Assembly: GCA_902766785.1 (NCBI GenBank)
Contig: CACXEO010000085.1
Location: forward strand, 1-64,000
DNA from: Oscillospiraceae bacterium
GTDB lineage: Bacteria; Bacillota; Clostridia; Oscillospirales; Ruminococcaceae
Length of the DNA stretch: 64,000 bases
Direction of reading: 5' to 3'
The notes under the pieces are model-generated. The model was not told where the DNA came from and did not search any database. It saw only the letters and a list, made by a program, of their open reading frames with translations. Each line of letters begins with the position of its first letter. The stretch's first letter is position 1. The translations under genes and the position numbers were made by a program. Positions 1 through 64,000 of the stretch are shown here, in pieces.

Positions 1-33
1 CCGATCCAGATAGATATCCCGTTTGATCTCCAT
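1..33 (-). CDS. N-terminus of a truncated minus-strand protein, possibly an AAA/DUF4143-type ATPase
   Basis: Only the first 11 codons are in the window; the gene reads leftwards off the edge. It begins with ATG at 33-31 and a strong AGGAGGA ribosome site lies just upstream at about 38-44 on the minus strand. The visible start, MEIKRDIYLDR, resembles the opening of many bacterial AAA-family/DUF4143 ATP-binding proteins, but eleven residues cannot establish this, so the product is only a suggestion. Confidence 0.4.
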   Translation of the reverse strand, partial: MEIKRDIYLDR

Positions 34-285
34 ATTGTCCTCCTGCTTCCGGAATAAATGTGCTTACACCTTTTTTCGTAATTATTATATCCGATACCTC
101 CACAAAAGTCAAGTGTTCCCTGCAAGTTCATAAAAAAGTAACGAGCCAACCAGAAGATTGACTCGTTGCTTTCGTATTCTGTTTGCTTTTCCGTACCGGC
201 TTGCCGACCTGTCACATAGTTGCCCCATGAGACGGAGCAGTTTTCCGCGCGGTTTTTTATTATTGTTGTTCGCTTCAGCGTAAAA

Positions 286-945
286 AACCACCGGCTTTGC
301 CGGTGAGAATCAAAATCTTTAGATAAAAGGAGGAATTGTCATGAATGACATAAACAGTTTAGCACATTCAAAATGGAGATGCCAGTATCACATTGCATTT
401 GCACCGAAATATCGCAGGCAGGAAGTATATGGGAAAATAAAAGCGGATATAGGGCAAATTTTGCGGAAGTTATGTGAGCAAAAAAGTGTGGAAATTATAG
501 AAGCACAAGCGTGTCCGGATCATATCCATATGCTGGTGAGCATTCCGCCTAGTTTGAGTGTAGCGCAATTCATGGGATATCTCAAAGGGAAAAGCAGTCT
601 GATGATTTTCGACCGACACGCCAATTTGAAATACAAATAGGGGAATCGTCACTTCTGGTGCAGAGGATATTACGTAGATACAGTTGGACGGAATAAAAAG
701 GCGATTGCACAACACATCAAAAATCAGTTGGAAGAGGACATTGCGGCAGACCAAATTTCACTCAAAGAATATATTGACCCGTTTACGGGTAGCAAGAATA
801 CAAAGGCATAAAAATAGGCCGCTTTAGCGGCGGCCTGTGATAGTAATGCGGTTGTTAAACCTTTCGATACCCCTTAAGGGGTGTGCCTGTATAATGCCCT
901 TTTAGGGCTTGTGCAAACCACCAGTTCAACTGGTGGTTTTGATTT
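286..945 (+). mobile_element. Decayed IS200-type insertion sequence
   Basis: A single IS200-like transposase gene is flanked by subterminal hairpins, as expected of the IS200/IS605 family, which has no terminal inverted repeats. The left hairpin is 289-305 (CACCGGC, loop ttt, GCCGGTG). The right end has a perfect 10-bp stem at 916-940 (AAACCACCAG/CTGGTGGTTT), preceded by two small palindromes at about 872-907. There is no tnpB. Exact ends cannot be fixed, because this family leaves no target duplication; the limits are the outer hairpins plus a few bases. Confidence 0.75.
341..811 (+). pseudogene. tnpA: IS200/IS605 TnpA transposase, inactivated by an in-frame stop
   Basis: The frame starts at ATG 341 behind AGGAGG and encodes a Y1 (HUH) transposase with the metal-binding His-x-His in CPDHIHML. 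A TAG codon at 638-640 interrupts it after 99 codons. The same frame then continues with the family's conserved GNRHFWCRGYYVDTVG and ISLKEYIDPF segments to TAA at 809-811, so this is a nonsense mutation (probably Tyr to amber) in a gene of about 155 codons. The catalytic tyrosine, normally in a YIxNQ motif, is His here (QHIKNQ). Either change should abolish transposition. Confidence 0.9.
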
Positions 946-1150
946 ATGAGTTGAAATTTTGACCAGGTAAACTATAATTTGTTCAATTATTGAATATAAC
1001 GACAAAATATTACAATTAGTATATTAAATTATCTTTTTAAATGGTTTTAATTCGGAAATAATAATAAAAACAGAATCAAAGGCGATTGAAGATAACAGAC
1101 ATTTCTATAAATATAACGGAATTATATCCTGAAACAGTCCGCATAGAAAA
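945..1150. other. AT-rich intergenic spacer
   Basis: Very AT-rich sequence between the IS200 right end and the rpsT terminator. I see no convincing reading frame, RNA structure or repeat in it. Confidence 0.5.
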
Positions 1151-1181
1151 TAAAAAACGCGTATGTTTACATACGCGTTTA
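1151..1181 (-). terminator. Terminator of rpsT
   Basis: On the minus strand, an 11-bp stem (AAACGCGTATG / CATACGCGTTT, loop TAAA) at 1180-1155 runs into a T-rich tract at 1157-1151, about 55 bp after the rpsT stop codon. Confidence 0.85.
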
Positions 1182-1235
1182 ACTTTTTGTTTCCTACAGT
1201 TCTGAGAGGTGGCGAACTGTAAAAACGAACCGCAA

Positions 1236-1496
1236 TTATGCGTTGGCGCTCAATTTGCGTGCAAGCTGAGCTTTCTTTCTGGATGCGGTGTTTTTATGAA
1301 GCAGACCTTTTGCACAAGCCTGGTCAACCTTTTTGATAGCCAGACGAACAGCGGCTTCTTTATCGGCTGCGTTTGCGGCGACAGCGGCGTCCGCTTTTTT
1401 CAAAACAGTTTTGAGGTTGGACTTCACTGCTTTGTTTCTCATGGTTTTGGTCTGGAGAACTTTCACCCTTTTTTTTGCGGATTTAATGTTCGGCAT
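1236..1496 (-). CDS. rpsT: 30S ribosomal protein S20
   Basis: An 86-residue, Lys/Ala-rich basic protein starting MPNIKSAKKR, the diagnostic S20 opening. S20 binds the 5' domain of 16S rRNA as a primary assembly protein of the small subunit. The full-length frame has a strong AGGAGGTG site eight bases before the ATG and its own terminator, so it is probably monocistronic. It is divergent from gpr, a neighbourhood common in Clostridia, where rpsT often lies beside the germination protease gene. Confidence 0.97.
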   Translation of the reverse strand: MPNIKSAKKRVKVLQTKTMRNKAVKSNLKTVLKKADAAVAANAADKEAAVRLAIKKVDQACAKGLLHKNTASRKKAQLARKLSANA

Positions 1497-1699
1497 CTTT
1501 TTGCACCTCCTTCACATAAGCAAACCGGTTTTGGAACACAATAAGCTTATAACTATGAACCACAGGCCGCCAAGGCTTTCACCTTAAGACACAAGCGGCG
1601 CTGTGACAGCATCAATAATACTACCATAAATTCAAAAAAAAAGCAAGTTTTTTCTTTTAAAAGAGCAAAATTATCATCGAAAAGGCGGGGAAATGAAAA

Positions 1700-2566
1700 A
1701 TGGATTCACAAATCCGTACCGATTTGGCGGTAGAGAGTGTAGAACAGCTTGAAAAAGAGCCCTTAGGGGTCAGGAAACGCCAGTATTCCAAAGAGGGTGT
1801 TACGGTTACAGAAGTTGCTGTCCATGATGAAAAAACGGCGGAAGAGCTGAAAAAGGCGGTCGGTAATTATGTGACGATCGACCTGACACCTTTCCAGTCG
1901 GTCAGCGTCAATTTTGAAGGTGAGCTTTCAGTTGTCGCAGAGGAACTGCAAAAGCTTCTTCCCGCTGAGGGATTGGTTTTGGTAGCAGGGCTTGGAAATG
2001 AACAAATCACCCCTGACGCTGTAGGGCCTAAAACCGCTGCAGGTGTTTTGGCGACCCGTCATGTTACCGATGGGAACAACCATATAGAGGGCCTTTCGGA
2101 GCTGCGTCCGGTTGCAGTGATGGCACCGGGCGTACTGGGGCAGACCGGGATTGAGACGGCTGAGTTTATCCGTTCGGTCTGTGACCGGATCAAACCGTCC
2201 GCAGTGATTGCTGTTGACGCGCTTGCTTCCGGCAGCATCCGCAGGCTGGGCACAACGGTTCAGCTGACCAACACCGGTATTTCTCCGGGATCGGGCGTAC
2301 AGAACAAGAGAAAAGCCCTCAACCAGGATGCGCTCGGCGTTCCGGTTGTCGCACTTGGAATCCCAACAATTGTAGACGCCGCTTCGGTCGTAGTTCGCGC
2401 ACCGGCCGGAGAAAATCCGGAGCCGGAGGAACTTTCGGGCTGTATGGTCACCCCGCGGGAAATCGACGTGATTATAGACAAGGCGTCCTCTATGCTGGCA
2501 CTCGCTATCAATAAGGCGCTACAGCCCAGTTTATCTGTTGAGGACATCCTTGGACTGACAGAATAA
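1700..2566 (+). CDS. gpr: Spore germination protease GPR
   Basis: A 288-residue GPR (peptidase family A25), the protease that degrades small acid-soluble spore proteins during germination. It opens with MDSQIRTDLAVE, matching the conserved IRTDLA region next to the self-processing site, so the propeptide is very short, as in other clostridia. Asp106 (PDAVGP) and Asp173 (VDALAS) align with the two essential aspartates of Bacillus GPR. It is shorter than the Bacillus protein (about 370 residues) but complete by clostridial standards. The ATG at 1700 follows GGCGGGG. In known systems it is made in the forespore under sigma-G; I could not identify a convincing sigma-G promoter here. Confidence 0.96.
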   Translation: MDSQIRTDLAVESVEQLEKEPLGVRKRQYSKEGVTVTEVAVHDEKTAEELKKAVGNYVTIDLTPFQSVSVNFEGELSVVAEELQKLLPAEGLVLVAGLGNEQITPDAVGPKTAAGVLATRHVTDGNNHIEGLSELRPVAVMAPGVLGQTGIETAEFIRSVCDRIKPSAVIAVDALASGSIRRLGTTVQLTNTGISPGSGVQNKRKALNQDALGVPVVALGIPTIVDAASVVVRAPAGENPEPEELSGCMVTPREIDVIIDKASSMLALAINKALQPSLSVEDILGLTE

Positions 2567-2654
2567 AGGTACATTTTAGGCTCAGTTCCGTCATATATAT
2601 GGGAACAGGCGAAAGACGCCAATCCCAGCTGTATAGCGGAACGGAGTGTTGAAA

Positions 2655-3794
2655 ATGAATCGTAACAAAAACAAACGAATCGCAAGAAGGGTGATGGCTG
2701 TGCTGACCCTTATACTGCTGAGCCCTTTTTTATATCAGGGCGTGCTCAACAGCCTGCCCTATATCAATGCGGCCGCCTACCAGCTTGCCGTTTGGTCGGC
2801 GGGCCTGACTTTGCCCGAGGGAGGAAAGGAACTACTGGCGAAAGAGTTTACATCTTCCCAGGATGATAATTCCTCCAGTACGCCAGCGGTTACGGTTCAG
2901 GACTCGGGAAATATTTCTGAAAGCGAACCGGAAAGCGTGTCCTCTGAAACATCTTCCCAGTCTTCAGAACAGACACCGGTCCGTCCGGCGGACGCCGGAG
3001 ATATTATTCGCCGCCAGTATAAAGGCGCGGCCAGTTCAGTCCAGTTCCAGATTTCCAACAACGCTTGGATTAAGAATCTGACTACACATACCCAAGAAGA
3101 GATTATGGCGCAGATTTCGCAGGGGCCCGCCTTTAAAATTGACAAAGGGGACGCACCACAGGTGCTGATTATGCATACCCATACTACAGAGAGCTATGAG
3201 CGCCAGACGCTCGACTGGTTCGACAAGAGCTTTAACTCCCGCACAACCGACAACCAGTATAACGTCTGCCGGGTGGGAGATGAAATTGAAAAGCAGCTCA
3301 AAGCTGCAGGGATTGGCGTTCTGCATGATAGGACACTACACGATTATCCAACCTTTCCCGGTTGTTATGACCGTTCTGCTGGTACGGTTCAAAATTATCT
3401 GAAACAGTACCCCAGTATTAAGGTAGTGCTTGATGTTCACCGTGACGCCATTGAGCAGAAAGACGGGACCCGTATCGCCCCGGTGGCAAATATCAACGGC
3501 AAAAACGCCGCACAGGTAATGATTATTTCAGGCTGTGACGACGGAACAATGGGCTATCCGAATTATTTTCAGAATCTAAAATTTGCTGCCCTTCTTCAAA
3601 GCCAGATGGAGGCGGATTACCCCGGTTTTGCCCGGCCGCTTCTTTTCGATTACCGGAAATACAATCAGCACCTGACCACCGGGTCAATCCTGCTGGAGAT
3701 GGGCGGGCATGCCAACAGCATGGAAGAAGTCATTTACGCCGGGGAACTGATAGGAAAATCTCTTGTAAAGGCGTTAAAGAGCATTCAGTCATAG
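2655..3794 (+). CDS. spoIIP: Stage II sporulation protein P
   Basis: SpoIIP is the amidase/endopeptidase of the SpoIID-SpoIIM-SpoIIP machine that thins septal peptidoglycan and drives engulfment. The protein has an N-terminal membrane segment (about residues 14-30), a Ser/Glu-rich linker (about 65-115) and the C-terminal amidase domain with HTHTTE at 174-179 and DVHRDA further on. I chose ATG 2655 because GGAG at 2643-2646 is spaced eight bases from it; the GTG at 2646 overlaps that ribosome site. It follows gpr by 88 bp, the usual gpr-spoIIP pairing. Expression is expected under sigma-E in the mother cell. Confidence 0.96.
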   Translation: MNRNKNKRIARRVMAVLTLILLSPFLYQGVLNSLPYINAAAYQLAVWSAGLTLPEGGKELLAKEFTSSQDDNSSSTPAVTVQDSGNISESEPESVSSETSSQSSEQTPVRPADAGDIIRRQYKGAASSVQFQISNNAWIKNLTTHTQEEIMAQISQGPAFKIDKGDAPQVLIMHTHTTESYERQTLDWFDKSFNSRTTDNQYNVCRVGDEIEKQLKAAGIGVLHDRTLHDYPTFPGCYDRSAGTVQNYLKQYPSIKVVLDVHRDAIEQKDGTRIAPVANINGKNAAQVMIISGCDDGTMGYPNYFQNLKFAALLQSQMEADYPGFARPLLFDYRKYNQHLTTGSILLEMGGHANSMEEVIYAGELIGKSLVKALKSIQS

Positions 3795-3803
3795 AGGAGT
3801 CTT

Positions 3804-4154
3804 ATGAGAAAAAGGAAGTTTATAAAAGAAGCCTGCCGGAAAGGGCTGGTCTCATTTTGCATTACATGTCTGCTGCTCGTCCTTCTGGCGGGTTCCTCCA
3901 TCGCGCTTTATAATACGGCTTCCGTCCTTTACGGTGAGGATGAGGTCGCAACCGTACAGAAAAGCGGAACTTCATATGAATTTACGCTGTTTTCTGAAAA
4001 GAGAACCGTTTCCGCGGAGAAGGCGGAAAACATGGTGGAACAGATACTTGAATACAGCCCGTGGATGCCGGGTGAAATACGGGCCTTTCTGCTTGCAGCA
4101 GGGGGGATTTGGCAGGGAGCGCAGGAAGCGGCGGATTTTTGGCTCAGCGGGTAA
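3804..4154 (+). CDS. Small membrane-anchored protein of unknown function after spoIIP
   Basis: A 116-residue protein beginning nine bases after the spoIIP stop with its own AGAGGAG site, so almost certainly co-transcribed with it. It has a basic N-terminus, one hydrophobic segment (about residues 16-36, CITCLLLVLLAGSSIALYN) and a C-terminal part rich in Glu, Ala and Trp. I recognise no family. Its place between spoIIP and dpaA suggests a sporulation-linked membrane protein, which is inference from position only. Confidence 0.8.
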   Translation: MRKRKFIKEACRKGLVSFCITCLLLVLLAGSSIALYNTASVLYGEDEVATVQKSGTSYEFTLFSEKRTVSAEKAENMVEQILEYSPWMPGEIRAFLLAAGGIWQGAQEAADFWLSG

Positions 4155-4207
4155 ATTCAAAGCGTTTGACTGACAAATACTATCCTTTTTAAGTTTAAAA
4201 TTAAATG

Positions 4208-4236
4208 AACCGAATAGCAGCTGCCCTCATAGGATA
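4208..4236 (+). promoter_or_regulatory. Predicted sigma-K promoter of dpaA
   Basis: AACC at 4208-4211 and CATAGGATA at 4228-4236, separated by 16 bp, match the mother-cell sigma-K consensus mACm-(16)-CATAnnnTA. In Bacillus subtilis the dipicolinate synthase operon is sigma-K dependent, so motif and gene fit. The -10 also forms half of a perfect inverted repeat, CATAGGAT (4228-4235) / ATCCTATG (4246-4253), whose right arm abuts the GGGGG ribosome site. Confidence 0.65.
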
Positions 4237-4264
4237 TAGAAGAAAATCCTATGGGGGTTGTTCC

Positions 4265-5053
4265 ATGATTATAGATAAAACTTATTTGGTCGCCGGCGGC
4301 GACCTGCGCCAGCTTTATCTGGCCAAAGCATTGGCACGAAAGGGAAACAAAGTATACATCGCCTGTTTTGATGAGGCTTTTGAATTGGATAAGAGGCTTA
4401 TCCCGGTTGATCAGCCGTTTCAAGTTACTGAACGGCTTGATTGTATTGTTCTGCCTCTCCCTGTCACCAACGATGGGATTACCGTTAATACACCGCTTTC
4501 CAAAAAATACCTGGAGCTGGAAACTGTGCTGAAGCAGGCAGACACTTCTACCGTTATTTTTGGCGGAAAGATTGAAAAACCGTTCCAGACGGTTTGCAAT
4601 GACCGCGGCCTGGAGGTCGTCGATTATCTGGAGCGGGAGGAACTGGCCGTCCTCAACGCAATACCCACAGCCGAGGGCGCTTTGGAAATTTTAATGCAGG
4701 AGCTGCCCACCACCCTGTTCGGCACCAAATGCCTGATCACCGGGTTTGGGCGGATTTCAAAGGTTCTGGCAAAATACCTGACGGCTCTTGGCGTAACGGT
4801 TACCATAGCCGCAAGAAAGTATTCCGACCTTGCGTGGGCGAAAGTCTATGGCTGTGAAGGAATACATATCAGCCGGATGGCGGAGGCGGCCGGAAATTTT
4901 GACTACATTGTCAATACAGTTCCGGCAAAGCTTTTTTACCATGGGGTTTTGTCGAAATTAAAAGACCGCTGCCTGGTTCTGGATCTTGCCTCAAAACCCG
5001 GCGGGGCGGGCAGCGGGGATAAAGATAGAACCGGCTGCATATGGTTGTGGTAA
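4265..5053 (+). CDS. dpaA: Dipicolinate synthase subunit A, 5' part (interrupted by the element)
   Basis: DpaA (SpoVFA) with DpaB oxidises dihydrodipicolinate to dipicolinic acid in the mother cell. This part has the N-terminal DpaA domain (about residues 1-115) and the Rossmann domain with GFGRISKVLAK near residue 159, ending at the conserved LDLASKPGG. After Gly247 the frame enters foreign sequence and stops 15 codons later at 5053. The missing 48 residues (VDFELAKQLGIKVIW to the end) lie at 8988-9134. Joined at the GGGG core they give 294 residues, against 297 in B. subtilis. The ATG at 4265 follows a GGGGG site and fits the family start; upstream in-frame starts would precede the promoter. 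Confidence 0.95.
   Translation: MIIDKTYLVAGGDLRQLYLAKALARKGNKVYIACFDEAFELDKRLIPVDQPFQVTERLDCIVLPLPVTNDGITVNTPLSKKYLELETVLKQADTSTVIFGGKIEKPFQTVCNDRGLEVVDYLEREELAVLNAIPTAEGALEILMQELPTTLFGTKCLITGFGRISKVLAKYLTALGVTVTIAARKYSDLAWAKVYGCEGIHISRMAEAAGNFDYIVNTVPAKLFYHGVLSKLKDRCLVLDLASKPGGAGSGDKDRTGCIWLW
4991..5023 (+). promoter_or_regulatory. attL-type junction
   Basis: The left half (4991-5002, TCAAAACCCGGC) is dpaA sequence, then the GGGG core (5003-5006), then element sequence with CAGCGG (5011-5016) and GGATAAA (5017-5023). The dpaA arm TCAAAACCC is the near-complement of GGATTTTGA at 8993-9001 across attR. The element arm CAGCGG is the complement of CCGCTG at 8976-8981. Confidence 0.8.
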
Positions 5054-5078
5054 AGGATAAAAAGGAGTGACGCAGCCA

Positions 5079-5240
5079 ATGCCATCCAAACAGGTTACCA
5101 TTGCGGCGGTTTTTCCCAAAAAAGGTGGCCCGCTTCTGACTGACGCGGTGAAAAAGGCGCTTGGGGCCCGGCGCCGGGAAAAGGGGGGAACAAGCTTTGA
5201 GGGGAACAGCTCTTTACCTGAGACTCTCAAGAGAGGATGA
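5079..5240 (+). CDS. Small 53-codon ORF overlapping the recombinase start
   Basis: ATG 5079 follows AAAGGAG (5061-5067) by 11 bases and encodes a basic peptide opening MPSKQVTIAAVFPKKGG. It ends at TGA 5238-5240, overlapping the recombinase gene by 44 bases in another frame. Its frame carries the better ribosome site, so the recombinase is probably translationally coupled to it. I recognise no family. A leader peptide or a recombination directionality factor are possible roles, with no direct evidence; it may also be non-functional. Confidence 0.45.
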   Translation: MPSKQVTIAAVFPKKGGPLLTDAVKKALGARRREKGGTSFEGNSSLPETLKRG

Positions 5241-6399
5241 GGAACGAAAAAGTGAATCACAGAGCATTGCGAACCAGCGTGCGTTCCTGCTCCGATATGC
5301 GGCTGAAAACGGGCTGGAGATATACGACACCTACATAGACGACGGTTTCACCGGTACAAATTTTGACCGCCCCGGGTTTCAGCGGATGATCGCAGACATC
5401 GAAAGCGGACTGATTGATACAGTTCTGGTCAAGGACCTTTCCCGGCTGGGAAGGGACCACATTGACACCGGGTACTACTATGAGCGGTACTTTCCGGCCC
5501 GGAACGTCCGGTTTATCGCCGTCAACGACGGGATCGACACCGAGCGGGAGACCGCTGGAAATGATATGGGGCTGTTCAAGGCTGCTTTCAACGATCTCTA
5601 TGCAAAGGATATTTCCAAAAAAGTGGTAACCGCCCTGCAGGCAAAAAAGAAAAATGGGGAATTCATCGGGGCGGTTGCCCCATACGGCTACCGAAAGAGT
5701 GCGGAATCTAAAAATAAACTGGAGCCGGAGCCGGAGGAGGCGGAAATTGTCCGCCGTATTTTTGAAAGGCGGCTTCTGGGGGAAGGCTATACGGCAATCG
5801 CACGCTGGCTGGACGGCAGAGGAATACCTCCCCCGTCGGTAAAACGCGGAAGAGACACGGCGCACTGGAGCGATACCGTTGTCAAGAGAATCCTGACAAA
5901 CCCCACCTACTGCGGCGATTTAACCCAGAACTGGAGCCGGAAGGTGAACTATAAGGTGGACCGCCGGCGCGTTCTTCCCGCCGGGGAATGGATCACCGTG
6001 CGGAATACCCATGAACCTTTGGTGAGCCGCGACGTTTTTGAACGGGTGCAGGCTGGAATTGAACGCCGCACGCCGGGGCCGGAACATCCCCTGAGCGGTT
6101 TCTTGTTCTGTGCGGCCTGCGGCAGCCGGATGGCTTTTGTCTCCCGGGGCAGGTACAGCTACGCGGTCTGTGGTGGATGGAAGCGGTCCGGAGGAAAGCG
6201 CTGCCGCTCCCATTGCTGCCGGGAAGACGAGCTGAACAAGTCGGTCTTTTGTTGGCTGGAAAAAGAACTGGATCGGGATGGAGCCGTGCCTATGCAGGCT
6301 GATATTTCAGATGCAGGCCTTTTATTTCAAAGCGTTTTGGAACGGGTAGAGATGGATGAGGGAAAGCGCTTGGCTCTGTATTTGCGGACGGATATTTGA
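5197..6399 (+). CDS. Large serine recombinase of the dpaA element
   Basis: A 400-residue site-specific recombinase. The resolvase domain (about 1-150) carries the nucleophile Ser11 in LYLRLSRED and the VKDLSRLGRD motif (78-87). The recombinase domain starts near APYGYRKS (161-168), and a zinc ribbon is formed by Cys305, 308, 325, 336 and/or 340. The C-terminal coiled-coil part is short, so this is a compact member. I chose TTG 5197, giving MRGTALYLRLS with GGGGGGAA eight bases upstream; TTG 5161 would add a Gly/Arg-rich tail unlike the family. No sigma-A promoter is visible between dpaA and this gene, so read-through from the dpaA promoter is the likely expression route. It should catalyse integration, and with a partner excision, at the GG core. 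Confidence 0.93.
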   Translation: MRGTALYLRLSREDEERKSESQSIANQRAFLLRYAAENGLEIYDTYIDDGFTGTNFDRPGFQRMIADIESGLIDTVLVKDLSRLGRDHIDTGYYYERYFPARNVRFIAVNDGIDTERETAGNDMGLFKAAFNDLYAKDISKKVVTALQAKKKNGEFIGAVAPYGYRKSAESKNKLEPEPEEAEIVRRIFERRLLGEGYTAIARWLDGRGIPPPSVKRGRDTAHWSDTVVKRILTNPTYCGDLTQNWSRKVNYKVDRRRVLPAGEWITVRNTHEPLVSRDVFERVQAGIERRTPGPEHPLSGFLFCAACGSRMAFVSRGRYSYAVCGGWKRSGGKRCRSHCCREDELNKSVFCWLEKELDRDGAVPMQADISDAGLLFQSVLERVEMDEGKRLALYLRTDI

Positions 6400-6424
6400 A
6401 TTTTGGAGCCCGAATGGATATAAT
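6396..6424 (+). promoter_or_regulatory. Sigma-A promoter of the element's cargo genes
   Basis: TTGAAT (6396-6401), a 17-bp spacer and a perfect TATAAT (6419-6424), overlapping the end of the recombinase gene and 34 bp before the patatin ATG. It would give the cargo vegetative expression independent of the dpaA promoter. Confidence 0.7.
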
Positions 6425-6458
6425 AAGGCCAAGAAGAACTGAAAAAGGAGGCGTTAAG

Positions 6459-7772
6459 ATGAAACGTGCGGTTGTACTGTCGGGCGGAGGTTCCCGCGGC
6501 GGCTACGAAGTAGGGGTATGGAGGGCGCTTCGGGAACTGGGATTGGATTTCCAGATCGTCACCGGCACGTCAGTCGGATCCCTTAACGGCCTGATGATGG
6601 TACAGGGAGATTATGAAAAAGCGGTTGAAATGTGGAAAGCCCTGACTCCGGACCAGGTGATGAGTCTTACACTGCCTGAACCGTTTCAGAAAGCTGAAGG
6701 TTTATTTGAATTTCTACGGCAGACAGTTTTCCGGGGTGGGGCCGATGTTTCCCCCTTAGCCAATACCCTTGAACGGGTGATTGATTACGACCGGTTTTAC
6801 GCTTCCCCGGTCGATTTCGGGCTGGTGACGGTCACCTATCCCAGCTTCCGGCCGCTGGTTCTCAAAAAAGAGGAGATTCCCCGCGAGAAGCTCAAGGATT
6901 ACCTGATGGCCTCGGCCGCCTGCTTTCCAGCTTTCCAGCCCCATGTCATCGATGAGAAACAGTACGTGGACGGCGGCTTTTTTGACAATCTTCCAATCAA
7001 TCTCGCCATTGAAATGGGAGCGGAAGAAATTATTGCGGTGGAGTTGCAGGACATCAACCTGGTTCGCCCGGTGCGGAACAAAGGGATAAAAATAATACGC
7101 ATCGGGCGGAAAAAGCGGAGTACGCTGGGACCGCTGCTGGTTTTTGACCCGTCGCAGACAATGAAGAATATGAATTGGGGTTACCAGGACTGTATGAAGG
7201 CTTTCGGCAGGCTGGAAGGCGATATCTATTCATTTTCAAAAGGCTTTCTGAAGGGTGAATGCAAAAGGCTGGGACGGGAATTTTCAGAACTATTTCACTG
7301 CATGGTCAAAACCTACTCCTACAGCCTTGACCATGTTATCGCAATGGCTCACCTCAAACGGGCGCTGGGAGGGTATCTCAGCCAGGAAGGCGTTCCCAGC
7401 CTGGAGCGGGCCCTTTTACGTTCAGCAGAATGCGCCGCCGGAATATTGGGGCTTGACGACACAGCAGTTTATACGGCGTGCAGGTTCCACTCAGCGATTA
7501 GGGAAAAGCTTGAAACCGCCGATTCCCTTCCACCCGGCGTGCGGGAAATCATTTTGGACGGCGGGCTTTCCCCCAAAGAAAAGCTTGACCGCCTTGGCAG
7601 ACTGAGCGGCCCTGATTTACTATATTTTGCCTGCCAGAGGCTCCGCCAGCTTTGTGATGGAACGTTTCCGGTTCAAAAAATGAACCGCATTTCCGCTGCC
7701 TTTCCTCAGTTTGTGTTGGGTGCGGTTTACTGTGAGGCCCTCCGGCGGGCATCAAAGAAAATGGACGGATAA
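6459..7772 (+). CDS. Patatin-like phospholipase (element cargo)
   Basis: A 437-residue protein whose first 200 residues form a patatin domain: the oxyanion-hole glycine loop GGGSRGG (9-15), nucleophile elbow GTSVG with Ser38, and Asp171 in the DGG motif completing the Ser-Asp dyad. Such enzymes cleave fatty acids from phospholipids or neutral lipids. All catalytic residues are intact. The C-terminal 230 residues are poorly recognisable and probably helical. No signal peptide is seen, so it is cytoplasmic. ATG 6459 follows AAAGGAGG; the longer frame upstream overlaps the promoter and was rejected. With DegV next door, a lipid-release and fatty-acid-binding pair is plausible but unproven. Confidence 0.93.
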   Translation: MKRAVVLSGGGSRGGYEVGVWRALRELGLDFQIVTGTSVGSLNGLMMVQGDYEKAVEMWKALTPDQVMSLTLPEPFQKAEGLFEFLRQTVFRGGADVSPLANTLERVIDYDRFYASPVDFGLVTVTYPSFRPLVLKKEEIPREKLKDYLMASAACFPAFQPHVIDEKQYVDGGFFDNLPINLAIEMGAEEIIAVELQDINLVRPVRNKGIKIIRIGRKKRSTLGPLLVFDPSQTMKNMNWGYQDCMKAFGRLEGDIYSFSKGFLKGECKRLGREFSELFHCMVKTYSYSLDHVIAMAHLKRALGGYLSQEGVPSLERALLRSAECAAGILGLDDTAVYTACRFHSAIREKLETADSLPPGVREIILDGGLSPKEKLDRLGRLSGPDLLYFACQRLRQLCDGTFPVQKMNRISAAFPQFVLGAVYCEALRRASKKMDG

Positions 7773-7859
7773 AATTATTATAAATGTGGGCAAAAGAACT
7801 GTTCAAAACAAATAATTCGTGTTACAATATTACAAAATTTAAAGTATTGGAGTACAATT

Positions 7860-8726
7860 ATGGATTATGTAATCACCACCGATACAACCTGCGATATGCC
7901 GCAAAGTTTTTTGAGTGAAAATAACATTGGCGTTTTGACAATGTCTTATATCGTTGACAACGTCACTTATGCCGGAAAAGGGGAGAATCAGCTTTCACCG
8001 GAGGATTTTTACCAAAAGCTGCGGAGCGGTTCTATGCCGCAGACCGCCCAGGTCAATCCGGATCAGGCGGAAAGCCTGTTTGAAAGCTATCTCAAACAGG
8101 GAATCAACGTTCTGCATATCGCCTTTTCCTCCGCGCTCAGCGGCAGTTATCAAAGCACCGTCATCGCGGCGGAAGATTTGAATGGGAAGTACGGAGACGC
8201 CAGGGTGGTTGTCATTGATTCCAAATGTGCTTCTATGGGAGAGGGCCTTTTCCTTTATTATGCGGTTCGGCTTAAAAATGAAGGGAAGAGTTTTGATGAG
8301 GCGGCTGAGTGGCTGGAAAGCCATAAACTCAATGTTTGCCACAACTTTACGGTTGACGACCTGTTTCATCTCCACCGGGGCGGACGGGTTTCCAAAACTG
8401 CTGCCGTTTTCGGCTCAATGCTCGGGGTTAAACCCGTTCTGCATGTGGATGATGAGGGCAGGCTGATTCCGGTACAGAAAATCCGCGGGAGAAAGCAATC
8501 GCTTATAGCTCTGGTAGACAACATGGAAAAGTGTATGGGCGGGATGAAGAACGACATCGTCTTTATCAGCCACGGCGATTGTCTTGAGGACGCCGAGTTT
8601 GTTGCAACTGAGGTAAAGAAACGCTTTGGGATCAAAAATATCCGGATCGGCTTTATAGGTCCGGTCATCGGCACCCATTCCGGCGCAGGCACGGTCGCCC
8701 TTTTCTTCATGGGAGAGCACCGGTAG
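7860..8726 (+). CDS. DegV family fatty-acid-binding protein (element cargo)
   Basis: A 288-residue DegV/FakB-type protein. The N-terminal motif TTDTTCDMP, the SSALSGSYQS loop (90-99) and HRGGRVSK are family signatures for binding a fatty-acid carboxylate and presenting the acyl chain, in FakA/FakB systems for phosphorylation. No FakA kinase is encoded in the element, so a host kinase would be needed if it acts this way. It begins 87 bp after the patatin gene, with a possible -10 TACAAT at 7823-7828, and is closed by a strong terminator. Its presence in the element rather than in a core operon is unusual. Confidence 0.93.
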   Translation: MDYVITTDTTCDMPQSFLSENNIGVLTMSYIVDNVTYAGKGENQLSPEDFYQKLRSGSMPQTAQVNPDQAESLFESYLKQGINVLHIAFSSALSGSYQSTVIAAEDLNGKYGDARVVVIDSKCASMGEGLFLYYAVRLKNEGKSFDEAAEWLESHKLNVCHNFTVDDLFHLHRGGRVSKTAAVFGSMLGVKPVLHVDDEGRLIPVQKIRGRKQSLIALVDNMEKCMGGMKNDIVFISHGDCLEDAEFVATEVKKRFGIKNIRIGFIGPVIGTHSGAGTVALFFMGEHR

Positions 8727-8747
8727 TTTTATAAATTGTCTCAATAA

Positions 8748-8785
8748 CAACCCCGCCCGGCTTCCGCCGGGCGGGGTTGTTTGTT
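8748..8785 (+). terminator. Terminator closing the element's genes
   Basis: A 13-bp GC-rich stem (CAACCCCGCCCGG 8748-8760 / CCGGGCGGGGTTG 8767-8779) followed by a T-rich tract. It would stop cargo transcripts before the dpaA 3' part and dpaB, leaving dpaB without an upstream promoter until excision. Confidence 0.85.
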
Positions 8786-8987
8786 GTTCTGATTTGAACT
8801 GCGTAATTCCTTGTTGCATTATCGGGTTGCCTGCCGCCCCAAAACAGAAAAAATAATGTCGATTGAGCGACTGTTTAAAATGCAACGGAAAGGAAAAAAC
8901 GATCTGTCCGGGTGGGTAAAAAGAGAAATAACACTGAAAAAGAACAGGTTGAATGTTTCAAAACGTTTATCCCTTCCGCTGTCACGG
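8786..8987. other. Right-end non-coding segment of the element
   Basis: About 200 bp with no supported gene. An ATG at 8855 lacks a ribosome site and runs in frame into the dpaA 3' part. In an excised circle that frame would cross the joined ends and stop at the TAA after 5050. I treat this as chance reading of non-coding sequence. Confidence 0.5.
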
Positions 8988-9001
8988 GGGGTGGATTTTG
9001 A
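8966..9001 (+). promoter_or_regulatory. attR-type junction
   Basis: Element arm TTTATCC (8966-8972) and CCGCTG (8976-8981), core GGGG (8988-8991), then dpaA arm GGATTTTGA (8993-9001). With the left end, CCGCTG/CAGCGG forms a dyad centred between 8988 and 8989. The dpaA arms TCAAAACCC/GGATTTTGA form a dyad (8 of 9 pairs) centred on the same dinucleotide. Confidence 0.8.
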
Positions 9002-9134
9002 ACTGGCAAAACAATTAGGGATCAAGGTGATCTGGGCCCTCTCCCTTCCGGGAAAGGTGGCACCGGTCACCTCGGGTGAGATCATCTGCGATACCATACA
9101 GAATATTTTGGCGGAGAGAGGTGGAAGCAGATGA
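8988..9134 (+). CDS. dpaA: Dipicolinate synthase subunit A, 3' part
   Basis: Forty-eight codons and a stop that complete DpaA: GVDFELAKQLGIKVIWALSL and the conserved PGKVAPVTSGEI segment that closes the Rossmann domain. It has no start or ribosome site of its own and would only be translated correctly when joined to codons 1-246 at 4265-5002. Its end overlaps the dpaB start (ATGA at 9131-9134), so the two subunits are translationally coupled once the gene is restored. Confidence 0.94.
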   Translation, partial: GVDFELAKQLGIKVIWALSLPGKVAPVTSGEIICDTIQNILAERGGSR

Positions 9135-9700
9135 GTAAGAAACGGATTGGATTAGCCCTCTGCGGGTCATTCTGCACCTTCCGCGAGGTAATTGACCAGT
9201 TGGCAGAGCTGGCGAGAAATTATGACGTCACGCCGATTATGTCTTACAACGCGGCAAATTTAGACACCCGATTCGGTCGGGCGCTGGATTTTATTGAGGA
9301 GCTGGAACGGGTCTGCGGCCGTCCTGTTATGAAGACGATACAGGAAGCCGAACCAATCGGCCCGAAAAATATGTTCGACCTGCTGGTGGTTGCCCCCTGT
9401 ACGGGGAACACCCTGGCAAAGCTCGCTTTGTCAATAACCGATACCCCGGTTACAATGGCGGTGAAATCCCATCTCCGGGGGACAAAGCCGGTATTGCTGG
9501 CAATTTCTACAAATGACGCGCTGAGTGGGAGCGCCAAGAATTTCGGCGCGCTTCTCAACACAAAGCATTATTATTTTGTTCCAATGCGGCAGGATAATCC
9601 CGACAAAAAGCCCAATTCCCTGGTGGCACGGTTTGACCTGCTGGGGGATGCAATAGAAGCGGCTATGAAAGGGCTGCAACTGGAACCGCTTTTTCAATAA
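9131..9700 (+). CDS. dpaB: Dipicolinate synthase subunit B
   Basis: A 189-residue SpoVFB flavoprotein-fold subunit of dipicolinate synthase. LALCGSFCTFREV at the N-terminus and VVAPCTGNTLAKLA in the middle are family signatures. Ca-dipicolinate accumulates in the spore core and gives dehydration and heat resistance. The gene is intact and overlaps the dpaA stop by four bases. While the element is integrated it sits downstream of the element's terminator with no promoter I can see, so expression probably depends on excision. A terminator follows at once. Confidence 0.96.
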   Translation: MSKKRIGLALCGSFCTFREVIDQLAELARNYDVTPIMSYNAANLDTRFGRALDFIEELERVCGRPVMKTIQEAEPIGPKNMFDLLVVAPCTGNTLAKLALSITDTPVTMAVKSHLRGTKPVLLAISTNDALSGSAKNFGALLNTKHYYFVPMRQDNPDKKPNSLVARFDLLGDAIEAAMKGLQLEPLFQ

Positions 9701-9735
9701 CCCCCAAAAATCTGCTCTGAATTTTTGGGGTTTGC
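9700..9735 (+). terminator. Terminator of the dpaA-dpaB operon
   Basis: Stem CCCCAAAAAT (9702-9711) / ATTTTTGGGG (9721-9730) followed by TTT, beginning at the dpaB stop codon. Confidence 0.8.
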
Positions 9736-9750
9736 AATAACTTTTTTACG

Positions 9751-9786
9751 AAGAACGGTGCGTTCCGAAAGGAGCGCACCGTTCTT
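9751..9786. terminator. Stable GAAA-capped hairpin, possible terminator for the convergent glycosidase gene
   Basis: A 16-bp stem with one G-T wobble, AAGAACGGTGCGTTCC / GGAGCGCACCGTTCTT, capped by GAAA. It lies between dpaB and the minus-strand glycosidase. Neither strand has a clean U-tract straight after it, so termination is likely but not certain. Confidence 0.5.
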
Positions 9787-9886
9787 ACCTATTTCATTTG
9801 TTGCAAACGTTGTTTAATCGCTGGCTTTCTGGAAGTAGCTGAAAAAATGAATTGCAGATTCAGCATTATATATGGTTTTTGCATTT

Positions 9887-11653
9887 TTAAAGTAATGGGG
9901 GCTCTGTTAAAGATGGATTTCCGGTTTCCGGTCGGCCTTTCAGATATTCGTGCGCTAGAATCAGAAAAACGCTTGCCGTCCAAGTATAGGCGCGGTCTCG
10001 CAACCCTTCTCCGGTTAGTGCGTCAAAGTTTTCGGCAAATCCATTCTGAGCGACCATTTCCACAAAACGAGATGCGGCTTCAACTGCAAGCCCTTTTTCT
10101 CCGGAACGGTATAGGCCATCAATAATGAGCATGCTGGAAGGTGCCCAGATTGGCCCCCTCCAATATCCATCTGACTGGTAAAAAGGGCTTTGAGGCGATT
10201 CAGTCGCAAAGCCATGGCTGGTATAAAACCGTTTGCTCTTAAGTGTGTTGAGCAAACCGGAGAGAATGTTTGCAGGCAGAAGCTTTCCAAGAATGACAGG
10301 AAGATAGAGAATTAAGCTGTCATTTGGAACTTCCTGATGGGTATATGCTTGGCGTGCAGAGGGAACACCGCTTTTAAAGCAAAGGGAACACATTGTATCC
10401 AGCATAGTATTGGCCTTTTTCTCCCACTCTTCTGCCTGAGAAAATTTTTTCAGATTTCGGGCAAGACTACTCAGTTCTTTCATCTGCAAAATGAGAAAAG
10501 CGGCCAGATCGGGAATCTCCACGGCGGGACTATTGATAAAAGCGGTGGAATTATCCCACCCGGAGTCGTTTCCGTGAAAATATTCGCATAGACCGTCCTG
10601 GTCATGATCCCGGTAGTCAAGCCACCAGTTAGTCCAGAGGGAGAGCTTTAGATAAGCCTCTTCTAACTGCTCGATGGAAAGTTTCATATTCTGCATGATT
10701 TTTGAAAGCGCCCATCCATGTATCGGAGGTTTTACAAAAGTGTAGGACGCGCAGGCATTGTTGACACAGTCTGGAATTACCCCCGCTTTGTCCTGAAAAT
10801 CAAACATTAACATGAACTGTTCCCAGGCAAGACCTGGATCATGATAGGACAGAGCAATTGCATTGAAGCAGTGATCCCAGCTCCAGATATTGCACATCCA
10901 GTTTTTAGACATCAATATTGCTTCCCGTCCAAGTATTCCCGTCGGTTCTACAATACTTTCCCAGAGTACATAGGCCGCCAGTTCTTTTGCTTTCAAATAC
11001 GGTTCGGGAACTGAGGGCATTTTTCTCAGAAATTTTTCAAAATCCTGCCTGGCTTGATCTCTGCAGGAAACGTAATCGTATTGTGTAAGATCTTTTTTTC
11101 TTCCGGCTGTCAATTCCTGAAAGGCGGCTGAAAAACAACCGCCAGTCGGCGAAAATTCAATGGAAGAGTATTCTGCGCCCGTCCCGTCCCAGTTTTGTAA
11201 CATTGACATTTTTCCCAAAAGCAGACCGGCCCTGAAGCGAAGACCCAGCTGTCCGCAAACACCTTCAATTTCAGAGTGGCCCGGCCCGGATTCATAAATA
11301 TATGCCCTGTTTTCAAAGCTCAGCCGGAGTGACAGCTTTTCTCCTTCTCCCCGCATTAAAATAGTGCTATTATCGGCAAAACAGATTAAGACGTTCCCAA
11401 ATTCGGTCTTCAGTTGAAGCTCACAGGGCGACGCCTGAGCAGAATAGGGGATAGGATTTCCGCAGTATAAAGGGATAAACCGAAAAATAGTTGTCTTACC
11501 AGCATCTCTCGTTTTGCCCGGAATAAAAGAAAATCCATCTACTGTTCTGAGGCAAAGCTTTTGCGTATCTTTTTTGATAGAATCGGTAAGTTCAGAGACT
11601 GCAAAATAGGATCCCCGCTTGCTGAAGGGAACTTGAGATAAATCAAAGTACAT
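9887..11653 (-). CDS. Alpha/alpha-barrel glycoside hydrolase (GH63/GH37-like)
   Basis: A 588-residue cytoplasmic protein. The C-terminal two thirds resemble the MGH1-like/GH63 catalytic domain: WSWDHCFNAIA, DHDQDGLCEYFHGNDSGWDN, SDGYWRGPIWAPS and a late ENFDALTGEGLRDRAYTWTAS. The N-terminal 200 residues look like a beta-sandwich. Substrate specificity (glucosidase, mannosylglycerate hydrolase or trehalase-like) cannot be called. I chose ATG 11653 because the codons just upstream contain the GGAGGA site. It is divergent from another glycosidase and may share its control. The pair sits between dpaB and gltX and looks like an accessory sugar-use island. Confidence 0.85.
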   Translation of the reverse strand: MYFDLSQVPFSKRGSYFAVSELTDSIKKDTQKLCLRTVDGFSFIPGKTRDAGKTTIFRFIPLYCGNPIPYSAQASPCELQLKTEFGNVLICFADNSTILMRGEGEKLSLRLSFENRAYIYESGPGHSEIEGVCGQLGLRFRAGLLLGKMSMLQNWDGTGAEYSSIEFSPTGGCFSAAFQELTAGRKKDLTQYDYVSCRDQARQDFEKFLRKMPSVPEPYLKAKELAAYVLWESIVEPTGILGREAILMSKNWMCNIWSWDHCFNAIALSYHDPGLAWEQFMLMFDFQDKAGVIPDCVNNACASYTFVKPPIHGWALSKIMQNMKLSIEQLEEAYLKLSLWTNWWLDYRDHDQDGLCEYFHGNDSGWDNSTAFINSPAVEIPDLAAFLILQMKELSSLARNLKKFSQAEEWEKKANTMLDTMCSLCFKSGVPSARQAYTHQEVPNDSLILYLPVILGKLLPANILSGLLNTLKSKRFYTSHGFATESPQSPFYQSDGYWRGPIWAPSSMLIIDGLYRSGEKGLAVEAASRFVEMVAQNGFAENFDALTGEGLRDRAYTWTASVFLILAHEYLKGRPETGNPSLTEPPLL

Positions 11654-11695
11654 TACTTTTCCTCCAATCACCGTTAAAATACTGCGAATACGTTA

Positions 11696-11724
11696 AATCT
11701 ACTACTTTTGCAGGATGCTGTCAA
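11696..11724 (-). promoter_or_regulatory. Possible sigma-A promoter of the minus-strand glycosidase
   Basis: Reading leftwards, TTGACA (11724-11719), a 17-bp spacer and TAGATT (11701-11696), about 43 bp before the ATG. The -35 is perfect and the -10 is weak. Confidence 0.5.
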
Positions 11725-11742
11725 TGAAGCGATTGACGCTGA

Positions 11743-11771
11743 TTGACATGGAAAACACCTTTTGTTATAAT
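11743..11771 (+). promoter_or_regulatory. Sigma-A promoter of the GH39-like gene
   Basis: A perfect TTGACA (11743-11748), 17-bp spacer and TATAAT (11766-11771), 39 bp before the GTG start. A GATTGAC direct repeat (11731 and 11741) overlaps the -35 and could be part of an operator. Confidence 0.85.
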
Positions 11772-11810
11772 GATGTGCAACTAAAATGAAGAGGGTAAGA
11801 AGGGGTTTTT

Positions 11811-13400
11811 GTGAAAAGCTGTGAGATTAACGTTGCAAAACGGATTGGCACTGTTACCCATGTGGCGACCGGTTCTCTTTACGGCGTGATTGAGAATGCC
11901 CCTTGCCGGAAATATATTTCTGAAATCCGACCGGGTGTGATTGGCTGCAGCCCCCTTGCAAGTGAAACCAGCCAGCAGAATTTTGGGGATGCAGTGTCGG
12001 CTGCGGAACAGGTTAGGGAATTCGGCGGCAAACTGCAAATTCGTTTATCTGAATTTTTTCCCGGATGGTATGATTATTATGGCCTGGAGGATTGGTTTCA
12101 AAAGCTCACGTGGGCCGTTCAAAAAATGAAACGCGCAAAAATTGACAATATTCATTGTTACGAAATATGGAACGAACCGGACGGAACCTGGAAAGGACAG
12201 TTTTTGGTGTCACGTACGGATACAATGGATTATCACTTAATGTTTCGTGTAACCGTTCCGGAGTCGGGTGAATACCAAATTACAATGCGCTATGCAAATG
12301 GAGGAAAAGAACATTTGCAGTGGATGTCTGTAAACGGGGGAGAAAACATTCTGGTCCGTTATCCCGTTACAGGCGGATGGTACTCTTCCGGCGGATATGG
12401 CGATATATCCTGGAAAGTTAACCTAAAGGCAGGGTTAAATACAATAAAGTTTTCCCGTGCCGGGAATGGATATATTGAACTGGATTATCTTGACGTTCAA
12501 AACGGCACTCCCGTCCGATATGAGGCGGAAATTTCCGTTATGGGAGGGTTTGTACAGCAGACCAGCGGTTTTGCTTCTTCAAGGGCCTCCGGGCATCAGA
12601 CTTTTGATGAGTTTTACAGTTGTTCGCATCGAAAAATGCGGGAGCTTGCCCCGGATGAAAAGCTGCTTGGTCCCTGCTTAGCAGTTTATACCTCTTCCAT
12701 GATGCGCCGTTTTCTAGAGCACCAGAAAAAAGAAGGGACCCTGCCGGACATCATCTGCTGGCATCAGTTGGCAGATGAAAATTTCACAGAGAATATAAAC
12801 GATTACAGAAGGCTTGAAAAGGAATTGGGCATTTCGGTAAGGCCGGTTGCCATTAACGAATATAGCGGCGGCGAGTGGCATGAAGACGAAGGAAAGCCTG
12901 GCGCTTGCGCTCCTTTAATTGCAAAATTTGAGCGATATTCCGTTGAAAGTGCCTGTCAAAGTTTTTGGAACGTTCCCGGCCGGTTGGGGTCATTGCTGAC
13001 GGATGACGGAAAACCAAACGGCGGTTATTGGTTTTATAAATGGTATGCGGAAATGTCCGGCGAAATGGTGGAAGTATCTCCTCCGGAGCCGGAGCAGATT
13101 CGTGCTCTGGATGCCTTTGCCTGTGTGGATGAGAAAGCGGGGTATATTAGTATTCTCTTTGGTGGAGAGACCAACGGAGGAACCATGGATTTTTTGTTGA
13201 AAGGGCTTCCGGATTTTCTTGGAGATAGAGTCTTTGTAACTCTGGAACGGACAAGATTTAATGGAAGGAAGGCTGCTGTGCCGGGAGCGGAGGTAATAGA
13301 ACGGAAGGAATATACTTTTTCAGACGGTGAACTCCTTATTTCGCTGGAACAACTCAGTCCAGATGACGGCTATAGAATTTATATCACATCCGGAAAATGA
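11811..13400 (+). CDS. GH39-like glycosidase with an inserted carbohydrate-binding module
   Basis: A 529-residue retaining glycosidase of the GH-A clan type. The acid/base is probably Glu122 in EIWNEPDG and the nucleophile Glu350 in AINEYSGG. Between the NEP motif and TFDEFY (264) sits a module of about 135 residues resembling a CBM6/CBM35 jelly roll (SGEYQITMRYANG, GLNTIKF, YIELDYLDVQ). The strand that usually starts such modules (YEAEISVMGG, 237) comes last, so it may be circularly permuted. No signal peptide is present. The GTG at 11811 follows AAGAAGGGG. Substrate is unknown; xylosidase-like or glucuronidase-like activity would fit the fold. Confidence 0.8.
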   Translation: MKSCEINVAKRIGTVTHVATGSLYGVIENAPCRKYISEIRPGVIGCSPLASETSQQNFGDAVSAAEQVREFGGKLQIRLSEFFPGWYDYYGLEDWFQKLTWAVQKMKRAKIDNIHCYEIWNEPDGTWKGQFLVSRTDTMDYHLMFRVTVPESGEYQITMRYANGGKEHLQWMSVNGGENILVRYPVTGGWYSSGGYGDISWKVNLKAGLNTIKFSRAGNGYIELDYLDVQNGTPVRYEAEISVMGGFVQQTSGFASSRASGHQTFDEFYSCSHRKMRELAPDEKLLGPCLAVYTSSMMRRFLEHQKKEGTLPDIICWHQLADENFTENINDYRRLEKELGISVRPVAINEYSGGEWHEDEGKPGACAPLIAKFERYSVESACQSFWNVPGRLGSLLTDDGKPNGGYWFYKWYAEMSGEMVEVSPPEPEQIRALDAFACVDEKAGYISILFGGETNGGTMDFLLKGLPDFLGDRVFVTLERTRFNGRKAAVPGAEVIERKEYTFSDGELLISLEQLSPDDGYRIYITSGK

Positions 13401-13535
13401 AAATACGAGCAGTTTGGCGGACCGCAGGATTATATAGCGCCGTTCAGACATCTGAAAAAGCTTTGTATTGATTTGTATTTGGGCTTTATTTCTTGGTCTC
13501 TATTTGGAATTGTGCAATTTTTCAGTTTCCCGCAA

Positions 13536-13564
13536 TTGACAAAAGACTATTAAAACGATACTAT
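13536..13564 (+). promoter_or_regulatory. Sigma-A promoter of gltX
   Basis: TTGACA (13536-13541), 17-bp spacer, TACTAT (13559-13564), 36 bp before the gltX ATG. I see no T-box leader. Confidence 0.75.
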
Positions 13565-13599
13565 TATAAAGATATACAAACAGGAAAGGAAGTACTGAT

Positions 13600-15054
13600 A
13601 TGCCGACGGTTCGAACCAGATTTGCACCCAGCCCGACCGGCTATATGCATGTGGGTAACCTGCGCACCGCCCTTTATGCCTACCTGCTTGCCCGCAAGGA
13701 CAAGGATGGGAAGTTTATATTGAGAATTGAGGATACCGACCGGGAGCGCTATGTGGAAGGCGCGGTCGATATTATTTACAATACCCTCCGCAAGGCGGGG
13801 CTTAAATGGGACGAGGGCCCGGACATCGGCGGCCCTTGCGGCCCTTATGTACAGAGCGAACGGATGGGAATGTTCAAAGAATACGCTCTGAAGCTCGTTG
13901 AGAGCGGGCACGCTTACTACTGCTTCTGCGATAAGGACAGGCTGGAGGAGCTCAAAAAAATCCAGCAAGCCTCCGGTATGGCGCCGAAGTACGATGGGCA
14001 TTGCCGCAACCTTACCAAAGAGGAAATTGAGGAAAAGCTGAAAGCCGGTGTTCCCTATGTCATCCGGCAGAAAATGCCGACTGAAGGGACAACCACATTC
14101 CATGACGAGGTCTTTGGCGATATCACAGTCGAAAATTCCGTGCTTGACGATCAAATTTTGATTAAGACCGACGGGATGCCAACCTACAATTTCGCAAACG
14201 TTGTCGATGACCATACAATGGGAATTACCCATGTTATTCGCGGGAACGAGTACCTTTCCTCCACCCCGAAATACAACCTTTTGTACGAGGCGTTCGGATG
14301 GGAAAAACCGGTTTATGTCCACTGTTCCCCGGTCATGAAAAACCAGACGGAAAAGCTTTCCAAAAGAAACGGGGACGCTTCTTTTGAGGACCTGATTGAA
14401 AAGGGATTCTTAACTGAGGCGGTCGTCAACTATATCGCCTTGCTGGGCTGGAGCCCGAAAGGGGAAGAAGAAATTTTTACCTTGGATGAACTGGTACAGG
14501 AGTTTGACATCTCCGGTATTTCCAAGTCCCCTGCGATATTTGACCCGGTCAAGCTTAAGGCGATTAACGGGGCGTATATCCGTCGCCTTCCGCTGGAGAA
14601 ATTTGAAGAGCTGGCACTGCCCTATATCCGCCAGACCTGTAAGCGGGAAAATGTGGATACCAGGCTGATTGCGCGGGTTCTTCAATCCCGCACCGAGCTG
14701 TTTACTGATATTCCGGAGCAGGTGGATTTCATCGATGAGCTCCCTGCTTACGATAATGCTCTTTACTGCCATAAAAAGATGAAAACCAACGAGGAAAACT
14801 CGTTGGAAAGCCTCAGAGCGGTCCTTCCAGTCCTTGAAGGGCTCGGCGAGTGGACCGAGGAGGCGATTCACAAAGCGTTGTTCGACCTGATAGCTGAAAA
14901 AGGCGTGAAAAACGGATTAATCCTCTGGCCGGTTCGGGTTGCAGTATCGGGTAAGCAGTTTACGCCAGGCGGCGGCGTTGAAATCTGCGCAATTCTTGGA
15001 AAAGAGGAATCTTTGAGACGGATCCGAAAAGGAATTGAGCAGCTGGAACAGTAA
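13600..15054 (+). CDS. gltX: Glutamyl-tRNA synthetase
   Basis: A 484-residue class I synthetase that charges tRNA-Glu (and often tRNA-Gln for later amidation). The HIGH-type motif is [12 protein letters not shown] at residues 9-20 and the KMSKS-type motif is KLSKRNGD near 254. The bacterial anticodon-binding region fills the C-terminus. Length and start match the family; AGGAAAGGAAG precedes the ATG. It has its own promoter and terminator, so it is monocistronic. Confidence 0.97.
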
Positions 15055-15059
15055 AAAAG

Positions 15060-15106
15060 ACAACCTGCTATGGAGTGTGTGATGAATTTCCATAGCAGGT
15101 TTTTTT
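15060..15106 (+). terminator. Terminator of gltX
   Basis: Stem ACCTGCTATGGA (15063-15074) / TCCATAGCAGGT (15089-15100) followed by seven T. Confidence 0.92.
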
Positions 15107-15271
15107 CGTTTTATCAAGACGAATTATAACAAGATAATATGTTTTGTGGGCGGCGTTTTTCAAAATAATTTCGTGAAAGCCGTATTTTATTAAGGAAAAC
15201 ACATTGCTTCCCCCGGTTTTTGGTTATTTCCGCAGAACAACCCGTAAAATTGCTTTTTTTTCCCCGCCGCT

Positions 15272-15304
15272 TTGACAGGTTCTCCGAATGGAACGGAATA
15301 TAAT
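15272..15304 (+). promoter_or_regulatory. spoIIE promoter with 21-bp spacing (Spo0A-dependent type)
   Basis: A perfect TTGACA (15272-15277) and perfect TATAAT (15299-15304) are 21 bp apart, too far for unaided sigma-A. B. subtilis spoIIE and spoIIG promoters have the same 21-22 bp spacing and need phosphorylated Spo0A. A 7 of 9 match to the 0A box (TTCTCCGAA, 15280-15288) lies in the spacer. Confidence 0.75.
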
Positions 15305-15357
15305 GGTATTAATTTCCAGATTATGTGGAATGAATGAACATTCAGAGGTGTCAAGAC

Positions 15358-17673
15358 GTGAAAACAGCATTGCAAATGAAAACTGCGGAACACTCAGGCC
15401 GTTTCCAAGGGGTTGAGGCGGTTATCCGGTATGGAATCGTCATCCTGCTGGCAGCACTTGCTTCCAACGCACGGCTGATCGGCGGCCTTGCAGGAATGGG
15501 GATTGCACTGTCTGCGGCGCTGCCCCGGAATTATTCCTATGCTGCTATTGCCGGCAGCCTATTGGGATATTACCTGTTTGGCAATTCTGCGGATCAAATG
15601 GTACTCTTGCCCGCGCTCCTTTTACTGCTGGCGGTCAAGCTTTTTGTCCGGCCTGCTGCCACACTCAAAGCAAGCCCGCTTTTACTTGGCCTAATTTCAT
15701 TCAGCATCCTGTTTTGCTGTGGGATGGGCGCCTCAATTGTTGAAGGAGCGGGAACAATGACTTACCTGCTGCGCGGATTTCAGTCCGTTCTTTGTTTCGC
15801 CGTCACCTTTTTCAGTTCAACGGCGGTTCGCGCTTTCTTTTCTTCCCGCGACCTGCGCCATTATACGACCAGGGAATATATCAGCATTGGCGTTGTCGCC
15901 GCTGTTTTTCTGGTTGCGCTTTGTGATATCCGGCTCTTTACTTTTTCTGTTGGCCGGATTGCCGGCGTGCTTGCAGTTCTGTACTTTATGGGAAAAGGCG
16001 GCTTTTTAAGCGCCGCAGTGGCGGCTGGTACGGCTGCGGCCCTTGCCCTTTACAGCGCCGATTTCGCCCCTTACTGCGGTGCGATGATGATGGCGGCAAT
16101 TTTGGGCAGCGCCCTGAAACCCGTTGGCAAGTTTGGGCAGGTGGCGGTTTTTCTCGCAATCAACACCTGCGGAAGCCTGCTTGTCAGCACCGGGCAGCCG
16201 ACAGTTGTCTACCTTCTCGACTCTTTTTTAGCGGCGGCGGTTATCGCAGTAATCCCTGCTCGTTTCCTGGGGCAGAGTTTTAACGCCCCGGCTGACGCTG
16301 CGGGAATGCAAAGCCCCGCCAAAGAGGGGGCCTGGCTTGCGAGCCGGCTGAAATTTGCTTCCCTTGCGATTCATGACCTGAGAACTTCAGTTGACATGGT
16401 CTCTGTTAAAATGCAGGAAAATGTCGTGCCGGACATCGCTTCGGTTTACCACCGGAGCGCGGACAGCGTCTGCCTTCACTGCGGTTTAAAAATGTTCTGT
16501 TGGGAGACCCAGTACGACGATACCTGGCAGGCGCTCCAGACGGTAACCCCGATCCTCAAAAAAGAGGGAAAAATCCGGGAAGAGCAGATGCCCCAGTATT
16601 TCCAGAACAAATGCTGCAAGTTCAGCGTCCTGACAAACGCTGTCAACCAGAATTACCAAAGTTATATTTCACACAAGCAGGCTGCGCGGATGGTGGAGGA
16701 GGCAAAGCAGGTTTCCTCCGAACAGCTTGACGGGGTAGCAGATATGCTTTGCGAAATCGGCGAAGAAATCGGCGCGGTCGCTTCGGTGGACGACAGGGGA
16801 ACGGAAAAGGTGCACACCGTTTTGCGCAATCTGAACGTAAATGCGGAGCAGATCGTCTGTTTTGCCGACCGTGACGGCAGAACGGGGGTAGAGCTCTACC
16901 TGAAAACCCCGGTTCCGGTCTCGGAACAGCTCCTTTGCGAAAACCTTTCCTCAGCCCTAGACCGGGATTTGGATCTGCCGAGCGTTACGGAAATCGGCGA
17001 GCAGGTTAAGCTTTCCTTTTTTGAAATGGCCCGTTACCGCGCCGATTTCCACGCTGAACAATACCCGGCGGCAGGGGAACAGCACTGCGGGGACTGCTAC
17101 GAGTCGTTCCTGGATTCAAAAGGCTTTTTTCACCTGGTCCTCAGCGACGGGATGGGGAGCGGCGGCCGTGCGGCAGTCGATTCAGTCATGACCTGCTCGT
17201 TTATTTTAAAGTTGATTAAGGCTGGCTTCGGTTTTGAATCGGCCATCAAACTGGTTAATTCCTCCCTTTTGGTCAAAGCGCCGGACGAGTCCCTTGCTAC
17301 CATCGACATCCTGCGGACTGACCTCTATACTGGAAAAATTGAAATTCTCAAAGCGGGCGCGGCACCCACCTTTGTCCTCAAAGGAAGCACGGTGCAGAAG
17401 CTGGAATCGGACTCTCTTCCGGTCGGCATTCTAAAAGGGGTGGGATTTGACCGGCAAAACTGCAAGCTCTCGGACGGCGACCTGGTTCTGATGGTTTCAG
17501 ACGGGGTTACCGCAACTGGGACCGACTGGATTGAAGCGGAACTGGAAATGAATGCCCGAAAGTCTACAAGGGAAATTGCCGGGCGGATTGCAAACGAGGC
17601 ACGCCGCCGGCGGATCGACGGCCATTCCGACGACGTAACGGTTGTCGCTGTCCGGATTGTGGCGGAGAATTGA
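15358..17673 (+). CDS. spoIIE: Stage II sporulation protein E, PP2C-type phosphatase
   Basis: SpoIIE dephosphorylates SpoIIAA to release sigma-F in the forespore and helps polar septation. The protein (771 residues) has about ten membrane segments in its first 320 residues, a cytoplasmic linker with a Cys cluster (CLHCGLKMFC), and a C-terminal PP2C domain with SDGMGSGGRA, MVSDGV and SDDVTVV metal-site motifs. I prefer GTG 15358, with AGAGGTG seven bases upstream, over the ATG at 15334, which has no good ribosome site. The promoter spacing implies Spo0A control. It converges on the next minus-strand gene. Confidence 0.96.
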   Translation: MKTALQMKTAEHSGRFQGVEAVIRYGIVILLAALASNARLIGGLAGMGIALSAALPRNYSYAAIAGSLLGYYLFGNSADQMVLLPALLLLLAVKLFVRPAATLKASPLLLGLISFSILFCCGMGASIVEGAGTMTYLLRGFQSVLCFAVTFFSSTAVRAFFSSRDLRHYTTREYISIGVVAAVFLVALCDIRLFTFSVGRIAGVLAVLYFMGKGGFLSAAVAAGTAAALALYSADFAPYCGAMMMAAILGSALKPVGKFGQVAVFLAINTCGSLLVSTGQPTVVYLLDSFLAAAVIAVIPARFLGQSFNAPADAAGMQSPAKEGAWLASRLKFASLAIHDLRTSVDMVSVKMQENVVPDIASVYHRSADSVCLHCGLKMFCWETQYDDTWQALQTVTPILKKEGKIREEQMPQYFQNKCCKFSVLTNAVNQNYQSYISHKQAARMVEEAKQVSSEQLDGVADMLCEIGEEIGAVASVDDRGTEKVHTVLRNLNVNAEQIVCFADRDGRTGVELYLKTPVPVSEQLLCENLSSALDRDLDLPSVTEIGEQVKLSFFEMARYRADFHAEQYPAAGEQHCGDCYESFLDSKGFFHLVLSDGMGSGGRAAVDSVMTCSFILKLIKAGFGFESAIKLVNSSLLVKAPDESLATIDILRTDLYTGKIEILKAGAAPTFVLKGSTVQKLESDSLPVGILKGVGFDRQNCKLSDGDLVLMVSDGVTATGTDWIEAELEMNARKSTREIAGRIANEARRRRIDGHSDDVTVVAVRIVAEN

Positions 17674-17717
17674 AAGGAAAAGGGCGCGGATGACGATCCG
17701 CGCCCTTTTCCTTTCAA
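17670..17717. terminator. Bidirectional terminator between spoIIE and the dehydrogenase gene
   Basis: A perfect 22-bp stem with a GACG loop (17692-17695), A-rich on its left arm and T-rich on its right, so it can terminate both convergent transcripts. Confidence 0.9.
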
Positions 17718-17724
17718 TTCGAGC

Positions 17725-18501
17725 TTACAGGCAGGTAAATCCGCCGTCAATAATCAGGTCAGCTCCGGTTGTATAGCTGGAAGCGGCACTCGCCAGATAA
17801 ATGACAGCGCCCGCCAGTTCATCCGGCGTTGCAAGACGATGCATCGGCACCGCATTTTCCCAGTAAGCAATCCAGTCCGGGTTGACGCTGGAAATCATTT
17901 CTGTCATCGTATACCCGGGGCTGATCGAATTAACCCGGATGCCATAGTCGGCGAGTTCCACAGCGAGCACTTTGGTCATGTGTACAACTCCTGCTTTGGA
18001 GGTGTTATAGGCGGCCTGCGGCTGAGGCAGGTTGACGATAGACCCTGAAATTGAGGCGGTGTTGATGATGGATCCCTTCACACTGTCCCGGATCATGTAT
18101 TTTGCAGCCGTATGGGCCATCAGGAAAGTGCCGTTTACGTTTACGTCAATGACCTTGAGCCATTCGTCATAGCTGAGTTCCACGACCGGCTTATGCTGGC
18201 AGATACCGGCGTTATTAAAAAGTACATCGAGCTGCCCGAAGGTTTTGACAAAGTCGGCAATGGTGTTTTCCACCTCGTCCGGATTTGAAATATTACAGCC
18301 GTACCCCTTGGTACGAACGCCGTATTCCGCTGCGATTTCGTCCGCCGCTTTTTTTGCAGCCTGCTCTTTTGTACCAACGATGCCGATGTTCGCCCCGGCG
18401 TCTGCCAGGCAGCCGGCGACCACGCGGCCGATTCCGCGGCTGCCGCCCGTTACGAGGATGTTTTTGCCTTTAAGCGAAAAGCGTTCCATAAATGATGACA
18501 C
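17725..18501 (-). CDS. Short-chain dehydrogenase/reductase
   Basis: A 258-residue classical SDR with TGGSRGIG at about residues 18-25 for NAD(P) binding, NNAG near 95, catalytic Ser in NTASISGS and YNTSK as the Tyr-Lys pair. The ISPGYTMTEM segment and overall sequence resemble sugar-alcohol and ketose reductases (sorbose or mannitol type), but the substrate cannot be called. It lies downstream of the class II aldolase on the same strand with a hairpin between them, so a shared sugar pathway is possible but not shown. Confidence 0.9.
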   Translation of the reverse strand: MSSFMERFSLKGKNILVTGGSRGIGRVVAGCLADAGANIGIVGTKEQAAKKAADEIAAEYGVRTKGYGCNISNPDEVENTIADFVKTFGQLDVLFNNAGICQHKPVVELSYDEWLKVIDVNVNGTFLMAHTAAKYMIRDSVKGSIINTASISGSIVNLPQPQAAYNTSKAGVVHMTKVLAVELADYGIRVNSISPGYTMTEMISSVNPDWIAYWENAVPMHRLATPDELAGAVIYLASAASSYTTGADLIIDGGFTCL

Positions 18502-18609
18502 TGTGATGTTCTCTCCCTTTCAACATTTTATTTTTTTCAGAATATCATGGAGATGTTCTAAATGCAAGAAACAAATTGTAAAGCAAAATAATTTTAAGAA
18601 AAGTAAAAA

Positions 18610-18640
18610 CAAAAAACCGGAACGGCTGTTCCGGCTTTTC
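18610..18640 (-). terminator. Terminator after the aldolase gene
   Basis: Stem CCGGAAC (18617-18623) / GTTCCGG (18628-18634) with an A-run on its left (18611-18616), which is a T-run on the minus strand. Confidence 0.8.
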
Positions 18641-18658
18641 TTTTGAAAAAGAGGATTT

Positions 18659-19522
18659 TTATGCTTTGTTAACAGAACCGAAAAGCTCCATTTTTTCTTT
18701 AACAGTTGCTTTAATAGCCTCAAAGCCCGGTGCTAAGAGTTTACGCGGGTCAAAACCTTTGCCTTCCAGGTCTTTTCCAGCCTCGACGTATTTACGGGTA
18801 GCAGCTGCAAAACTCAGCTGGCACTCGGTATTGACGTTAATTTTGGAAACGCCGAGAGAGATTGCGGTTTTGATCATATCTTCCGGAATGCCGGTACCGC
18901 CGTGAAGGACTAAGGGCATCTCGCCGGTCAGCTTCTGGATTTCGGCCAGTACGTCAAAATCAAGACCTTTCCAGTTCGCTGGGTATTTTCCGTGGATGTT
19001 ACCGATTCCGGCGGCCAGCATGGTTACGCCCAGGTCGGCGATCATTTTACACTCGTTCGGATCTGCAACTTCACCCGCGCCGACAACGCCATCTTCCTCG
19101 CCGCCGATGGAACCGACTTCCGCTTCAAGGGACATCCCCTTTTCCGCGGTGATTTTAACAAGCTCTTTTGTTTTGGCAATGTTCTCTTCGATCGGGTAAT
19201 GGGAACCGTCGAACATAATAGAAGAGAAGCCTGCCTCAATGCATTTTAAGCAGCCTTCGTAGGAACCATGGTCGAGATGGAGGGCGACCGGCACCGTGAT
19301 CTTCAGCTCTTCGAGCATGCCGTTAACCATACCGACAATGGTTTTATAGCCGGCCATGTATTTACCTGCACCTTCCGAAACACCAAGAATGACCGGGGAG
19401 TTGTTTTCCTGTGCGGTCAGCAACACGGCTTTGGTCCACTCCAGATTGTTGATGTTGAACTGGCCGACTGCGTATTTTCCAGCTTTCGCCTTGGTAAGCA
19501 TTTCTTTTGCAGAAACTAACAT
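18659..19522 (-). CDS. fba: Class II fructose-bisphosphate aldolase
   Basis: A 287-residue zinc aldolase that splits fructose-1,6-bisphosphate in glycolysis. LHLDHGSYEGC carries the catalytic Asp and a zinc His. The EAEVGSIGGEEDGV block, LHGGTGIP with a zinc His, and KINVNTECQ follow in family order. The TagatoseBP/FbaA-type length and start (MLVSAKEML) fit. A GGAGG site precedes the ATG. It has its own terminator. A tagatose-bisphosphate aldolase (GatY type) is the main alternative, but FBA is likelier in this group. Confidence 0.95.
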   Translation of the reverse strand: MLVSAKEMLTKAKAGKYAVGQFNINNLEWTKAVLLTAQENNSPVILGVSEGAGKYMAGYKTIVGMVNGMLEELKITVPVALHLDHGSYEGCLKCIEAGFSSIMFDGSHYPIEENIAKTKELVKITAEKGMSLEAEVGSIGGEEDGVVGAGEVADPNECKMIADLGVTMLAAGIGNIHGKYPANWKGLDFDVLAEIQKLTGEMPLVLHGGTGIPEDMIKTAISLGVSKINVNTECQLSFAAATRKYVEAGKDLEGKGFDPRKLLAPGFEAIKATVKEKMELFGSVNKA

Positions 19523-19616
19523 TTAAAAATCCTCCGTTCATGTTTTTTAATTAACGAATTTATTATACACGAAAAAGCGTGCAAAAGCAAACCTTTTGTA
19601 AAAGGGAAAACGGTTT

Positions 19617-20450
19617 TTATCCGCTTTTTTTCTCAGGCCCTTCCAACATCCCGCACCGGATGCTGTGAAAAAGGTATTGCTGGGCAACTCCGGCACTTTC
19701 AAGCGCAAAGGAAGGCAGTCCCGCCGGATAATATCGTTCCATGACCCGTTTAATCCATGTGTCGACCGGGAAGGCTTCAAGCCGGTGAAAGCCATAGAGG
19801 AGGGCACAGTCCGCCACTTTTGGGCCTACCCCCATAATCTGCATCAATTCGGCTTTTGCTTCTTCGTAGGGAAGGGACGCGGCTTTATTTAGTTCAAGCT
19901 GCCCGGAGGCTACCTTCCGGGCAGCGTCGAGGATGTATTTTGCCCGGAAACCCGCCCGCAGCCCGGAAAGCCCGTCCAGGTCGCAAGAAGCGATCCGCTC
20001 CGGGGAAGGAAAGCCGTACCGGCTCTCCCCGAGAGACTCCCCGAACTGTTCGCAGAGACGTTTGACAATTCCTTTAATCCGGGGAATGTTGTTGTTCTGG
20101 GAGAGGATAAACGAGCAAAGAGCTTCCCAGGGGTTCTGCCGCAGGATGGTGATCCCGCCGGCGAATTCGCAGGCAGTTTTGAGCACAGGGTCTGCCTGGT
20201 AGAGCTTTTTCCAGGCGGGATATTCGCCGTCTAGGTCAAAATAGTTTTGCCAAAAGGGGAGGGCGTCCTCCGTTATGCCATAAAGAAGGAGCGTTTCGCC
20301 CTCCTGCCTTACTGTAAGCGGCTGGTTGCCCGCAATACCCCGGTAAAACGCCCCGTCCGCCTCCCAGCGGAAGGACTGCCCGCAGTCCAGCGTATCCGCA
20401 AGGGAAAAGCCCGGGGCGGAAAGGGAAAATGAAGTTGGTTTTACAGCCAT
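19617..20450 (-). CDS. 8-oxoguanine DNA glycosylase (OGG1/AlkA-type HhH-GPD)
   Basis: A 277-residue base-excision repair glycosylase/lyase. The N-terminal OGG_N domain (DTLDCGQSFRW) is followed by the helix-hairpin-helix domain: SQNNNIPRIKGIVKRL, then GVGPKVADC with the Schiff-base Lys, and PVDTW with the catalytic Asp, matching human OGG1 K249/D268. I chose ATG 20450 because AAAGGAG is ten bases upstream; the GTG nine bases earlier is too close to it. It is divergent from a membrane protein gene. Confidence 0.92.
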   Translation of the reverse strand: MAVKPTSFSLSAPGFSLADTLDCGQSFRWEADGAFYRGIAGNQPLTVRQEGETLLLYGITEDALPFWQNYFDLDGEYPAWKKLYQADPVLKTACEFAGGITILRQNPWEALCSFILSQNNNIPRIKGIVKRLCEQFGESLGESRYGFPSPERIASCDLDGLSGLRAGFRAKYILDAARKVASGQLELNKAASLPYEEAKAELMQIMGVGPKVADCALLYGFHRLEAFPVDTWIKRVMERYYPAGLPSFALESAGVAQQYLFHSIRCGMLEGPEKKSG

Positions 20451-20541
20451 GGGCCGCACGCTCCTTTTGCTTGTCTGCTTACCAGTTTACCATAAAATCC
20501 TGAATTTCGACAGAGGGGGGCGCGGAAAATGGGACTGGAAA

Positions 20542-20570
20542 TTGCAGGATACAAAAAAACAAGGTATAAT
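20542..20570 (+). promoter_or_regulatory. Sigma-A promoter of the YczE-like gene
   Basis: TTGCAG, a spacer of 17 bp and TATAAT ending near 20570, about 70 bp before the GTG start. The -35 is a partial match. Confidence 0.55.
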
Positions 20571-20637
20571 AAAATAGATTAAAAAAGCCCATCCGCAGCA
20601 TACTCTGGTGCGGGCGGAATGAGAAAGGGCGGATAAA

Positions 20638-21312
20638 GTGGCAGAAAAAGTAAGACGGTATGGTTTGTTTTTGGCGGGCCTTTTTGTAATGGCCCTTGGA
20701 ATTGCGCTGATGGTCAAGGCGAAGCTGGGTACGTCGCCTATTTCTTCCCTGCCGTATATTTTCAGCCTGCGCTTTACTGCTATATCGCTGGGCAGCTTTA
20801 CAATCCTTTGGAATTTGCTGTTGATCCTGGGACAGGCCGTAGTGCTGCGCAGAAAGTTCCGGTGGTATCAGTTGATCCAAATCCCGCTCACCCTTATTTT
20901 CGGGGCATTTGTAGACCTTGCAAAAGAATTGCTCGGCTTTTTGAACCCCGAAAACTACCTGTTCCAGGCTGCTGTTTTGCTGTTTGGCTGCCTTGTTTTG
21001 GCTTTCGGCGTGAGCCTCACGGTGCTCGCCGGAGTGGTTATGAATTCGGGTGAAGCGTTTGTTGCGGCTGTAGCGGAACAGACGGGAAAGGATTTTGGGC
21101 TGGTTAAGGTCTTTTTTGACAGTTCTCTGGTCCTTCTTTCCGCAGGGCTTTCCTTTGCTTTCTTCGGGATGGTTGCAGGCGTCCGGGAGGGTACGGTTAT
21201 CGCAGCCCTTTTGTCCGGGTTTATTATCCGTGTTTTTAACCGCCTTTTAGGCCCGGAGGCGGAACGCTGGCTGACCGGTTCCCAAGCCGGGGAGGAAACG
21301 GCTTCAAAATAG
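20638..21312 (+). CDS. YczE/YyaS/YitT-type integral membrane protein
   Basis: A 224-residue protein with about five hydrophobic segments. The opening GLFLAGLFVMALGIALMV.AKLGTSPISSLP pattern is typical of the YczE/DUF6198 and YitT-like families, whose transported substrate is unknown. The GTG start at 20638 follows GAAAGGGCGG. It stands alone, with its own promoter. Assignment rests on the N-terminal signature and the membrane pattern. Confidence 0.8.
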   Translation: MAEKVRRYGLFLAGLFVMALGIALMVKAKLGTSPISSLPYIFSLRFTAISLGSFTILWNLLLILGQAVVLRRKFRWYQLIQIPLTLIFGAFVDLAKELLGFLNPENYLFQAAVLLFGCLVLAFGVSLTVLAGVVMNSGEAFVAAVAEQTGKDFGLVKVFFDSSLVLLSAGLSFAFFGMVAGVREGTVIAALLSGFIIRVFNRLLGPEAERWLTGSQAGEETASK

Positions 21313-21425
21313 GCGTACAGCCATGTTGAATCCTGCCGGTTTTATTGCCGCGGACGGCGGGAGCAGTCTTTTAAATAATTTACAAATATAGATCACCGAT
21401 GCGCGGCGGTAGAATGGAGGATCAA

Positions 21426-22094
21426 ATGCAGGAACGTATTTACACCATCCCGATCAGTGAAGTTTTTGAACCGAGGGACGGCTGCCCGCTTTGCCGTCTG
21501 CGGGATATGTTGGAAGAGCGCTGTGTGGAATACATAACGGGCGCGGCCATGATGGAGCCCGACGTCCGAATGGAGACCAACCGCCTTGGCTTCTGCAAGG
21601 ACCATTTTGAAATGATGCGCGCCCGTAAAAACCGGCTTTCCTTAGCGCTGATGTTGGAAACACGGCTTGCCGAGGTGCATAAAAACTTTTTTAAGAAAAA
21701 AGGCCTGTTTGGTAAGAAGCAGGAAAAACGCGAGCCGACCTGTTATGTCTGCCAGAAAATAGACGGTGTTATGGAGGGGATGGTGGACAACATCCTGAAA
21801 CTGTTTGTTTCCGACGCCGATTTTCAAAAGCTGTTTTCCGAACAGGAGACGGTCTGCCTGCCGCATTATGAACTTCTGATGGAAAGAGCTGCCCGGAAAT
21901 TTTCAAAAAAACAGCTTCCGGCTTTTCAGAAAGCGCTTGACCCGCTGACTGAGCGCTACCTTGCCGCGCTGACGGAGGACGTACACTTTTTTACCACCCG
22001 GTTCGACTACCGGTTTGGCGGCAAGGATGCCGAATGGGGCAATTCAAAGGATTCCATTGAGCGTGCTATCTGGTTTTTGACTTCGCGGAAATAA
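21426..22094 (+). CDS. DUF6062-like cysteine-motif protein
   Basis: A 222-residue soluble protein opening IYTIPISEVFEP.DGCPLCRL, with further Cys/His sites (FCKDHFEMM, CYVCQKI, CLPHYELL) that look like two or three zinc-binding CxxC...CxxH units. This pattern is shared by uncharacterised DUF6062 proteins of Clostridia. I chose ATG 21426, directly after GGAGG; two upstream ATGs (21399, 21414) have weaker sites and 21414 overlaps that GGAGG. Function unknown. Confidence 0.75.
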   Translation: MQERIYTIPISEVFEPRDGCPLCRLRDMLEERCVEYITGAAMMEPDVRMETNRLGFCKDHFEMMRARKNRLSLALMLETRLAEVHKNFFKKKGLFGKKQEKREPTCYVCQKIDGVMEGMVDNILKLFVSDADFQKLFSEQETVCLPHYELLMERAARKFSKKQLPAFQKALDPLTERYLAALTEDVHFFTTRFDYRFGGKDAEWGNSKDSIERAIWFLTSRK

Positions 22095-22419
22095 CCGCAC
22101 AAATGTTCGAATCTGACAGGATGTATATTTTATGTATAAAATGAATATACAAATGGTATCATAAAAAATCTTTTTTCCACAGTTTGTCGGAAAAACTGCA
22201 ATCCGTTAACGGCGCGGGTTTTCCACTTTCTCCACAGGGTTTTCAACAGCTGTGAGCACAGTTTTTCGCAATTGTGAACGCTTGGAAACAAAATAACTAC
22301 AAAATGTATATTTAAAACCGGTTCTGTCAATGTTTTTGTTGAAAACCTTGTTTAAACGGTTTAAAGATTGCGGTAAAACGGTATTTGGCCGTATTGTGGA
22401 AAGTGGGGAAGAGCGTAAA
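22095..22419. other. AT-rich gap with scattered DnaA-box-like sites
   Basis: About 325 bp without a supported gene. It contains TTTTCCACA (22173-22181) and TTCTCCACA (22228-22236), each one mismatch from the DnaA box, and weaker copies nearby. An upstream in-frame ATG (22330) extends the next gene but lacks a ribosome site. Confidence 0.4.
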
Positions 22420-22689
22420 ATGGTTAAAGGGGTTAATAAGCAAATCGTTGAAATCGTCAACACGGAAAATGAGTATTTTGAGAAAGCCATTCTTTTTGTC
22501 AATCCGGAAAAATTTGAGTCGGAGCGGGATGAACTGCGGGAACAAGCCGATTTATTTGTAGATGCGTATATCCGGAAAAAAGGGCGGAGGCCCCGCCGGA
22601 TGTGTACCTGTGCCTTCAGGAACTTTTTAAAGGTGGGGGGTGGCGCTTTGGGTGGCGCTTTGGTATCTGCACTGTTGCTGCTTCACTAA
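22420..22689 (+). CDS. Small conserved-looking protein with a C-terminal hydrophobic tail
   Basis: An 89-residue protein from ATG 22420 opening MVKGVNKQIVEIVNTENEYFEKAILFVNPEK, then a helical Glu/Arg stretch, a basic RKKGRRPRR patch and a Gly/Ala/Leu hydrophobic tail at the end that could anchor it in the membrane. I recall similar short proteins in Ruminococcaceae without a known role. GGGGAAGAG precedes the start. Function unknown. Confidence 0.7.
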   Translation: MVKGVNKQIVEIVNTENEYFEKAILFVNPEKFESERDELREQADLFVDAYIRKKGRRPRRMCTCAFRNFLKVGGGALGGALVSALLLLH

Positions 22690-22976
22690 AATTTGGCTTT
22701 AAAAACAAGGGCAAGAACTGTTTTATTTTGTCGGAAGTTGTGGTATAATAATTCCAAATTATTTGGCAGGGCGGCGTTTCAGCGTGCCTTGCCGTCTGCG
22801 GTGCGAACCGTAATTGGTATATATTATACCATGCATCCTTTTTTGTTTCCGTAAAAGGCGGCTTGGGTGATGGTATAATACCTGTATGGATACAGGCGTT
22901 ATGCCGCTTTCTTTTTATAACGGCGGCAAAAGAGAAGATTGCCCGGCAGCGGCCGGCTTGGACAGAAAGGGAAGCG

Positions 22977-23750
22977 ATGAGGGAAAGTGAAAACCGCCGC
23001 GGAGAGGAAAATAGCGTCATTGCGGGACGCAATGCTGTTTTAGAGGCGCTGAACGCCGGGGTGGAATTGGATAAGCTGTTTGTTGCCGACCGGCAGCAGA
23101 CTGGGAGTATCAATAAAATTGTGGCGCTGGCCCGTCAGCGCGGCGTAGTGGTCAAACAGGTGAGCGACCAAAAGCTAAGCGCGATCTGTGGAGGAGAAAA
23201 TCATCAGGGTGTGGTGGCGACGGCGTGCTGCGCACATTATGCCACGGTAGAAGAGCTTTTAGAGGCGGCTTCTCAAAAGGGGGAATCCCCTTTCCTGATT
23301 CTGGCCGATGGAGTGGAGGATCCCCACAACCTCGGAGCTCTTATCCGGACAGCGGAGGCTGCGGGCGCACATGGGCTTATCATTCCCAAACGCCGGAGTG
23401 CGTCCCTTTCGGCTATTGTGCAGAAAACGTCCGCCGGGGCGGTAAATCACCTTCCAGTGGCCCGGGTTGCAAATCTTGCGGCTGTTATGGACCGCCTCAA
23501 AGAAGAAGGCCTGTGGTTTTACGCTGCAGATATGGAAGGATCTTCCTGGTGTGAGCAGGATTATTCCGGCCCCTGCGGGCTGGTCATTGGTTCTGAAGGG
23601 GAAGGCGTGAGCCGCTTGGTGTTGGAAAAATGCGACTTCCGCGTCAGCCTTCCAATGCTTGGCAAGGTGACTTCTCTCAACGCATCGGTCGCGGGGGGCA
23701 TCCTGATGTATGAAATAGCCCGGCAGAGGCTGAATTTAAGAGCAAAATAG
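22977..23750 (+). CDS. rlmB: 23S rRNA 2'-O-ribose methyltransferase, TrmH/RlmB family
   Basis: A 257-residue SpoU-class (trefoil knot) methyltransferase, probably modifying G2251 of 23S rRNA with SAM. The N-terminal substrate-binding domain (IAGRNAVLEAL) is followed by the three SpoU motifs: LADGVEDPHNLGALIRTAEAAG, LVIGSEGEGVSR and LPMLGKVTSLNASVAGGILMYE. I chose ATG 22977 with AAGGGAAG upstream, giving the family start; the longer frame to 22863 is not family-like. Paralogue specificity within TrmH/RlmB cannot be fixed from sequence alone. Confidence 0.92.
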   Translation: MRESENRRGEENSVIAGRNAVLEALNAGVELDKLFVADRQQTGSINKIVALARQRGVVVKQVSDQKLSAICGGENHQGVVATACCAHYATVEELLEAASQKGESPFLILADGVEDPHNLGALIRTAEAAGAHGLIIPKRRSASLSAIVQKTSAGAVNHLPVARVANLAAVMDRLKEEGLWFYAADMEGSSWCEQDYSGPCGLVIGSEGEGVSRLVLEKCDFRVSLPMLGKVTSLNASVAGGILMYEIARQRLNLRAK

Positions 23751-23796
23751 AAATTCAATCATATAGAAGCTGAATGAGATTAATGCGGAGGGAAGA

Positions 23797-26169
23797 ATGA
23801 GCGAGATGAAGAACCTTTCTGTGGATGAAATCCTGGACGACATCAAGCAGAAGAAGAGCGGAAGCCATGCGGATTCTTCTGCCTCTTCTGTGGATGTAGA
23901 CAGGCTGGTCGCCGAGATTATGGGGGAGCGGAAAGCCTTACAGCCGGCCGATGCAGAGCAGCCCGCGGTGGAATCCGTTCAGCCCCTGGTAAAAGCCTCG
24001 GATCCCGCGGAAGCGCCGCAGAGGCCGCAGCGGGAGAAGTTCACTGTCAAAATCCAGTTTGATGAGGAGCCGGCCCCGCCCCAAAAGGAGGAAGAGCCTC
24101 CTCGAAAAGCGGAAGGTTCCGTTTCAACGGTCGATCTGCTTGCAGAGTCGATTGCCGACCAGATTGGAGTAACTCCTGCCCGGAAAGCGGATGCGCCCAA
24201 ACCGGAACCGGAGCCAATTGTCCGGATCATTCCCGATCAGCCGGCTGTACCGGATTCTGAGGCCGATAACTCCATTTCCGCAGTGGATGAACCGACAAAA
24301 TACATAGACGACGAAGGTTTTTTTAAAAAAGCTGCGTTTTCGGACAACGCAGTTGATGAGAACCCACCAGTGCCGGATCCGCGCGCTTTTGAGGCGGTAA
24401 AACAGAAAGCTTCCCTCCCGGTAGATGAAGCGGATTATCTTGAATACCGCAGCCCGGAGGATGAGCGGGAAGTTTATACTGAAATTCTTTCGGCCCGCGG
24501 CAAACTGGTTCTCCGTATTGTTCTGCTGGCGGTTTTCGGCGGCGCTGCCTTGGTGCTTGCCCTGTTTCAGGAGTTCACGCCCCAGATGCTCCCTGCGGTT
24601 TTGCAGAAGGCGGAGCAGCCCCTTCTTTATTTGATTATCCAGTTTGTACTGCAGGTTTCCTGCCTGTTGAGCTGCTGTTCAATGGTGGGAGAAGGTTTGG
24701 TTGCGGCGGTTAGACTGCGGGCTAACCGTGACAGCCTTCCGGCCCTGGCCGCTTTGGCGGGCCTTATCCAGACGGTCGCCTGCTTTTTCCAGATTAGCTC
24801 CGTTAATGACGCGGCCGTGCATATCTATACTCCGGTTGTTGCGGGAATTCTGCTCTGCAGTTGCGGTGCAAAGCTGATGATGGTCAACCGGATGATCCTC
24901 AACTTCCGGGTGGTTGCTTCCCCTTATGAAAAATATACGACCGTCTTGATTGATGACGAAAACGCGGCGCTTGAGCTGACACGCGGCTCGGTCGCAGACG
25001 TCCCGACCGTTGCTGTTCAAAGGAAAACCGGCTTTGTGACCGATTTTATCGCCTATTCCACTGACGAAGATGTGTCAGACAGCTATGCAAAATACCTGGC
25101 GCCGGTAGGGGTCGGGTTCGCCGTCCTCCTGGGGATCGTTTCGGGGATTATGACGGCGAACCCCTACATCGGCCTTACTACGGCGGCTGCGGTGATGTGT
25201 GTATTCGCGCCGTTCTCCTACCTGTTTATGATCCAGCTCCCAATGTCCCGCGCCGCTAAAAAGTACAGCCGGGACGGCGGCGTCGTCCTTTCGCCTAGCG
25301 AGCTGGACGACTTCAGCTATACAAACGGGGCCGTTGTCACGGCGCACGACCTCTTCCCAGGCAATTCGGTCAAGCTGTTCGGGATCAAGACCTTTGCCGG
25401 CCAGCGGATTGATGAGGCGCTAATGGATGCCGCAAGCGTCATCCGCGAATCCGGAAGCGTCCTCACAAATGTCTTTGCCCAGATTATTGGAGGGGACGAG
25501 AAGCTCCTGCGCCCTGTGGATTCTCTCGTCTATGAGGACGGGATGGGGATTTCCGCCTGGGTGGCGAACAAACGGGTGCTGATCGGCAGCCGCGAGCTGA
25601 TGATTAACCATGGGATCAGCGTTCCGTCCCGCGATTATGAGGAGCGCTATTTGAACGAGGGCCACGAGTTGATCTACCTCTCCACCTCCGGGGAACTGAC
25701 AGCGGTTTTCCTTGCGAAATTTTTTGCGGCGCCCGAGGTGAAGGAGGCGATCCAGCGTCTCAGTGAGAATGGTATTCACTTGACCATCAAATCGGTGGAC
25801 GCGGTGATTACCCGGCAGAAGATGGCCGAAATCTTCGATGAGGACCCCTCCTGTTTCAAAATACTGCCGTCGCGGCTTCACCCGATTTACGACCGGTATG
25901 GTTCGGCGCAGGAGAGGGGCGGGAGCTCGGTGCTGAGCAATGGCACGTTCCAGTCTTTCAGCGGCTCGCTCGTGGGGGCAAAACGACTGCGGATGTCCAT
26001 CCTGCTCGGGAGCGTTATCCAGTTCGCTGCCATTGGACTGGGGCTTTTGATGCTGATTATCCTTACCCTGATTTCGGGGATGAGCGAGATGAAGGTGCTT
26101 TCGCTGTTTTTGTTCCAGCTTGTCTGGCTGGTGCTCACCCTGCTGCTCCCCCGGCTCAAATCGGTATAA
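23797..26169 (+). CDS. Large membrane protein resembling a P-type ATPase without catalytic motifs
   Basis: A 790-residue protein. Residues 1-225 form a Pro/Glu-rich, probably disordered cytoplasmic tail. Two pairs of membrane spans follow (about 235-360 and 430-490), then a cytoplasmic domain with features of a heavy-metal P-type ATPase N/P domain (VLIGSRELMINHGI, EGHELIYLSTSGELTAVFLAKF, EVKEAIQRLSENGIHLTI), then two final spans. DKTGT is replaced by VVTAHDLFPGN, the TGD motif by KSVDA, and GDGxND is missing. It should therefore not pump ions by the usual cycle. Start: ATG 23797 with GGAGGG upstream. Role unknown. Confidence 0.75.
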   Translation: MSEMKNLSVDEILDDIKQKKSGSHADSSASSVDVDRLVAEIMGERKALQPADAEQPAVESVQPLVKASDPAEAPQRPQREKFTVKIQFDEEPAPPQKEEEPPRKAEGSVSTVDLLAESIADQIGVTPARKADAPKPEPEPIVRIIPDQPAVPDSEADNSISAVDEPTKYIDDEGFFKKAAFSDNAVDENPPVPDPRAFEAVKQKASLPVDEADYLEYRSPEDEREVYTEILSARGKLVLRIVLLAVFGGAALVLALFQEFTPQMLPAVLQKAEQPLLYLIIQFVLQVSCLLSCCSMVGEGLVAAVRLRANRDSLPALAALAGLIQTVACFFQISSVNDAAVHIYTPVVAGILLCSCGAKLMMVNRMILNFRVVASPYEKYTTVLIDDENAALELTRGSVADVPTVAVQRKTGFVTDFIAYSTDEDVSDSYAKYLAPVGVGFAVLLGIVSGIMTANPYIGLTTAAAVMCVFAPFSYLFMIQLPMSRAAKKYSRDGGVVLSPSELDDFSYTNGAVVTAHDLFPGNSVKLFGIKTFAGQRIDEALMDAASVIRESGSVLTNVFAQIIGGDEKLLRPVDSLVYEDGMGISAWVANKRVLIGSRELMINHGISVPSRDYEERYLNEGHELIYLSTSGELTAVFLAKFFAAPEVKEAIQRLSENGIHLTIKSVDAVITRQKMAEIFDEDPSCFKILPSRLHPIYDRYGSAQERGGSSVLSNGTFQSFSGSLVGAKRLRMSILLGSVIQFAAIGLGLLMLIILTLISGMSEMKVLSLFLFQLVWLVLTLLLPRLKSV

Positions 26170-26175
26170 ATGATG

Positions 26176-26208
26176 AAAAAGGCAGGGGATTCATCCCCTG
26201 CCTTTTTT
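26176..26208 (+). terminator. Terminator after the P-type-ATPase-like gene
   Basis: Stem AAAAAGGCAGGGGAT / ATCCCCTGCCTTTTTT around a TC loop. Confidence 0.9.
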
Positions 26209-26247
26209 GGTTGCCGTAAATGCCGTAGATTCTGGGCAGTTTTATGA

Positions 26248-26275
26248 AGCCCCGGTAAAGACCGGGGCTTTTTTT
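26248..26275 (+). terminator. Second tandem terminator
   Basis: Stem AGCCCCGGT (26248-26256) / ACCGGGGCT (26261-26269), AAAG loop, followed by seven T. It lies 40 bp after the first terminator. Confidence 0.85.
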
Positions 26276-26405
26276 AGGCAGGGCAGCTGCATATTTGCCT
26301 TGCTTTCCGCATAGATTTAAGCAGGACAAGCGGCGCAGAAAGGGTTTTTGTGAAAAACAATCAAAAATTTATCATATATTTAGCATAAAAGACCGGGAAA
26401 ATCCA

Positions 26406-26434
26406 TTGCGCGATCTATGCAAATATGATATAAT
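26406..26434 (+). promoter_or_regulatory. Sigma-A promoter of the EF-G paralogue
   Basis: TTGCGC (26406-26411), 17-bp spacer, TATAAT (26429-26434), 55 bp before the ATG. Confidence 0.65.
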
Positions 26435-26488
26435 TCAAACATTGAATTGAAACTTTGTATACAGTTTCAACAAAGAAGGAGTGGTCAT

Positions 26489-28555
26489 ATGAGCCGTTTA
26501 GGGGCGGATAGGATTAAAAATGTTGCGTTGGCTGGTCATGCGGGATCTGGAAAGACATCGCTGGCGGAAGCAATGATGTTTAAAGCAGGCGTCATTGACC
26601 GCCATGGCAAGGTTGCCGAAGGAAACACGGTGTGTGATTTTGATCCGGAAGAAGTAAAGAGAAGGGCGTCTTTATCGCTCTCAGTTGCACAGTTTGGGTA
26701 TAACGACGTCAAGCTGAATCTTTTAGATACGCCCGGGCTGTTTGATTTTGCCGCCGGTCTTTATGAAGGCGTCAGCGCGGCAGACAGCGTCCTGATTGCC
26801 GTTTCCGGCAAGTCGGGTGTTACGGTAGGCGCAAAAAAAGCTTACAAACTGGCTAAAAAGTGTGGAAAAGCCACTATGTTTTTTGTTGGGAAAATGGACA
26901 GCGAAAATGCTGATTTTTATAAAGTTCTGGAGAGCCTGAAGGCCGAGTTCGGCCCGTCGGTCTGCCCAATTGTCGTGCCGTATTCTCGGAATGGGAAAGT
27001 AGAATGTTATATAAACCTTCTGGAGATGCGTGCGTATAAATACGACAAGAATGGCGCTGCCGTTCAGGTTGAAATGCCGGACAGCGAACACAGGCTGGAT
27101 GGCCTGATTGCCGCTATCAGCGAAGCAATTGCTGAAACAGACGAAGAACTTTTTGAAAAGTTTTTCTCCGGCGAACAGTTTACCTATTTTGAATTGATCA
27201 GCGGGCTGCACAATGGAATCAAAAATGGCAGCATTACCCCGGTGCTCTGCGGAAGCGCACAGGAACTTCAGGGGATTGATATGCTTTTAGAGGCTGTCGC
27301 CAAAATGCTTCCGTCAGCTGCGGAGGCTTCTGGAAGGGAAGCGGTCTGTGCCGATACTGTCATTAATGTCGACTGCGACGAGGGTTCCCTTTTAAGCGCC
27401 TATGTTTTTAAAACGGTTGCGGATCCTTTTGTAGGAAAACTTTCCTATATCAAAGTGGTTTCAGGCGTTCTCACACCTGAAAGCGCCGTTGTTAATATGA
27501 CTTCGGGTCAGCCGGAAAAAATGGGTAAAATGTTGGCCGTCAGGGGAAAAAAGCAGGATGAGATTAAAGAGGCTGGCGCGGGTGACCTGGTGGCAGTTAC
27601 AAAATTGAACGCCCTGACCGGCGATACCCTTTGCGACCCGAAGCGCCAAGTTGTTTTTGAAAAAACAGAATTTCCGCAGCCGTGCTATTCTCTGGCGGTC
27701 AAGACGTCCGCCAGCGGGGATGAAAGCAAGGTTTCAAACGGGATTCACCGCCTGCTTGAAGAGGATCCTTCCCTGGGGTTTGAGCTTAATACCGAAACCC
27801 ACCAGCAGATTCTGAGCGGGCTGGGCGAACAGCATCTCGATGTGGCCGTTGCCAAACTTAAGAACAAATTCGGCGTGGCGGTCGAGCTGGAACCGCCGAT
27901 TATCGCCTACCGTGAAACCATCCGCAAAAAGGTAAAGGCGGAAGGGAAACACAAAAAGCAGACCGGCGGCCACGGCCAGTACGGCCATGTAGTTATCGAG
28001 TTTGAGCCGTGGGACTGCGACGACCTGATCTTTGAAGAAAAGGTATTTGGCGGCTCTGTCCCGAAAGGATACTTCCCGGCGGTTGAAAAGGGACTGCGGG
28101 ACAGCGTTCTGAAAGGTGTTCTCGCGGGTTATCCGGTTGTAGGGTTGAAGGCAACTCTGCTCGACGGCTCTTACCACCCGGTAGATTCATCTGAAATGGC
28201 CTTTAAAACGGCAGCCGGCATTGCCTACCGCGAAGGGATTTCTCAGGCATCCCCGATTCTTCTCGAACCTATCGGCCTTCTCAAAGCGGTTGTGCCGGAT
28301 GATAAGACCGGTGATCTGATGGGTGATTTGAATAAGCGCAGGGGCCGCGTCCTTGGGATGAATCCCGAAGAGCCGGGCTATACCGTAATTGAGGCGAACG
28401 TCCCAATGTCAGAAATGCAGGATTTTGCAAATACCTTGCGCCAGATGACCCAGGGCGACGGAAGCTTTACAGTTTCGTTTGAGCGATATGAACCGCTGCC
28501 AGAACAGCTGCAGGCCGCCGTGATTCAAAAAGCGGCGGAGATTTTCGGGAAATAA
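26489..28555 (+). CDS. EF-G-like translational GTPase paralogue
   Basis: A 688-residue protein with all five EF-G domains: G domain (P-loop GHAGSGKT near residue 15, DTPG near 80), domain II, III (LGEQHLDVAVAKLKNKF), IV (GGHGQYGHVVIEFEP) and V (LEPIGLLKAVVPDD). The guanine-specificity motif NKxD reads GKMD (FFVGKMDSEN), a replacement of the normally invariant Asn. It is a paralogue of the housekeeping fusA, which normally sits with rpsL/rpsG/tuf and is not here. Roles of such paralogues range from ribosome recycling to unknown. ATG 26489 follows AAGGAG; the upstream extension to 26447 was rejected. Confidence 0.9.
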   Translation: MSRLGADRIKNVALAGHAGSGKTSLAEAMMFKAGVIDRHGKVAEGNTVCDFDPEEVKRRASLSLSVAQFGYNDVKLNLLDTPGLFDFAAGLYEGVSAADSVLIAVSGKSGVTVGAKKAYKLAKKCGKATMFFVGKMDSENADFYKVLESLKAEFGPSVCPIVVPYSRNGKVECYINLLEMRAYKYDKNGAAVQVEMPDSEHRLDGLIAAISEAIAETDEELFEKFFSGEQFTYFELISGLHNGIKNGSITPVLCGSAQELQGIDMLLEAVAKMLPSAAEASGREAVCADTVINVDCDEGSLLSAYVFKTVADPFVGKLSYIKVVSGVLTPESAVVNMTSGQPEKMGKMLAVRGKKQDEIKEAGAGDLVAVTKLNALTGDTLCDPKRQVVFEKTEFPQPCYSLAVKTSASGDESKVSNGIHRLLEEDPSLGFELNTETHQQILSGLGEQHLDVAVAKLKNKFGVAVELEPPIIAYRETIRKKVKAEGKHKKQTGGHGQYGHVVIEFEPWDCDDLIFEEKVFGGSVPKGYFPAVEKGLRDSVLKGVLAGYPVVGLKATLLDGSYHPVDSSEMAFKTAAGIAYREGISQASPILLEPIGLLKAVVPDDKTGDLMGDLNKRRGRVLGMNPEEPGYTVIEANVPMSEMQDFANTLRQMTQGDGSFTVSFERYEPLPEQLQAAVIQKAAEIFGK

Positions 28556-28620
28556 TTGGTACTGATTCGGAACACAGGGACATATACATTACTAACGCAC
28601 CAGCAAGGGGGTAATGTAAT

Positions 28621-29100
28621 ATGTTTCTGTGTTCCATTCGTATGTCCAAAATAAAAATATTTGTTGTATTCGCGGCGATTCTTGCGGTTGGGATTGTTTC
28701 TATTGTGCTGATCACTTCATCTTCAAACTCCAATAAGGTGCCGGATACCATGCCGCCGGTTGAAATGATGACAGCTGAAACCAACGACCAGCGAGTCGCT
28801 TTCTTGGAGTACTTCGGATGGAAGGTTGTTGCTGACCCTACCGAGGTTGCCGAGGTTGCGGTTCCAAACGAGTTCGACGACGTCTATCAGAACTATAATG
28901 CCATTCAGCGACAGCAGGGGTTGGATTTGGAAGGGTATAAGGGAAAAACGGTGCAGCGCTATGTTTATCTTGTCACCAATTATCCGGATGGAAAAACGAA
29001 CGTTTTTGCCCATCTTTTAATCTGTGACAACGTTATCATTGGCGGCGATATTGCATCCAGCGAACTGGACGGTTTTATGCACGGATTTATAAAACCGTAA
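28621..29100 (+). CDS. DUF4830-like membrane-anchored protein
   Basis: A 159-residue protein with an N-terminal anchor (about residues 12-32, IFVVFAAILAVGIVSIVLI), a Ser/Asn linker and an extracytoplasmic domain (RVAFLEYFGWKVVADPTEVAEV, then FDDVYQNYNAIQRQQGLDL) that resembles DUF4830. Function unknown. ATG 28621 follows AAGGGGG at good spacing; ATG 28642 is an alternative. Similar proteins are common as single genes in Oscillospirales. Confidence 0.75.
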   Translation: MFLCSIRMSKIKIFVVFAAILAVGIVSIVLITSSSNSNKVPDTMPPVEMMTAETNDQRVAFLEYFGWKVVADPTEVAEVAVPNEFDDVYQNYNAIQRQQGLDLEGYKGKTVQRYVYLVTNYPDGKTNVFAHLLICDNVIIGGDIASSELDGFMHGFIKP

Positions 29101-29128
29101 TTCAACTAAAAAATAGCAACGAAATGAC

Positions 29129-29166
29129 AGCGCTACCTAAGATTGTTTTTTAGGTGGCGCTGTGTT
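29129..29166 (+). terminator. Likely terminator of the DUF4830-like gene
   Basis: Stem AGCGCTACCTAA (29129-29140) / TTAGGTGGCGCT (29150-29161) with one G-T wobble; the following T-tract is weak. Confidence 0.5.
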
Positions 29167-29259
29167 ATGCTTTAAATAAGAATATTTCGTATTTATGGAG
29201 CGGAATATAGAAGTGCTGAAAATAGTTGTTATATGTTTGGCAAAAACATGAGGTTTTAA

Positions 29260-30144
29260 ATGGAAAAAGTTTTACTTGATACGGATATTGGCGGGGATAT
29301 TGATGACGCGATTTGCCTTGCTTATTTGTTAAAAGAGCCCCTGTGTGAGCTTCTTGGTATTACAACCGTTAGCGGAAAAGTAGAAAAACGAGCGGAAGTG
29401 GCAGATGCGATTTGCAAGGCCGCAGGTCAAACAATACCAATTGTTGCAGGTTTGGACACAACTCTACAGCCAATTCCTGTGTATCCCACACCGGAAGGGG
29501 CGGACGCACTGAATCGCTGGAAACATCAAACCTATCAAAAAGGAGATGCCCCAGCTTTTTTATACCAAAACATTAAGGAGCACCCCTATGAGGTGATATT
29601 GATTGGAATTGGCAGTATGACCAATATTGCCACTTTGTTTCGTGCTTATCCGGATGCTGTTCGTTTGTTAAAAGGCCTTTATGTGATGAATGGCTATTTT
29701 GGAACACGGCCGTTGCTGGAGCCTTGGTATAATTGGAACTCATGGGCTGATCCGTTGGCCTCTCAAATTGTATTTTCGTCTAGCGCTGTGACACACAAAG
29801 TATTTCCGCTTGAAGTTACAGATTCTCTTACAATAGAGTCTAAGGCGGCGGAGTCCATTTTTATAGGGGACACGGATTTAATGAAGGCGGTATTCGATTT
29901 TGGCCATAACTGGCTTGAAAGTTCGGGAAAGCTGACGATGCATGACCCTTTAGCCGCTGTTTCTGTCTTTTATCCGGATATTTGCCGCTTTGAGCGGGGT
30001 TTCGTTACGGTTGAAACCGATGAGGTCGGCAAAATGGGATCAACAAGGTTTATACCGAATGAAAATGGAAATGTTGAAATTGCCAGAAGCGTGGAAAAAG
30101 AACGTTTTTATCGTATTCTATCTGCTAATATTAAGGGGAGGTAA
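29260..30144 (+). CDS. Inosine/uridine-preferring nucleoside hydrolase family protein
   Basis: A 294-residue enzyme that hydrolyses ribonucleosides to base and ribose. The calcium-binding motif DTDIGGDIDDA at residues 7-17 is diagnostic, and later segments (IGIGSMTNIA, HDPLAAVSVFYP) hold the other active-site residues, including the His-Asp near 231. Base preference cannot be predicted. It starts at ATG 29260, has AT-richer codons than its neighbours, and ends three bases before rsuA, so the two may be co-transcribed. Confidence 0.93.
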   Translation: MEKVLLDTDIGGDIDDAICLAYLLKEPLCELLGITTVSGKVEKRAEVADAICKAAGQTIPIVAGLDTTLQPIPVYPTPEGADALNRWKHQTYQKGDAPAFLYQNIKEHPYEVILIGIGSMTNIATLFRAYPDAVRLLKGLYVMNGYFGTRPLLEPWYNWNSWADPLASQIVFSSSAVTHKVFPLEVTDSLTIESKAAESIFIGDTDLMKAVFDFGHNWLESSGKLTMHDPLAAVSVFYPDICRFERGFVTVETDEVGKMGSTRFIPNENGNVEIARSVEKERFYRILSANIKGR

Positions 30145-30147
30145 TCA

Positions 30148-30873
30148 ATGCGCCTTGACCGTTTTCTGACAGGGCAGAATATATCCAGCCGGAAAGAGGC
30201 GAAGGAGCTCGCAAAAGCCGGACTCATCACTGTCAACGGCGCTGTGGTGAAAGATACGTCTGTAAACATTGAGCCGGAGGCTGATCTGGTGGCAGTGCGC
30301 GGCGTGCCGGTTCACTATAAAAAGCATCTTTATATTATGCTCAATAAACCGGGCGGCGTGGTATGTGCCACCGAGGATAAACGTCATCGGACTGTTTTGG
30401 ACCTCCTGCCGGAACCGCTTCAAAGAAGAGGGCTTTTTCCGGCGGGCAGGCTGGATATTGATACCGAGGGGTTTGTGCTGATTACCGACGACGGTAATTT
30501 CGCCCATAAAATGCTTTCGCCAAAGCACCATGTTTCCAAAACCTACCGGGCGGTTCTGGCTCATGCTATTGGGAAAGATGAAATAGAGCGGTTTTGTTCC
30601 GGCGTTGTGCTGGAGGACGGAACGCCCTGTCTCCCGGCGGAGCTTACCGTGCTGGAGGACGGTGGGAAACCGTTGGTAGAGGCTGTTTTGTATGAAGGGA
30701 AGTTTCACCAGGTAAAGCGGATGTTTGAGGCCGTCGGCAATAGGGTGGAGGCTCTCAGCCGGGTAAAAATTGGTGCTCTTCCGCTTGATCCGGATCTGCC
30801 GTCGGGCGGGGCAAGAGAAATTTTGCACAAAGAATGTTTGCTAATTTTAGGCAGTAATTCGAACGAAAAATGA
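30148..30873 (+). CDS. rsuA: 16S rRNA pseudouridine synthase, RsuA family
   Basis: A 241-residue protein with an N-terminal S4 domain (MRLDRFLTGQNISSRKEAKEL) and the RluB/E/F-RsuA catalytic domain, with the nucleophile Asp in GRLDIDTEG and FHQVKRMFEAVGN near the end. The likely product is pseudouridine 516 in 16S rRNA, as for RsuA; other members of the family modify 23S rRNA. ATG 30148 follows GGGGAGG within the last codons of the nucleoside hydrolase gene. Confidence 0.93.
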   Translation: MRLDRFLTGQNISSRKEAKELAKAGLITVNGAVVKDTSVNIEPEADLVAVRGVPVHYKKHLYIMLNKPGGVVCATEDKRHRTVLDLLPEPLQRRGLFPAGRLDIDTEGFVLITDDGNFAHKMLSPKHHVSKTYRAVLAHAIGKDEIERFCSGVVLEDGTPCLPAELTVLEDGGKPLVEAVLYEGKFHQVKRMFEAVGNRVEALSRVKIGALPLDPDLPSGGAREILHKECLLILGSNSNEK

Positions 30874-30953
30874 ACATTTTTTGTACGCCGGAGCAATTTT
30901 AGTAAATATATATAAACTGGATTTTGAAACTTTGGCTATTAACCTTATTGCTT

Positions 30954-30982
30954 TTTACAGGCTCAATTTGTTATAGTATAAG
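30954..30982 (+). promoter_or_regulatory. Sigma-A promoter of the sugar ABC ATPase gene
   Basis: TTTACA (30954-30959), 17-bp spacer, TATAAG (30977-30982), 36 bp before the ATG. Confidence 0.65.
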
Positions 30983-31018
30983 TGCGATGTTGCTACAAAT
31001 TATTAGGAGGTATATAGA

Positions 31019-32128
31019 ATGGCAAACTTATCATTGCGTAACATTCAGAAGGTTTATCAGGGCGGCGTTCAGGCTGTTTCTGACTTTAATCTTGAAATCG
31101 AAGACAAAGAGTTTTTAATTTTGGTCGGTCCTTCCGGCTGTGGTAAATCTACAACCCTTCGTATGATCGCTGGCCTTGAGGAAATTACTGGCGGCCAGCT
31201 GTACATAGGCGATGAGCTGATGAATGATGTCGCTCCGAAAGACCGTGATATTGCAATGGTTTTCCAGAGCTATGCGCTCTATCCGCACATGACTGTTTTT
31301 GACAACATGGCGTTCGGCCTGAAGCTCCGCAAAACCCCAAAAGATGAAATTAAGCGCCGCGTTGAAGAGGCGGCAAGAATTCTTGATATTACCCACCTGC
31401 TTGACCGTAAGCCGAAAGCTCTTTCCGGTGGTCAGAGACAGCGTGTTGCTCTTGGCCGTGCTATCGTCCGTGAGCCGAAGGTCTTCCTCTTCGACGAACC
31501 TCTTTCCAACTTGGATGCGAAGCTCCGTGCTCAAATGCGTACCGAGCTGACCAAACTGCATTATCGTCTCGGCACTACTTTCATCTACGTAACCCATGAC
31601 CAGATTGAGGCTATGACGATGGGTGACCGTATCGTTGTTATGAAAGACGGTTTCATCCAGCAGGTTGATAATCCGCAGGCTCTGTATGACAAACCGTGCA
31701 ACATCTTTGTTGCTGGGTTCATTGGCTCTCCGCAGATGAACTTTGTAGACGCTACACTGGTTGAAGAAGGTGGCAAAGTTTACTTCACTTTTGGCCAGTA
31801 CAAAATCCCGCTTCCGGCAGCAAAAGCTGACAACGAAAACGTCCGTGCTTCTATCGGCAAGGAAGTTGTAGTTGGTATTCGTCCGGAAGGGCTTCATGAC
31901 GAAGAAATGTACCTCTCTACCATGACCGATGGTATTATTGAGTGTGACGTTGACGTTGTTGAGCTGATGGGCGCTGAGACTTATATTTACTTCTCTGTTG
32001 AAGGTATTAACATGACCGCTCGTGTTTCCCGTACAAAAGCTCGTCCGGGCGACAAAGTCAAAATGGCGATTGACCTCAACCGCATTCACATCTTCGATAA
32101 AGAAACCGAGCAGGTTATTTGTAACTAA
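31019..32128 (+). CDS. ugpC: Carbohydrate ABC transporter ATPase, MsmX/UgpC type
   Basis: A 369-residue ATPase with Walker [18 protein letters not shown] signature, Walker [10 protein letters not shown] and a C-terminal MalK-type OB regulatory domain ([11 protein letters not shown]). These proteins energise several sugar importers in trans, and here no permease or binding-protein gene is adjacent, which fits a shared multitask ATPase like B. subtilis MsmX. The codons are biased towards CGT, GGT and CTT, unlike the neighbours, suggesting strong expression. AGGAGG precedes the ATG and a terminator follows. Confidence 0.94.
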
Positions 32129-32141
32129 GTTTGCTATTTTA

Positions 32142-32174
32142 AAAGGCTGCCGCAGTATTGCGGCAGCCTTTTTG
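32142..32174 (+). terminator. Terminator of the sugar ABC ATPase gene
   Basis: Stem AAAGGCTGCCGCA / TGCGGCAGCCTTT with GTAT loop and a T-tail. Confidence 0.92.
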
Positions 32175-32189
32175 CTTTTGTAAAGAATA

Positions 32190-32219
32190 CCGCTGCCATT
32201 AAAACCGGCGGCGGTTTTT
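32190..32219 (+). terminator. Second terminator-like hairpin
   Basis: CCGCTGCC (32190-32197) / GGCGGCGG (32207-32214) with one mismatch, followed by five T; probably a backup terminator. Confidence 0.6.
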
Positions 32220-32364
32220 GACAGAAAAATATTTCCATTGCCGCTTTTACGGTTTATTAACAACTTAAAAATTAAATTATGTTACAATTTGTAATATATT
32301 AGGCTGATTTAAGGTGGCTTTTTAACAACATAACAAAAACAGACAGGTTTTTCTCCGCAAGTTG

Positions 32365-32393
32365 TTGCAAAATGTTAAAATATTATGTAAAAT
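32365..32393 (+). promoter_or_regulatory. Sigma-A promoter of the CdaR-type regulator gene
   Basis: TTGCAA (32365-32370), 17-bp spacer, TAAAAT (32388-32393) in a very AT-rich stretch that otherwise shows no gene. Confidence 0.55.
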
Positions 32394-32436
32394 AAGATTT
32401 GAATTGTATTATTTTTTATGTAAGAGGGGATAAATT

Positions 32437-33522
32437 ATGTCGAACCGGTTGTTTCAGGGCATTGTTCATCAAATGAGAGATACAATCGACCGCGTCATCG
32501 GTGTTGTAGATGATCAGGCCACCATCATTGCATGCAGTGAGTTGTCCCGTATAGGCATTACCAACGAGTTTATCTCGCTGGATATCACAGAGGGGCATGA
32601 CGTTTTTGTGCGTGACGGTTTAACTTATAAACCGTTTGGTTCGCATATCAAACCGGATTTTGCAGTTTTTGTCGAAGGGGTGGATGACGCCGCGGCGAAA
32701 TACGCGCAGATCCTTGCGGTTTCTCTTTCCAGTATCAAACAGTATTACGATGAAAAGTACGACCGCAATAACTTTATCAAAAATGTCGTCCTCGATAATA
32801 TTCTGCCGGGCGACATCTATGTTAAGGCCAGAGAACTCCACTTTAACACCGACGTCAGCCGCGTTGCTCTTCTCATCCGAATCACTTCATCCCATGAGGT
32901 TTCGGCATATGACGTCATCCAGAACCTGTTCCCTGACAAGCAGAAGGATTTTGTCTTCAATATCAGCGAAAGCGATATCGTCCTGATTAAGGAAATTAAG
33001 CCGACTATTGAATCCAAGGATCTGGAAAAACTGGCCTGTTCAATTGTCGATACCCTTTCGAGCGAGTTTTATACCAAGGCAGTCGTTGGAATCGGCACGC
33101 CGGTTATCGGTGTAAAGGACCTTGCCCATTCCTTTAAAGAGGCGCAGATTGCGTTGGAGGTCGGGAAGGTATTCGATACCGATAAAGCCATTGTCAGCTA
33201 TGACAACCTGGGAATTGCCCGGTTAATCTACCAGCTGCCGACTACTCTTTGCGATACTTTTTTGAAAGAAGTGTTCAAACGGGGCTCAATTGAGTCGCTT
33301 GATTATGAGACCTTGTTTACCATCCAGAAGTTTTTTGAGAACAACTTAAATGTTTCCGAAACATCCAGGAAACTGTTTGTTCACCGGAATACTCTGGTTT
33401 ACCGCCTGGAGAAGATTAAAAAGCTGACAGGGCTTGATCTGCGTGAGTTTGACCATGCAATCATCTTTAAAATTGCTCTGATGGTGAAAAAATACCTGAC
33501 TTCAAATCCGGTTAAATTTTGA
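32437..33522 (+). CDS. CdaR/PucR-family transcriptional regulator
   Basis: A 361-residue protein with an N-terminal sugar-diacid-recognition-like region, a central GGDEF-like CdaR region and a C-terminal PucR helix-turn-helix (NLNVSETSRKLFVHRNTLVYRLEKIKKLTGLD, near residues 300-332). Members sense small molecules and control nearby metabolic genes. Here the flanks are a sugar ATPase and ftsE, so its target is unclear. AGAGGGG precedes the ATG. The gene is preceded by a terminator and its own promoter, so it is not co-transcribed with ugpC. Confidence 0.85.
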   Translation: MSNRLFQGIVHQMRDTIDRVIGVVDDQATIIACSELSRIGITNEFISLDITEGHDVFVRDGLTYKPFGSHIKPDFAVFVEGVDDAAAKYAQILAVSLSSIKQYYDEKYDRNNFIKNVVLDNILPGDIYVKARELHFNTDVSRVALLIRITSSHEVSAYDVIQNLFPDKQKDFVFNISESDIVLIKEIKPTIESKDLEKLACSIVDTLSSEFYTKAVVGIGTPVIGVKDLAHSFKEAQIALEVGKVFDTDKAIVSYDNLGIARLIYQLPTTLCDTFLKEVFKRGSIESLDYETLFTIQKFFENNLNVSETSRKLFVHRNTLVYRLEKIKKLTGLDLREFDHAIIFKIALMVKKYLTSNPVKF

Positions 33523-33594
33523 CCGGATTCCCTTGCGGCAGCAACAGGACGAGTGGACGTAAGTGAATGATTATCTTGAATTGTGGTGCATAGT

Positions 33595-34299
33595 ATGATT
33601 AATTTCAAAGACGTTTCCTTTGCTTACGGAAACGGAAACATGGTGTTGAAAAATATCAACCTGAATGTTGATGCCGGGGAATTTGCCTTTGTGGTAGGCT
33701 CGTCCGGAGCGGGAAAAAGTTCGTTGTTTAAGTTGATCCTGCGGGAAGTCCTTCCGCTTGAAGGGTCTGTTGTTGTCAATGGGTACGACCTGAAAACGTT
33801 GAAAAAGAGGGAAGTCCCGGGCTTCCGCCGTTCCATTGGCGTAGTATTCCAGGATTTCCGCTTGATTCCCAGCATGACGGTGTTTGACAATGTAGCATTC
33901 AGCCTGCGGGTTACAGACGCTTCAAGACGATTTATCCGTAACCAGGTACCGTATGTGCTGGATTTGATGGGGTTAGTTCATAAGGCGAAAAGTTACCCCA
34001 ATGAGCTCTCCGGCGGCGAACAGCAGAGGGTTGCTTTGGCGCGTGCGCTTGTAAACGATCCGCCCCTGATCATTGCAGACGAGCCAACCGGGAACGTAGA
34101 TCCCGAGCTGTCATATGAAATTGTTGAACTCCTGCGTGAAATCAATAAATGCGGGACCACAATCCTGATGGTGACCCACGAGCACGACCTGGTCCGTTAT
34201 TTCGGCGGGCGCACCATTACGGTTGAGAATGGAAGTATTGTGTTTGATGATTATGTAGGAGGAAATCATGAAAGCCAGCAGCTTCAAATACCTCGTTAA
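33595..34299 (+). CDS. ftsE: Cell division ATP-binding protein FtsE
   Basis: A 234-residue ABC ATPase: Walker A GSSGAGKSS, LSGGEQQR signature and IIADEPTGN Walker B, with the family's FQDFRLIPSMTVFDNVA. With FtsX it forms a membrane complex that activates peptidoglycan hydrolases rather than transporting substrate. ATG 33595 (MINFKDVSFAYG) fits the family; a GTG 12 bases earlier is an alternative, and neither has a strong ribosome site. It overlaps ftsX by 32 bases. Confidence 0.95.
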   Translation: MINFKDVSFAYGNGNMVLKNINLNVDAGEFAFVVGSSGAGKSSLFKLILREVLPLEGSVVVNGYDLKTLKKREVPGFRRSIGVVFQDFRLIPSMTVFDNVAFSLRVTDASRRFIRNQVPYVLDLMGLVHKAKSYPNELSGGEQQRVALARALVNDPPLIIADEPTGNVDPELSYEIVELLREINKCGTTILMVTHEHDLVRYFGGRTITVENGSIVFDDYVGGNHESQQLQIPR

Positions 34300-35176
34300 G
34301 GAGGGCGCGACCAATGTGTGGCTCAATCGGCTGATGTCTTTGGCGTCGGTTGGTGTTTTGACCACCTGTTTGCTTCTAATTGGTTTTTCCCTGCTGATTA
34401 CAGCGAACATCAACAACATGGTTGATTACATAGGCGACCAGAATGAAGTCGTGTTCTTTATTAAAGACGATGCTACCCAGGAACAAATTGACGAAACATT
34501 TGCCTCACTAAAAAATGACGAACGCCTTTTCAACGTTGTGTACACCGACAAGGCGCAGGCGCTTGAAGAGTATAAGGAAACGATGGGGGAAAGCGCTATC
34601 CTGTTAGACGGCCTGGAAGGTGAAGATAATCCGTGCCCTGCTTCTTACCGGTTTAAGGTTGCAGATCTTTCCCAAACATCGGCGATTGTGAAGGAGCTTG
34701 AAAGCAACCCGATCAAGGAGTTGATCAATGCACCAACTGATGTTGCCGATACCATGACGAACATTAAGGATATGATCAATGTCTTTGGTATAGTGCTGGT
34801 CATTGTGCTGGCCGTCGTATCTCTTGTTATTATCGCGAATACAATCCGGGCGACTGTTTTCAGCCGCCGGCGTGAAATTAATATTATGAAATATGTTGGG
34901 GCGACCAACAATTTTATCCGGGTGCCTTTTTTTGTGGAAGGAATTTTAATTGGTGCAATTGCCGCTATTCTGGCCTTTTTGCTGATCTGGGGCGGTTATT
35001 CGCTGCTCTTTAACTATATGACGAACCACGCTTCTGTTTGGCTGAAGCAGCTGCTGAGCAGTATTATCCCGTTTAGCCAGATTGCGTGGCCGCTGCTGGG
35101 CTGCTTTATGGGTTCCGGCGTGATTGTCGGTACAGTAGGCTGTACATTTAGTATCCGGAATCATCTCAAGGTTTAA
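34268..35176 (+). CDS. ftsX: Cell division protein FtsX
   Basis: A 302-residue permease-like subunit with four membrane spans (about 22-45, 172-195, 225-250, 275-295) and the extracellular domain between spans 1 and 2 that contacts the hydrolase partner (residues 46-165). Typical FtsX motifs are present (RREINIMKYVGATNNFIRVPF). ATG 34268 follows AGGAGG inside the end of ftsE, so translation is coupled. Confidence 0.95.
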   Translation: MKASSFKYLVKEGATNVWLNRLMSLASVGVLTTCLLLIGFSLLITANINNMVDYIGDQNEVVFFIKDDATQEQIDETFASLKNDERLFNVVYTDKAQALEEYKETMGESAILLDGLEGEDNPCPASYRFKVADLSQTSAIVKELESNPIKELINAPTDVADTMTNIKDMINVFGIVLVIVLAVVSLVIIANTIRATVFSRRREINIMKYVGATNNFIRVPFFVEGILIGAIAAILAFLLIWGGYSLLFNYMTNHASVWLKQLLSSIIPFSQIAWPLLGCFMGSGVIVGTVGCTFSIRNHLKV

Positions 35177-35196
35177 GAGGGGAGGGTAACGGGATC

Positions 35197-36363
35197 ATGA
35201 AAAAAAGAGTTTGCGTAAAAATAATGGCGGTTTTGCTTTTCTGCACCGTGTTGACCGGCGGAGTGGTTTCTATGCCTTCCTATAAGGCGGAGGCTGTCAC
35301 CCAGCAGGAGCTTGAAGACAGGCTGAACAATTTAAAGGATGAGGAAGAAAGAATTGCAGCGGAGCTTAACAAGGCTCAAAATGATGTTAAAAACCAGAAA
35401 GCTTATCAAACGCAGCTGAGTTATCAGATCAATAATACAGAAAACCAGATTACGGCGCTTAGCCAGCGAATAGGTGTGCTGGACACGCAGATTTCTGAGA
35501 AGACGGCTGAAATTGAACGGACTCAAAAGGAAATTGATGAAAGTTTTGGCCTGTTTAAAAAACGGCTTCGCGCCATGTATATGTCAAACGATGCAACGGT
35601 GTTGAGCGTCCTGTTCGGCAGTTCTACCTTTGCGGAGTTTTTATCGGCGGCGGAGACTACTCAGCGGATCGCTGATCATGATGACAAATTGATTAAAGAA
35701 CTTACCGCCCAAAAACAGAAAATAGAAGCGGATAAGGCGACGATTGAGCAGGCCCGCAAGCAGATAGAGGCGGACAAGGCTTCGCTCGAGAGTAAGCAGA
35801 ACCAGCTCAACCAGGCTAAAGCGGAGTCAAATGAAACGCTGGCAGATCTGCAGGCAATTGAGAAAAAGGCCGGGCTGACCTATGAACAGGTTGTTGCGGA
35901 AATGGAAAAGGCTGATGCGGAACTCCAGTGGTTTATCCAGCAGAACCAGAGCGAAGGGGAGCTTTCCCCCGGCGGTTGGCTATGGCCGGTTGCGGGTTAT
36001 CCCCGGATCTCAGACGGTTTTGGAAATCGTATTCTCAACGGGGTTCAGCAGTTCCACAAAGGAATCGATATTCCGGCTGCCTACGGGCATCCGGTCCGGG
36101 CTGCGAAGAGCGGCGTAGTTATCCGTGCTGATTTCAGTACCTCGTACGGTAATATTGTCGTTATAGACCACGGAGGAGGATTTTCTACGGCCTATGCGCA
36201 CAATTCTTCTTTGAAGGTTTCAAAAGGGGATGTTGTATCACAGGGGCAGACAATTGCATTGATTGGTTCGACCGGCTGGTCCTACGGGAACCACTGCCAC
36301 TTTGAGGTGCGCATCAACGGCGTTGTGCAAAACCCGCTCAACTATGTAAGAGCCACCGGTTGA
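35197..36363 (+). CDS. Murein hydrolase activator/M23 endopeptidase, FtsEX partner
   Basis: A 388-residue secreted protein: signal peptide (residues 1-30, cleavage likely after the Ala/Glu-Ala near 32), a long coiled coil (about 35-245), and a LytM/M23 zinc peptidase domain with HKGIDIPAAYG, YAHNSS and the HCHFEV (HxH) motif, all metal ligands present. The architecture is that of PcsB, CwlO and EnvC, the hydrolases controlled by FtsEX, and it lies 20 bp after ftsX. GAGGGGAGG precedes the ATG. Confidence 0.93.
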   Translation: MKKRVCVKIMAVLLFCTVLTGGVVSMPSYKAEAVTQQELEDRLNNLKDEEERIAAELNKAQNDVKNQKAYQTQLSYQINNTENQITALSQRIGVLDTQISEKTAEIERTQKEIDESFGLFKKRLRAMYMSNDATVLSVLFGSSTFAEFLSAAETTQRIADHDDKLIKELTAQKQKIEADKATIEQARKQIEADKASLESKQNQLNQAKAESNETLADLQAIEKKAGLTYEQVVAEMEKADAELQWFIQQNQSEGELSPGGWLWPVAGYPRISDGFGNRILNGVQQFHKGIDIPAAYGHPVRAAKSGVVIRADFSTSYGNIVVIDHGGGFSTAYAHNSSLKVSKGDVVSQGQTIALIGSTGWSYGNHCHFEVRINGVVQNPLNYVRATG

Positions 36364-36402
36364 TGACAACAGGATGAACAGTTAATTTGGAGGAAACGGC
36401 GG

Positions 36403-37602
36403 ATGAATAAAAAGATATCCCTGGGTGCGGCGATCAGTTTTATGGCGGTCGTCGCCGCCATTACCTTTACCATTACAATGATTTTTTCGATGAACATCTT
36501 CAACGACAAAGTCTATAATGTAAAGGAACGGGAAGAGCTTTATAAAAAGGTCTCTGAGCTTGACCATCTGATCCGTCAAAATTATATTGGGGAGTTAGAT
36601 GAGCAGTATCTGCTTGATGAGCTCTCAAGCGGATTAATGAACGGAACAAACGACCCGTATGCCGCCTATTATGATGCTGAAACATTCAGCCGCCTGCAGG
36701 CAATTGAACAGGGGAAACTTGTTGGAATTGGCGCAAGTTATTCCAGAGATGAAAGCGGCTATATCCGTCTGAGCAAGGTGTACAGCGGGTCCCCAGCGGC
36801 TTCAGCAGGGTTGAAAGAAGGCGACCTGATTGTAGCGGTAGATGGTGAAGACATTAAGGTGGGCGGTTATTCCCAGGCACTGGAGAAGTTGATGGGAGAG
36901 CCGGGTACGAGGGTGTCGGTCACATACCGCCGCGACAGTGTGGATAATAGCTGTGAGGTGCTTCGGAAGACGTTTGAAGTCCCTGTAGTTTCATTGGAAA
37001 TGCAAGAAGACGGTAATGCCTATATTAAAATTTCAGCCTTTTCGAATGCTGCGGTGAAACAGTTCCGCTCCGTTTTAAATAAGGTAGCTACCGAGGAGGT
37101 TACCGGGATTGTTTTTGACCTGCGCAATACGGCAGGCGGTGATCTTGACAGCGCATGTGAAATGCTGGATATGCTGCTTCCGGCTGGCGATCTTCTCTCT
37201 GCCACGTACAAGGATGGTACAACACAGCTCCTCAAACGTTCTGATGGCAATGAATTGGCCCTTCCAATGGTGACGCTTATCAACGGCAAAACCCAATATG
37301 CGGCTGAGCTTTTTGCGGCGGATCTGAGCGATTATGAAAGATCCAAGCTTGTGGGCACCAATACTTATGGGCAGGGCGTAATGCAGGAGTCTTACCAGCT
37401 TAAGGATGGAAGTGGTGTTGTGTTGAGCAGCGCGTATTTTAATCCTGCTGTCAGTGCGAATTTTAACGAAATTGGAATAAAGCCTGACTATGAAGTCACC
37501 CTTTCGAGCGACGCTGAAAAAAAACTGGCATACGGCGAGCTTGCTAAAACGGATGACGCCCAGCTGATAAAAGCCCTTGAGGTTTTAGATACTTCCAAAT
37601 AA
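36403..37602 (+). CDS. S41 (CtpA/CtpB-like) protein without catalytic Ser and Lys
   Basis: A 399-residue protein with an N-terminal anchor (about 8-30), a PDZ domain (LVGIGASYSRDESGYIRLSKV to near 185) and an S41 fold. The catalytic region that normally reads NGGSASASE is NGKTQYAAE, placing Tyr where the nucleophilic Ser belongs, and the Lys of TFGKG is Gln (TYGQG). The helper Asp (LSDYE) is kept. It is therefore probably a pseudopeptidase. In B. subtilis ctpB follows ftsE-ftsX, so position supports homology. AGGAAACGG precedes the ATG. Confidence 0.85.
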   Translation: MNKKISLGAAISFMAVVAAITFTITMIFSMNIFNDKVYNVKEREELYKKVSELDHLIRQNYIGELDEQYLLDELSSGLMNGTNDPYAAYYDAETFSRLQAIEQGKLVGIGASYSRDESGYIRLSKVYSGSPAASAGLKEGDLIVAVDGEDIKVGGYSQALEKLMGEPGTRVSVTYRRDSVDNSCEVLRKTFEVPVVSLEMQEDGNAYIKISAFSNAAVKQFRSVLNKVATEEVTGIVFDLRNTAGGDLDSACEMLDMLLPAGDLLSATYKDGTTQLLKRSDGNELALPMVTLINGKTQYAAELFAADLSDYERSKLVGTNTYGQGVMQESYQLKDGSGVVLSSAYFNPAVSANFNEIGIKPDYEVTLSSDAEKKLAYGELAKTDDAQLIKALEVLDTSK

Positions 37603-37765
37603 CTTGGCAAAAGTCTTGAAACTAATTTTTAGCGGACGGTCCTGCGTTTGTTGGGAATACTACCTTGTATGGCTTTGTAATAAATGTATTTCTTTTCCAC
37701 CCTATTCATATAATTTTGTAGCCGCTTGGCGGCGTCAAAGTTATAGGAACAGGGTGGATGCTTTT

Positions 37766-38578
37766 ATGTTTGCTGTGATTACGGGGAAGGAAGCGGCTTA
37801 TCAAAACGGGGGAATATTTCGGAAAGGCTATTCGGTTAAGGCGGCAGCTTATTCGGGAGGGTCTTACCGAATAGTTACTTTAAAACGCCGCCGGGTAAAA
37901 TGGAAAAAACTTTCGGGTGAATTGGGGGCTGCGGCGGCGCACGCGGTGGTGTGCAACGGAATTGAGCTACCGGTCGATTGTGGAATTACACCGCAGGATA
38001 CGGCTGAAATCAGCTATGTTTTTTTGAAGAATGCAGTAGAATATCTGCTTTTAAACACGCCGGTGCCCATTCAAAAGCGTCGGGCAACCATTATTGACCT
38101 GCGGGGTGTTTACCACGACCTTGCGAGGGTGATGGCAAAGCACTGCGCTCTGCTCAAAGTTGTGACGCTCCACCGGGAGAGTTACGACCACCTTTCAGAA
38201 CAGCTCCGGGAAGAGTTCGGCGCTGTGATGCAGATTACCGATGTAATGGATCATCCCAACGATAACCTTATGATCGTATCTCCCAAGGGGTTTGGAGCAG
38301 ATCTTGCCGGAGCGGTCACTGTGCCGGTTGTGACGCTGGAGCCGGAACAGTTCAAAGGTGTGGAAACGGTGAGTGGATTTTCGGCTGCTGATCTGTCCGC
38401 TTTTCACTTGACACTTCCGGAGGAAGTGAACCTGTTGGAGCTTGCTGCTGTTTTATATGGTGTGGAAACCCATCGGGAACTTAAAAATTTTTTACCGGGG
38501 CGCTGTGTTTTGGATAAACAAGAGATGACGCTGCAAAATATCTTGGTAGAGAGATTCTCGCTTGACACAAGGGAATAG
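37766..38578 (+). CDS. Protein of unknown function
   Basis: A 270-residue soluble protein opening MFAVITGKEAAYQNGG. It is rich in short beta-strand and helix segments with Gly-Asp turns (TIIDLRGVYHDLARVMAKH, VVTLHRESYDHLSEQL, LMIVSPKGFGADLAG), giving the look of an alpha/beta fold, but I recognise no family and see no catalytic motif. ATG 37766 follows AGGGTGGA at good spacing; the frame extends 54 codons upstream without a plausible start. The greA promoter lies in its last codons. Confidence 0.75.
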   Translation: MFAVITGKEAAYQNGGIFRKGYSVKAAAYSGGSYRIVTLKRRRVKWKKLSGELGAAAAHAVVCNGIELPVDCGITPQDTAEISYVFLKNAVEYLLLNTPVPIQKRRATIIDLRGVYHDLARVMAKHCALLKVVTLHRESYDHLSEQLREEFGAVMQITDVMDHPNDNLMIVSPKGFGADLAGAVTVPVVTLEPEQFKGVETVSGFSAADLSAFHLTLPEEVNLLELAAVLYGVETHRELKNFLPGRCVLDKQEMTLQNILVERFSLDTRE

Positions 38579-38590
38579 ATTTAATATAAT
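38562..38590 (+). promoter_or_regulatory. Sigma-A promoter of greA
   Basis: A perfect TTGACA (38562-38567), 17-bp spacer, TATAAT (38585-38590), in the 3' end of the preceding gene. Confidence 0.88.
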
Positions 38591-38610
38591 AGGTACATTG
38601 TAAATGTCAC

Positions 38611-38640
38611 AGAAGCTTCCTTTATGGGAGGCTTTTGTTA
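38611..38640 (+). terminator. Attenuator-like hairpin in the greA leader
   Basis: Between promoter and gene, AGCTTCC pairs with GGGAGGCT (with a G-T wobble) around a short TTTAT loop and runs into TTTTGTT. It resembles a leaky terminator. E. coli greA also has terminators in its leader, but homology of the two is not implied. Confidence 0.5.
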
Positions 38641-38656
38641 CTAAGGAGGAGTTTGT

Positions 38657-39133
38657 GTGTCTGCAAAACAGGTTGTTCTGACCGAAGACGGTTTGAAACG
38701 TTTGGAAATAGAGCTGGAAGAGCTCAAAACGATAAAACGGAAAGAAGTAGCGGAAAAAATTAAGGTTGCGCTTTCTTTTGGAGATCTTTCTGAAAACAGC
38801 GAATATGATGAGGCCAAAAACGAACAGGCCATGGTTGAAGCCCGTATTGTCCAGGTGGAAGGAATTTTGAAAAATGTCAAGGTCCTTGAATCGGACGATC
38901 TTGGAACTGATGTTGTAAATCTCGGTTCCCGGCTGAAAATCCGCGATGTGGAATTCGACGAGATTATGGAGTACCACCTTGTCGGTTCAACGGAGGCAGA
39001 CCCTCTCAATGGCAAAATTTCGGACGAATCCCCGGTTGGCAAAGCCCTCATGGGGCATCGTGTAGGAGAAACTGTAGAGGCTGAAACTCCTTCCGGTATG
39101 GTTCAGTTTGAGATTTTGGAGATTATGAAATAG
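38657..39133 (+). CDS. greA: Transcription elongation factor GreA
   Basis: A 158-residue factor with the N-terminal coiled coil (LTEDGLKRLEIELEELKTIKRKEVAEKI) bearing the acidic tip residues in SENSEYDEAKNEQ, and the C-terminal FKBP-like domain. It stimulates transcript cleavage by stalled RNA polymerase. The GTG start at 38657 follows AAGGAGGA. Own promoter upstream; a terminator-like hairpin (39142-39166) separates it from lysS. Confidence 0.96.
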   Translation: MSAKQVVLTEDGLKRLEIELEELKTIKRKEVAEKIKVALSFGDLSENSEYDEAKNEQAMVEARIVQVEGILKNVKVLESDDLGTDVVNLGSRLKIRDVEFDEIMEYHLVGSTEADPLNGKISDESPVGKALMGHRVGETVEAETPSGMVQFEILEIMK

Positions 39134-39141
39134 GTCTTTTC

Positions 39142-39166
39142 AACAAAGGGCGCAAGCCCTTTGTTT
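39142..39166 (+). terminator. Terminator of greA
   Basis: Stem AACAAAGGGC / GCCCTTTGTT with GCAA loop, eight bases after the stop codon; the T-tract is short. Confidence 0.65.
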
Positions 39167-39230
39167 ACGTATTGGTCATAAAAATGTCAGACAGACGTAT
39201 TGATTGGCTTGAAACAGGAGGTTAAAATTA

Positions 39231-40727
39231 ATGAGTGAACAAATCAATGAGGCGGCTTTGCAGGAAGAGCTGAACGAACAGCGGCGGGTGCGCCGTGAAA
39301 AGCTTGCGGAACTGCAGGCTGCCGGAAATAATCCATATGAGATTACAACCTATGACGTCACCCACACCGCTCGGGAAATCCGCAGCCGTTTTGAGGAGTT
39401 GGAAGGCAAACCGGTTTCTTTGGCAGGCAGGATGATGAGCCGCCGAAAAATGGGAAAGGCAAGCTTTATTGACATCCGTGACAACACCGACCGGATGCAG
39501 TCCTACGTCCGGCTTGACGATGTAGGGGAAGAAAGCTACAATGCATTTAAAAAGTGGGATATCGGGGATATTATCGGCCTCAAAGGTACGGTGTTCAAAA
39601 CTAAAACCGGAGAAATTTCTATCCACGCAACCGATATTGTCTTGCTCTCCAAGTCGCTCCTCCCTCTTCCGGAGAAGTTCCATGGCCTGACCGATACCGA
39701 CACCAGGTACCGTCAGCGGTACGTTGACCTGATTGTCAACCCGGAAGTGCGGGATACATTTTATAAAAGGAGCCGGATTTTAAAAGAAATCCGCGCTTAT
39801 CTTGACGGGATGGGGTACCTGGAAGTAGACACCCCTGTTCTCCATACTCTAGAAATAGGAGCCGCTGCCCGGCCGTTTGTTACCCATCATAATGCGCTTG
39901 ATCTCGATATGTATCTTCGGATTGAAACCGAGCTTTACCTAAAACGGCTGATTGTCGGTGGTTTTGACCGGGTTTATGAAGTCGGCCGTATTTTCAGGAA
40001 TGAGGGAATGGATACGTCTCATAACCCTGAGTTTACTTCTGTGGAAATGTACCAAGCGTATACTGATTATTTTGGGATGATGGATCTGATTGAAGACATG
40101 TACAAGACCATCACCAAAAACGTCTGCGGAACCGGAGTTATTACCTACCAAGGCACTGAAATCGACATGGCGTCCCCTTGGGTGCGGATGACGATGGTGG
40201 AGGCTGTAAAAAAATATGCGGGCGTTGATTATAACGAGTGGGAGACTGACGAAGCCGCCCGCACCTGCGCCAAAGAGCACGGTGTTGAGGTTGAGGAAGG
40301 CGCTGCCGCTACTAAGGGCCATGTCCTGATTGCTTTCTTTGAGGCGTTCGTAGAGGACAAGCTGGTTCAGCCCACTATCATTTACGATTACCCGGTAGAA
40401 AATTCCCCGCTGGCGAAGAGGAAAACGTCCAATCCTGCATTTACCGAACGGTTTGAGTATTTTATTTATAACCGTGAAATGGGCAATGCTTTTTCTGAGC
40501 TAAACGACCCGATTGATCAGAAGGCGCGGTTTGTAAAACAGGTAGAAGCCAAACGCGCGCAGGGAGCCAACGCCGAGGTTGACGAAGACTTTATCACAGC
40601 GCTTGAATATGGTATGCCGCCAACGGGTGGTCTTGGTTTTGGCCTCGACCGGCTGGTAATGCTGTTGACCGACAGCGCGTCGATTCGTGATGTATTGCTT
40701 TTCCCCACAATGAAACCACGCGACTGA
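39231..40727 (+). CDS. lysS: Lysyl-tRNA synthetase, class II
   Basis: A 498-residue class II synthetase that charges tRNA-Lys. The OB-fold anticodon-binding domain (about 55-170) is followed by the catalytic core with motif 2 ([22 protein letters not shown]) and motif 3 ([13 protein letters not shown]). ATG 39231 follows AGGAGG. The greA-lysS order is conserved in many Firmicutes. Confidence 0.97.
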
Positions 40728-40754
40728 CGAACGTGAAACAAGGAGGACTGGTTC

Positions 40755-41519
40755 GTGGCGAACAATAGTGTAAAAAGGGAACAGAACCGGCAAAAAGAGC
40801 TTGCGTATATCCGCAGGGTCAAACAAACGATGCTGCCAAAAAGTACGGAAGAGCGTCAGAAAGAGCTTGCGGCCGAACAGGAGGCATGCAAAGCAAAACA
40901 TACCGGCCCTGGATCCGCGGTTTCCAATTTCTTTTATTATTATAAATGGAGAATAGTAATCATCACGCTGTTTGCCTTGATTGCGGTTATTGTGGCTGTA
41001 AACCTCCTCAACAAGCCTGCTTATGATACCCAGGTCCTTACCGTTTTTTCGTCAGACGCCATAGAATCAGAGAATTACGCCAACTTGATTTCAAAGTATG
41101 GTTATGATCTCGACCGCAACGGGGAAGTTCAGACGCAGTTGATAGAGATTTGCCTGTCTGAAAATCAGACGGGTATGGCTGAAACTGCTCAGCGCCCGGC
41201 AATGGTTGCTTATATGCAGCTCAAAAACGTCAACCTTTATCTGTTGGATGACAGTATTTATCAGGAATTGATGGGGGTCAACGCAGACGCTTTTGTCGAT
41301 TTATCGGCTCTCTATCCGGACAACCCGAATGTGGACGGCCGCCGTTTTCTAATTGAGGGAAGCGAAATCCAAAAAGAACTAGGGCTTGAGAAGCTGCCGA
41401 ACAAGTTCGCTTTTGTGATACGGAGCGAGGACCATGCACAGGATGCAAACGAAAGCTACGAAGCCAGTATGAACATATTGCGGAATATGATTGAGAATAC
41501 TAAGACAGCTACAGAATAA
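40755..41519 (+). CDS. Single-span membrane protein of unknown function
   Basis: A 254-residue protein with a charged Lys/Gln/Glu N-terminus (1-55), one membrane span (about 69-88, IVIITLFALIAVIVAVNLL) and a 160-residue extracytoplasmic domain without recognised motifs. The GTG start follows AAGGAGG 27 bp after lysS, so it is likely co-transcribed, and a terminator follows. Function unknown. Confidence 0.8.
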   Translation: MANNSVKREQNRQKELAYIRRVKQTMLPKSTEERQKELAAEQEACKAKHTGPGSAVSNFFYYYKWRIVIITLFALIAVIVAVNLLNKPAYDTQVLTVFSSDAIESENYANLISKYGYDLDRNGEVQTQLIEICLSENQTGMAETAQRPAMVAYMQLKNVNLYLLDDSIYQELMGVNADAFVDLSALYPDNPNVDGRRFLIEGSEIQKELGLEKLPNKFAFVIRSEDHAQDANESYEASMNILRNMIENTKTATE

Positions 41520-41552
41520 AAAACGGCTCCCGGCTTTCGGGAGCCGTTTTCC
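41519..41552 (+). terminator. Terminator before recJ
   Basis: Stem AAACGGCTCCC / GGGAGCCGTTT, loop GGCTTTC, T-rich tail, directly after the stop codon. Confidence 0.88.
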
Positions 41553-41635
41553 GTTTCTGCCGCGTTTGTATTTTCTGCAAAAAAATGGTAAAATAAAGAC
41601 AGTTTATAACCAATAAGTGCTGAAGGAACCATTTT

Positions 41636-43690
41636 ATGATTTTAAAACACTGGGTGCGTCCCCAGCCGCCCACCGGGCTTTCTAAAATTTTTGCCAAAGA
41701 ATATAATATACCTCTGTTTCTTGCCGAAATCCTGCAGGTAAGGGGATTGGATTCCCCTGCAAAGGCGGAAAACATTCTGGGCGATTGCGCCGGGCTGTCT
41801 GATCCGTTTGTACTGCCCGACATGGAAAAGGCTGTTTCCCGGATTCAGTCCGCTGTTGCCACGGGTGAAACGATTGCGGTCTACGGCGATTATGACTGCG
41901 ACGGCGCCTGTGCGTCTGCAGTAATGCTGCGGTATTTTGAGTCTTTGGGCGTGCAGGCCCATTTGTACATACCGTCCCGTACGGAGGATGGTTACGGCCT
42001 CAATTGTGCGGCTTTGGATAAAATCCGGGAGCGGGGTGCAAGCCTGGTTATCACGGTGGACAATGGGATTTCTGCTTTGAAAGAGGCGGAATATGCCTTG
42101 GAACTTGGAATAGACCTTGTGATTACCGACCATCACCAGCCGGGGGAAAAATTGCCCCGTGCTGTTGCGGTTGTAGACCCGTACCGGAAAGATTTTGACG
42201 TTCCATACCGCTTTTACTGCGGAGCGGGGGTGGCTTTCCAGCTGGTTCGGGCGCTCAGTGCTGAAACTGAGATGAATGAGCCGCTATATACGGAGCTTCT
42301 TGCGCTGTCTTCCGTTGCAACGGTTGGCGACGTTGTTCCCCTGACGGGGGAAAATCGTTTTCTTGTAACAGAAGGCCTGAAGATATTGCGGAAGTGCGGC
42401 AATGCGGGGATTGAAGCCCTGTTGCGTGTATCTGGTGTAAAGTCGGTTACGGCGCGTTCGGTTGCGTTCGGCCTTGTTCCGCGGATTAATGCGGCCGGCC
42501 GGATGGGGAACGCTCCCCTGGCGGCGGAGCTTTTGCTCTGTAAAGGAAGGGGAAAAGCGGAACAAGCCGCCCAAACGCTGGATGGCCTCAATATAAAACG
42601 CCAGGAAGCCGAGGGAAGAATCCTTGAAGAGGCGCTTAACCAGCTGGATCAGAACCCGGAATTGCTCCGGCGGAGGGTTCTAGTTCTTGCAGGGGAGGGC
42701 TGGGATACCGGCGTTATTGGAATTGTGAGCGCACGGCTTTTGGAGCGCTTTGGAAAACCTGTTTTTCTTCTGGGCATTGACGGAGATATGGCTACTGGCT
42801 CCGTCCGCAGCGTTGAGGGCTTTTCGGTTTTTCGGGCCCTTCAGGCTTGCGGCGATCTCCTGGAACGGTACGGCGGGCACGCCCAGGCGGGCGGCCTGAC
42901 GGTCCGCAAAGGTAATATCACCGCGTTTACCCAAGCGGTAAACGCATATGCGGACAGCCTGCATAATATTCCAAGGGAGGTCTGCCGGATTGACAGGCTT
43001 CTCAACCCGGATGACGTCACGCTGAAAAACGCCGAATGCCTTTGCCGGCTGGAACCGTTCGGAGCCGCAAATCCGGAGCCGCTTTTTTTGATGGAAGAGA
43101 TGAAGGTTGAAAAAATACTGCCCCTTTCCGGCGGCAGACATACCAAACTCTCTTTATATAAAGATGAAAAAGGGGTTGAGGTACTCTGTTTTGGAAAGGA
43201 GACGGCTGTGTTTCCGTATCCCATAGGCAGTGTGGTGGATCTTTTGGTAAGCCTTGAAGTCAATGAATTTGGAGGGCGGCGGTTCCCGTCCCTGCGGTTG
43301 AAGGAGATTCGCCCTGCCGGTATTAACGAAACCGAGTTTGAAAAGGCGCAGCTGCTTGCGGACAGAATTTGCAGCGGGCAGAGCATTTTTCCGCAGGAAG
43401 AAGGGGAAATCCGGCTTTGCCGTGAGGAAATGGTTCCCGTCTATCAGGTCTTAAAAAGACTTTGCGGGTACAGAGGTGACTTGGCCGTGTTGTATTTTAC
43501 CGTATTTCGCCATAAAATAAGTTATGTTAAATTTCGCGCGGCGCTTGAAGTGCTGCGGGAACTCAACCTGATTGATTTTTCGGAGGTTCGGAACGCTTTG
43601 ACGGTAGAAAAAAATCCGCCCGGCGTTTCTTTGACAGCCTCCAGACTATTCCGTTCCCTGCAAAAGCAGGAAACGGATATGAGAAATTGA
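41636..43690 (+). CDS. recJ: Single-stranded-DNA exonuclease RecJ
   Basis: A 684-residue 5'-3' exonuclease of the DHH superfamily used in recombination and mismatch repair. Motif I DYDCDGACA (near 84), motif III ITDHHQPG (the DHH) and the DHHA1 domain with RYGGHAQAGG follow in family order, then an OB fold and an extra C-terminal domain (about 560-684) typical of Firmicutes RecJ. It starts at ATG 41636 behind GAAGGA. Confidence 0.95.
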   Translation: MILKHWVRPQPPTGLSKIFAKEYNIPLFLAEILQVRGLDSPAKAENILGDCAGLSDPFVLPDMEKAVSRIQSAVATGETIAVYGDYDCDGACASAVMLRYFESLGVQAHLYIPSRTEDGYGLNCAALDKIRERGASLVITVDNGISALKEAEYALELGIDLVITDHHQPGEKLPRAVAVVDPYRKDFDVPYRFYCGAGVAFQLVRALSAETEMNEPLYTELLALSSVATVGDVVPLTGENRFLVTEGLKILRKCGNAGIEALLRVSGVKSVTARSVAFGLVPRINAAGRMGNAPLAAELLLCKGRGKAEQAAQTLDGLNIKRQEAEGRILEEALNQLDQNPELLRRRVLVLAGEGWDTGVIGIVSARLLERFGKPVFLLGIDGDMATGSVRSVEGFSVFRALQACGDLLERYGGHAQAGGLTVRKGNITAFTQAVNAYADSLHNIPREVCRIDRLLNPDDVTLKNAECLCRLEPFGAANPEPLFLMEEMKVEKILPLSGGRHTKLSLYKDEKGVEVLCFGKETAVFPYPIGSVVDLLVSLEVNEFGGRRFPSLRLKEIRPAGINETEFEKAQLLADRICSGQSIFPQEEGEIRLCREEMVPVYQVLKRLCGYRGDLAVLYFTVFRHKISYVKFRAALEVLRELNLIDFSEVRNALTVEKNPPGVSLTASRLFRSLQKQETDMRN

Positions 43691-43700
43691 GGAATGAAAA

Positions 43701-45881
43701 ATGCCAGCGTATCTTCATAATTTAATGGATGCCATTGACAGCAGTGAACGCTCGTACGATAAAGAACAGATCGTCAGAGCATACGACTTTGCTAAAACGG
43801 CGCATGAAGGGCAGCGGAGAGATTCCGGCGATCCCTATATTTCCCATCCAATTGCCGTAGCCTCTATTTTAGTGGAGCTCGGAATGGATGAGGCCAGCAT
43901 TTGCGCCTCTCTCCTGCACGATGTTGTGGAGGACACCCCTGTCACCAAGGAAGAACTCACCTCCGAGTTCGGTGAGGAGATTGCAAGCCTTGTGGACGGC
44001 GTTACCAAGCTGAGCAAAATTCCTCTCTCAACCAGGGAAGAGCAGCAGGCAGAAAACGTGCGGAAAATGCTTTTTGCCATGTCGCAGGATATCCGCGTTA
44101 TTATCATCAAGCTGGCTGACCGCCTGCACAATATGCGCACACTTAAATACCGTCCTCCCCAGAAGCAGAGGGACACCTCTTTGGAGACGATGGAAATTTA
44201 CGCGCCGATTGCCCACCGGCTGGGAATCCGTGCCGTCAAAGAAGAGCTGGAGGATCTGGCGCTTCAATACCTCGACCCGGTCGCTTTAAAAGAGATAGAG
44301 GATACGCTTCAGCTCAAAGAGGCCAACCGGAAGTTCTTTATTCCAGGCATTATTGAGCGGATTGAAAAAAGGCTGGAAGAATATGATATTAAACCCCATA
44401 TTGAGGGGCGGGTCAAGAGCCTGTACGGCATCTATCGCAAGGTTTATATGGCAGGGCGGGATTTTGATGAAGTTTACGATATTTATGCCGTCCGGGTTAT
44501 CGCTTCTACGGTGATAGAGTGCTACAACATCCTCGGCATTATGCACGACATGTTCACCCCGATCCCGAACCGGTTCAAGGACTACATCTCAACGCCGAAA
44601 TCGAATATGTACCAGTCGCTTCACACTACAGTTCTGAGTAAGGAAGGAATCCCCTTTGAAATTCAGATCAGGACTTGGGATATGCACTATACGGCGGAAT
44701 ACGGAATTGCCGCCCACTGGAAATACAAGCTCGGGATTCAGGGAAAGGATAAGCAGGAAGAGCGTTTTGCCTGGATCCGCCGTCTGATTGAGTCTCAGCA
44801 GGAGAACGAAAACCCGGAGGAAATCGTCTACAGCATTAAGACCGACCTCGGCGCGGAGGACGTTTTTGTCTTCACACCCAAGGGGGACGTCAAGAGCCTC
44901 CCAGTCGGGTCTACGGTCATCGATTTCGCATACGCCATCCACAGCGCGGTGGGCAACCGGATGACCGGGGCTAAGGTTGACGGGCGGATTGTTCCAATCG
45001 ACTACAAGGTTAAAACCGGCGACGTTGTAGACATTATCACAAGCAATTCCCCAAACCATGGGCCAAACCGCGGCTGGCTGAACATCGTCAAGACAGGTGA
45101 GGCCAGGAATAAGATCAGGGCATGGTTCAAGAAAGAAAAACGCTCTGAAAATGTGGCCGAGGGGAAAAGTGAACTTGAGCGGGAGTTCAAACGCAACCAG
45201 ATTGTCCTTCCGGAAAAAGAGATGGAAGAGTTTCTTCTGGCTGAGGCAAAACGCTACCATTTTAACAGTGTGGAGGACTTTTACGCGGCTCTGGGCTACG
45301 GCGGTATTCTGCTCTCTAAAATTATTGCACGGATCAAAGACGATTATCTTAAAAATTATAAATCAAAGCCGGTGGAGCCAGAAGTTCCGGCTGTTCCTGA
45401 AATTCCCAGGACAACCTATAAAGGCAGCGGCGTAGTTGTTGACGGCATTGATAACTGCCTGGTTAAATTCTCCCAGTGCTGTACCCCGCTGCCGGGCGAT
45501 CCGATTATCGGGTTCATCACCCGTGGGCACGGTGTCTCTATCCACAAGCAGGACTGTGTCAACGTCCTTGCCTCGATGAAAAACACCGAACAGCGCGACC
45601 GCTGGATCCCAGTTCACTGGGCGGAAACCAACCAGACCCATTACCGCTGTACACTGGATATCGTCGCGCATGACCGCAACGGACTTCTTGCCGACGTCAC
45701 GGTTGAACTTGCCGGTTTCCGCGTCCCCGTCCATGAGGTATCGGCGAGGGAGCTTAAAAACGGAAATGCCAATATTGTTGTGACCATCGGAATTGCCGGA
45801 GTGGACCAGCTTAAAAATATTATCCAGAAGCTGTCCAAAATAAAGGACGTCATCTCGGTAGAGCGTTCCGGCAAGCAGTAA
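43701..45881 (+). CDS. relA: Bifunctional (p)ppGpp synthetase/hydrolase
   Basis: A 726-residue RelA/SpoT homologue. The HD hydrolase domain is intact (HDVVEDT near 73). The synthetase domain (residues about 235-345) carries TPKSNMYQSLHT, and TGS (VFTPKGDVKSLPVG), the zinc-finger-like CCTP segment and a C-terminal ACT domain follow. It controls the stringent response on the ribosome. It starts ten bases after recJ, in the conserved recJ-relA-dtd order. Confidence 0.97.
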   Translation: MPAYLHNLMDAIDSSERSYDKEQIVRAYDFAKTAHEGQRRDSGDPYISHPIAVASILVELGMDEASICASLLHDVVEDTPVTKEELTSEFGEEIASLVDGVTKLSKIPLSTREEQQAENVRKMLFAMSQDIRVIIIKLADRLHNMRTLKYRPPQKQRDTSLETMEIYAPIAHRLGIRAVKEELEDLALQYLDPVALKEIEDTLQLKEANRKFFIPGIIERIEKRLEEYDIKPHIEGRVKSLYGIYRKVYMAGRDFDEVYDIYAVRVIASTVIECYNILGIMHDMFTPIPNRFKDYISTPKSNMYQSLHTTVLSKEGIPFEIQIRTWDMHYTAEYGIAAHWKYKLGIQGKDKQEERFAWIRRLIESQQENENPEEIVYSIKTDLGAEDVFVFTPKGDVKSLPVGSTVIDFAYAIHSAVGNRMTGAKVDGRIVPIDYKVKTGDVVDIITSNSPNHGPNRGWLNIVKTGEARNKIRAWFKKEKRSENVAEGKSELEREFKRNQIVLPEKEMEEFLLAEAKRYHFNSVEDFYAALGYGGILLSKIIARIKDDYLKNYKSKPVEPEVPAVPEIPRTTYKGSGVVVDGIDNCLVKFSQCCTPLPGDPIIGFITRGHGVSIHKQDCVNVLASMKNTEQRDRWIPVHWAETNQTHYRCTLDIVAHDRNGLLADVTVELAGFRVPVHEVSARELKNGNANIVVTIGIAGVDQLKNIIQKLSKIKDVISVERSGKQ

Positions 45882-45894
45882 AGGAGTATGGTAT

Positions 45895-46353
45895 ATGAAA
45901 GCGGTTTTGCAGCGGGTTTCCAGGGCAGAGATTATCATTGACGGCGAACCGGGGGGAAGCATCGGCCCGGGGCTGGTTGTCCTCCTCGGCGTGATGCAGG
46001 GCGATACGGCAGTCCAGGCAGATATCCTTGCCGAAAAGCTAATGGGTCTGCGCATTTTTACCGATGAAAACGATAAAATGAATCTGTCAGTCGAAGATAT
46101 TGGCGGAAGTCTTTTGGTCGTTTCTAACTTTACGCTGGGCGCAGACTGCAAAAAAGGGAGACGCCCCTCCTTTGATGGAAGCGCACCTCCTAAGGATGCA
46201 GAGCCGCTGTACGAATATTTTGTAAAACGGGTGAAGGAACTGTCCAGCCGTCCGGTAGAAACCGGAAAGTTCGGCGCCGATATGGAAGTTTCCCTGGTCA
46301 ACGACGGCCCGGTGACAATCATTTTGGACACCGACCACCTAACAAAACGTTAA
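45895..46353 (+). CDS. dtd: D-aminoacyl-tRNA deacylase
   Basis: A 152-residue DTD that removes D-amino acids from tRNA. It opens MKAVLQRVSRAEI and has SNFTLGADCKKGRRPSF and the C-terminal NDGPVT cross-subunit motif. It begins 13 bases after relA with AAAGGAG upstream, its usual partner. Confidence 0.96.
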   Translation: MKAVLQRVSRAEIIIDGEPGGSIGPGLVVLLGVMQGDTAVQADILAEKLMGLRIFTDENDKMNLSVEDIGGSLLVVSNFTLGADCKKGRRPSFDGSAPPKDAEPLYEYFVKRVKELSSRPVETGKFGADMEVSLVNDGPVTIILDTDHLTKR

Positions 46354-46368
46354 AAAAGAGGTAGTTTG

Positions 46369-47004
46369 ATGCAGATTTATCGTGTACCGGTTGGACTGAT
46401 GGAAGTTAACTGTTACTTTGTATGGAGTAAAAAAGACGCAGTGGTTCTAATTGACCCAGGTGCGGATGCCGCTTGTATTTCCACCGAACTTCAGGAGAAT
46501 GGGCTAGCCCCGTGCGCCGTTTTGCTGACGCATGGGCATTTCGACCATATTGGAGCGGTGGCGGAGCTAAAGGGGAAATACGGGCTTGAAGTGATTATCG
46601 GTGCGGAAGATGAGGAAATGCTTGCTGACCCGGAAAAAAATGCCTCCAGTTTGGTCGGCGTAAAAACGGCGCCTTTTCAAGCCGAACGTTTGGTGAACAA
46701 TGGTGAAGTTTTTACTGTGGGCGGTGTGGAGTTTGAGGCGTACCATACACCCGGCCATACGAAAGGCTCAATGACCTATCGTTGTGGGGACGTTCTTTTT
46801 ACAGGCGATACCCTGTTTGCCGGTTCTGTAGGCCGGACTGATTTTTATGGCGGGGATTTTTCCGCCCTTTCCGCATCTCTCAAACACCTTGCGGTTCTTC
46901 GGGGCGATTACCGCGTTCTGCCTGGTCACGGGCCCGAAACAACACTTGGAACTGAACGGAAGATAAATCCTTTTTTAGGAGCAGATTATGACTCTTTATC
47001 TTAA
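46369..47004 (+). CDS. Metallo-beta-lactamase-fold hydrolase (glyoxalase II-like)
   Basis: A 211-residue MBL-fold enzyme with metal motif THGHFDH near residue 54, HTPGHTKGS, GDTLFAGSVGRTDF and a final PGHGPET. It resembles the YqgX-type hydroxyacylglutathione hydrolase-like proteins; the substrate is not settled. I chose ATG 46369 after AGAGGTAG. It overlaps hemZ by 17 bases. Confidence 0.9.
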   Translation: MQIYRVPVGLMEVNCYFVWSKKDAVVLIDPGADAACISTELQENGLAPCAVLLTHGHFDHIGAVAELKGKYGLEVIIGAEDEEMLADPEKNASSLVGVKTAPFQAERLVNNGEVFTVGGVEFEAYHTPGHTKGSMTYRCGDVLFTGDTLFAGSVGRTDFYGGDFSALSASLKHLAVLRGDYRVLPGHGPETTLGTERKINPFLGADYDSLS

Positions 47005-48484
47005 CGGGCATACTTATAAATATGAGCTTGAACACTTGATTAAAATGTTTTTCCCGCTGATCAAGCTCGGAATTGTTTACAATGAAACTGAAGGGGACGG
47101 GGGTGCGGTGGTGACGACCCTGACCGAAGAAGATGAGGAATACCGCCTGACAGTGACTGTACGGTATGAAGGCGAAACCATCAGCAGGATGGAGACGGTC
47201 AGCCGGAACCGGACAGATTGCTCTGCCGAGTGTGAACGGGTCTTTGGTGTTCTAATTTATGAGCTGTTGGAATCCCTGACTGGTACGAGTCCCAAATGGG
47301 GGATTTTAACAGGAATCCGCCCGGTAAAACTGGTTTCAGCCCGTCTGGAAAATGGAGAGCCGGATGAGCGGATTGTTCAGGAGTTTGAACGGGATTATAA
47401 GGTAAAGCCGCAAAAAACGAAACTGCTGCTGGAAACAGCAAAGGTGGAACGCAGCGTGGTTTCAAGGCGGGCTGAAAACGATTTCAGCCTTTATATCGCC
47501 ATCCCGTTCTGCCCGACGAGGTGCCAATATTGCTCTTTTGTTTCCCATTCAGTCGAACAGGCGAAGAAGCTGATTCCAGATTACCTACTGACCCTCCGCC
47601 ACGAAATCCGGGAAACCGGAAAAATAGCGGCTGAACTGGGGCTGAAACTGAAAACGGTCTATTTCGGGGGCGGAACGCCTACCGTTTTGAGGGCGGAACA
47701 GCTTGCGGAGTTGTTTGACGAAGTCCGCGAATGTTTTGACCTGTCCAACTGTGTGGAATACACGGTTGAAGCGGGCCGGGCGGATACCATTACCGCGAAA
47801 AAACTGGCGGCGATTCAAAACGCAGGAGCGACCCGTATCAGCATCAATCCCCAGAGCTTTGAGGACGACGTCCTTGAAGAAATTGGGCGGAAGCACACGG
47901 CGGCTCAGGTGATTGACTGTTATCATATGGCGCGGGAATTGGGTTTTGACAACATCAATATGGACTTTATCGCGGGCCTCAAGGGGGATACGCTGGACGG
48001 TTTTAAACGGACTATGGAAACCGCGTTGGCTCTGGAACCTGAAAATATTACGGTGCATACTCTGTCGGTAAAGCGTTCTTCCAGTTTGTATCAGGATGCG
48101 GAATCGCTCAGGATGATCCGGGATAACCCGACCTCGGCAATGGTTGATTATTCTCAGCAGGTACTGGAAGCCGCGGGGTACCACCCGTATTATCTCTACC
48201 GGCAGAAAAACACCCTTCAAAACCTTGAAAACGTGGGGTTCTGCAAGCCGGGGTACGAAGGGATTTACAATATTTATATCATGGAAGAGCTCCAGACTAT
48301 TCTGGCTCTTGGGGCAGGCGCCGTGACAAAACTAGTCGACCAGGGCTCCGGCCTGATTGAACGGGTTTTCAACTATAAGTTCCCTTACGAATACATCGGC
48401 CAGTTCGATGAAATGCTCCGGAGGAAAGAACAGGTGAGAACATTTTATGAAAGAAAACGGCTATGCGCGGACGGAGCGCTTTGA
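46988..48484 (+). CDS. hemZ: HemZ-type radical SAM coproporphyrinogen dehydrogenase
   Basis: A 498-residue protein with an N-terminal domain (about 1-160) and a radical SAM core. The 4Fe-4S ligands are in PFCPTRCQYCSF near 174, and YFGGGTPT follows. It acts, or is related to enzymes that act, in anaerobic porphyrin formation. No other haem genes are nearby and the dtd-MBL-hemZ order is conserved in Clostridia, so the true substrate is not certain. It overlaps the next gene by 38 bases. Confidence 0.92.
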   Translation: MTLYLNGHTYKYELEHLIKMFFPLIKLGIVYNETEGDGGAVVTTLTEEDEEYRLTVTVRYEGETISRMETVSRNRTDCSAECERVFGVLIYELLESLTGTSPKWGILTGIRPVKLVSARLENGEPDERIVQEFERDYKVKPQKTKLLLETAKVERSVVSRRAENDFSLYIAIPFCPTRCQYCSFVSHSVEQAKKLIPDYLLTLRHEIRETGKIAAELGLKLKTVYFGGGTPTVLRAEQLAELFDEVRECFDLSNCVEYTVEAGRADTITAKKLAAIQNAGATRISINPQSFEDDVLEEIGRKHTAAQVIDCYHMARELGFDNINMDFIAGLKGDTLDGFKRTMETALALEPENITVHTLSVKRSSSLYQDAESLRMIRDNPTSAMVDYSQQVLEAAGYHPYYLYRQKNTLQNLENVGFCKPGYEGIYNIYIMEELQTILALGAGAVTKLVDQGSGLIERVFNYKFPYEYIGQFDEMLRRKEQVRTFYERKRLCADGAL

Positions 48485-49385
48485 CGCGGAAACGATAAAC
48501 CGCTTAAAGGAAACCAACGAGGCGTTTTTGATTGATTCGGCTGAGCGCGCCTATGAAGATACGGTCAGGCAGACGGTGGAACGCTACCTGGAGCACAGGA
48601 AAGAAAAGGGGATGATTTTGATTTCCGGGCCTTCCGGTTCTGGAAAAACCACCTCGAGTTACCGTTTGACAGATGAACTCAAAAATCACGGATTTAGCCC
48701 TGTTGTCATTTCACTGGACAATTTTTTTCTGGAATTCAAAAAGCTGCCCCGCAACCGGGACGGCAGCCCGCGGTACGATTCGGTTCAAGCCCTGGACCTT
48801 TCGTTGCTTAACCAAACTCTTTGGTCTTTGTTTTACCATAGGGAGGCGGAGGTGCCGACTTTCAATTTTATAAAATCGAAAGCGGATGGCGGCAGGCTTT
48901 TGCGGCTGGAGCGGGACAGCGTTGTTCTGATTGAAGGGATTCACGCCCTGAACCCGCTTATCACCTATGGGCTTGATTATGATTCGTTTTTTAAGGTTTG
49001 TATGGATGTAGACAGCGCTTTCTTCGCCGGTGATGAAATGCTCCTGTCTTCCAGGGACGTCCGGTTCCTACGCCGGTCCATCCGGGATTTTAAGCACCGG
49101 GGGGCAGCGCTTGACGTCACCTACGGGATGTGGCCCGGCGTCTGCGAGGGAGAGGATCAGTTTATTAAACCGTTCTACCCTTATGCCGATGTGATGCTTA
49201 ACACGGCTTATTGTTATGAGCCGCTTGTCTATAAGCCGCTCATCCTCCCGATGCTCACGGGGGTCGTTGAACATCCGGATTATGGGGCTCAGGCAAGAGA
49301 ACTTTACCGAAAAATGCTCCGTTTTAGTGAAATTGAACCGGGAAAAGTCCCTTCAAAGTCGCTCCTTCAGGAGTTTATTGGATGA
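48447..49385 (+). CDS. Uridine kinase-like nucleoside kinase
   Basis: A 312-residue P-loop kinase of the PRK/Udk type: Walker A GPSGSGKTT near residue 62, SLDNFF substrate region near 90 and VVLIEGIHALNP. The N-terminal extension of about 50 residues is longer than in E. coli Udk. It may phosphorylate uridine or cytidine, or another small substrate. ATG 48447 lies inside the hemZ end behind GGAGGAAAG, implying coupling. Confidence 0.88.
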   Translation: MKENGYARTERFDAETINRLKETNEAFLIDSAERAYEDTVRQTVERYLEHRKEKGMILISGPSGSGKTTSSYRLTDELKNHGFSPVVISLDNFFLEFKKLPRNRDGSPRYDSVQALDLSLLNQTLWSLFYHREAEVPTFNFIKSKADGGRLLRLERDSVVLIEGIHALNPLITYGLDYDSFFKVCMDVDSAFFAGDEMLLSSRDVRFLRRSIRDFKHRGAALDVTYGMWPGVCEGEDQFIKPFYPYADVMLNTAYCYEPLVYKPLILPMLTGVVEHPDYGAQARELYRKMLRFSEIEPGKVPSKSLLQEFIG

Positions 49386-49393
49386 GACAGTGG

Positions 49394-49422
49394 TTGAAAT
49401 ATTCATTTTAACAGTTTATAAT
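49394..49422 (+). promoter_or_regulatory. Sigma-A promoter before the zinc-ribbon gene
   Basis: TTGAAA (49394-49399), 17-bp spacer, TATAAT (49417-49422), 46 bp before the ATG. Confidence 0.75.
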
Positions 49423-49467
49423 GGCATATATTAGAATTACAATTCTATCATTTAAGGAGTGTTGGAT

Positions 49468-49839
49468 ATGTCAGCGTTTGATGATGTTGTGGATAAAGCG
49501 AAAGATATTGCGGAAACGGCGGGCAAAAAGGCAGAAAAGGTTGTTGAGGTTTCCAAGCTGAAACTGCGTGTTTCTCAAATTAATTCAGAGGCGAAAAAAG
49601 CGTATGAAAAGCTTGGAAGCGCCGTTTATCACATGAAAAAAGCAAACTATGAGGATGAAGGGCTGATCGCTTCAGTAGTAGAAGAGGTGGATGAGCTTTA
49701 CGCTGAGCGGGCAAAAATTGAGGCAAGGCTCGCCTCTTTAAAAAACCAGGTAATCTGCGACACCTGCGGCGCGAAGAACCCGGAGGATGCGGTTTACTGT
49801 GTCAAGTGCGGAAACCGCCTTTTTGACACGGAGGAATAA
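49468..49839 (+). CDS. Small helical protein with a C-terminal zinc ribbon
   Basis: A 123-residue protein: an amphipathic Lys/Glu helical region (1-95, much of it likely coiled coil) and a zinc ribbon ICDTCGAKNPEDAVYCVKCG at the end with four Cys. Similar zinc-ribbon proteins are common in Clostridia without known function. ATG 49468 follows AAGGAG; a TTG nine bases earlier was rejected. It sits five bases before the PNP gene and is probably co-transcribed with it. Confidence 0.8.
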   Translation: MSAFDDVVDKAKDIAETAGKKAEKVVEVSKLKLRVSQINSEAKKAYEKLGSAVYHMKKANYEDEGLIASVVEEVDELYAERAKIEARLASLKNQVICDTCGAKNPEDAVYCVKCGNRLFDTEE

Positions 49840-49844
49840 AAGAA

Positions 49845-50666
49845 ATGGTTCTTGCTGAACAGGATTACCGTGAGGCCGCCGCTTTTGTCGGCGGCCGTAT
49901 TCCTTTAGATGCGGAAACCGCAGTTGTCTTGGGTTCCGGTCTGGGTTTATTTGCCGAAACACTGGAACACCCTATCAGGGTAGGCTATTCTGAGATTCCG
50001 TATGCATCTGCTGTGACCAACACCTCCCATAAAGGGGAGCTGATATACGGGGAAACGGCGGGGAAAAAGGTGATTGCCCTCTCGGGGCGGGTACACGCTT
50101 ATGAAGGCTATTCCCTTGCGGATACGGTCTTTTATATTCGTCTGCTTTACCTGCTCGGGATAAAAAACGTCATCCTGACCAATGCGGCGGGTGGTATCTG
50201 TCCTGAGCTTTCGGTGGGGGATTTCCTCTGTATTTCTGACCATTTGTACTTTTTCGACGACAGCCCGGTCAGGGGCCCGCACCTGTCCCTTTTTGGAGAA
50301 CGCTTCTTTGACATGTCTAACGCTTATGATAAACAGCTGCGGCGGACAGCCCTTACGGTCATGCAGGAGCAAGGCCTGCCTGCGCGGGAGGGAGTCTACG
50401 CTTATATGCCGGGTCCCCAGTTTGAAACACCGGCTGAAATCCGTGCTCTGCGTGTGCTGGGGGCGGATGCAGTTGGAATGTCCACCGTGGCGGAGGCTAT
50501 TGCCGCCGCCCAGTGCGGGATGAAAACCCTGGGGATTTCCTGTATCTCGAACCCTGCGGCCGGCATTTCGCTTGAACCCCTTTCCGACCGGGATGTTAAC
50601 GAAGTTGCATCACGCCGTTCCGCGGCATTTACCAAACTTCTCCGCGGAATTCTTTCCAGGCTTTAG
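49845..50666 (+). CDS. punA: Purine-nucleoside phosphorylase, trimeric type
   Basis: A 273-residue PNP that phosphorolyses inosine and guanosine for purine salvage. GSGLG near residue 29, the SGRVHAYEGY phosphate loop, LTNAAGG and GMSTVAEAIAA are signatures of the trimeric, 6-oxopurine-preferring group. It is closed by a strong terminator. Confidence 0.95.
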   Translation: MVLAEQDYREAAAFVGGRIPLDAETAVVLGSGLGLFAETLEHPIRVGYSEIPYASAVTNTSHKGELIYGETAGKKVIALSGRVHAYEGYSLADTVFYIRLLYLLGIKNVILTNAAGGICPELSVGDFLCISDHLYFFDDSPVRGPHLSLFGERFFDMSNAYDKQLRRTALTVMQEQGLPAREGVYAYMPGPQFETPAEIRALRVLGADAVGMSTVAEAIAAAQCGMKTLGISCISNPAAGISLEPLSDRDVNEVASRRSAAFTKLLRGILSRL

Positions 50667-50671
50667 CGTAT

Positions 50672-50724
50672 AACCGCCCGATGTTGTTAATACAAATTAG
50701 TATGACAACATCGGGCGGTTTTTC
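50672..50724 (+). terminator. Terminator of the PNP gene
   Basis: A 16-bp stem AACCGCCCGATGTTGT / ACAACATCGGGCGGTT with a 17-nt loop and T-tail. Confidence 0.9.
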
Positions 50725-50742
50725 CGCCTTGGGGGGCGGAAC

Positions 50743-52479
50743 ATGAAAGCAAACCGGCAGAGCTTTATCCACGGTGCGGCCATCTTGGCGGTATCGTTGG
50801 TCGTAGTAAAAATTCTTGGTCTGGTCTTTAAAATACCTTTAACGAACATTCTGGGCGGAATTGGCATGGGGTATTACAACACGGCTTTCATGCTTTTTTC
50901 GCCTGTTTTTTCTTTGGCAATCGGCGGGTTTCCAGCCGCCGTCGCAAAGATGATTGCGGAAAACTCTGCGCTGGGCAGGTATAGGGATGTCCGCAAAATT
51001 TTCCGTGTCTCAATGGGGCTTTACCTTGTAATGGGGCTTTTGGGAACGGCCATCATGGTCTTTGCGGCTGATTTTTTTGTCCATGCCGTCAAGAATACAA
51101 ACGCCTACTGGTCGGTGCTTGCCATAGCGCCCACCGTCTTGTTTGGCTGTATCATTTCCGCTTACCGGGGCTATTTTGAGGGGCTGTGTGACATGCGTCC
51201 CACCGCGGTCTCTCAAATTGTAGAGATGGCGGTAAAACTGGCGGCGGGGCTTGGGCTCGCCATCTGGGCAATGGCCTACGCACAGGAGCAGTTTGAGCTG
51301 ACGGGAATTGTCTTTGGGACGGTGGTGCGGGATCCGGGGCAGGTAGGGGCGGCGGCGCTGCCGTTTGCGGCGGCGGCCTCAGTGATTGGGGTCAGCATCA
51401 GCAATGTGGTCGGCGCCGGCTACCTGATGATCCGTTACCACCGCAACGACAGCATTACCCCGGCGCAGCGCAAGGCATCACCCCGGCCTGCCGGGGCGCG
51501 CTCCCTCCTTAAACAGCTGATTGTCATATCGTTCCCAATCTGCGTTGGCGGCTTTGTTCTGAACATCACCTCGCTGATCGACCTGCTTTCTATGATGAAC
51601 CGGCTCAACTACCTTGTACGGGAGCACAGCGCAGCCCTTCTTGAAGCATGCAACGGTGCAATTCCTGCCGGCATGGCCCTCACCGACCTGCCGAACTATC
51701 TCTATGGATGTTATACCGGTCTTGCCGTATCAATCTTCGGGATCATCCCAGCGATTGCCGGAGTCTTTGCAAAAAGCGCTTTGCCGAATATTGCTTCAAG
51801 CTGGGCGCGGGGGAACCGGGATTATACTCGGCGGAATATCGAACTGGTGATCCGGATTACCGCCCTTGTCACAGTACCTTCCGGAATCGGAATTTCAATT
51901 CTTTCTCATCCTATTTTATCGGTTTTATTTTCCTCCAGAGCGGAAGAAGTGAATATTGCAGTCCCTGTTTTGGCAATCATGGGAATAGGAGTTATATTCC
52001 AGGCGGGATCGCTGCTCTTGTTCAGCATCCTGCAGGCGTTAGGCTACGCCAAGCTTCCAGTACGCCATATGGCGGTCGGGGGCGCAGTGAAAATTGTACT
52101 CAATATGATCCTGATGTCTCTTCCGGCGCTTCATGTAAACGGCGCAGCGTTTTCTACAGCAGCCTGCTATCTCCTGATTTTTGTCCTGGAATTTTCAGCA
52201 CTTGCAAAGATAACAGGGATGAAATTTAACTTTTCCAATATTTTCCTGAGGCCTGTCGTCGCTGGTGGGATATGTGGAATTACGGCTCAAACGGCTTATT
52301 CGCTCCTGCTCCGCTGCTGCGGTAAAGGCCTGTCAGTGGCCTTTGCTGTGGGGATTTCTGCGGTTTTTTATATAATTGTTGCGGTTTGTATCAAGGCGGT
52401 TGAGAAAAGTGACCTCGAGATGATCCCAGGTGGGAAAAAAGTAGTAAAAGTACTTGAAAAAATGAAACTGATGCGGTAA
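50743..52479 (+). CDS. SpoVB/MurJ-type lipid flippase (MOP superfamily)
   Basis: A 578-residue protein with about 14 membrane spans, opening with SFIHGAAILAVSLVVVKILG, the typical SpoVB-family start. Family members flip lipid-linked peptidoglycan or polysaccharide precursors. SpoVB itself is needed for spore cortex, but Clostridia carry several paralogues, so a vegetative role (MurJ-like) is equally possible. GGGGGG precedes the ATG. Confidence 0.9.
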   Translation: MKANRQSFIHGAAILAVSLVVVKILGLVFKIPLTNILGGIGMGYYNTAFMLFSPVFSLAIGGFPAAVAKMIAENSALGRYRDVRKIFRVSMGLYLVMGLLGTAIMVFAADFFVHAVKNTNAYWSVLAIAPTVLFGCIISAYRGYFEGLCDMRPTAVSQIVEMAVKLAAGLGLAIWAMAYAQEQFELTGIVFGTVVRDPGQVGAAALPFAAAASVIGVSISNVVGAGYLMIRYHRNDSITPAQRKASPRPAGARSLLKQLIVISFPICVGGFVLNITSLIDLLSMMNRLNYLVREHSAALLEACNGAIPAGMALTDLPNYLYGCYTGLAVSIFGIIPAIAGVFAKSALPNIASSWARGNRDYTRRNIELVIRITALVTVPSGIGISILSHPILSVLFSSRAEEVNIAVPVLAIMGIGVIFQAGSLLLFSILQALGYAKLPVRHMAVGGAVKIVLNMILMSLPALHVNGAAFSTAACYLLIFVLEFSALAKITGMKFNFSNIFLRPVVAGGICGITAQTAYSLLLRCCGKGLSVAFAVGISAVFYIIVAVCIKAVEKSDLEMIPGGKKVVKVLEKMKLMR

Positions 52480-52524
52480 TATAGATACATAAGTTTTCAG
52501 GCTGTTGAAAGTTGGTGGTTAAGG

Positions 52525-53325
52525 GTGGATTTTGAATTTAAAGAAAGCTACCGGATCAGCGACCTGCTTCAGATTATGCGTATCCTCCGCGGGGAAGATG
52601 GCTGCCCTTGGGACAGGGAGCAGACCCACCAAAGCATCCGGCGGAATTTTATTGAGGAAACTTATGAGGTCGCCGAGGCGATTGACAACGGCAATACGGC
52701 GTTGCTTCTTGAAGAACTCGGTGACGTTCTGCTTCAGGTGGTATTTCATACGCAGATGGAAGCCGAACGGGGTGTATTTTCTTTTGACGATGTCTGCGAC
52801 GGTATTTGTAAAAAGCTGATTCTTCGGCATCCCCATATTTTTGGAGACGTCACGGCTGAAACATCAGATGAAGTCCTTAAGAATTGGGATGAAATAAAAA
52901 AACAGGAAAAGGGTCAGAAAACGCAGAGTGACGCAGTTCGTTCCGTTCCCAAAACGCTTCCGGCACTGATGCGCAGTGCGAAGGTTCAGCAAAGGGTGGC
53001 GAAAACGGGATTTGATTATCCTGAATTGTCTGACGCGCTGGGTGACCTTGAATCAGAGCTGATCGAACTTAAAGAGGCTGTTTTGAGTGGGGATCAGACA
53101 GCGGTGGATGAGGAATTTGGAGATTTACTGTTCAGCTGTGTCAACGTGTCCCGGTTCCTCCATTTAGATGCGGAGGAAAGCCTTACCCGTTCCACCGAAA
53201 AATTTATTTGCCGTTTTGCGGAAGTGGAAAAGCTGGCCAAACTCAACGGAACCGATATGAAGGCGGCTTCCCTGGATGAGCTCAATCTGCTTTGGGCACA
53301 GGCCAAAAAACAGGTCCAATCATAG
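52525..53325 (+). CDS. mazG: Nucleoside triphosphate pyrophosphohydrolase MazG
   Basis: A 266-residue protein with two MazG repeats: the first at LLQIMRILRGEDGCPWDREQTHQS with metal-binding EExxE in FIEETYEVAEAI, the second at KVAKTGFDYPELSDALGDLESELIELKEA with DEEFGDLLFS. It hydrolyses non-canonical and excess NTPs. The GTG 52525 start fits the family; the ribosome site is modest (TTAAGGG). It lies 42 bp before HU. Confidence 0.94.
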   Translation: MDFEFKESYRISDLLQIMRILRGEDGCPWDREQTHQSIRRNFIEETYEVAEAIDNGNTALLLEELGDVLLQVVFHTQMEAERGVFSFDDVCDGICKKLILRHPHIFGDVTAETSDEVLKNWDEIKKQEKGQKTQSDAVRSVPKTLPALMRSAKVQQRVAKTGFDYPELSDALGDLESELIELKEAVLSGDQTAVDEEFGDLLFSCVNVSRFLHLDAEESLTRSTEKFICRFAEVEKLAKLNGTDMKAASLDELNLLWAQAKKQVQS

Positions 53326-53367
53326 GCGTTTGCCTTTTGGATAATAAAAATACGGAGGTTTCAAAAA

Positions 53368-53643
53368 ATGACTAAGACCGATTTGATTAATTCCGTGGCT
53401 CAGAAAGCCGACATCTCTAAGAAAGACGCTGATAAAGCTGTCAGTGCAGTAATTGCTGCGATTTCTGACTCTCTGGTTGCAGGTGAAAAGGTTCAGCTGG
53501 TTGGTTTCGGCACCTTTGAGGTTCGTGACCGCGCTGCAAGAGAAGGTAAAAATCCCGCTACTGGTGAAAAAATTACCATTGCCGCTACAAAAGTTCCTGC
53601 TTTTAAAGCTGGTAAAGCTCTGAAAGACGCTGTTGCGAAATAA
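53368..53643 (+). CDS. hup: HU-type DNA-binding protein
   Basis: A 91-residue HU/IHF-family histone-like protein that bends and compacts DNA. It has [17 protein letters not shown] at the start, [23 protein letters not shown] with the DNA-intercalating Pro in the arm, and [14 protein letters not shown] at the end. ACGGAGG precedes the ATG. The codons are biased as in highly expressed genes. A run of tandem structured repeats follows the stop with no earlier terminator, so its mRNA probably carries them. Confidence 0.97.
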
Positions 53644-54038
53644 GAACCTCACGGCACATACGGAAGCGGAGCTTCCGGTGCCTGAGAGAACCTTGTTGCT
53701 CGCGTTCGTTCGCAAAAAGAACCTCACGCCGCATGCGCATGCAAAGTCTGCGGCGGCTGGGAGAACCTTGTTATTCGCTGGTGGCTCGTAATAAGAACCC
53801 GACCCATTAGCGCAATCGTAGATTGCGAATGGGTGCCCCCGGAACTTTATCGCCTCTGGTGATAAGAACTTCTCGGTATATTCCAAGCCCTTGCCCGGCA
53901 AGTTTTCGAATGACTGAGAGAATCTTGCCGCTTGCCTACGGCTGTAATATGAACTGGGTTTGTTTAATGCAAATAAAGCTTGCCAATGGGGCAGTTCAAG
54001 GGCTTGTTACCCGTGTCGGTAGGGTATTCCAATAATCA
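53642..54038 (+). repeat. Five degenerate tandem units, probable structured RNA, after HU
   Basis: Units start at 53642, 53717, 53793, 53864 and about 53949 (spacings 75, 76, 71, 85). Each begins AAGAAC (ATGAAC in the last). The first two carry GAGAACCTTGTT mid-unit, with decayed versions in the others. Each has a first hairpin whose sequence differs while pairing is kept: GGCAC/GTGCC plus CGGAAGC/GCTTCCG; CGCCGC/GCGGCG; ACCCATT/AATGGGT plus CGCAATC/GATTGCG; CTTGC/GCAAG. A second hairpin follows, for example TTATCGCC/GGTGATAA at 53847-53865. No long frame covers it. A terminator closes the array. Probably a long 3' part of the HU transcript or a processed RNA. Confidence 0.7.
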
Positions 54039-54040
54039 GA

Positions 54041-54068
54041 GGGCCGTGCTTGAGCACAGCCCTTTTTT
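54041..54068 (+). terminator. Terminator after the tandem repeats
   Basis: GGGCCGTGCT / AGCACAGCCC stem with one mismatch and TG loop, followed by six T. Confidence 0.88.
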
Positions 54069-54121
54069 CCTTTATAGGCGGTGGTGCCGCTTTAATTGTG
54101 TTGTGATAGAAAGGGTAGTTT

Positions 54122-54364
54122 ATGAGACTGGATAAGTATTTGAAGATTGTCCGCCTGATTAAGCGCCGCACGGTCGCAAATGAAGCGTGTGACGCGGGTA
54201 AAATTGTGGTGAATGGAAAGGTTGCCCGTGCTTCTTATGATGTAAAGACGGGTGATATTATTGAGATTAATATGGGTTCCACTCCGCTGAAGGTAAAGGT
54301 TGTAAAAGTCAGCGAGTATGTAAAGAAGGAAGATGCCTCTGAGCATTACGAGGTTATTGGGTAA
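54122..54364 (+). CDS. rqcP: S4-domain RNA-binding protein, RqcP/HslR type
   Basis: An 80-residue S4 protein: MRLDKYLKIVRLIKRRTVAN, the DAGKIVVNG core and DIIEINMG. In B. subtilis the orthologue (YlmH-type/YabO, RqcP) works with RqcH on stalled 50S subunits. It sits in the yabO-yabP-yabQ-divIC-yabR order of Firmicutes, which supports the assignment. GAAAGGG precedes the ATG. Confidence 0.92.
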   Translation: MRLDKYLKIVRLIKRRTVANEACDAGKIVVNGKVARASYDVKTGDIIEINMGSTPLKVKVVKVSEYVKKEDASEHYEVIG

Positions 54365-54371
54365 AAATTTG

Positions 54372-54397
54372 AAAAAGCGGCCTTAAGGCCGCTTTTT
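54372..54397 (+). terminator. Terminator after rqcP
   Basis: Palindrome AAAAAGCGGCC / GGCCGCTTTTT with TTAA centre. Confidence 0.88.
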
Positions 54398-54554
54398 ATT
54401 TGAAATTTTTCTGGAACGGACCTGGACGTTTTCTTGGCATCCTGCCATATTCTTTTAAAAAAGGAAATTAAAACGGTAGACAAAACTATGTCCTGCGTTC
54501 AGCCTGTAATAAAAAATGGCACTGAAGAATAGATATTAAAGCAAGTAATTTGCA

Positions 54555-54639
54555 CTGTCCGTTGCCTGAGGTCATGGTGCGCTGCTGGAAGGCAGCGTGG
54601 ATAACCGGACGATCAGGCAAAGAAAGGGCAGAGCTGTCC
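54555..54639 (+). ncRNA. Candidate structured leader upstream of yabP
   Basis: In a 320-bp gap, TTGCCTGA (54562-54569) pairs with TCAGGCAA (54613-54620), enclosing CGCTGC/GCAGCG (54580-54597). GTCCG (54557-54561) can pair with CGGAC (54606-54610), crossing the first helix as a pseudoknot, and a second GTCCGG (54635-54640) competes for the same CCGGAC. The mutually exclusive pairing is riboswitch-like. It matches no class I can name, and chance structure is not excluded. Confidence 0.45.
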
Positions 54640-54685
54640 GGCGGGATACTTGTCGAAGGCAATATTGAATAAGGTGGTGTCAGGG

Positions 54686-54964
54686 GTGGAAGAAAAAACG
54701 CAGATGAAGCTTCCCCACAACGTGGTTTTAGAAGACCGGAAACATTTAAGCATCTCCGGCGTGATGGACATTGACAATTTTGACGAACAGACGGCAGTGG
54801 TTTATACGCAAATGGGGGAGTTGACCATTAAAGGGTATGACTTACATGTTAGTAAGCTCAATGTAGAAACCGGGGAGCTTTCTATGGACGGGGAAATATG
54901 GTCTATGACCTATACCGAGGTGCAGAAAAAAAACGGGGGAATGCTGTCAAAGCTGTTCCGGTAA
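54686..54964 (+). CDS. yabP: Sporulation protein YabP
   Basis: A 92-residue YabP: KLPHNVVLEDRKHLSISGVMDIDNFDEQT is diagnostic. It is a sporulation protein made in the mother cell in B. subtilis, with a role in cortex or spore assembly alongside YabQ. I chose GTG 54686 because AAGGTGG is eight bases upstream and MEEK... is the family start; the TTG at 54650 would add twelve unmatched residues. Confidence 0.92.
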   Translation: MEEKTQMKLPHNVVLEDRKHLSISGVMDIDNFDEQTAVVYTQMGELTIKGYDLHVSKLNVETGELSMDGEIWSMTYTEVQKKNGGMLSKLFR

Positions 54965-54979
54965 CGGGGTGGCGGTAAC

Positions 54980-55516
54980 ATGATAGTAACACTTTCCGAG
55001 CAAACCCTTATTTTTCTCTGCTCCTGTCTTTTTGGTGTTTTGCTGAGCTGCTATTTTGACCTCTTCCGGGTTGTAAGATTGATCTGCGGAAACCGTAAGA
55101 CGGTAACACTGGTCTGCGACCTCCTCTTTTTTCTATCCGGAACGCTGTTCACGTACCTGTTTTTTGTTCGTTTTTGTTCGGGGCAGATTCGTATCTACGG
55201 TTTAATTGGTGAGCTGCTTGGTTTTTTGCTCTGCCATTTTTCGGTCAGTGCCCTTTTCATGCGGCTAGCCGTGTTTATTGTGCGGATTGTAAGGCGCTTT
55301 TTGCGGCTGCTTGCCCGGCCGTGGCTCGCCCTTTTCCGCTTTTTTAGGAAAAAGTTTCAAAAAAGCCGTGCCGCAAGGGCCGAAAAACAGGAAAAACGCA
55401 AAAAAAATCTTGAAAACAGCTTGCAACCGCATAGGAATGTGGTGTATAATTTACTAAAGTTGTACCGAAAAAAATCAAAGAAGGAGGATGCCGTTCGTGA
55501 AAAAGAAGGGGACTAG
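54980..55516 (+). CDS. yabQ: Spore cortex biosynthesis protein YabQ
   Basis: A 178-residue membrane protein with about three to four spans in its first 110 residues and a basic Lys/Arg-rich cytoplasmic tail. FGVLLSCYFDLFRVVR near the start is typical of YabQ, needed for spore cortex in B. subtilis. It follows yabP by 15 bp and overlaps the divIC start region by 20 bases. Confidence 0.9.
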   Translation: MIVTLSEQTLIFLCSCLFGVLLSCYFDLFRVVRLICGNRKTVTLVCDLLFFLSGTLFTYLFFVRFCSGQIRIYGLIGELLGFLLCHFSVSALFMRLAVFIVRIVRRFLRLLARPWLALFRFFRKKFQKSRAARAEKQEKRKKNLENSLQPHRNVVYNLLKLYRKKSKKEDAVREKEGD

Positions 55517-55790
55517 GAAACATAAAAGTGTTTTTCTGCGGCTGGCGCTAATTGGCTTTTTGTGTTACGGCGTGGTTTCTTTTTTCATGCTTCAGATGGA
55601 TCTTGCGCAAAAAGACCAGGAGCTTCAGGAAATCAATCAAAAAATCCAAATGCAGAAGCAGACAAATCAGGAGCTTAAAACCATGTTGGGCGAAGAACAT
55701 TACAGTGAGTATATTGCGCGCGTTGCACGGGAAAAACTTGGCTATGTATACCCCGACGAACGGATCTTTGTGGATGTTTCCGGCAGCTGA
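55497..55790 (+). CDS. divIC: Septum formation initiator DivIC/FtsB-like
   Basis: A 97-residue bitopic protein: basic N-terminus, one span (about 12-30), then a coiled coil (LAQKDQELQEINQKIQMQKQ) and the conserved YIARVAREKLGYVYPDERIF. It belongs to the divisome with FtsL and DivIB. GTG 55497 lies ten bases after AAGGAGG; the ATG at 55488 touches that site. Confidence 0.9.
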   Translation: MKKKGTRKHKSVFLRLALIGFLCYGVVSFFMLQMDLAQKDQELQEINQKIQMQKQTNQELKTMLGEEHYSEYIARVAREKLGYVYPDERIFVDVSGS

Positions 55791-55824
55791 TTGTGCTGAA
55801 TCTTAAGGAGGAACTAATTTTTTT

Positions 55825-56256
55825 ATGCAGCTTGAAGTTGGAAAAATTGTCGAGGGTAAAGTAACCGGCATTACGAAATTCGGCGCTTTTGTCGACTTGG
55901 GAGAAGGAAAAACCGGGATGGTTCACATCTCTGAGGTCGCTTCCAGTTATGTAAAAGAAATCACTGATTTTGTGAAGGAAAACGACGTGGTCAAGGTTGT
56001 TATCCTGAGCATTGCTGAGGATGGTAAGATTGCTTTGTCCATGAAGCGCGCCCAGCCGGCAAAGCCGCAGCAGAACCGTCCAGCTCCCCGTGCGGATTTT
56101 CGCTCAAATGAGTGGTCTCCTAAAAAGACGCAGAGCAACCTCTCTTTTGAAGATATGATGACGAAGTTTAAACAGTCGAGTGACGAAAAAATGTCCGACC
56201 TGAAACGGACAATGGATGGAAAGCGCGGTTCCTATTCCCGCCGCGGTTCAAAGTGA
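55825..56256 (+). CDS. S1 domain RNA-binding protein, YabR-like
   Basis: A 143-residue protein: an S1 domain (residues 1-75, EGKVTGITKFGAFVDLGEGKTGMVHISEV) and a basic, low-complexity tail. It resembles YabR and general stress protein 13, whose binding targets are unknown. AAGGAGG precedes the ATG. It ends the yab operon with a strong terminator. Confidence 0.93.
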   Translation: MQLEVGKIVEGKVTGITKFGAFVDLGEGKTGMVHISEVASSYVKEITDFVKENDVVKVVILSIAEDGKIALSMKRAQPAKPQQNRPAPRADFRSNEWSPKKTQSNLSFEDMMTKFKQSSDEKMSDLKRTMDGKRGSYSRRGSK

Positions 56257-56262
56257 GTCGAA

Positions 56263-56298
56263 ACAAAGGCCTGAACATTGTTCAGGCCTTTGTTTTTT
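56263..56298 (+). terminator. Terminator of the yabP-yabQ-divIC-yabR operon
   Basis: Stem ACAAAGGCCTGAA / TTCAGGCCTTTGT around a CATTG loop, then six T. Confidence 0.92.
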
Positions 56299-56454
56299 GG
56301 AAAAGTGGGGAATTTTTACCCGTTTTATAGCATTTTTGAGCTATATATCCAATCTATAAGCAATTATCAAATGTAAGTTTACAGTTATTTCATCATTTTA
56401 TGCCCTCTATCGGGTAAAATATTTATTAACGTGACCATGAAATGAGGGCGTTTT

Positions 56455-57345
56455 TTGTTTGGATATGTTCGGCCGTTCAAGCCTGAGCTTAAAATAAACG
56501 AATTCGATACCTATAAGGGAATATACTGTGGCCTTTGCAAACAACTGGGTAGAGAATACGGCCAGTTTTCCCGGATGACCTTGAGTTACGATTTTGCATT
56601 TCTCGCCATGCTTTCCCTGGCGGTTCATGAAACGGGGGGGCGTTTTGAGCGGCAGGTTTGCGCGGCGCATCCCTTGAAGAAAAAGCCGTGCCTTTGTTGC
56701 TGTGACGACCTTTCCTTTGTGGCCGCCTGCGCTATGGCAATGCTTTACTATAAATGGAAAGATAACCTCGTGGACAGCGGTTTTTGGAAACGCGTTTTCT
56801 ACCGGATGACCGGTTTTCCTGCCAGGCGGGCTTACAGAAAAGCTGTAAAAAATTATCCGGTTCTGGAAGAAATTATGGAGACGACGATTGCCAAACAGCA
56901 GGAAACGGAAAAAACTTTAAACTGTACCATTGATATGGCAGCAGAGGCTTCTTCCCGTGCGTTGGCGCTTATTTTTGAACAACTGACTGATGATGAGAAA
57001 CAAAAAAAGGTCCTGCACCGGTTCGGTTTTCTGCTCGGGCGCTGGATTTATTTGATTGACGCGCTGGATGATTTGAAAGACGACTGGAAAAGCGGGAGTT
57101 TTAACCCTCTTTTAATTTGGGCAAAAGAGGCTGCCGCCGGAGCGGATCACCCGGAAGAGGCCACAAAACGTTACGCCGAAGGGCTCATCAATGTAACGCA
57201 TGGGGAAATGGCACTTGCTTTTGAACTGATTGAAATAAACCGGTACAAATCAATTTTGGATAATATCCTTTACCTGGGGCTTCCCTCGGTGAAAAAACAG
57301 GTATTGTCTCATGGGAGGAACAAACAGAATGACGGATCCCTATAA
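56455..57345 (+). CDS. DUF5685-like protein
   Basis: A 296-residue protein beginning MFGYVRPFKPELKINEF and YKGIYCGLCKQLGREYG, with a Cys cluster (KKKPCLCCCDDLSF) and an all-helical body (LIDALDDLKDDWKSG resembles prenyl-synthase-like Asp-rich helices). This is the DUF5685 pattern in Clostridia, of unknown function. The TTG start follows GAGGGCG. It overlaps the dnaJ-like gene by 17 bases. Confidence 0.8.
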   Translation: MFGYVRPFKPELKINEFDTYKGIYCGLCKQLGREYGQFSRMTLSYDFAFLAMLSLAVHETGGRFERQVCAAHPLKKKPCLCCCDDLSFVAACAMAMLYYKWKDNLVDSGFWKRVFYRMTGFPARRAYRKAVKNYPVLEEIMETTIAKQQETEKTLNCTIDMAAEASSRALALIFEQLTDDEKQKKVLHRFGFLLGRWIYLIDALDDLKDDWKSGSFNPLLIWAKEAAAGADHPEEATKRYAEGLINVTHGEMALAFELIEINRYKSILDNILYLGLPSVKKQVLSHGRNKQNDGSL

Positions 57346-57964
57346 GGTGTTAGGCGTTTCTCCAAGCGCCTCAACCGAGGAGATCAAAAACGCCTATAAG
57401 CAGTTGGCAAAAAAATACCATCCTGATAATTATGCCGCAAGCCCTCTTGAAGAGGTGGCCAATGAAAAAATGGCGGAAGTGAACGAGGCGTACGATCAGA
57501 TTATGAACGAACGCCGCGCTTCCGGTGACCGCGCTAATTCTTCTGCCGGAGGGCAGCAGTATTCCGGAGCGGCCGGATCGTCCTACCCGGATATACGCCG
57601 GCTGATCATGCAGAACCGTTTTGAAGAAGCGGAGATGCTTCTCGACGGTGTTCCGGTCGCAAAACGCGACGCCGAGTGGCATTTCTTAAAAGGCAGCGTT
57701 TTTTATTCCCGCGGCTGGCTGGATGACGCAATGGCACATTTTTCTTCGGCCTGCCAGATGAATCCGAACAATCCCGAATACCGAGCGGCGTATCAGCGTA
57801 TGATGTGGCAGAAGCAAGGTAATATGGGCGGCAGTGCGAATGGCCAGTACCGGATGCCCAACCAGAATGTCGGCGGATGCAGCGCGTGTGACTGTTGTTC
57901 AGGGCTGATTTGTACCGACTGTTGCTGCGAATGTATGGGCGGAGACTGTATTCCGTGTTGTTAA
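57329..57964 (+). CDS. DnaJ-domain protein with TPR-like and Cys-rich C-terminal regions
   Basis: A 211-residue protein: J domain (1-66) with KYHPDNYA, the HPD motif that stimulates DnaK; a linker; a TPR-like segment (AEWHFLKGSVFYSRGWLDDAMAHF); and a Cys-rich tail (about 16 residues of CxxC type). It lacks the DnaJ G/F and zinc-finger order, so it is a dedicated co-chaperone, perhaps for its operon partners. ATG 57329 follows GGGAGG; the ATG at 57311 overlaps that site. Confidence 0.88.
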   Translation: MTDPYKVLGVSPSASTEEIKNAYKQLAKKYHPDNYAASPLEEVANEKMAEVNEAYDQIMNERRASGDRANSSAGGQQYSGAAGSSYPDIRRLIMQNRFEEAEMLLDGVPVAKRDAEWHFLKGSVFYSRGWLDDAMAHFSSACQMNPNNPEYRAAYQRMMWQKQGNMGGSANGQYRMPNQNVGGCSACDCCSGLICTDCCCECMGGDCIPCC

Positions 57965-57976
57965 GGGGGAGCTTTT

Positions 57977-58528
57977 GTGAGTAAGACCTTCCGGATTGCC
58001 TTTGGCGGTATTATTTCAGCGCTTTGTATTGTCCTTTTGTTATGTACGGGGCTGTTTCCTTTTGCGACGGTCGCACTGCCCGCAGTTGCAGGAGTTATGA
58101 TGATCCCGGTTGTCGTAGAACTTGGCGCAAAGTGGGCCTACCTGGTATACGCGGTGGTGGCTGCGGTGTCGTTTTTCGTAACGCCGGAACCGGCCGCAAT
58201 GCTGATGTTCGTTTTCTTTTTTGGATATTACCCAATTGTGAAATCCTCCATAGAGCGGATTCATAAAAATATGCTCGAATGGGCCATGAAATTTTTGATC
58301 GTCAACGTGGCGCTGGTTGTCTTGTTTCTCCTCGCCCGCTGGATATTCGGCTTGGATGTAGTGTTGCCTGATATTCAAATGTTTGGCAAATTCACCTTTT
58401 TGGCATTGTGGCTTGCTGCAAATATCGTGTTTCTGGTTTACGACCTTGCTCTTACCCGGCTTGCCGGCGGATATATCGGATGGTTCAAGCCAAAGTATAT
58501 GGATAGACTCAGGAGGCATAGGCGGTAA
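57977..58528 (+). CDS. Multi-span membrane protein of unknown function
   Basis: A 183-residue protein with about five hydrophobic segments and a basic end (RLRRHRR). It starts with a GTG (MSKTFRIAFGGIISALC) after AAGGGGGAG, 12 bp behind the DnaJ gene. The opening resembles ECF-transporter S components and YybS-like proteins, but I cannot assign it. The three genes DUF5685-dnaJ-this appear to form one operon. Confidence 0.78.
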   Translation: MSKTFRIAFGGIISALCIVLLLCTGLFPFATVALPAVAGVMMIPVVVELGAKWAYLVYAVVAAVSFFVTPEPAAMLMFVFFFGYYPIVKSSIERIHKNMLEWAMKFLIVNVALVVLFLLARWIFGLDVVLPDIQMFGKFTFLALWLAANIVFLVYDLALTRLAGGYIGWFKPKYMDRLRRHRR

Positions 58529-58579
58529 TATTTCCTAAAATTTTTCATTTTAGTTTTTTGAGCTTTTACAAATTCGTAC

Positions 58580-58608
58580 TGGACAAATTGCCAGGAAATG
58601 TGTATAAT
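58580..58608 (+). promoter_or_regulatory. Sigma-A promoter of the pyr operon
   Basis: TGGACA (58580-58585), 17-bp spacer, TATAAT (58603-58608). Confidence 0.8.
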
Positions 58609-58651
58609 AAAAATCAAGGATTTTAGTGTGCCTGTGGTAAAAAGCGAATTT

Positions 58652-58693
58652 GACAACCTTTAAGTTGGTCCTGTGAGGCTGACAAGGCGGTCT
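58652..58693 (+). promoter_or_regulatory. PyrR-binding loop in the pyr leader
   Basis: GTCCTGTGAGGCT (58668-58680), in a hairpin flanked by AACCTT and AAGG, matches the PyrR-binding consensus. UMP-loaded PyrR binding favours the downstream terminator. Confidence 0.88.
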
Positions 58694-58747
58694 GCTCATC
58701 AATATAATACATACGGCAAGGAGCCGGTGTATCTGTGAAGGTAGAGT

Positions 58748-58782
58748 AACCAAACTGTCAGTATGGACAGTTTGGTTTTTTG
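58748..58782 (+). terminator. Attenuator terminator of the pyr leader
   Basis: Stem AACCAAACTGTC (58748-58759) / GACAGTTTGGTT (58766-58777) with T-tail, 20 bp before pyrR. Confidence 0.9.
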
Positions 58783-58801
58783 TTTTTGAAAGGGTGGGGT
58801 A

Positions 58802-59341
58802 ATGACTCAGAAAGCTGTTATCATGGATGATAAAGCAATGCAGCGTGCGGTCGCCAGAATTTCTTATGAAATCATTGAGCGCAATAAGGGAGTGGGGAAT
58901 CTCTGTATTGTGGGGATCATGCGCCGCGGCGTCAACCTGGCCCAGCGCATTGCCGCTAAAATAGAAGAGGTGGAGGGTAAGAAGATCCCTCTGGGGATTC
59001 TGGATATCACCCCCCACCGTGATGACCGGGAAACAGCTCCTGATTATCAAGACCGAACCGATCTCCCTTTTGAAGTTGCTTTTAAAAAAATTGTACTGGT
59101 CGATGATGTGGTTTATACCGGGCGAAGCGTACGTGCCGCAATTGACGCGCTGATGGAAAAGGGCAGGCCGCAGAGCATCCAGTTTGCAGTGCTGGTTGAC
59201 CGCGGGCACCGGGAACTCCCTATCCGGGCGGATTTTATTGGAAAAAATGTGCCGACTTCGAGCGAGGAGCAGGTTGTTGTCCGGGTGAGAGAAATTGACG
59301 GGGAAGACCAGGTCGCAATTTTAGAGGGGGAAAGCCGATGA
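58802..59341 (+). CDS. pyrR: Bifunctional pyr operon regulator/uracil phosphoribosyltransferase
   Basis: A 179-residue PyrR with the PRPP-binding motif VLVDDVVYTGRSVRA near residue 99 and IVGIMRRGVNLA. It senses UMP and attenuates the operon through the leader above. The following gene overlaps by four bases (ATGA). Confidence 0.96.
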   Translation: MTQKAVIMDDKAMQRAVARISYEIIERNKGVGNLCIVGIMRRGVNLAQRIAAKIEEVEGKKIPLGILDITPHRDDRETAPDYQDRTDLPFEVAFKKIVLVDDVVYTGRSVRAAIDALMEKGRPQSIQFAVLVDRGHRELPIRADFIGKNVPTSSEEQVVVRVREIDGEDQVAILEGESR

Positions 59342-60618
59342 GCAGTTTGGTAATCAAAAACGGCAGGGTGGTCGACCCGTCCCAGAACCTGGATGCCGTC
59401 TGCGATCTAAAAGTTGTAAATGGGATAGTCGCTGAGTTCGGTGAAAACTTGAGTGGAGACGAAATCTTGGATGTATCCGGTCTTGCCGTAATGCCGGGAT
59501 TCGTTGATATGCACATTCACCTGAGAGATCCCGGGTTTACTTACAAAGAGGATATTATTTCGGGCTGCATGGCAGCGGCGGCGGGCGGCGTTACCTCAGT
59601 CCTTTGTATGCCGAATACAAAGCCCGTAACAGATAATGCTGAGACAGTCCGCTACATTATTGAAAAAGCCAAAGACGCGGCGGCAAAGGTTTATCCGACG
59701 GCTTCCATCACGAAAGGACTCGCCGGAAATGAAATGACTGATTTTGCCGCGCTCAAGGCGGCGGGCGCGATAGCCGTTTCGGATGACGGGCGCCCGGTTG
59801 AAAACGCCGCAATGATGCAGCGGGCGCTGGAGCTGGCTGGCCGTGAGGGCCTGCTGGTGACCTCCCACTGTGAGGATTTGAAGATCATTGACGGCGGGAT
59901 TATAAACAAGGGTAAAATTTCACAGGCGCTCGGCGTAAAGGGCATGGACCGCAGCTCGGAAGACAGCGTCACAGCACGGGAAATCGCCCTTGCGGCGGCA
60001 ACGGGTACTGCGGTCCATATTGCCCACGTCAGCACCAAAGGTTCGGTAGCGCTCATCAGGGATGCAAAGGCCCGCGGTGTGCAGGTGACAGCTGAAACGG
60101 CACCCCACTACTTTATGCTGACGGATGAACTCCTTTTAAAACGGGATGCGGATTACCGGATGAACCCGCCGCTCCGCGAGCGTGAGGACTGTGACGCGGT
60201 GCTGGAAGGCCTGCTGGATGGCACGCTTGACTGTATTGTGACCGACCACGCACCCCATGCGCCGGAAGAAAAAGCGGGTTTTGAAACGGCGCCCAATGGG
60301 GTTGTCGGCCTGGAAACCTCCTTTGCCGCTTCTATGACGGCGCTGGTTCACACCGGCAGAATGACGCTGGGAGAGTTGGTAAAAAAGATGTCGGTAAATC
60401 CCGCAAAGCTGCTTGGAATCAGGGCGGGTTCACTCCGTACCGGAATGCCGGCCGATATTGCGGTAGCGGATTTGAATGAAGACTGGACGGTCGATGTGGA
60501 CAAGCTTCATTCTAAAAGCAAAAACAGCGTTTTTAAAGGGATGACCTTAACGGGTAAAATAAAATATACCCTGCTGGACGGCAGGATTGTCTACAAAGAG
60601 AAAGGCGGCGCGCAATGA
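59338..60618 (+). CDS. pyrC: Dihydroorotase, class I
   Basis: A 426-residue zinc amidohydrolase that forms dihydroorotate. The metal motif DMHIHLRDPG (near 58), SDDGRP, THC-type SHCEDL, HIAHVST and TDHAPH are all intact. Overlaps pyrR and pyrF by four bases each, so the operon is tightly coupled. Confidence 0.97.
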   Translation: MSSLVIKNGRVVDPSQNLDAVCDLKVVNGIVAEFGENLSGDEILDVSGLAVMPGFVDMHIHLRDPGFTYKEDIISGCMAAAAGGVTSVLCMPNTKPVTDNAETVRYIIEKAKDAAAKVYPTASITKGLAGNEMTDFAALKAAGAIAVSDDGRPVENAAMMQRALELAGREGLLVTSHCEDLKIIDGGIINKGKISQALGVKGMDRSSEDSVTAREIALAAATGTAVHIAHVSTKGSVALIRDAKARGVQVTAETAPHYFMLTDELLLKRDADYRMNPPLREREDCDAVLEGLLDGTLDCIVTDHAPHAPEEKAGFETAPNGVVGLETSFAASMTALVHTGRMTLGELVKKMSVNPAKLLGIRAGSLRTGMPADIAVADLNEDWTVDVDKLHSKSKNSVFKGMTLTGKIKYTLLDGRIVYKEKGGAQ

Positions 60619-61544
60619 TCGACCGGTTGATTAAACAGATTGTAAAAACCCAGAACCCTACAGTGGCGGGGCTTGACCCCAAGCTCAGCTTTGTACCTGA
60701 ATTTATAAAAGCGGAAGCGTTTGAAAAGCATGGCGTAAATTTAAAAGGGGCTGCCAAGGCGCTGCTCACCTTCAACAAAGGGCTGATTGATGCGCTCTGC
60801 GATATTGTTCCTGCTATCAAGCCACAGTGCGCTTATTATGAGATGTACGGTTACCACGGTGTCAAAACGCTGTATAAAACCATAGAATACGCGAAAAAAC
60901 GAGGGATGATGGTCATTACCGATGGCAAGCGCAACGATATCGGCACCACGATGGAGGCATATGCTACCGCCCATCTGGGAACCCTCGGCATTGGCGGGGA
61001 AACGGTTGAACCGTTTGGCGGCGACGCGCTGACGGTCAACGGTTATCTGGGGAGCGACGGGATTAAACCGCTTTTAAAAATCTGCAAAGAGCAGGATAAG
61101 GGGATATTCGTTCTGGTGAAAACCTCAAATCCCTCCTCCGGGGAGCTGCAGGACCGTCTGATTGACGGAAAGCCCGTCTACCAGATCATGGGCGAGATGT
61201 GCGAAGCCTGGGGGAACGATTTGATTGGGCAGTACGGCTATAACAGTGTCGGTGCAGTTGTAGGTGCGACCTATCCGAAGCAGCTGGAAGAGCTCCGTGG
61301 AAAACTGCCGCATACTTTCTTCCTGGTGCCGGGCTACGGTGCGCAGGGCGGCGGCGCCGCCGATGTGGCGGGTGCTTTTGATAACCGGGGGCTGGGCGCG
61401 ATTGTGAATTCCTCCCGCGGGATTATGTGCGCCTACCAGAAAGAGGACTGCCCGGAAACCGATTATGCCAATGCGGCGCGGCGGGAAGCGCTCAGGATGA
61501 AAGAGGACATCCTTTCCCAGACAGGGACAATTCGTTTGGTATAA
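60615..61544 (+). CDS. pyrF: Orotidine-5'-phosphate decarboxylase, type 2
   Basis: A 309-residue OMP decarboxylase of the longer (type 2) group: FNKGLIDALCDIVPAIKPQ with active-site Lys, ITDGKRNDIGTT with the catalytic Asp-Lys-Asp pattern, and VPGYGAQGGGAADV. It makes UMP, the last step encoded here; pyrB, pyrD and pyrE are not in the window. Confidence 0.96.
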   Translation: MIDRLIKQIVKTQNPTVAGLDPKLSFVPEFIKAEAFEKHGVNLKGAAKALLTFNKGLIDALCDIVPAIKPQCAYYEMYGYHGVKTLYKTIEYAKKRGMMVITDGKRNDIGTTMEAYATAHLGTLGIGGETVEPFGGDALTVNGYLGSDGIKPLLKICKEQDKGIFVLVKTSNPSSGELQDRLIDGKPVYQIMGEMCEAWGNDLIGQYGYNSVGAVVGATYPKQLEELRGKLPHTFFLVPGYGAQGGGAADVAGAFDNRGLGAIVNSSRGIMCAYQKEDCPETDYANAARREALRMKEDILSQTGTIRLV

Positions 61545-61581
61545 GCAAGGAACCACCTTGATGTGATAAATGGAGGTAAGC

Positions 61582-62670
61582 ATGGAAAAAGCGATGTTGC
61601 TGCTGGCAGACGGCAGCGTTTACGAGGGTTTCAGCGTCGGCGCCAAAGGTACAGCAATTGGCGAAACAGTTTTCACTACCGGGATGACCGGCTACCAGGA
61701 AACGCTGACGGACCCCAGTTACTACGGGCAGATTGTCACCCAGACTTTTCCGCTCATCGGGAATTACGGTACGAACAGCTTTGACAGCGAGTCACCCCGC
61801 TGTCATCTGAGCGGATACGTTATCCGGGAATGGTGCGAAACCCCCTCCAATTTCCGCTGCGAAAACAACCTGGATACGTTTTTGAAAGAAAAGGGCGTTA
61901 TTGGCCTTTACGGGATTGACACCCGCAGCCTGACGCGGAAACTCCGTGAGTCCGGCGTCATGAACGGGATGATTACCACTGAGCCGATTGCAGATAAAAA
62001 AGCGGCTTTGGAAAAAATTCGCGAGTATTACATCAAAGATGCGGTGAAAAATGTATCAAGCCCGGAAATCCGGACGTTCAAAGCGCAGGGTGAAACCAAA
62101 TACCGGGTCGTCCTCTTCGATTACGGCTATAAGCGTAATATTGAACGGGAACTCCTCAGGCGGGGCTGTGAGGTGACGATTGTTCCTTACAACACCACGG
62201 CGGAACAGATTAAAGAGATTGCGCCGGACGGTATTATGCTTTCAAACGGCCCCGGCGACCCGAAGGATAATATTGAGGCAATCCTCAACCTGCGGGAAAC
62301 GATGAAACTGAAAATCCCGACTTTCGGTATCTGCCTTGGGCACCAGCTTCTTGCGCTGGCCAACGGCGGCTCCACCAGAAAGCTCAAGTACGGGCACCGC
62401 GGGGCGAACCAGCCGGTTCTCGACCTGGAAATGGGGCGTACCTTTGTCACCAGCCAGAACCACGGTTATGCGGTTGATGCCGAAAGCATTAAGGATTCTG
62501 TTGGCGTGGTCAACTGTAAAAACGCGAACGATGGCACCTGCGAGGGAATCCGTTACCTGAAATTCCCCGCTTTCACAGTGCAGTTCCACCCGGAGGTCTG
62601 CTGCGGGCCGCTGGATACTGCATTCCTGTTTGATAAATTTATTGAGATGATGGATAAGGGAGGAAAATAA
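61582..62670 (+). CDS. carA: Carbamoyl-phosphate synthase small subunit
   Basis: A 362-residue glutaminase subunit with the N-terminal CPSase domain ([14 protein letters not shown]) and a class I amidotransferase triad: Cys in FGICLGHQ near 253 and His-Glu in [12 protein letters not shown] 61582 follows GGAGG; the ATG at 61570 contains that site. Confidence 0.96.
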
Positions 62671-62672
62671 TC

Positions 62673-64000
62673 ATGCCATTACGCCACGATATTAAAAAAG
62701 TATTGGTGATCGGTTCCGGCCCTATCGTCATCGGCCAGGCGGCTGAGTTTGACTACGCGGGAACGCAGGCCTGCCGTGCCCTCAAGGAAGAGGGGCTGGA
62801 GGTTGTCCTGCTCAACTCGAATCCCGCGACCATCATGACCGATAAAACCATGGCGGATGAAATTTACATTGAGCCTTTGACGTTAGACGTTGTAAAGCGC
62901 GTTATTGAAATTGAGAAGCCGGACAGCGTCCTTTCAACCCTTGGAGGCCAGACTGGCCTGACCCTGTCCATGCAGCTTGCGGAGGAAGGTTTCCTTGACG
63001 CCCATGGCGTCAAGCTCTTGGGCGCCGTTCCTGAAACAATTCATAAAGCGGAAGACCGCCAGGCTTTTAAAGACACAATGGAGGCGATCGGCGAGCCCTG
63101 TATCCCATCTAAAGTTGTTACGACAATTGAGGACGCAGTCGCCTTTGCAAATGAAGATGGAATCGGCTACCCGCTCATCATCCGTCCTGCCTTTACCTTA
63201 GGCGGTACCGGCGGCGGTATTGTCAACAATGAAGAAGAACTGCGGGATATCGCGGAGAATGGCCTGCGTCTTTCCCCGATTACCCAGATCCTTGTTGAGA
63301 AGTGTATTTCCGGCTGGAAGGAGATTGAATTCGAAGTCATCCGCGACCGGAAAGGAAACGTCATCACCGTCTGTTCAATGGAAAACTTTGACCCGGTTGG
63401 CGTCCATACCGGTGACAGCATCGTTATCGCGCCTGCCGTCACCCTGAGCGATAAGGAGTACCAGATGCTCCGCACGGCGGCGATCAACATTATTTCAGAG
63501 CTCAAAATTGAAGGCGGATGCAACTGCCAGTTTGCGCTCCATCCCGGTTCGTTCGAATATGCGGTAATTGAGGTAAACCCCCGTGTTTCCCGTTCCTCCG
63601 CCCTCGCCTCCAAGGCGACCGGCTACCCGATTGCGAAAGTTGCAACCCGGATTGCGATTGGCTACACGCTGGATGAAATCATCAACGCGGTGACGGGCAA
63701 AACCTATGCCTGCTTTGAACCGGCAATCGACTATGTGGTTATTAAATTCCCGAAATGGCCGTTTGAAAAGTTTGTTTATGCAAAACGCACTCTCGGCACC
63801 CAGATGATGGCAACCGGCGAGGTTATGTCAATCGGCACTTCGTTCGAGCAGGCTATGATGAAGGCAGTCCGCGGTGCGGAGCTCGGCCTTAGTACCATGA
63901 ATCTCAAAAAGCTTGAGGATAAAACAACCGATTATATCCGCGAAAAGCTTCATGATTGTGACGACGAGCGTGTTTTCGTGGTTTACGAAGCGCTTAAACG
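62673..64000 (+). CDS. carB: Carbamoyl-phosphate synthase large subunit (3' end outside window)
   Basis: The first 442 codons of a protein that is usually about 1,070 residues. It opens [32 protein letters not shown], the family signature, and has the first ATP-grasp domain ([18 protein letters not shown]). It starts three bases after the carA stop, with AGGAGG upstream. It makes carbamoyl phosphate for pyrimidine and arginine synthesis. Confidence 0.96.

Follow-up and report, generated by a model that had tools for sequence, protein, structure and literature searches.

A serine-recombinase element at a repeatedly occupied codon of dpaA in an Oscillospiraceae genome: a candidate for developmental excision during sporulation

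Dipicolinic acid is a heat-protecting spore chemical, and dpaA is needed for its synthesis in spore formers. The spoVF genes (dpaA/dpaB) are expressed in the mother cell during sporulation. Only a few instances of developmental DNA excision tied to sporulation have been described, in Bacillus, Geobacillus and clostridia, and many of the elements are prophage remnants. Published gene-intervening cases include skin, vfbin, vrin, SPbeta, gin and yin. Among them, skin occupies sigK in B. subtilis and in C. difficile, where CD1231/CD1234 are named (PMC5025042), and gin lies in gerE of Bacillus cereus ATCC10987, where excision was shown in sporulation and needed the extra factor GirX (PMC5595907). 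Here we describe an interruption of dpaA within a 64-kb stretch of Oscillospiraceae DNA, the whole of which is called the window. The genome it comes from, coded G000, comprises 2.27 Mb in 105 contigs.

The split of dpaA proposed by the original prediction was clearly present. The gene broke at window position 5005/5006, after codon 247 and inside the conserved motif SKPGG (SKPGG|VDF), and resumed at 8991. The 5' part was followed by 15 foreign codons and then a stop, so in its present state the gene specifies a DpaA without its last 47 residues. The missing end, 47 codons plus a stop, lay in frame just before an intact dpaB, overlapping its start. Joining the two parts gave 294 codons (247 + 47), and the length of the insert was not divisible by three (mod 3 = 1), both as predicted. 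The 5' part matched NCBIfam NF006162 over model positions 4-249 of 297, TIGR02853 to position 246 and DpaA_N, as well as PDB entries 3d4o to residue 249 and 2rir to residue 251; the query sequences (window:4262-5005 and 4262-5053) included one codon before the ATG. Identity to the intact relative P0126 was 215/247 in the 5' part and 45/47 in the 3' part. An assembly accident is unlikely, because the P0121 cluster, represented by a cut protein of 94% identity and a similar tail, contains 24 sequences on 37 contigs. It is also disfavoured by genome G695, in which two inserts lie within one contig. The features of the locus are collected in Table 1.

Table 1. Features of the interrupted dpaA locus (window coordinates)
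Feature	Position	Strand	Details
Sigma-K-like promoter of dpaA	4209..4236	+	AC, 17 nt, CATAGGATA
dpaA 5' part	4265..5005	+	247 codons from ATG 4265; frame continues into element to stop ending at 5053
Left junction (attL)	4985..5030	+	core GGGG 5003-5006; arm GGGGATAAAG 5015-5024; same codon as 11 other genomes
Element	5006..8990	+	3,985 bp between dpaA parts
Small ORF	5079..5240	+	53 aa (GTG 5067 also possible); Shine-Dalgarno; overlaps recombinase start
Serine recombinase	5197..6399	+	400 aa, TTG start; Resolvase, Recombinase, Zn_ribbon_recom
Vegetative (sigma-70 type) promoter-like site before cargo	6396..6424	+	TTGAAT-17-TATAAT, 10/12
Patatin-like phospholipase, cargo	6459..7772	+	PF01734 E 6.4e-32
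DegV family protein, cargo (fatty-acid-binding, FakB-like)	7860..8726	+	PF02645 E 1.7e-77, TIGR00762
Terminator-like hairpin closing cargo	8746..8781	+	16-bp stem
Right junction (attR)	8960..9010	+	arm TTTATCCC 8966-8973; core GGGG 8988-8991
dpaA 3' part	8991..9134	+	47 codons plus stop; NF006162 positions 248-291 of 297
dpaB, intact	9131..9700	+	TIGR02852 and NF006161, both over cut-off

The two ends of the element shared GGGG in register, and its removal leaves SKPGGVDF. A crossover anywhere within this core would give the identical product. The serine recombinase that the element was predicted to carry was confirmed through its Resolvase N-domain, Recombinase and zinc-ribbon domains, the complete set of a large serine recombinase; its proposed start at 5161 was not upheld. 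The TTG at 5197 is most likely instead, and a 92% identical relative (P0001) begins at the matching codon. The protein is short compared with the about 480-530 aa of many relatives. The pairing of a patatin with a fatty-acid-binding type protein suggests lipid turnover as the role of the cargo; the DegV protein scored under the cut-off of the FakB1 model. The promoter-like site before the cargo is weak when taken alone, because 12 sigma-70-type sites occurred in 4000-9800 against 4.9 expected. Among the four ORFs of the element, the PHROGs search matched the recombinase to integrase/invertase-type entries and DegV to a family of unknown function, and gave no match for the patatin or the small ORF. 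Neither PHROGs nor Pfam revealed phage structural or conjugation genes in the element, and packaging and lysis genes were likewise missing from the PHROGs results, so we rejected a prophage or prophage remnant. Rfam gave no match within 3500-10000.

The same codon was occupied in other genomes. A first survey of 149 relatives, searched with the dpaA 5' part and with the recombinase, led to genome G079. A wider survey, with the intact DpaA from G084 as query, took in two families (197 and 200 genomes), and 29 genomes chosen for partial, multiple or divergent DpaA matches were checked further. From the matches listed there and the other searches together, at least 12 genomes were cut at this position, hereafter site B, a lower bound that gives no frequency. 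Both ends were in hand for twelve (G000, G079, L076, L078, G226, G438, G488, G601, G603, G637, G673 and G695), and in 12/12 the element sat at the second glycine codon of SKPGG. The G genomes among those cut at site B span nine genus codes; L076 and L078 are, by their GTDB records, Anaerotruncus sp. S30_Bin7 and uncultured Flavonifractor BRZ_II__bin16. Among control loci L007-L035, 27 of 29 had a dpaA continuing past the motif to its 3' portion (L027 up to its contig end), the exceptions being L010, which is G079, and L023, which is without the motif. Two further genomes (G687 and G519) were set aside as frameshift-type splits, with dpaA pieces 9-15 bp apart and no insert. In G065 and G649 the dpaA pieces end at contig edges; G065 was left out of the counts, and G649 entered the recombinase tree and the promoter rows only. 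An order-wide family search was uninformative for split genes, all 14 control genomes being positive, and none of 80 loci on viral contigs held a dpaA piece.

The site-B elements shared their position and little of their content. Eleven were 3,383 to 17,346 bp long and that of G695 about 44 kb. The core common to both ends was GG in all twelve and GGGG in ten (not G488 and G695). The cargo was unrelated between elements and included sugar catabolism, thiazole synthesis and polysaccharide genes; these inserts were read as ORF lists with spot searches, that of G695 at its ends only. The 15,867-bp element of G079 carried a related recombinase directly behind the dpaA 5' part, together with a GntR regulator, a sugar-type ABC transporter, a dehydrogenase, a transketolase and a class II aldolase. 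The Flavonifractor insert held ThiF, ThiH and TenI/ThiE-type genes, and that of G603 the polysaccharide genes Wzz, CpsB/CapC and Polysacc_synt_2. The arms flanking the core were more symmetric than shuffles in 8/12 elements (by one or both of two measures, no more than 4/400 shuffles matched them) and not in G000, G079, G438 and G601. Symmetry was weak in G000, where 137/400 shuffles were as good; its arms have GGGATAAA in common 7 nt out of register, beyond the range of the symmetry test. By eye, TTATCCC/GGGATAA arms were common to G000 and G079.

Eleven of the twelve same-codon genomes carried a recombinase of one clade; the G488 insert contained no recognisable recombinase and had none to add to the tree. 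In a quick tree, 12 recombinases (11 from the genomes with both ends, plus G649), 8 database relatives and 5 of 76 background rows formed one 25-row set (SH-aLRT 98), inside which long branches were joined (G079 with G649). The background comprised 58 of the 80 loci of one search and 18 of another. In the Anaerotruncus recombinase the reading frame was altered close to the end. A second sporulation gene appears to be a target of the clade, because the background recombinase of G026 directly follows a spoVD match covering only 10-382 of 636 model positions. The place of the recombinase within the element varied. It started 161-452 nt from the left end, within the element and on the dpaA strand, in G000, G079, G601, G637, G673 and G695; its start was near the right end on the opposite strand in G438 and G603; and its 3' end met the right end in L076, L078, G226 and G649. 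Leaving G649 aside, it was at the right end in 5/11 genomes, three on the dpaA strand and two on the other.

The small ORF directly preceded or overlapped the recombinase start in 9/12 recombinase loci and weakly in a tenth (G438), with the consensus V...F...GPxLEEL. A profile built from seven elements matched before the G226, L078 and G026 recombinases and weakly for G438 and several background recombinases; no such ORF was found before the Anaerotruncus and G649 recombinases. Pfam gave weak DUF6870 matches in 2/11 members. The ORF is a candidate directionality factor or recombinase partner, a function at which we can only guess. It is no mark of developmental excision, because background recombinases have one ahead of them too.

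Other positions in dpaA were also cut. Site A (NAVPTA|EGA, about residue 135 of DpaA) was interrupted with both pieces on one contig in G142, G578, G259, G249, G438, G673 and G695 and with the pieces on different contigs in G010, G590, G603 and G637; in L078 only the right end of site A fell within the locus. Site C, within SLPGK about 20 residues past site B, was cut in G028. At least four genomes (G438, G673, G695 and L078) were cut at both A and B, and the dpaA of G695 was spread over about 78 kb. In G488 there was an additional break at about residue 176-196. Seven site-A recombinase ORFs scored 71-119 bits against the window's recombinase, compared with 267-922 for those of site B, which suggests separate recombinase families for the individual sites. 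The repeated use of the site and the further docking sites go beyond the original prediction.

Database proteins revealed cut and intact forms side by side. Among the best 120 of 354 DpaA relatives, 118 carried the motif; 95 of these ran on, 16 had foreign tails at site B, 6 broke off at site C and 1, P0220, ended early and was left out. The foreign-tail proteins are known as protein sequences, without genomic contexts, and one of the 16, P0165, is G079's own protein. Eight of the nearest cut proteins (P0121-P0125, P0132, P0134 and P0135) shared a GDK tail, the expected translation of the GGGGATAAA arm of G000. The comparison of alleles that the original prediction had suggested was informative in one pair: ahead of the site, the cut protein P0134 and the intact P0136 agreed at 247/247 residues, so the interrupted and the uninterrupted form both occur in nature. 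Parsimony on a quick DpaA tree counted at least 12 changes between cut and intact (143 labelled rows: 21 cut, 122 intact), a figure that is approximate owing to weak branches. The tree left out seven of the twelve site-B genomes, whose 5' part was broken or on another stretch.

Decay of the dpaA parts, named in the original prediction as the sign of a permanently inactivated gene, was mostly absent. With a profile from 26 intact loci, the 3' parts of 11/12 cut genes scored 79.9-99.0, all above the lowest intact score; the reference, 95 database tails at least 43 residues long, had a mean of 90.7 and a minimum of 77.5. The 3' part of G673 looked damaged, with a score of 51.1 and a changed WALSL motif. 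Of 66 pairs, 22 had a dS under 1.6, and in these the dN/dS of the 3' parts was 0.07-0.35; the purifying selection may be partly older than the insertion. Between Flavonifractor and G226, which have similar-looking elements, the 3' parts differed by 5 synonymous codons and 1 other, a small number.

The pattern AC-N15-18-CATANNNTA, which we take to be the sigma-K consensus, had one match on the + strand of the window, upstream of dpaA, and 2 on the - strand. Upstream of dpaA it occurred in 11 of 42 rows (G079 twice among them) compared with 0.55 expected from shuffles, and its -10 part alone in 17 of 42 compared with 2.8. The strict pattern preceded only one of 13 cut dpaA genes, that of G000, against 10 of 28 other loci; it was not found upstream of 12/13 cut genes (8/9 at site B, G649 counted), nor at 18/28 other dpaA loci. 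Read-through from dpaA into the recombinase is plausible, because the + strand from 4686 to 5738 was free of terminator-like sites. Judged by the position of the recombinase, timing by such read-through would fit 6/11 genomes (6/12 loci with G649). In the window's genome sigK was full length and scored slightly above the family cut-off, and the same model had a further match of 252 bits. gpr and spoIIP lay within the window, and a full-length spoIIE match fell under its cut-off.

The skin-like interpretation offered by the original prediction was supported at the level of sequence by the mostly undecayed 3' parts and by a natural intact allele with an identical upstream part. We therefore regard it as likely that the element is one that would be precisely excised in the mother cell during sporulation, restoring dpaA. 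The conserved in-frame parts, the GGGG core, the same-strand recombinase downstream and the same-codon elements in other genera all point to this reading. Transcription of the sigma-K type from ahead of dpaA would cross the 5' part and continue into the small ORF and the recombinase gene. The element would then be excised as a circle by the recombinase, the small protein perhaps acting as directionality factor, and the same promoter would afterwards drive DpaA and DpaB. The forespore genome would retain the element, so that the patatin/DegV cargo, with its own vegetative-type promoter-like site, would be inherited and used in growth.

A plain integrative element is an unlikely, though not a negligible, alternative. 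In that case dpaA would be a conserved attachment site dispensable for growth, the element would be gained and lost among strains, there would be no developmental excision, and the spores of cut strains would be poor and dipicolinate-free. Such an element would explain why presence and absence vary among close relatives, why the cargo is variable, why the G673 3' part is damaged and why the sigma-K-like pattern is absent before most cut genes. It would also fit four of five related background recombinases (G136, G121, G055 and G013), near which no interrupted sporulation gene was noticed in the ORF lists of the surrounding stretches. However, the 3' parts, which lack their own start, were conserved in 11/12 cut genes, at least four genomes retained dpaA pieces cut at two sites, and the window's element has the non-phage, non-conjugative content described above. 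Permanent inactivation of dpaA, with dipicolinate made by another route or absent, is very improbable. The truncated product of the gene as it stands and the damaged appearance of G673 would agree with it, but the 3' parts are in frame and conserved, dpaB is intact, sigK, gpr, spoIIP and spoIIE are present, and the empty allele P0136 exists. That the two pieces are made as separate polypeptides assembling into one enzyme is hardly credible, since the residues before the 3' part vary between elements, even though an ORF in frame with it (8811-9134) begins upstream of the junction.

If developmental excision is accepted as the preferred reading, a broader picture can be drawn, towards which we lean only slightly. 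For the gut-type spore formers of this order, dpaA would be the docking hub of a germline/soma-style mobile system. Interchangeable metabolic cargo would dock at three places, sometimes two at once, would be carried in growing cells and spores and would all be removed in the mother cell; in elements of the compact form, the recombinase would be timed by the sporulation promoter of the host gene itself. One dipicolinate gene has been hit repeatedly, at fixed codons, by elements with ordinary metabolic cargo. If the excision is developmental, horizontally acquired functions would have protected landing pads in sporulation genes, preserved because the cell needs to sporulate. Automatic annotation marks some spore formers as having no dpaA, for which such splits may also be the reason, and the site-matched natural series of recombinases is a resource for studies of directionality control.

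The original prediction could name no described case in dpaA, and none appeared among the literature matches listed, which contained no interrupted dpaA or such elements in Oscillospiraceae (subscription journals and preprints lay mostly outside). As far as searched, dpaA as a recurrent multi-site dock with swapped metabolic cargo is new, and the kind of excision itself is known. SPbeta in spsM of B. subtilis is similar in that its precise excision restores a sporulation gene, and differs in being a full prophage (PMC4191935). Like the present element, skin has a serine recombinase; its small directionality factor and mother-cell restriction have counterparts here by prediction only. Unlike it, skin is prophage-like and interrupts a sigma factor gene, sigK, which is full length in the window's genome (PMC5025042). 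With CD1234 or GirX the small ORF shares at most its size and its neighbourhood. vfbin splits spoVFB of B. weihenstephanensis, which encodes the partner subunit of dipicolinate synthase, but it lies in dpaB/spoVFB, in Bacillus, and is described as having phage-related genes (PMC4191935, PMC10747680, PMC6957869). gin is similar as a non-phage element with a serine recombinase and a short core inside a mother-cell sporulation gene; it differs in its target, gerE rather than dpaA, and in having three recombinase genes, and no series of metabolic cargo at one codon is described for it in the sections at hand (PMC5595907). gerE too may be used more than once, because the same paper notes a prophage in gerE of another Bacillus. 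The locus combines an insertion in the dpaA coding sequence, its own serine recombinase, a short core and a frame restored on removal. By these sequence-level features the element fits the skin, vfbin and gin kind, and its developmental excision is predicted.

The gene for dipicolinate synthase subunit A, dpaA, was interrupted at two sites, by a different element at each, in a Flavonifractor MAG (L078) and in the genomes G438, G673 and G695. In G695, whose genome is one contig, dpaA was divided into three pieces over about 78 kb. A third insertion site was observed within WALSLPGK, in G028 (L241) and in the DpaA relatives P0150, P0158, P0181, P0192 and P0197. These five proteins shared the tail NERVDL or a similar one.

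The 5,650-bp insert of G488 (L240) occupied site B, at SKPGG, as in the window, and a serine recombinase could be recognised nowhere within it. Perhaps the insert is stranded, or is served in trans. The dpaA 3' part of G673 (L242) lacked the IWALSL motif while retaining its frame and flanks, possibly reflecting loss of excision followed by decay.

The spoVD match in G026 (L039/L254) stopped at about model position 382/636, and the remaining spoVD was not noticed among the ORFs listed for the fetched stretch. Directly behind this match lay a recombinase of the window-element clade.

An ORF of 30-57 aa preceded several serine recombinases (window, L110, L115, L120, L094, L099). It carried a motif like ENGxTLxELL and bore faint similarity to DUF6870, and might be a general recombinase partner.

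Coordinates of features in the window and a fetched locus
Sequence	Feature	Position
Window	ORF, putative IS200-type transposase fragment	341-640
Window	Small ORF upstream of recombinase	5079-5240
L078	dpaA cut twice	1-7600
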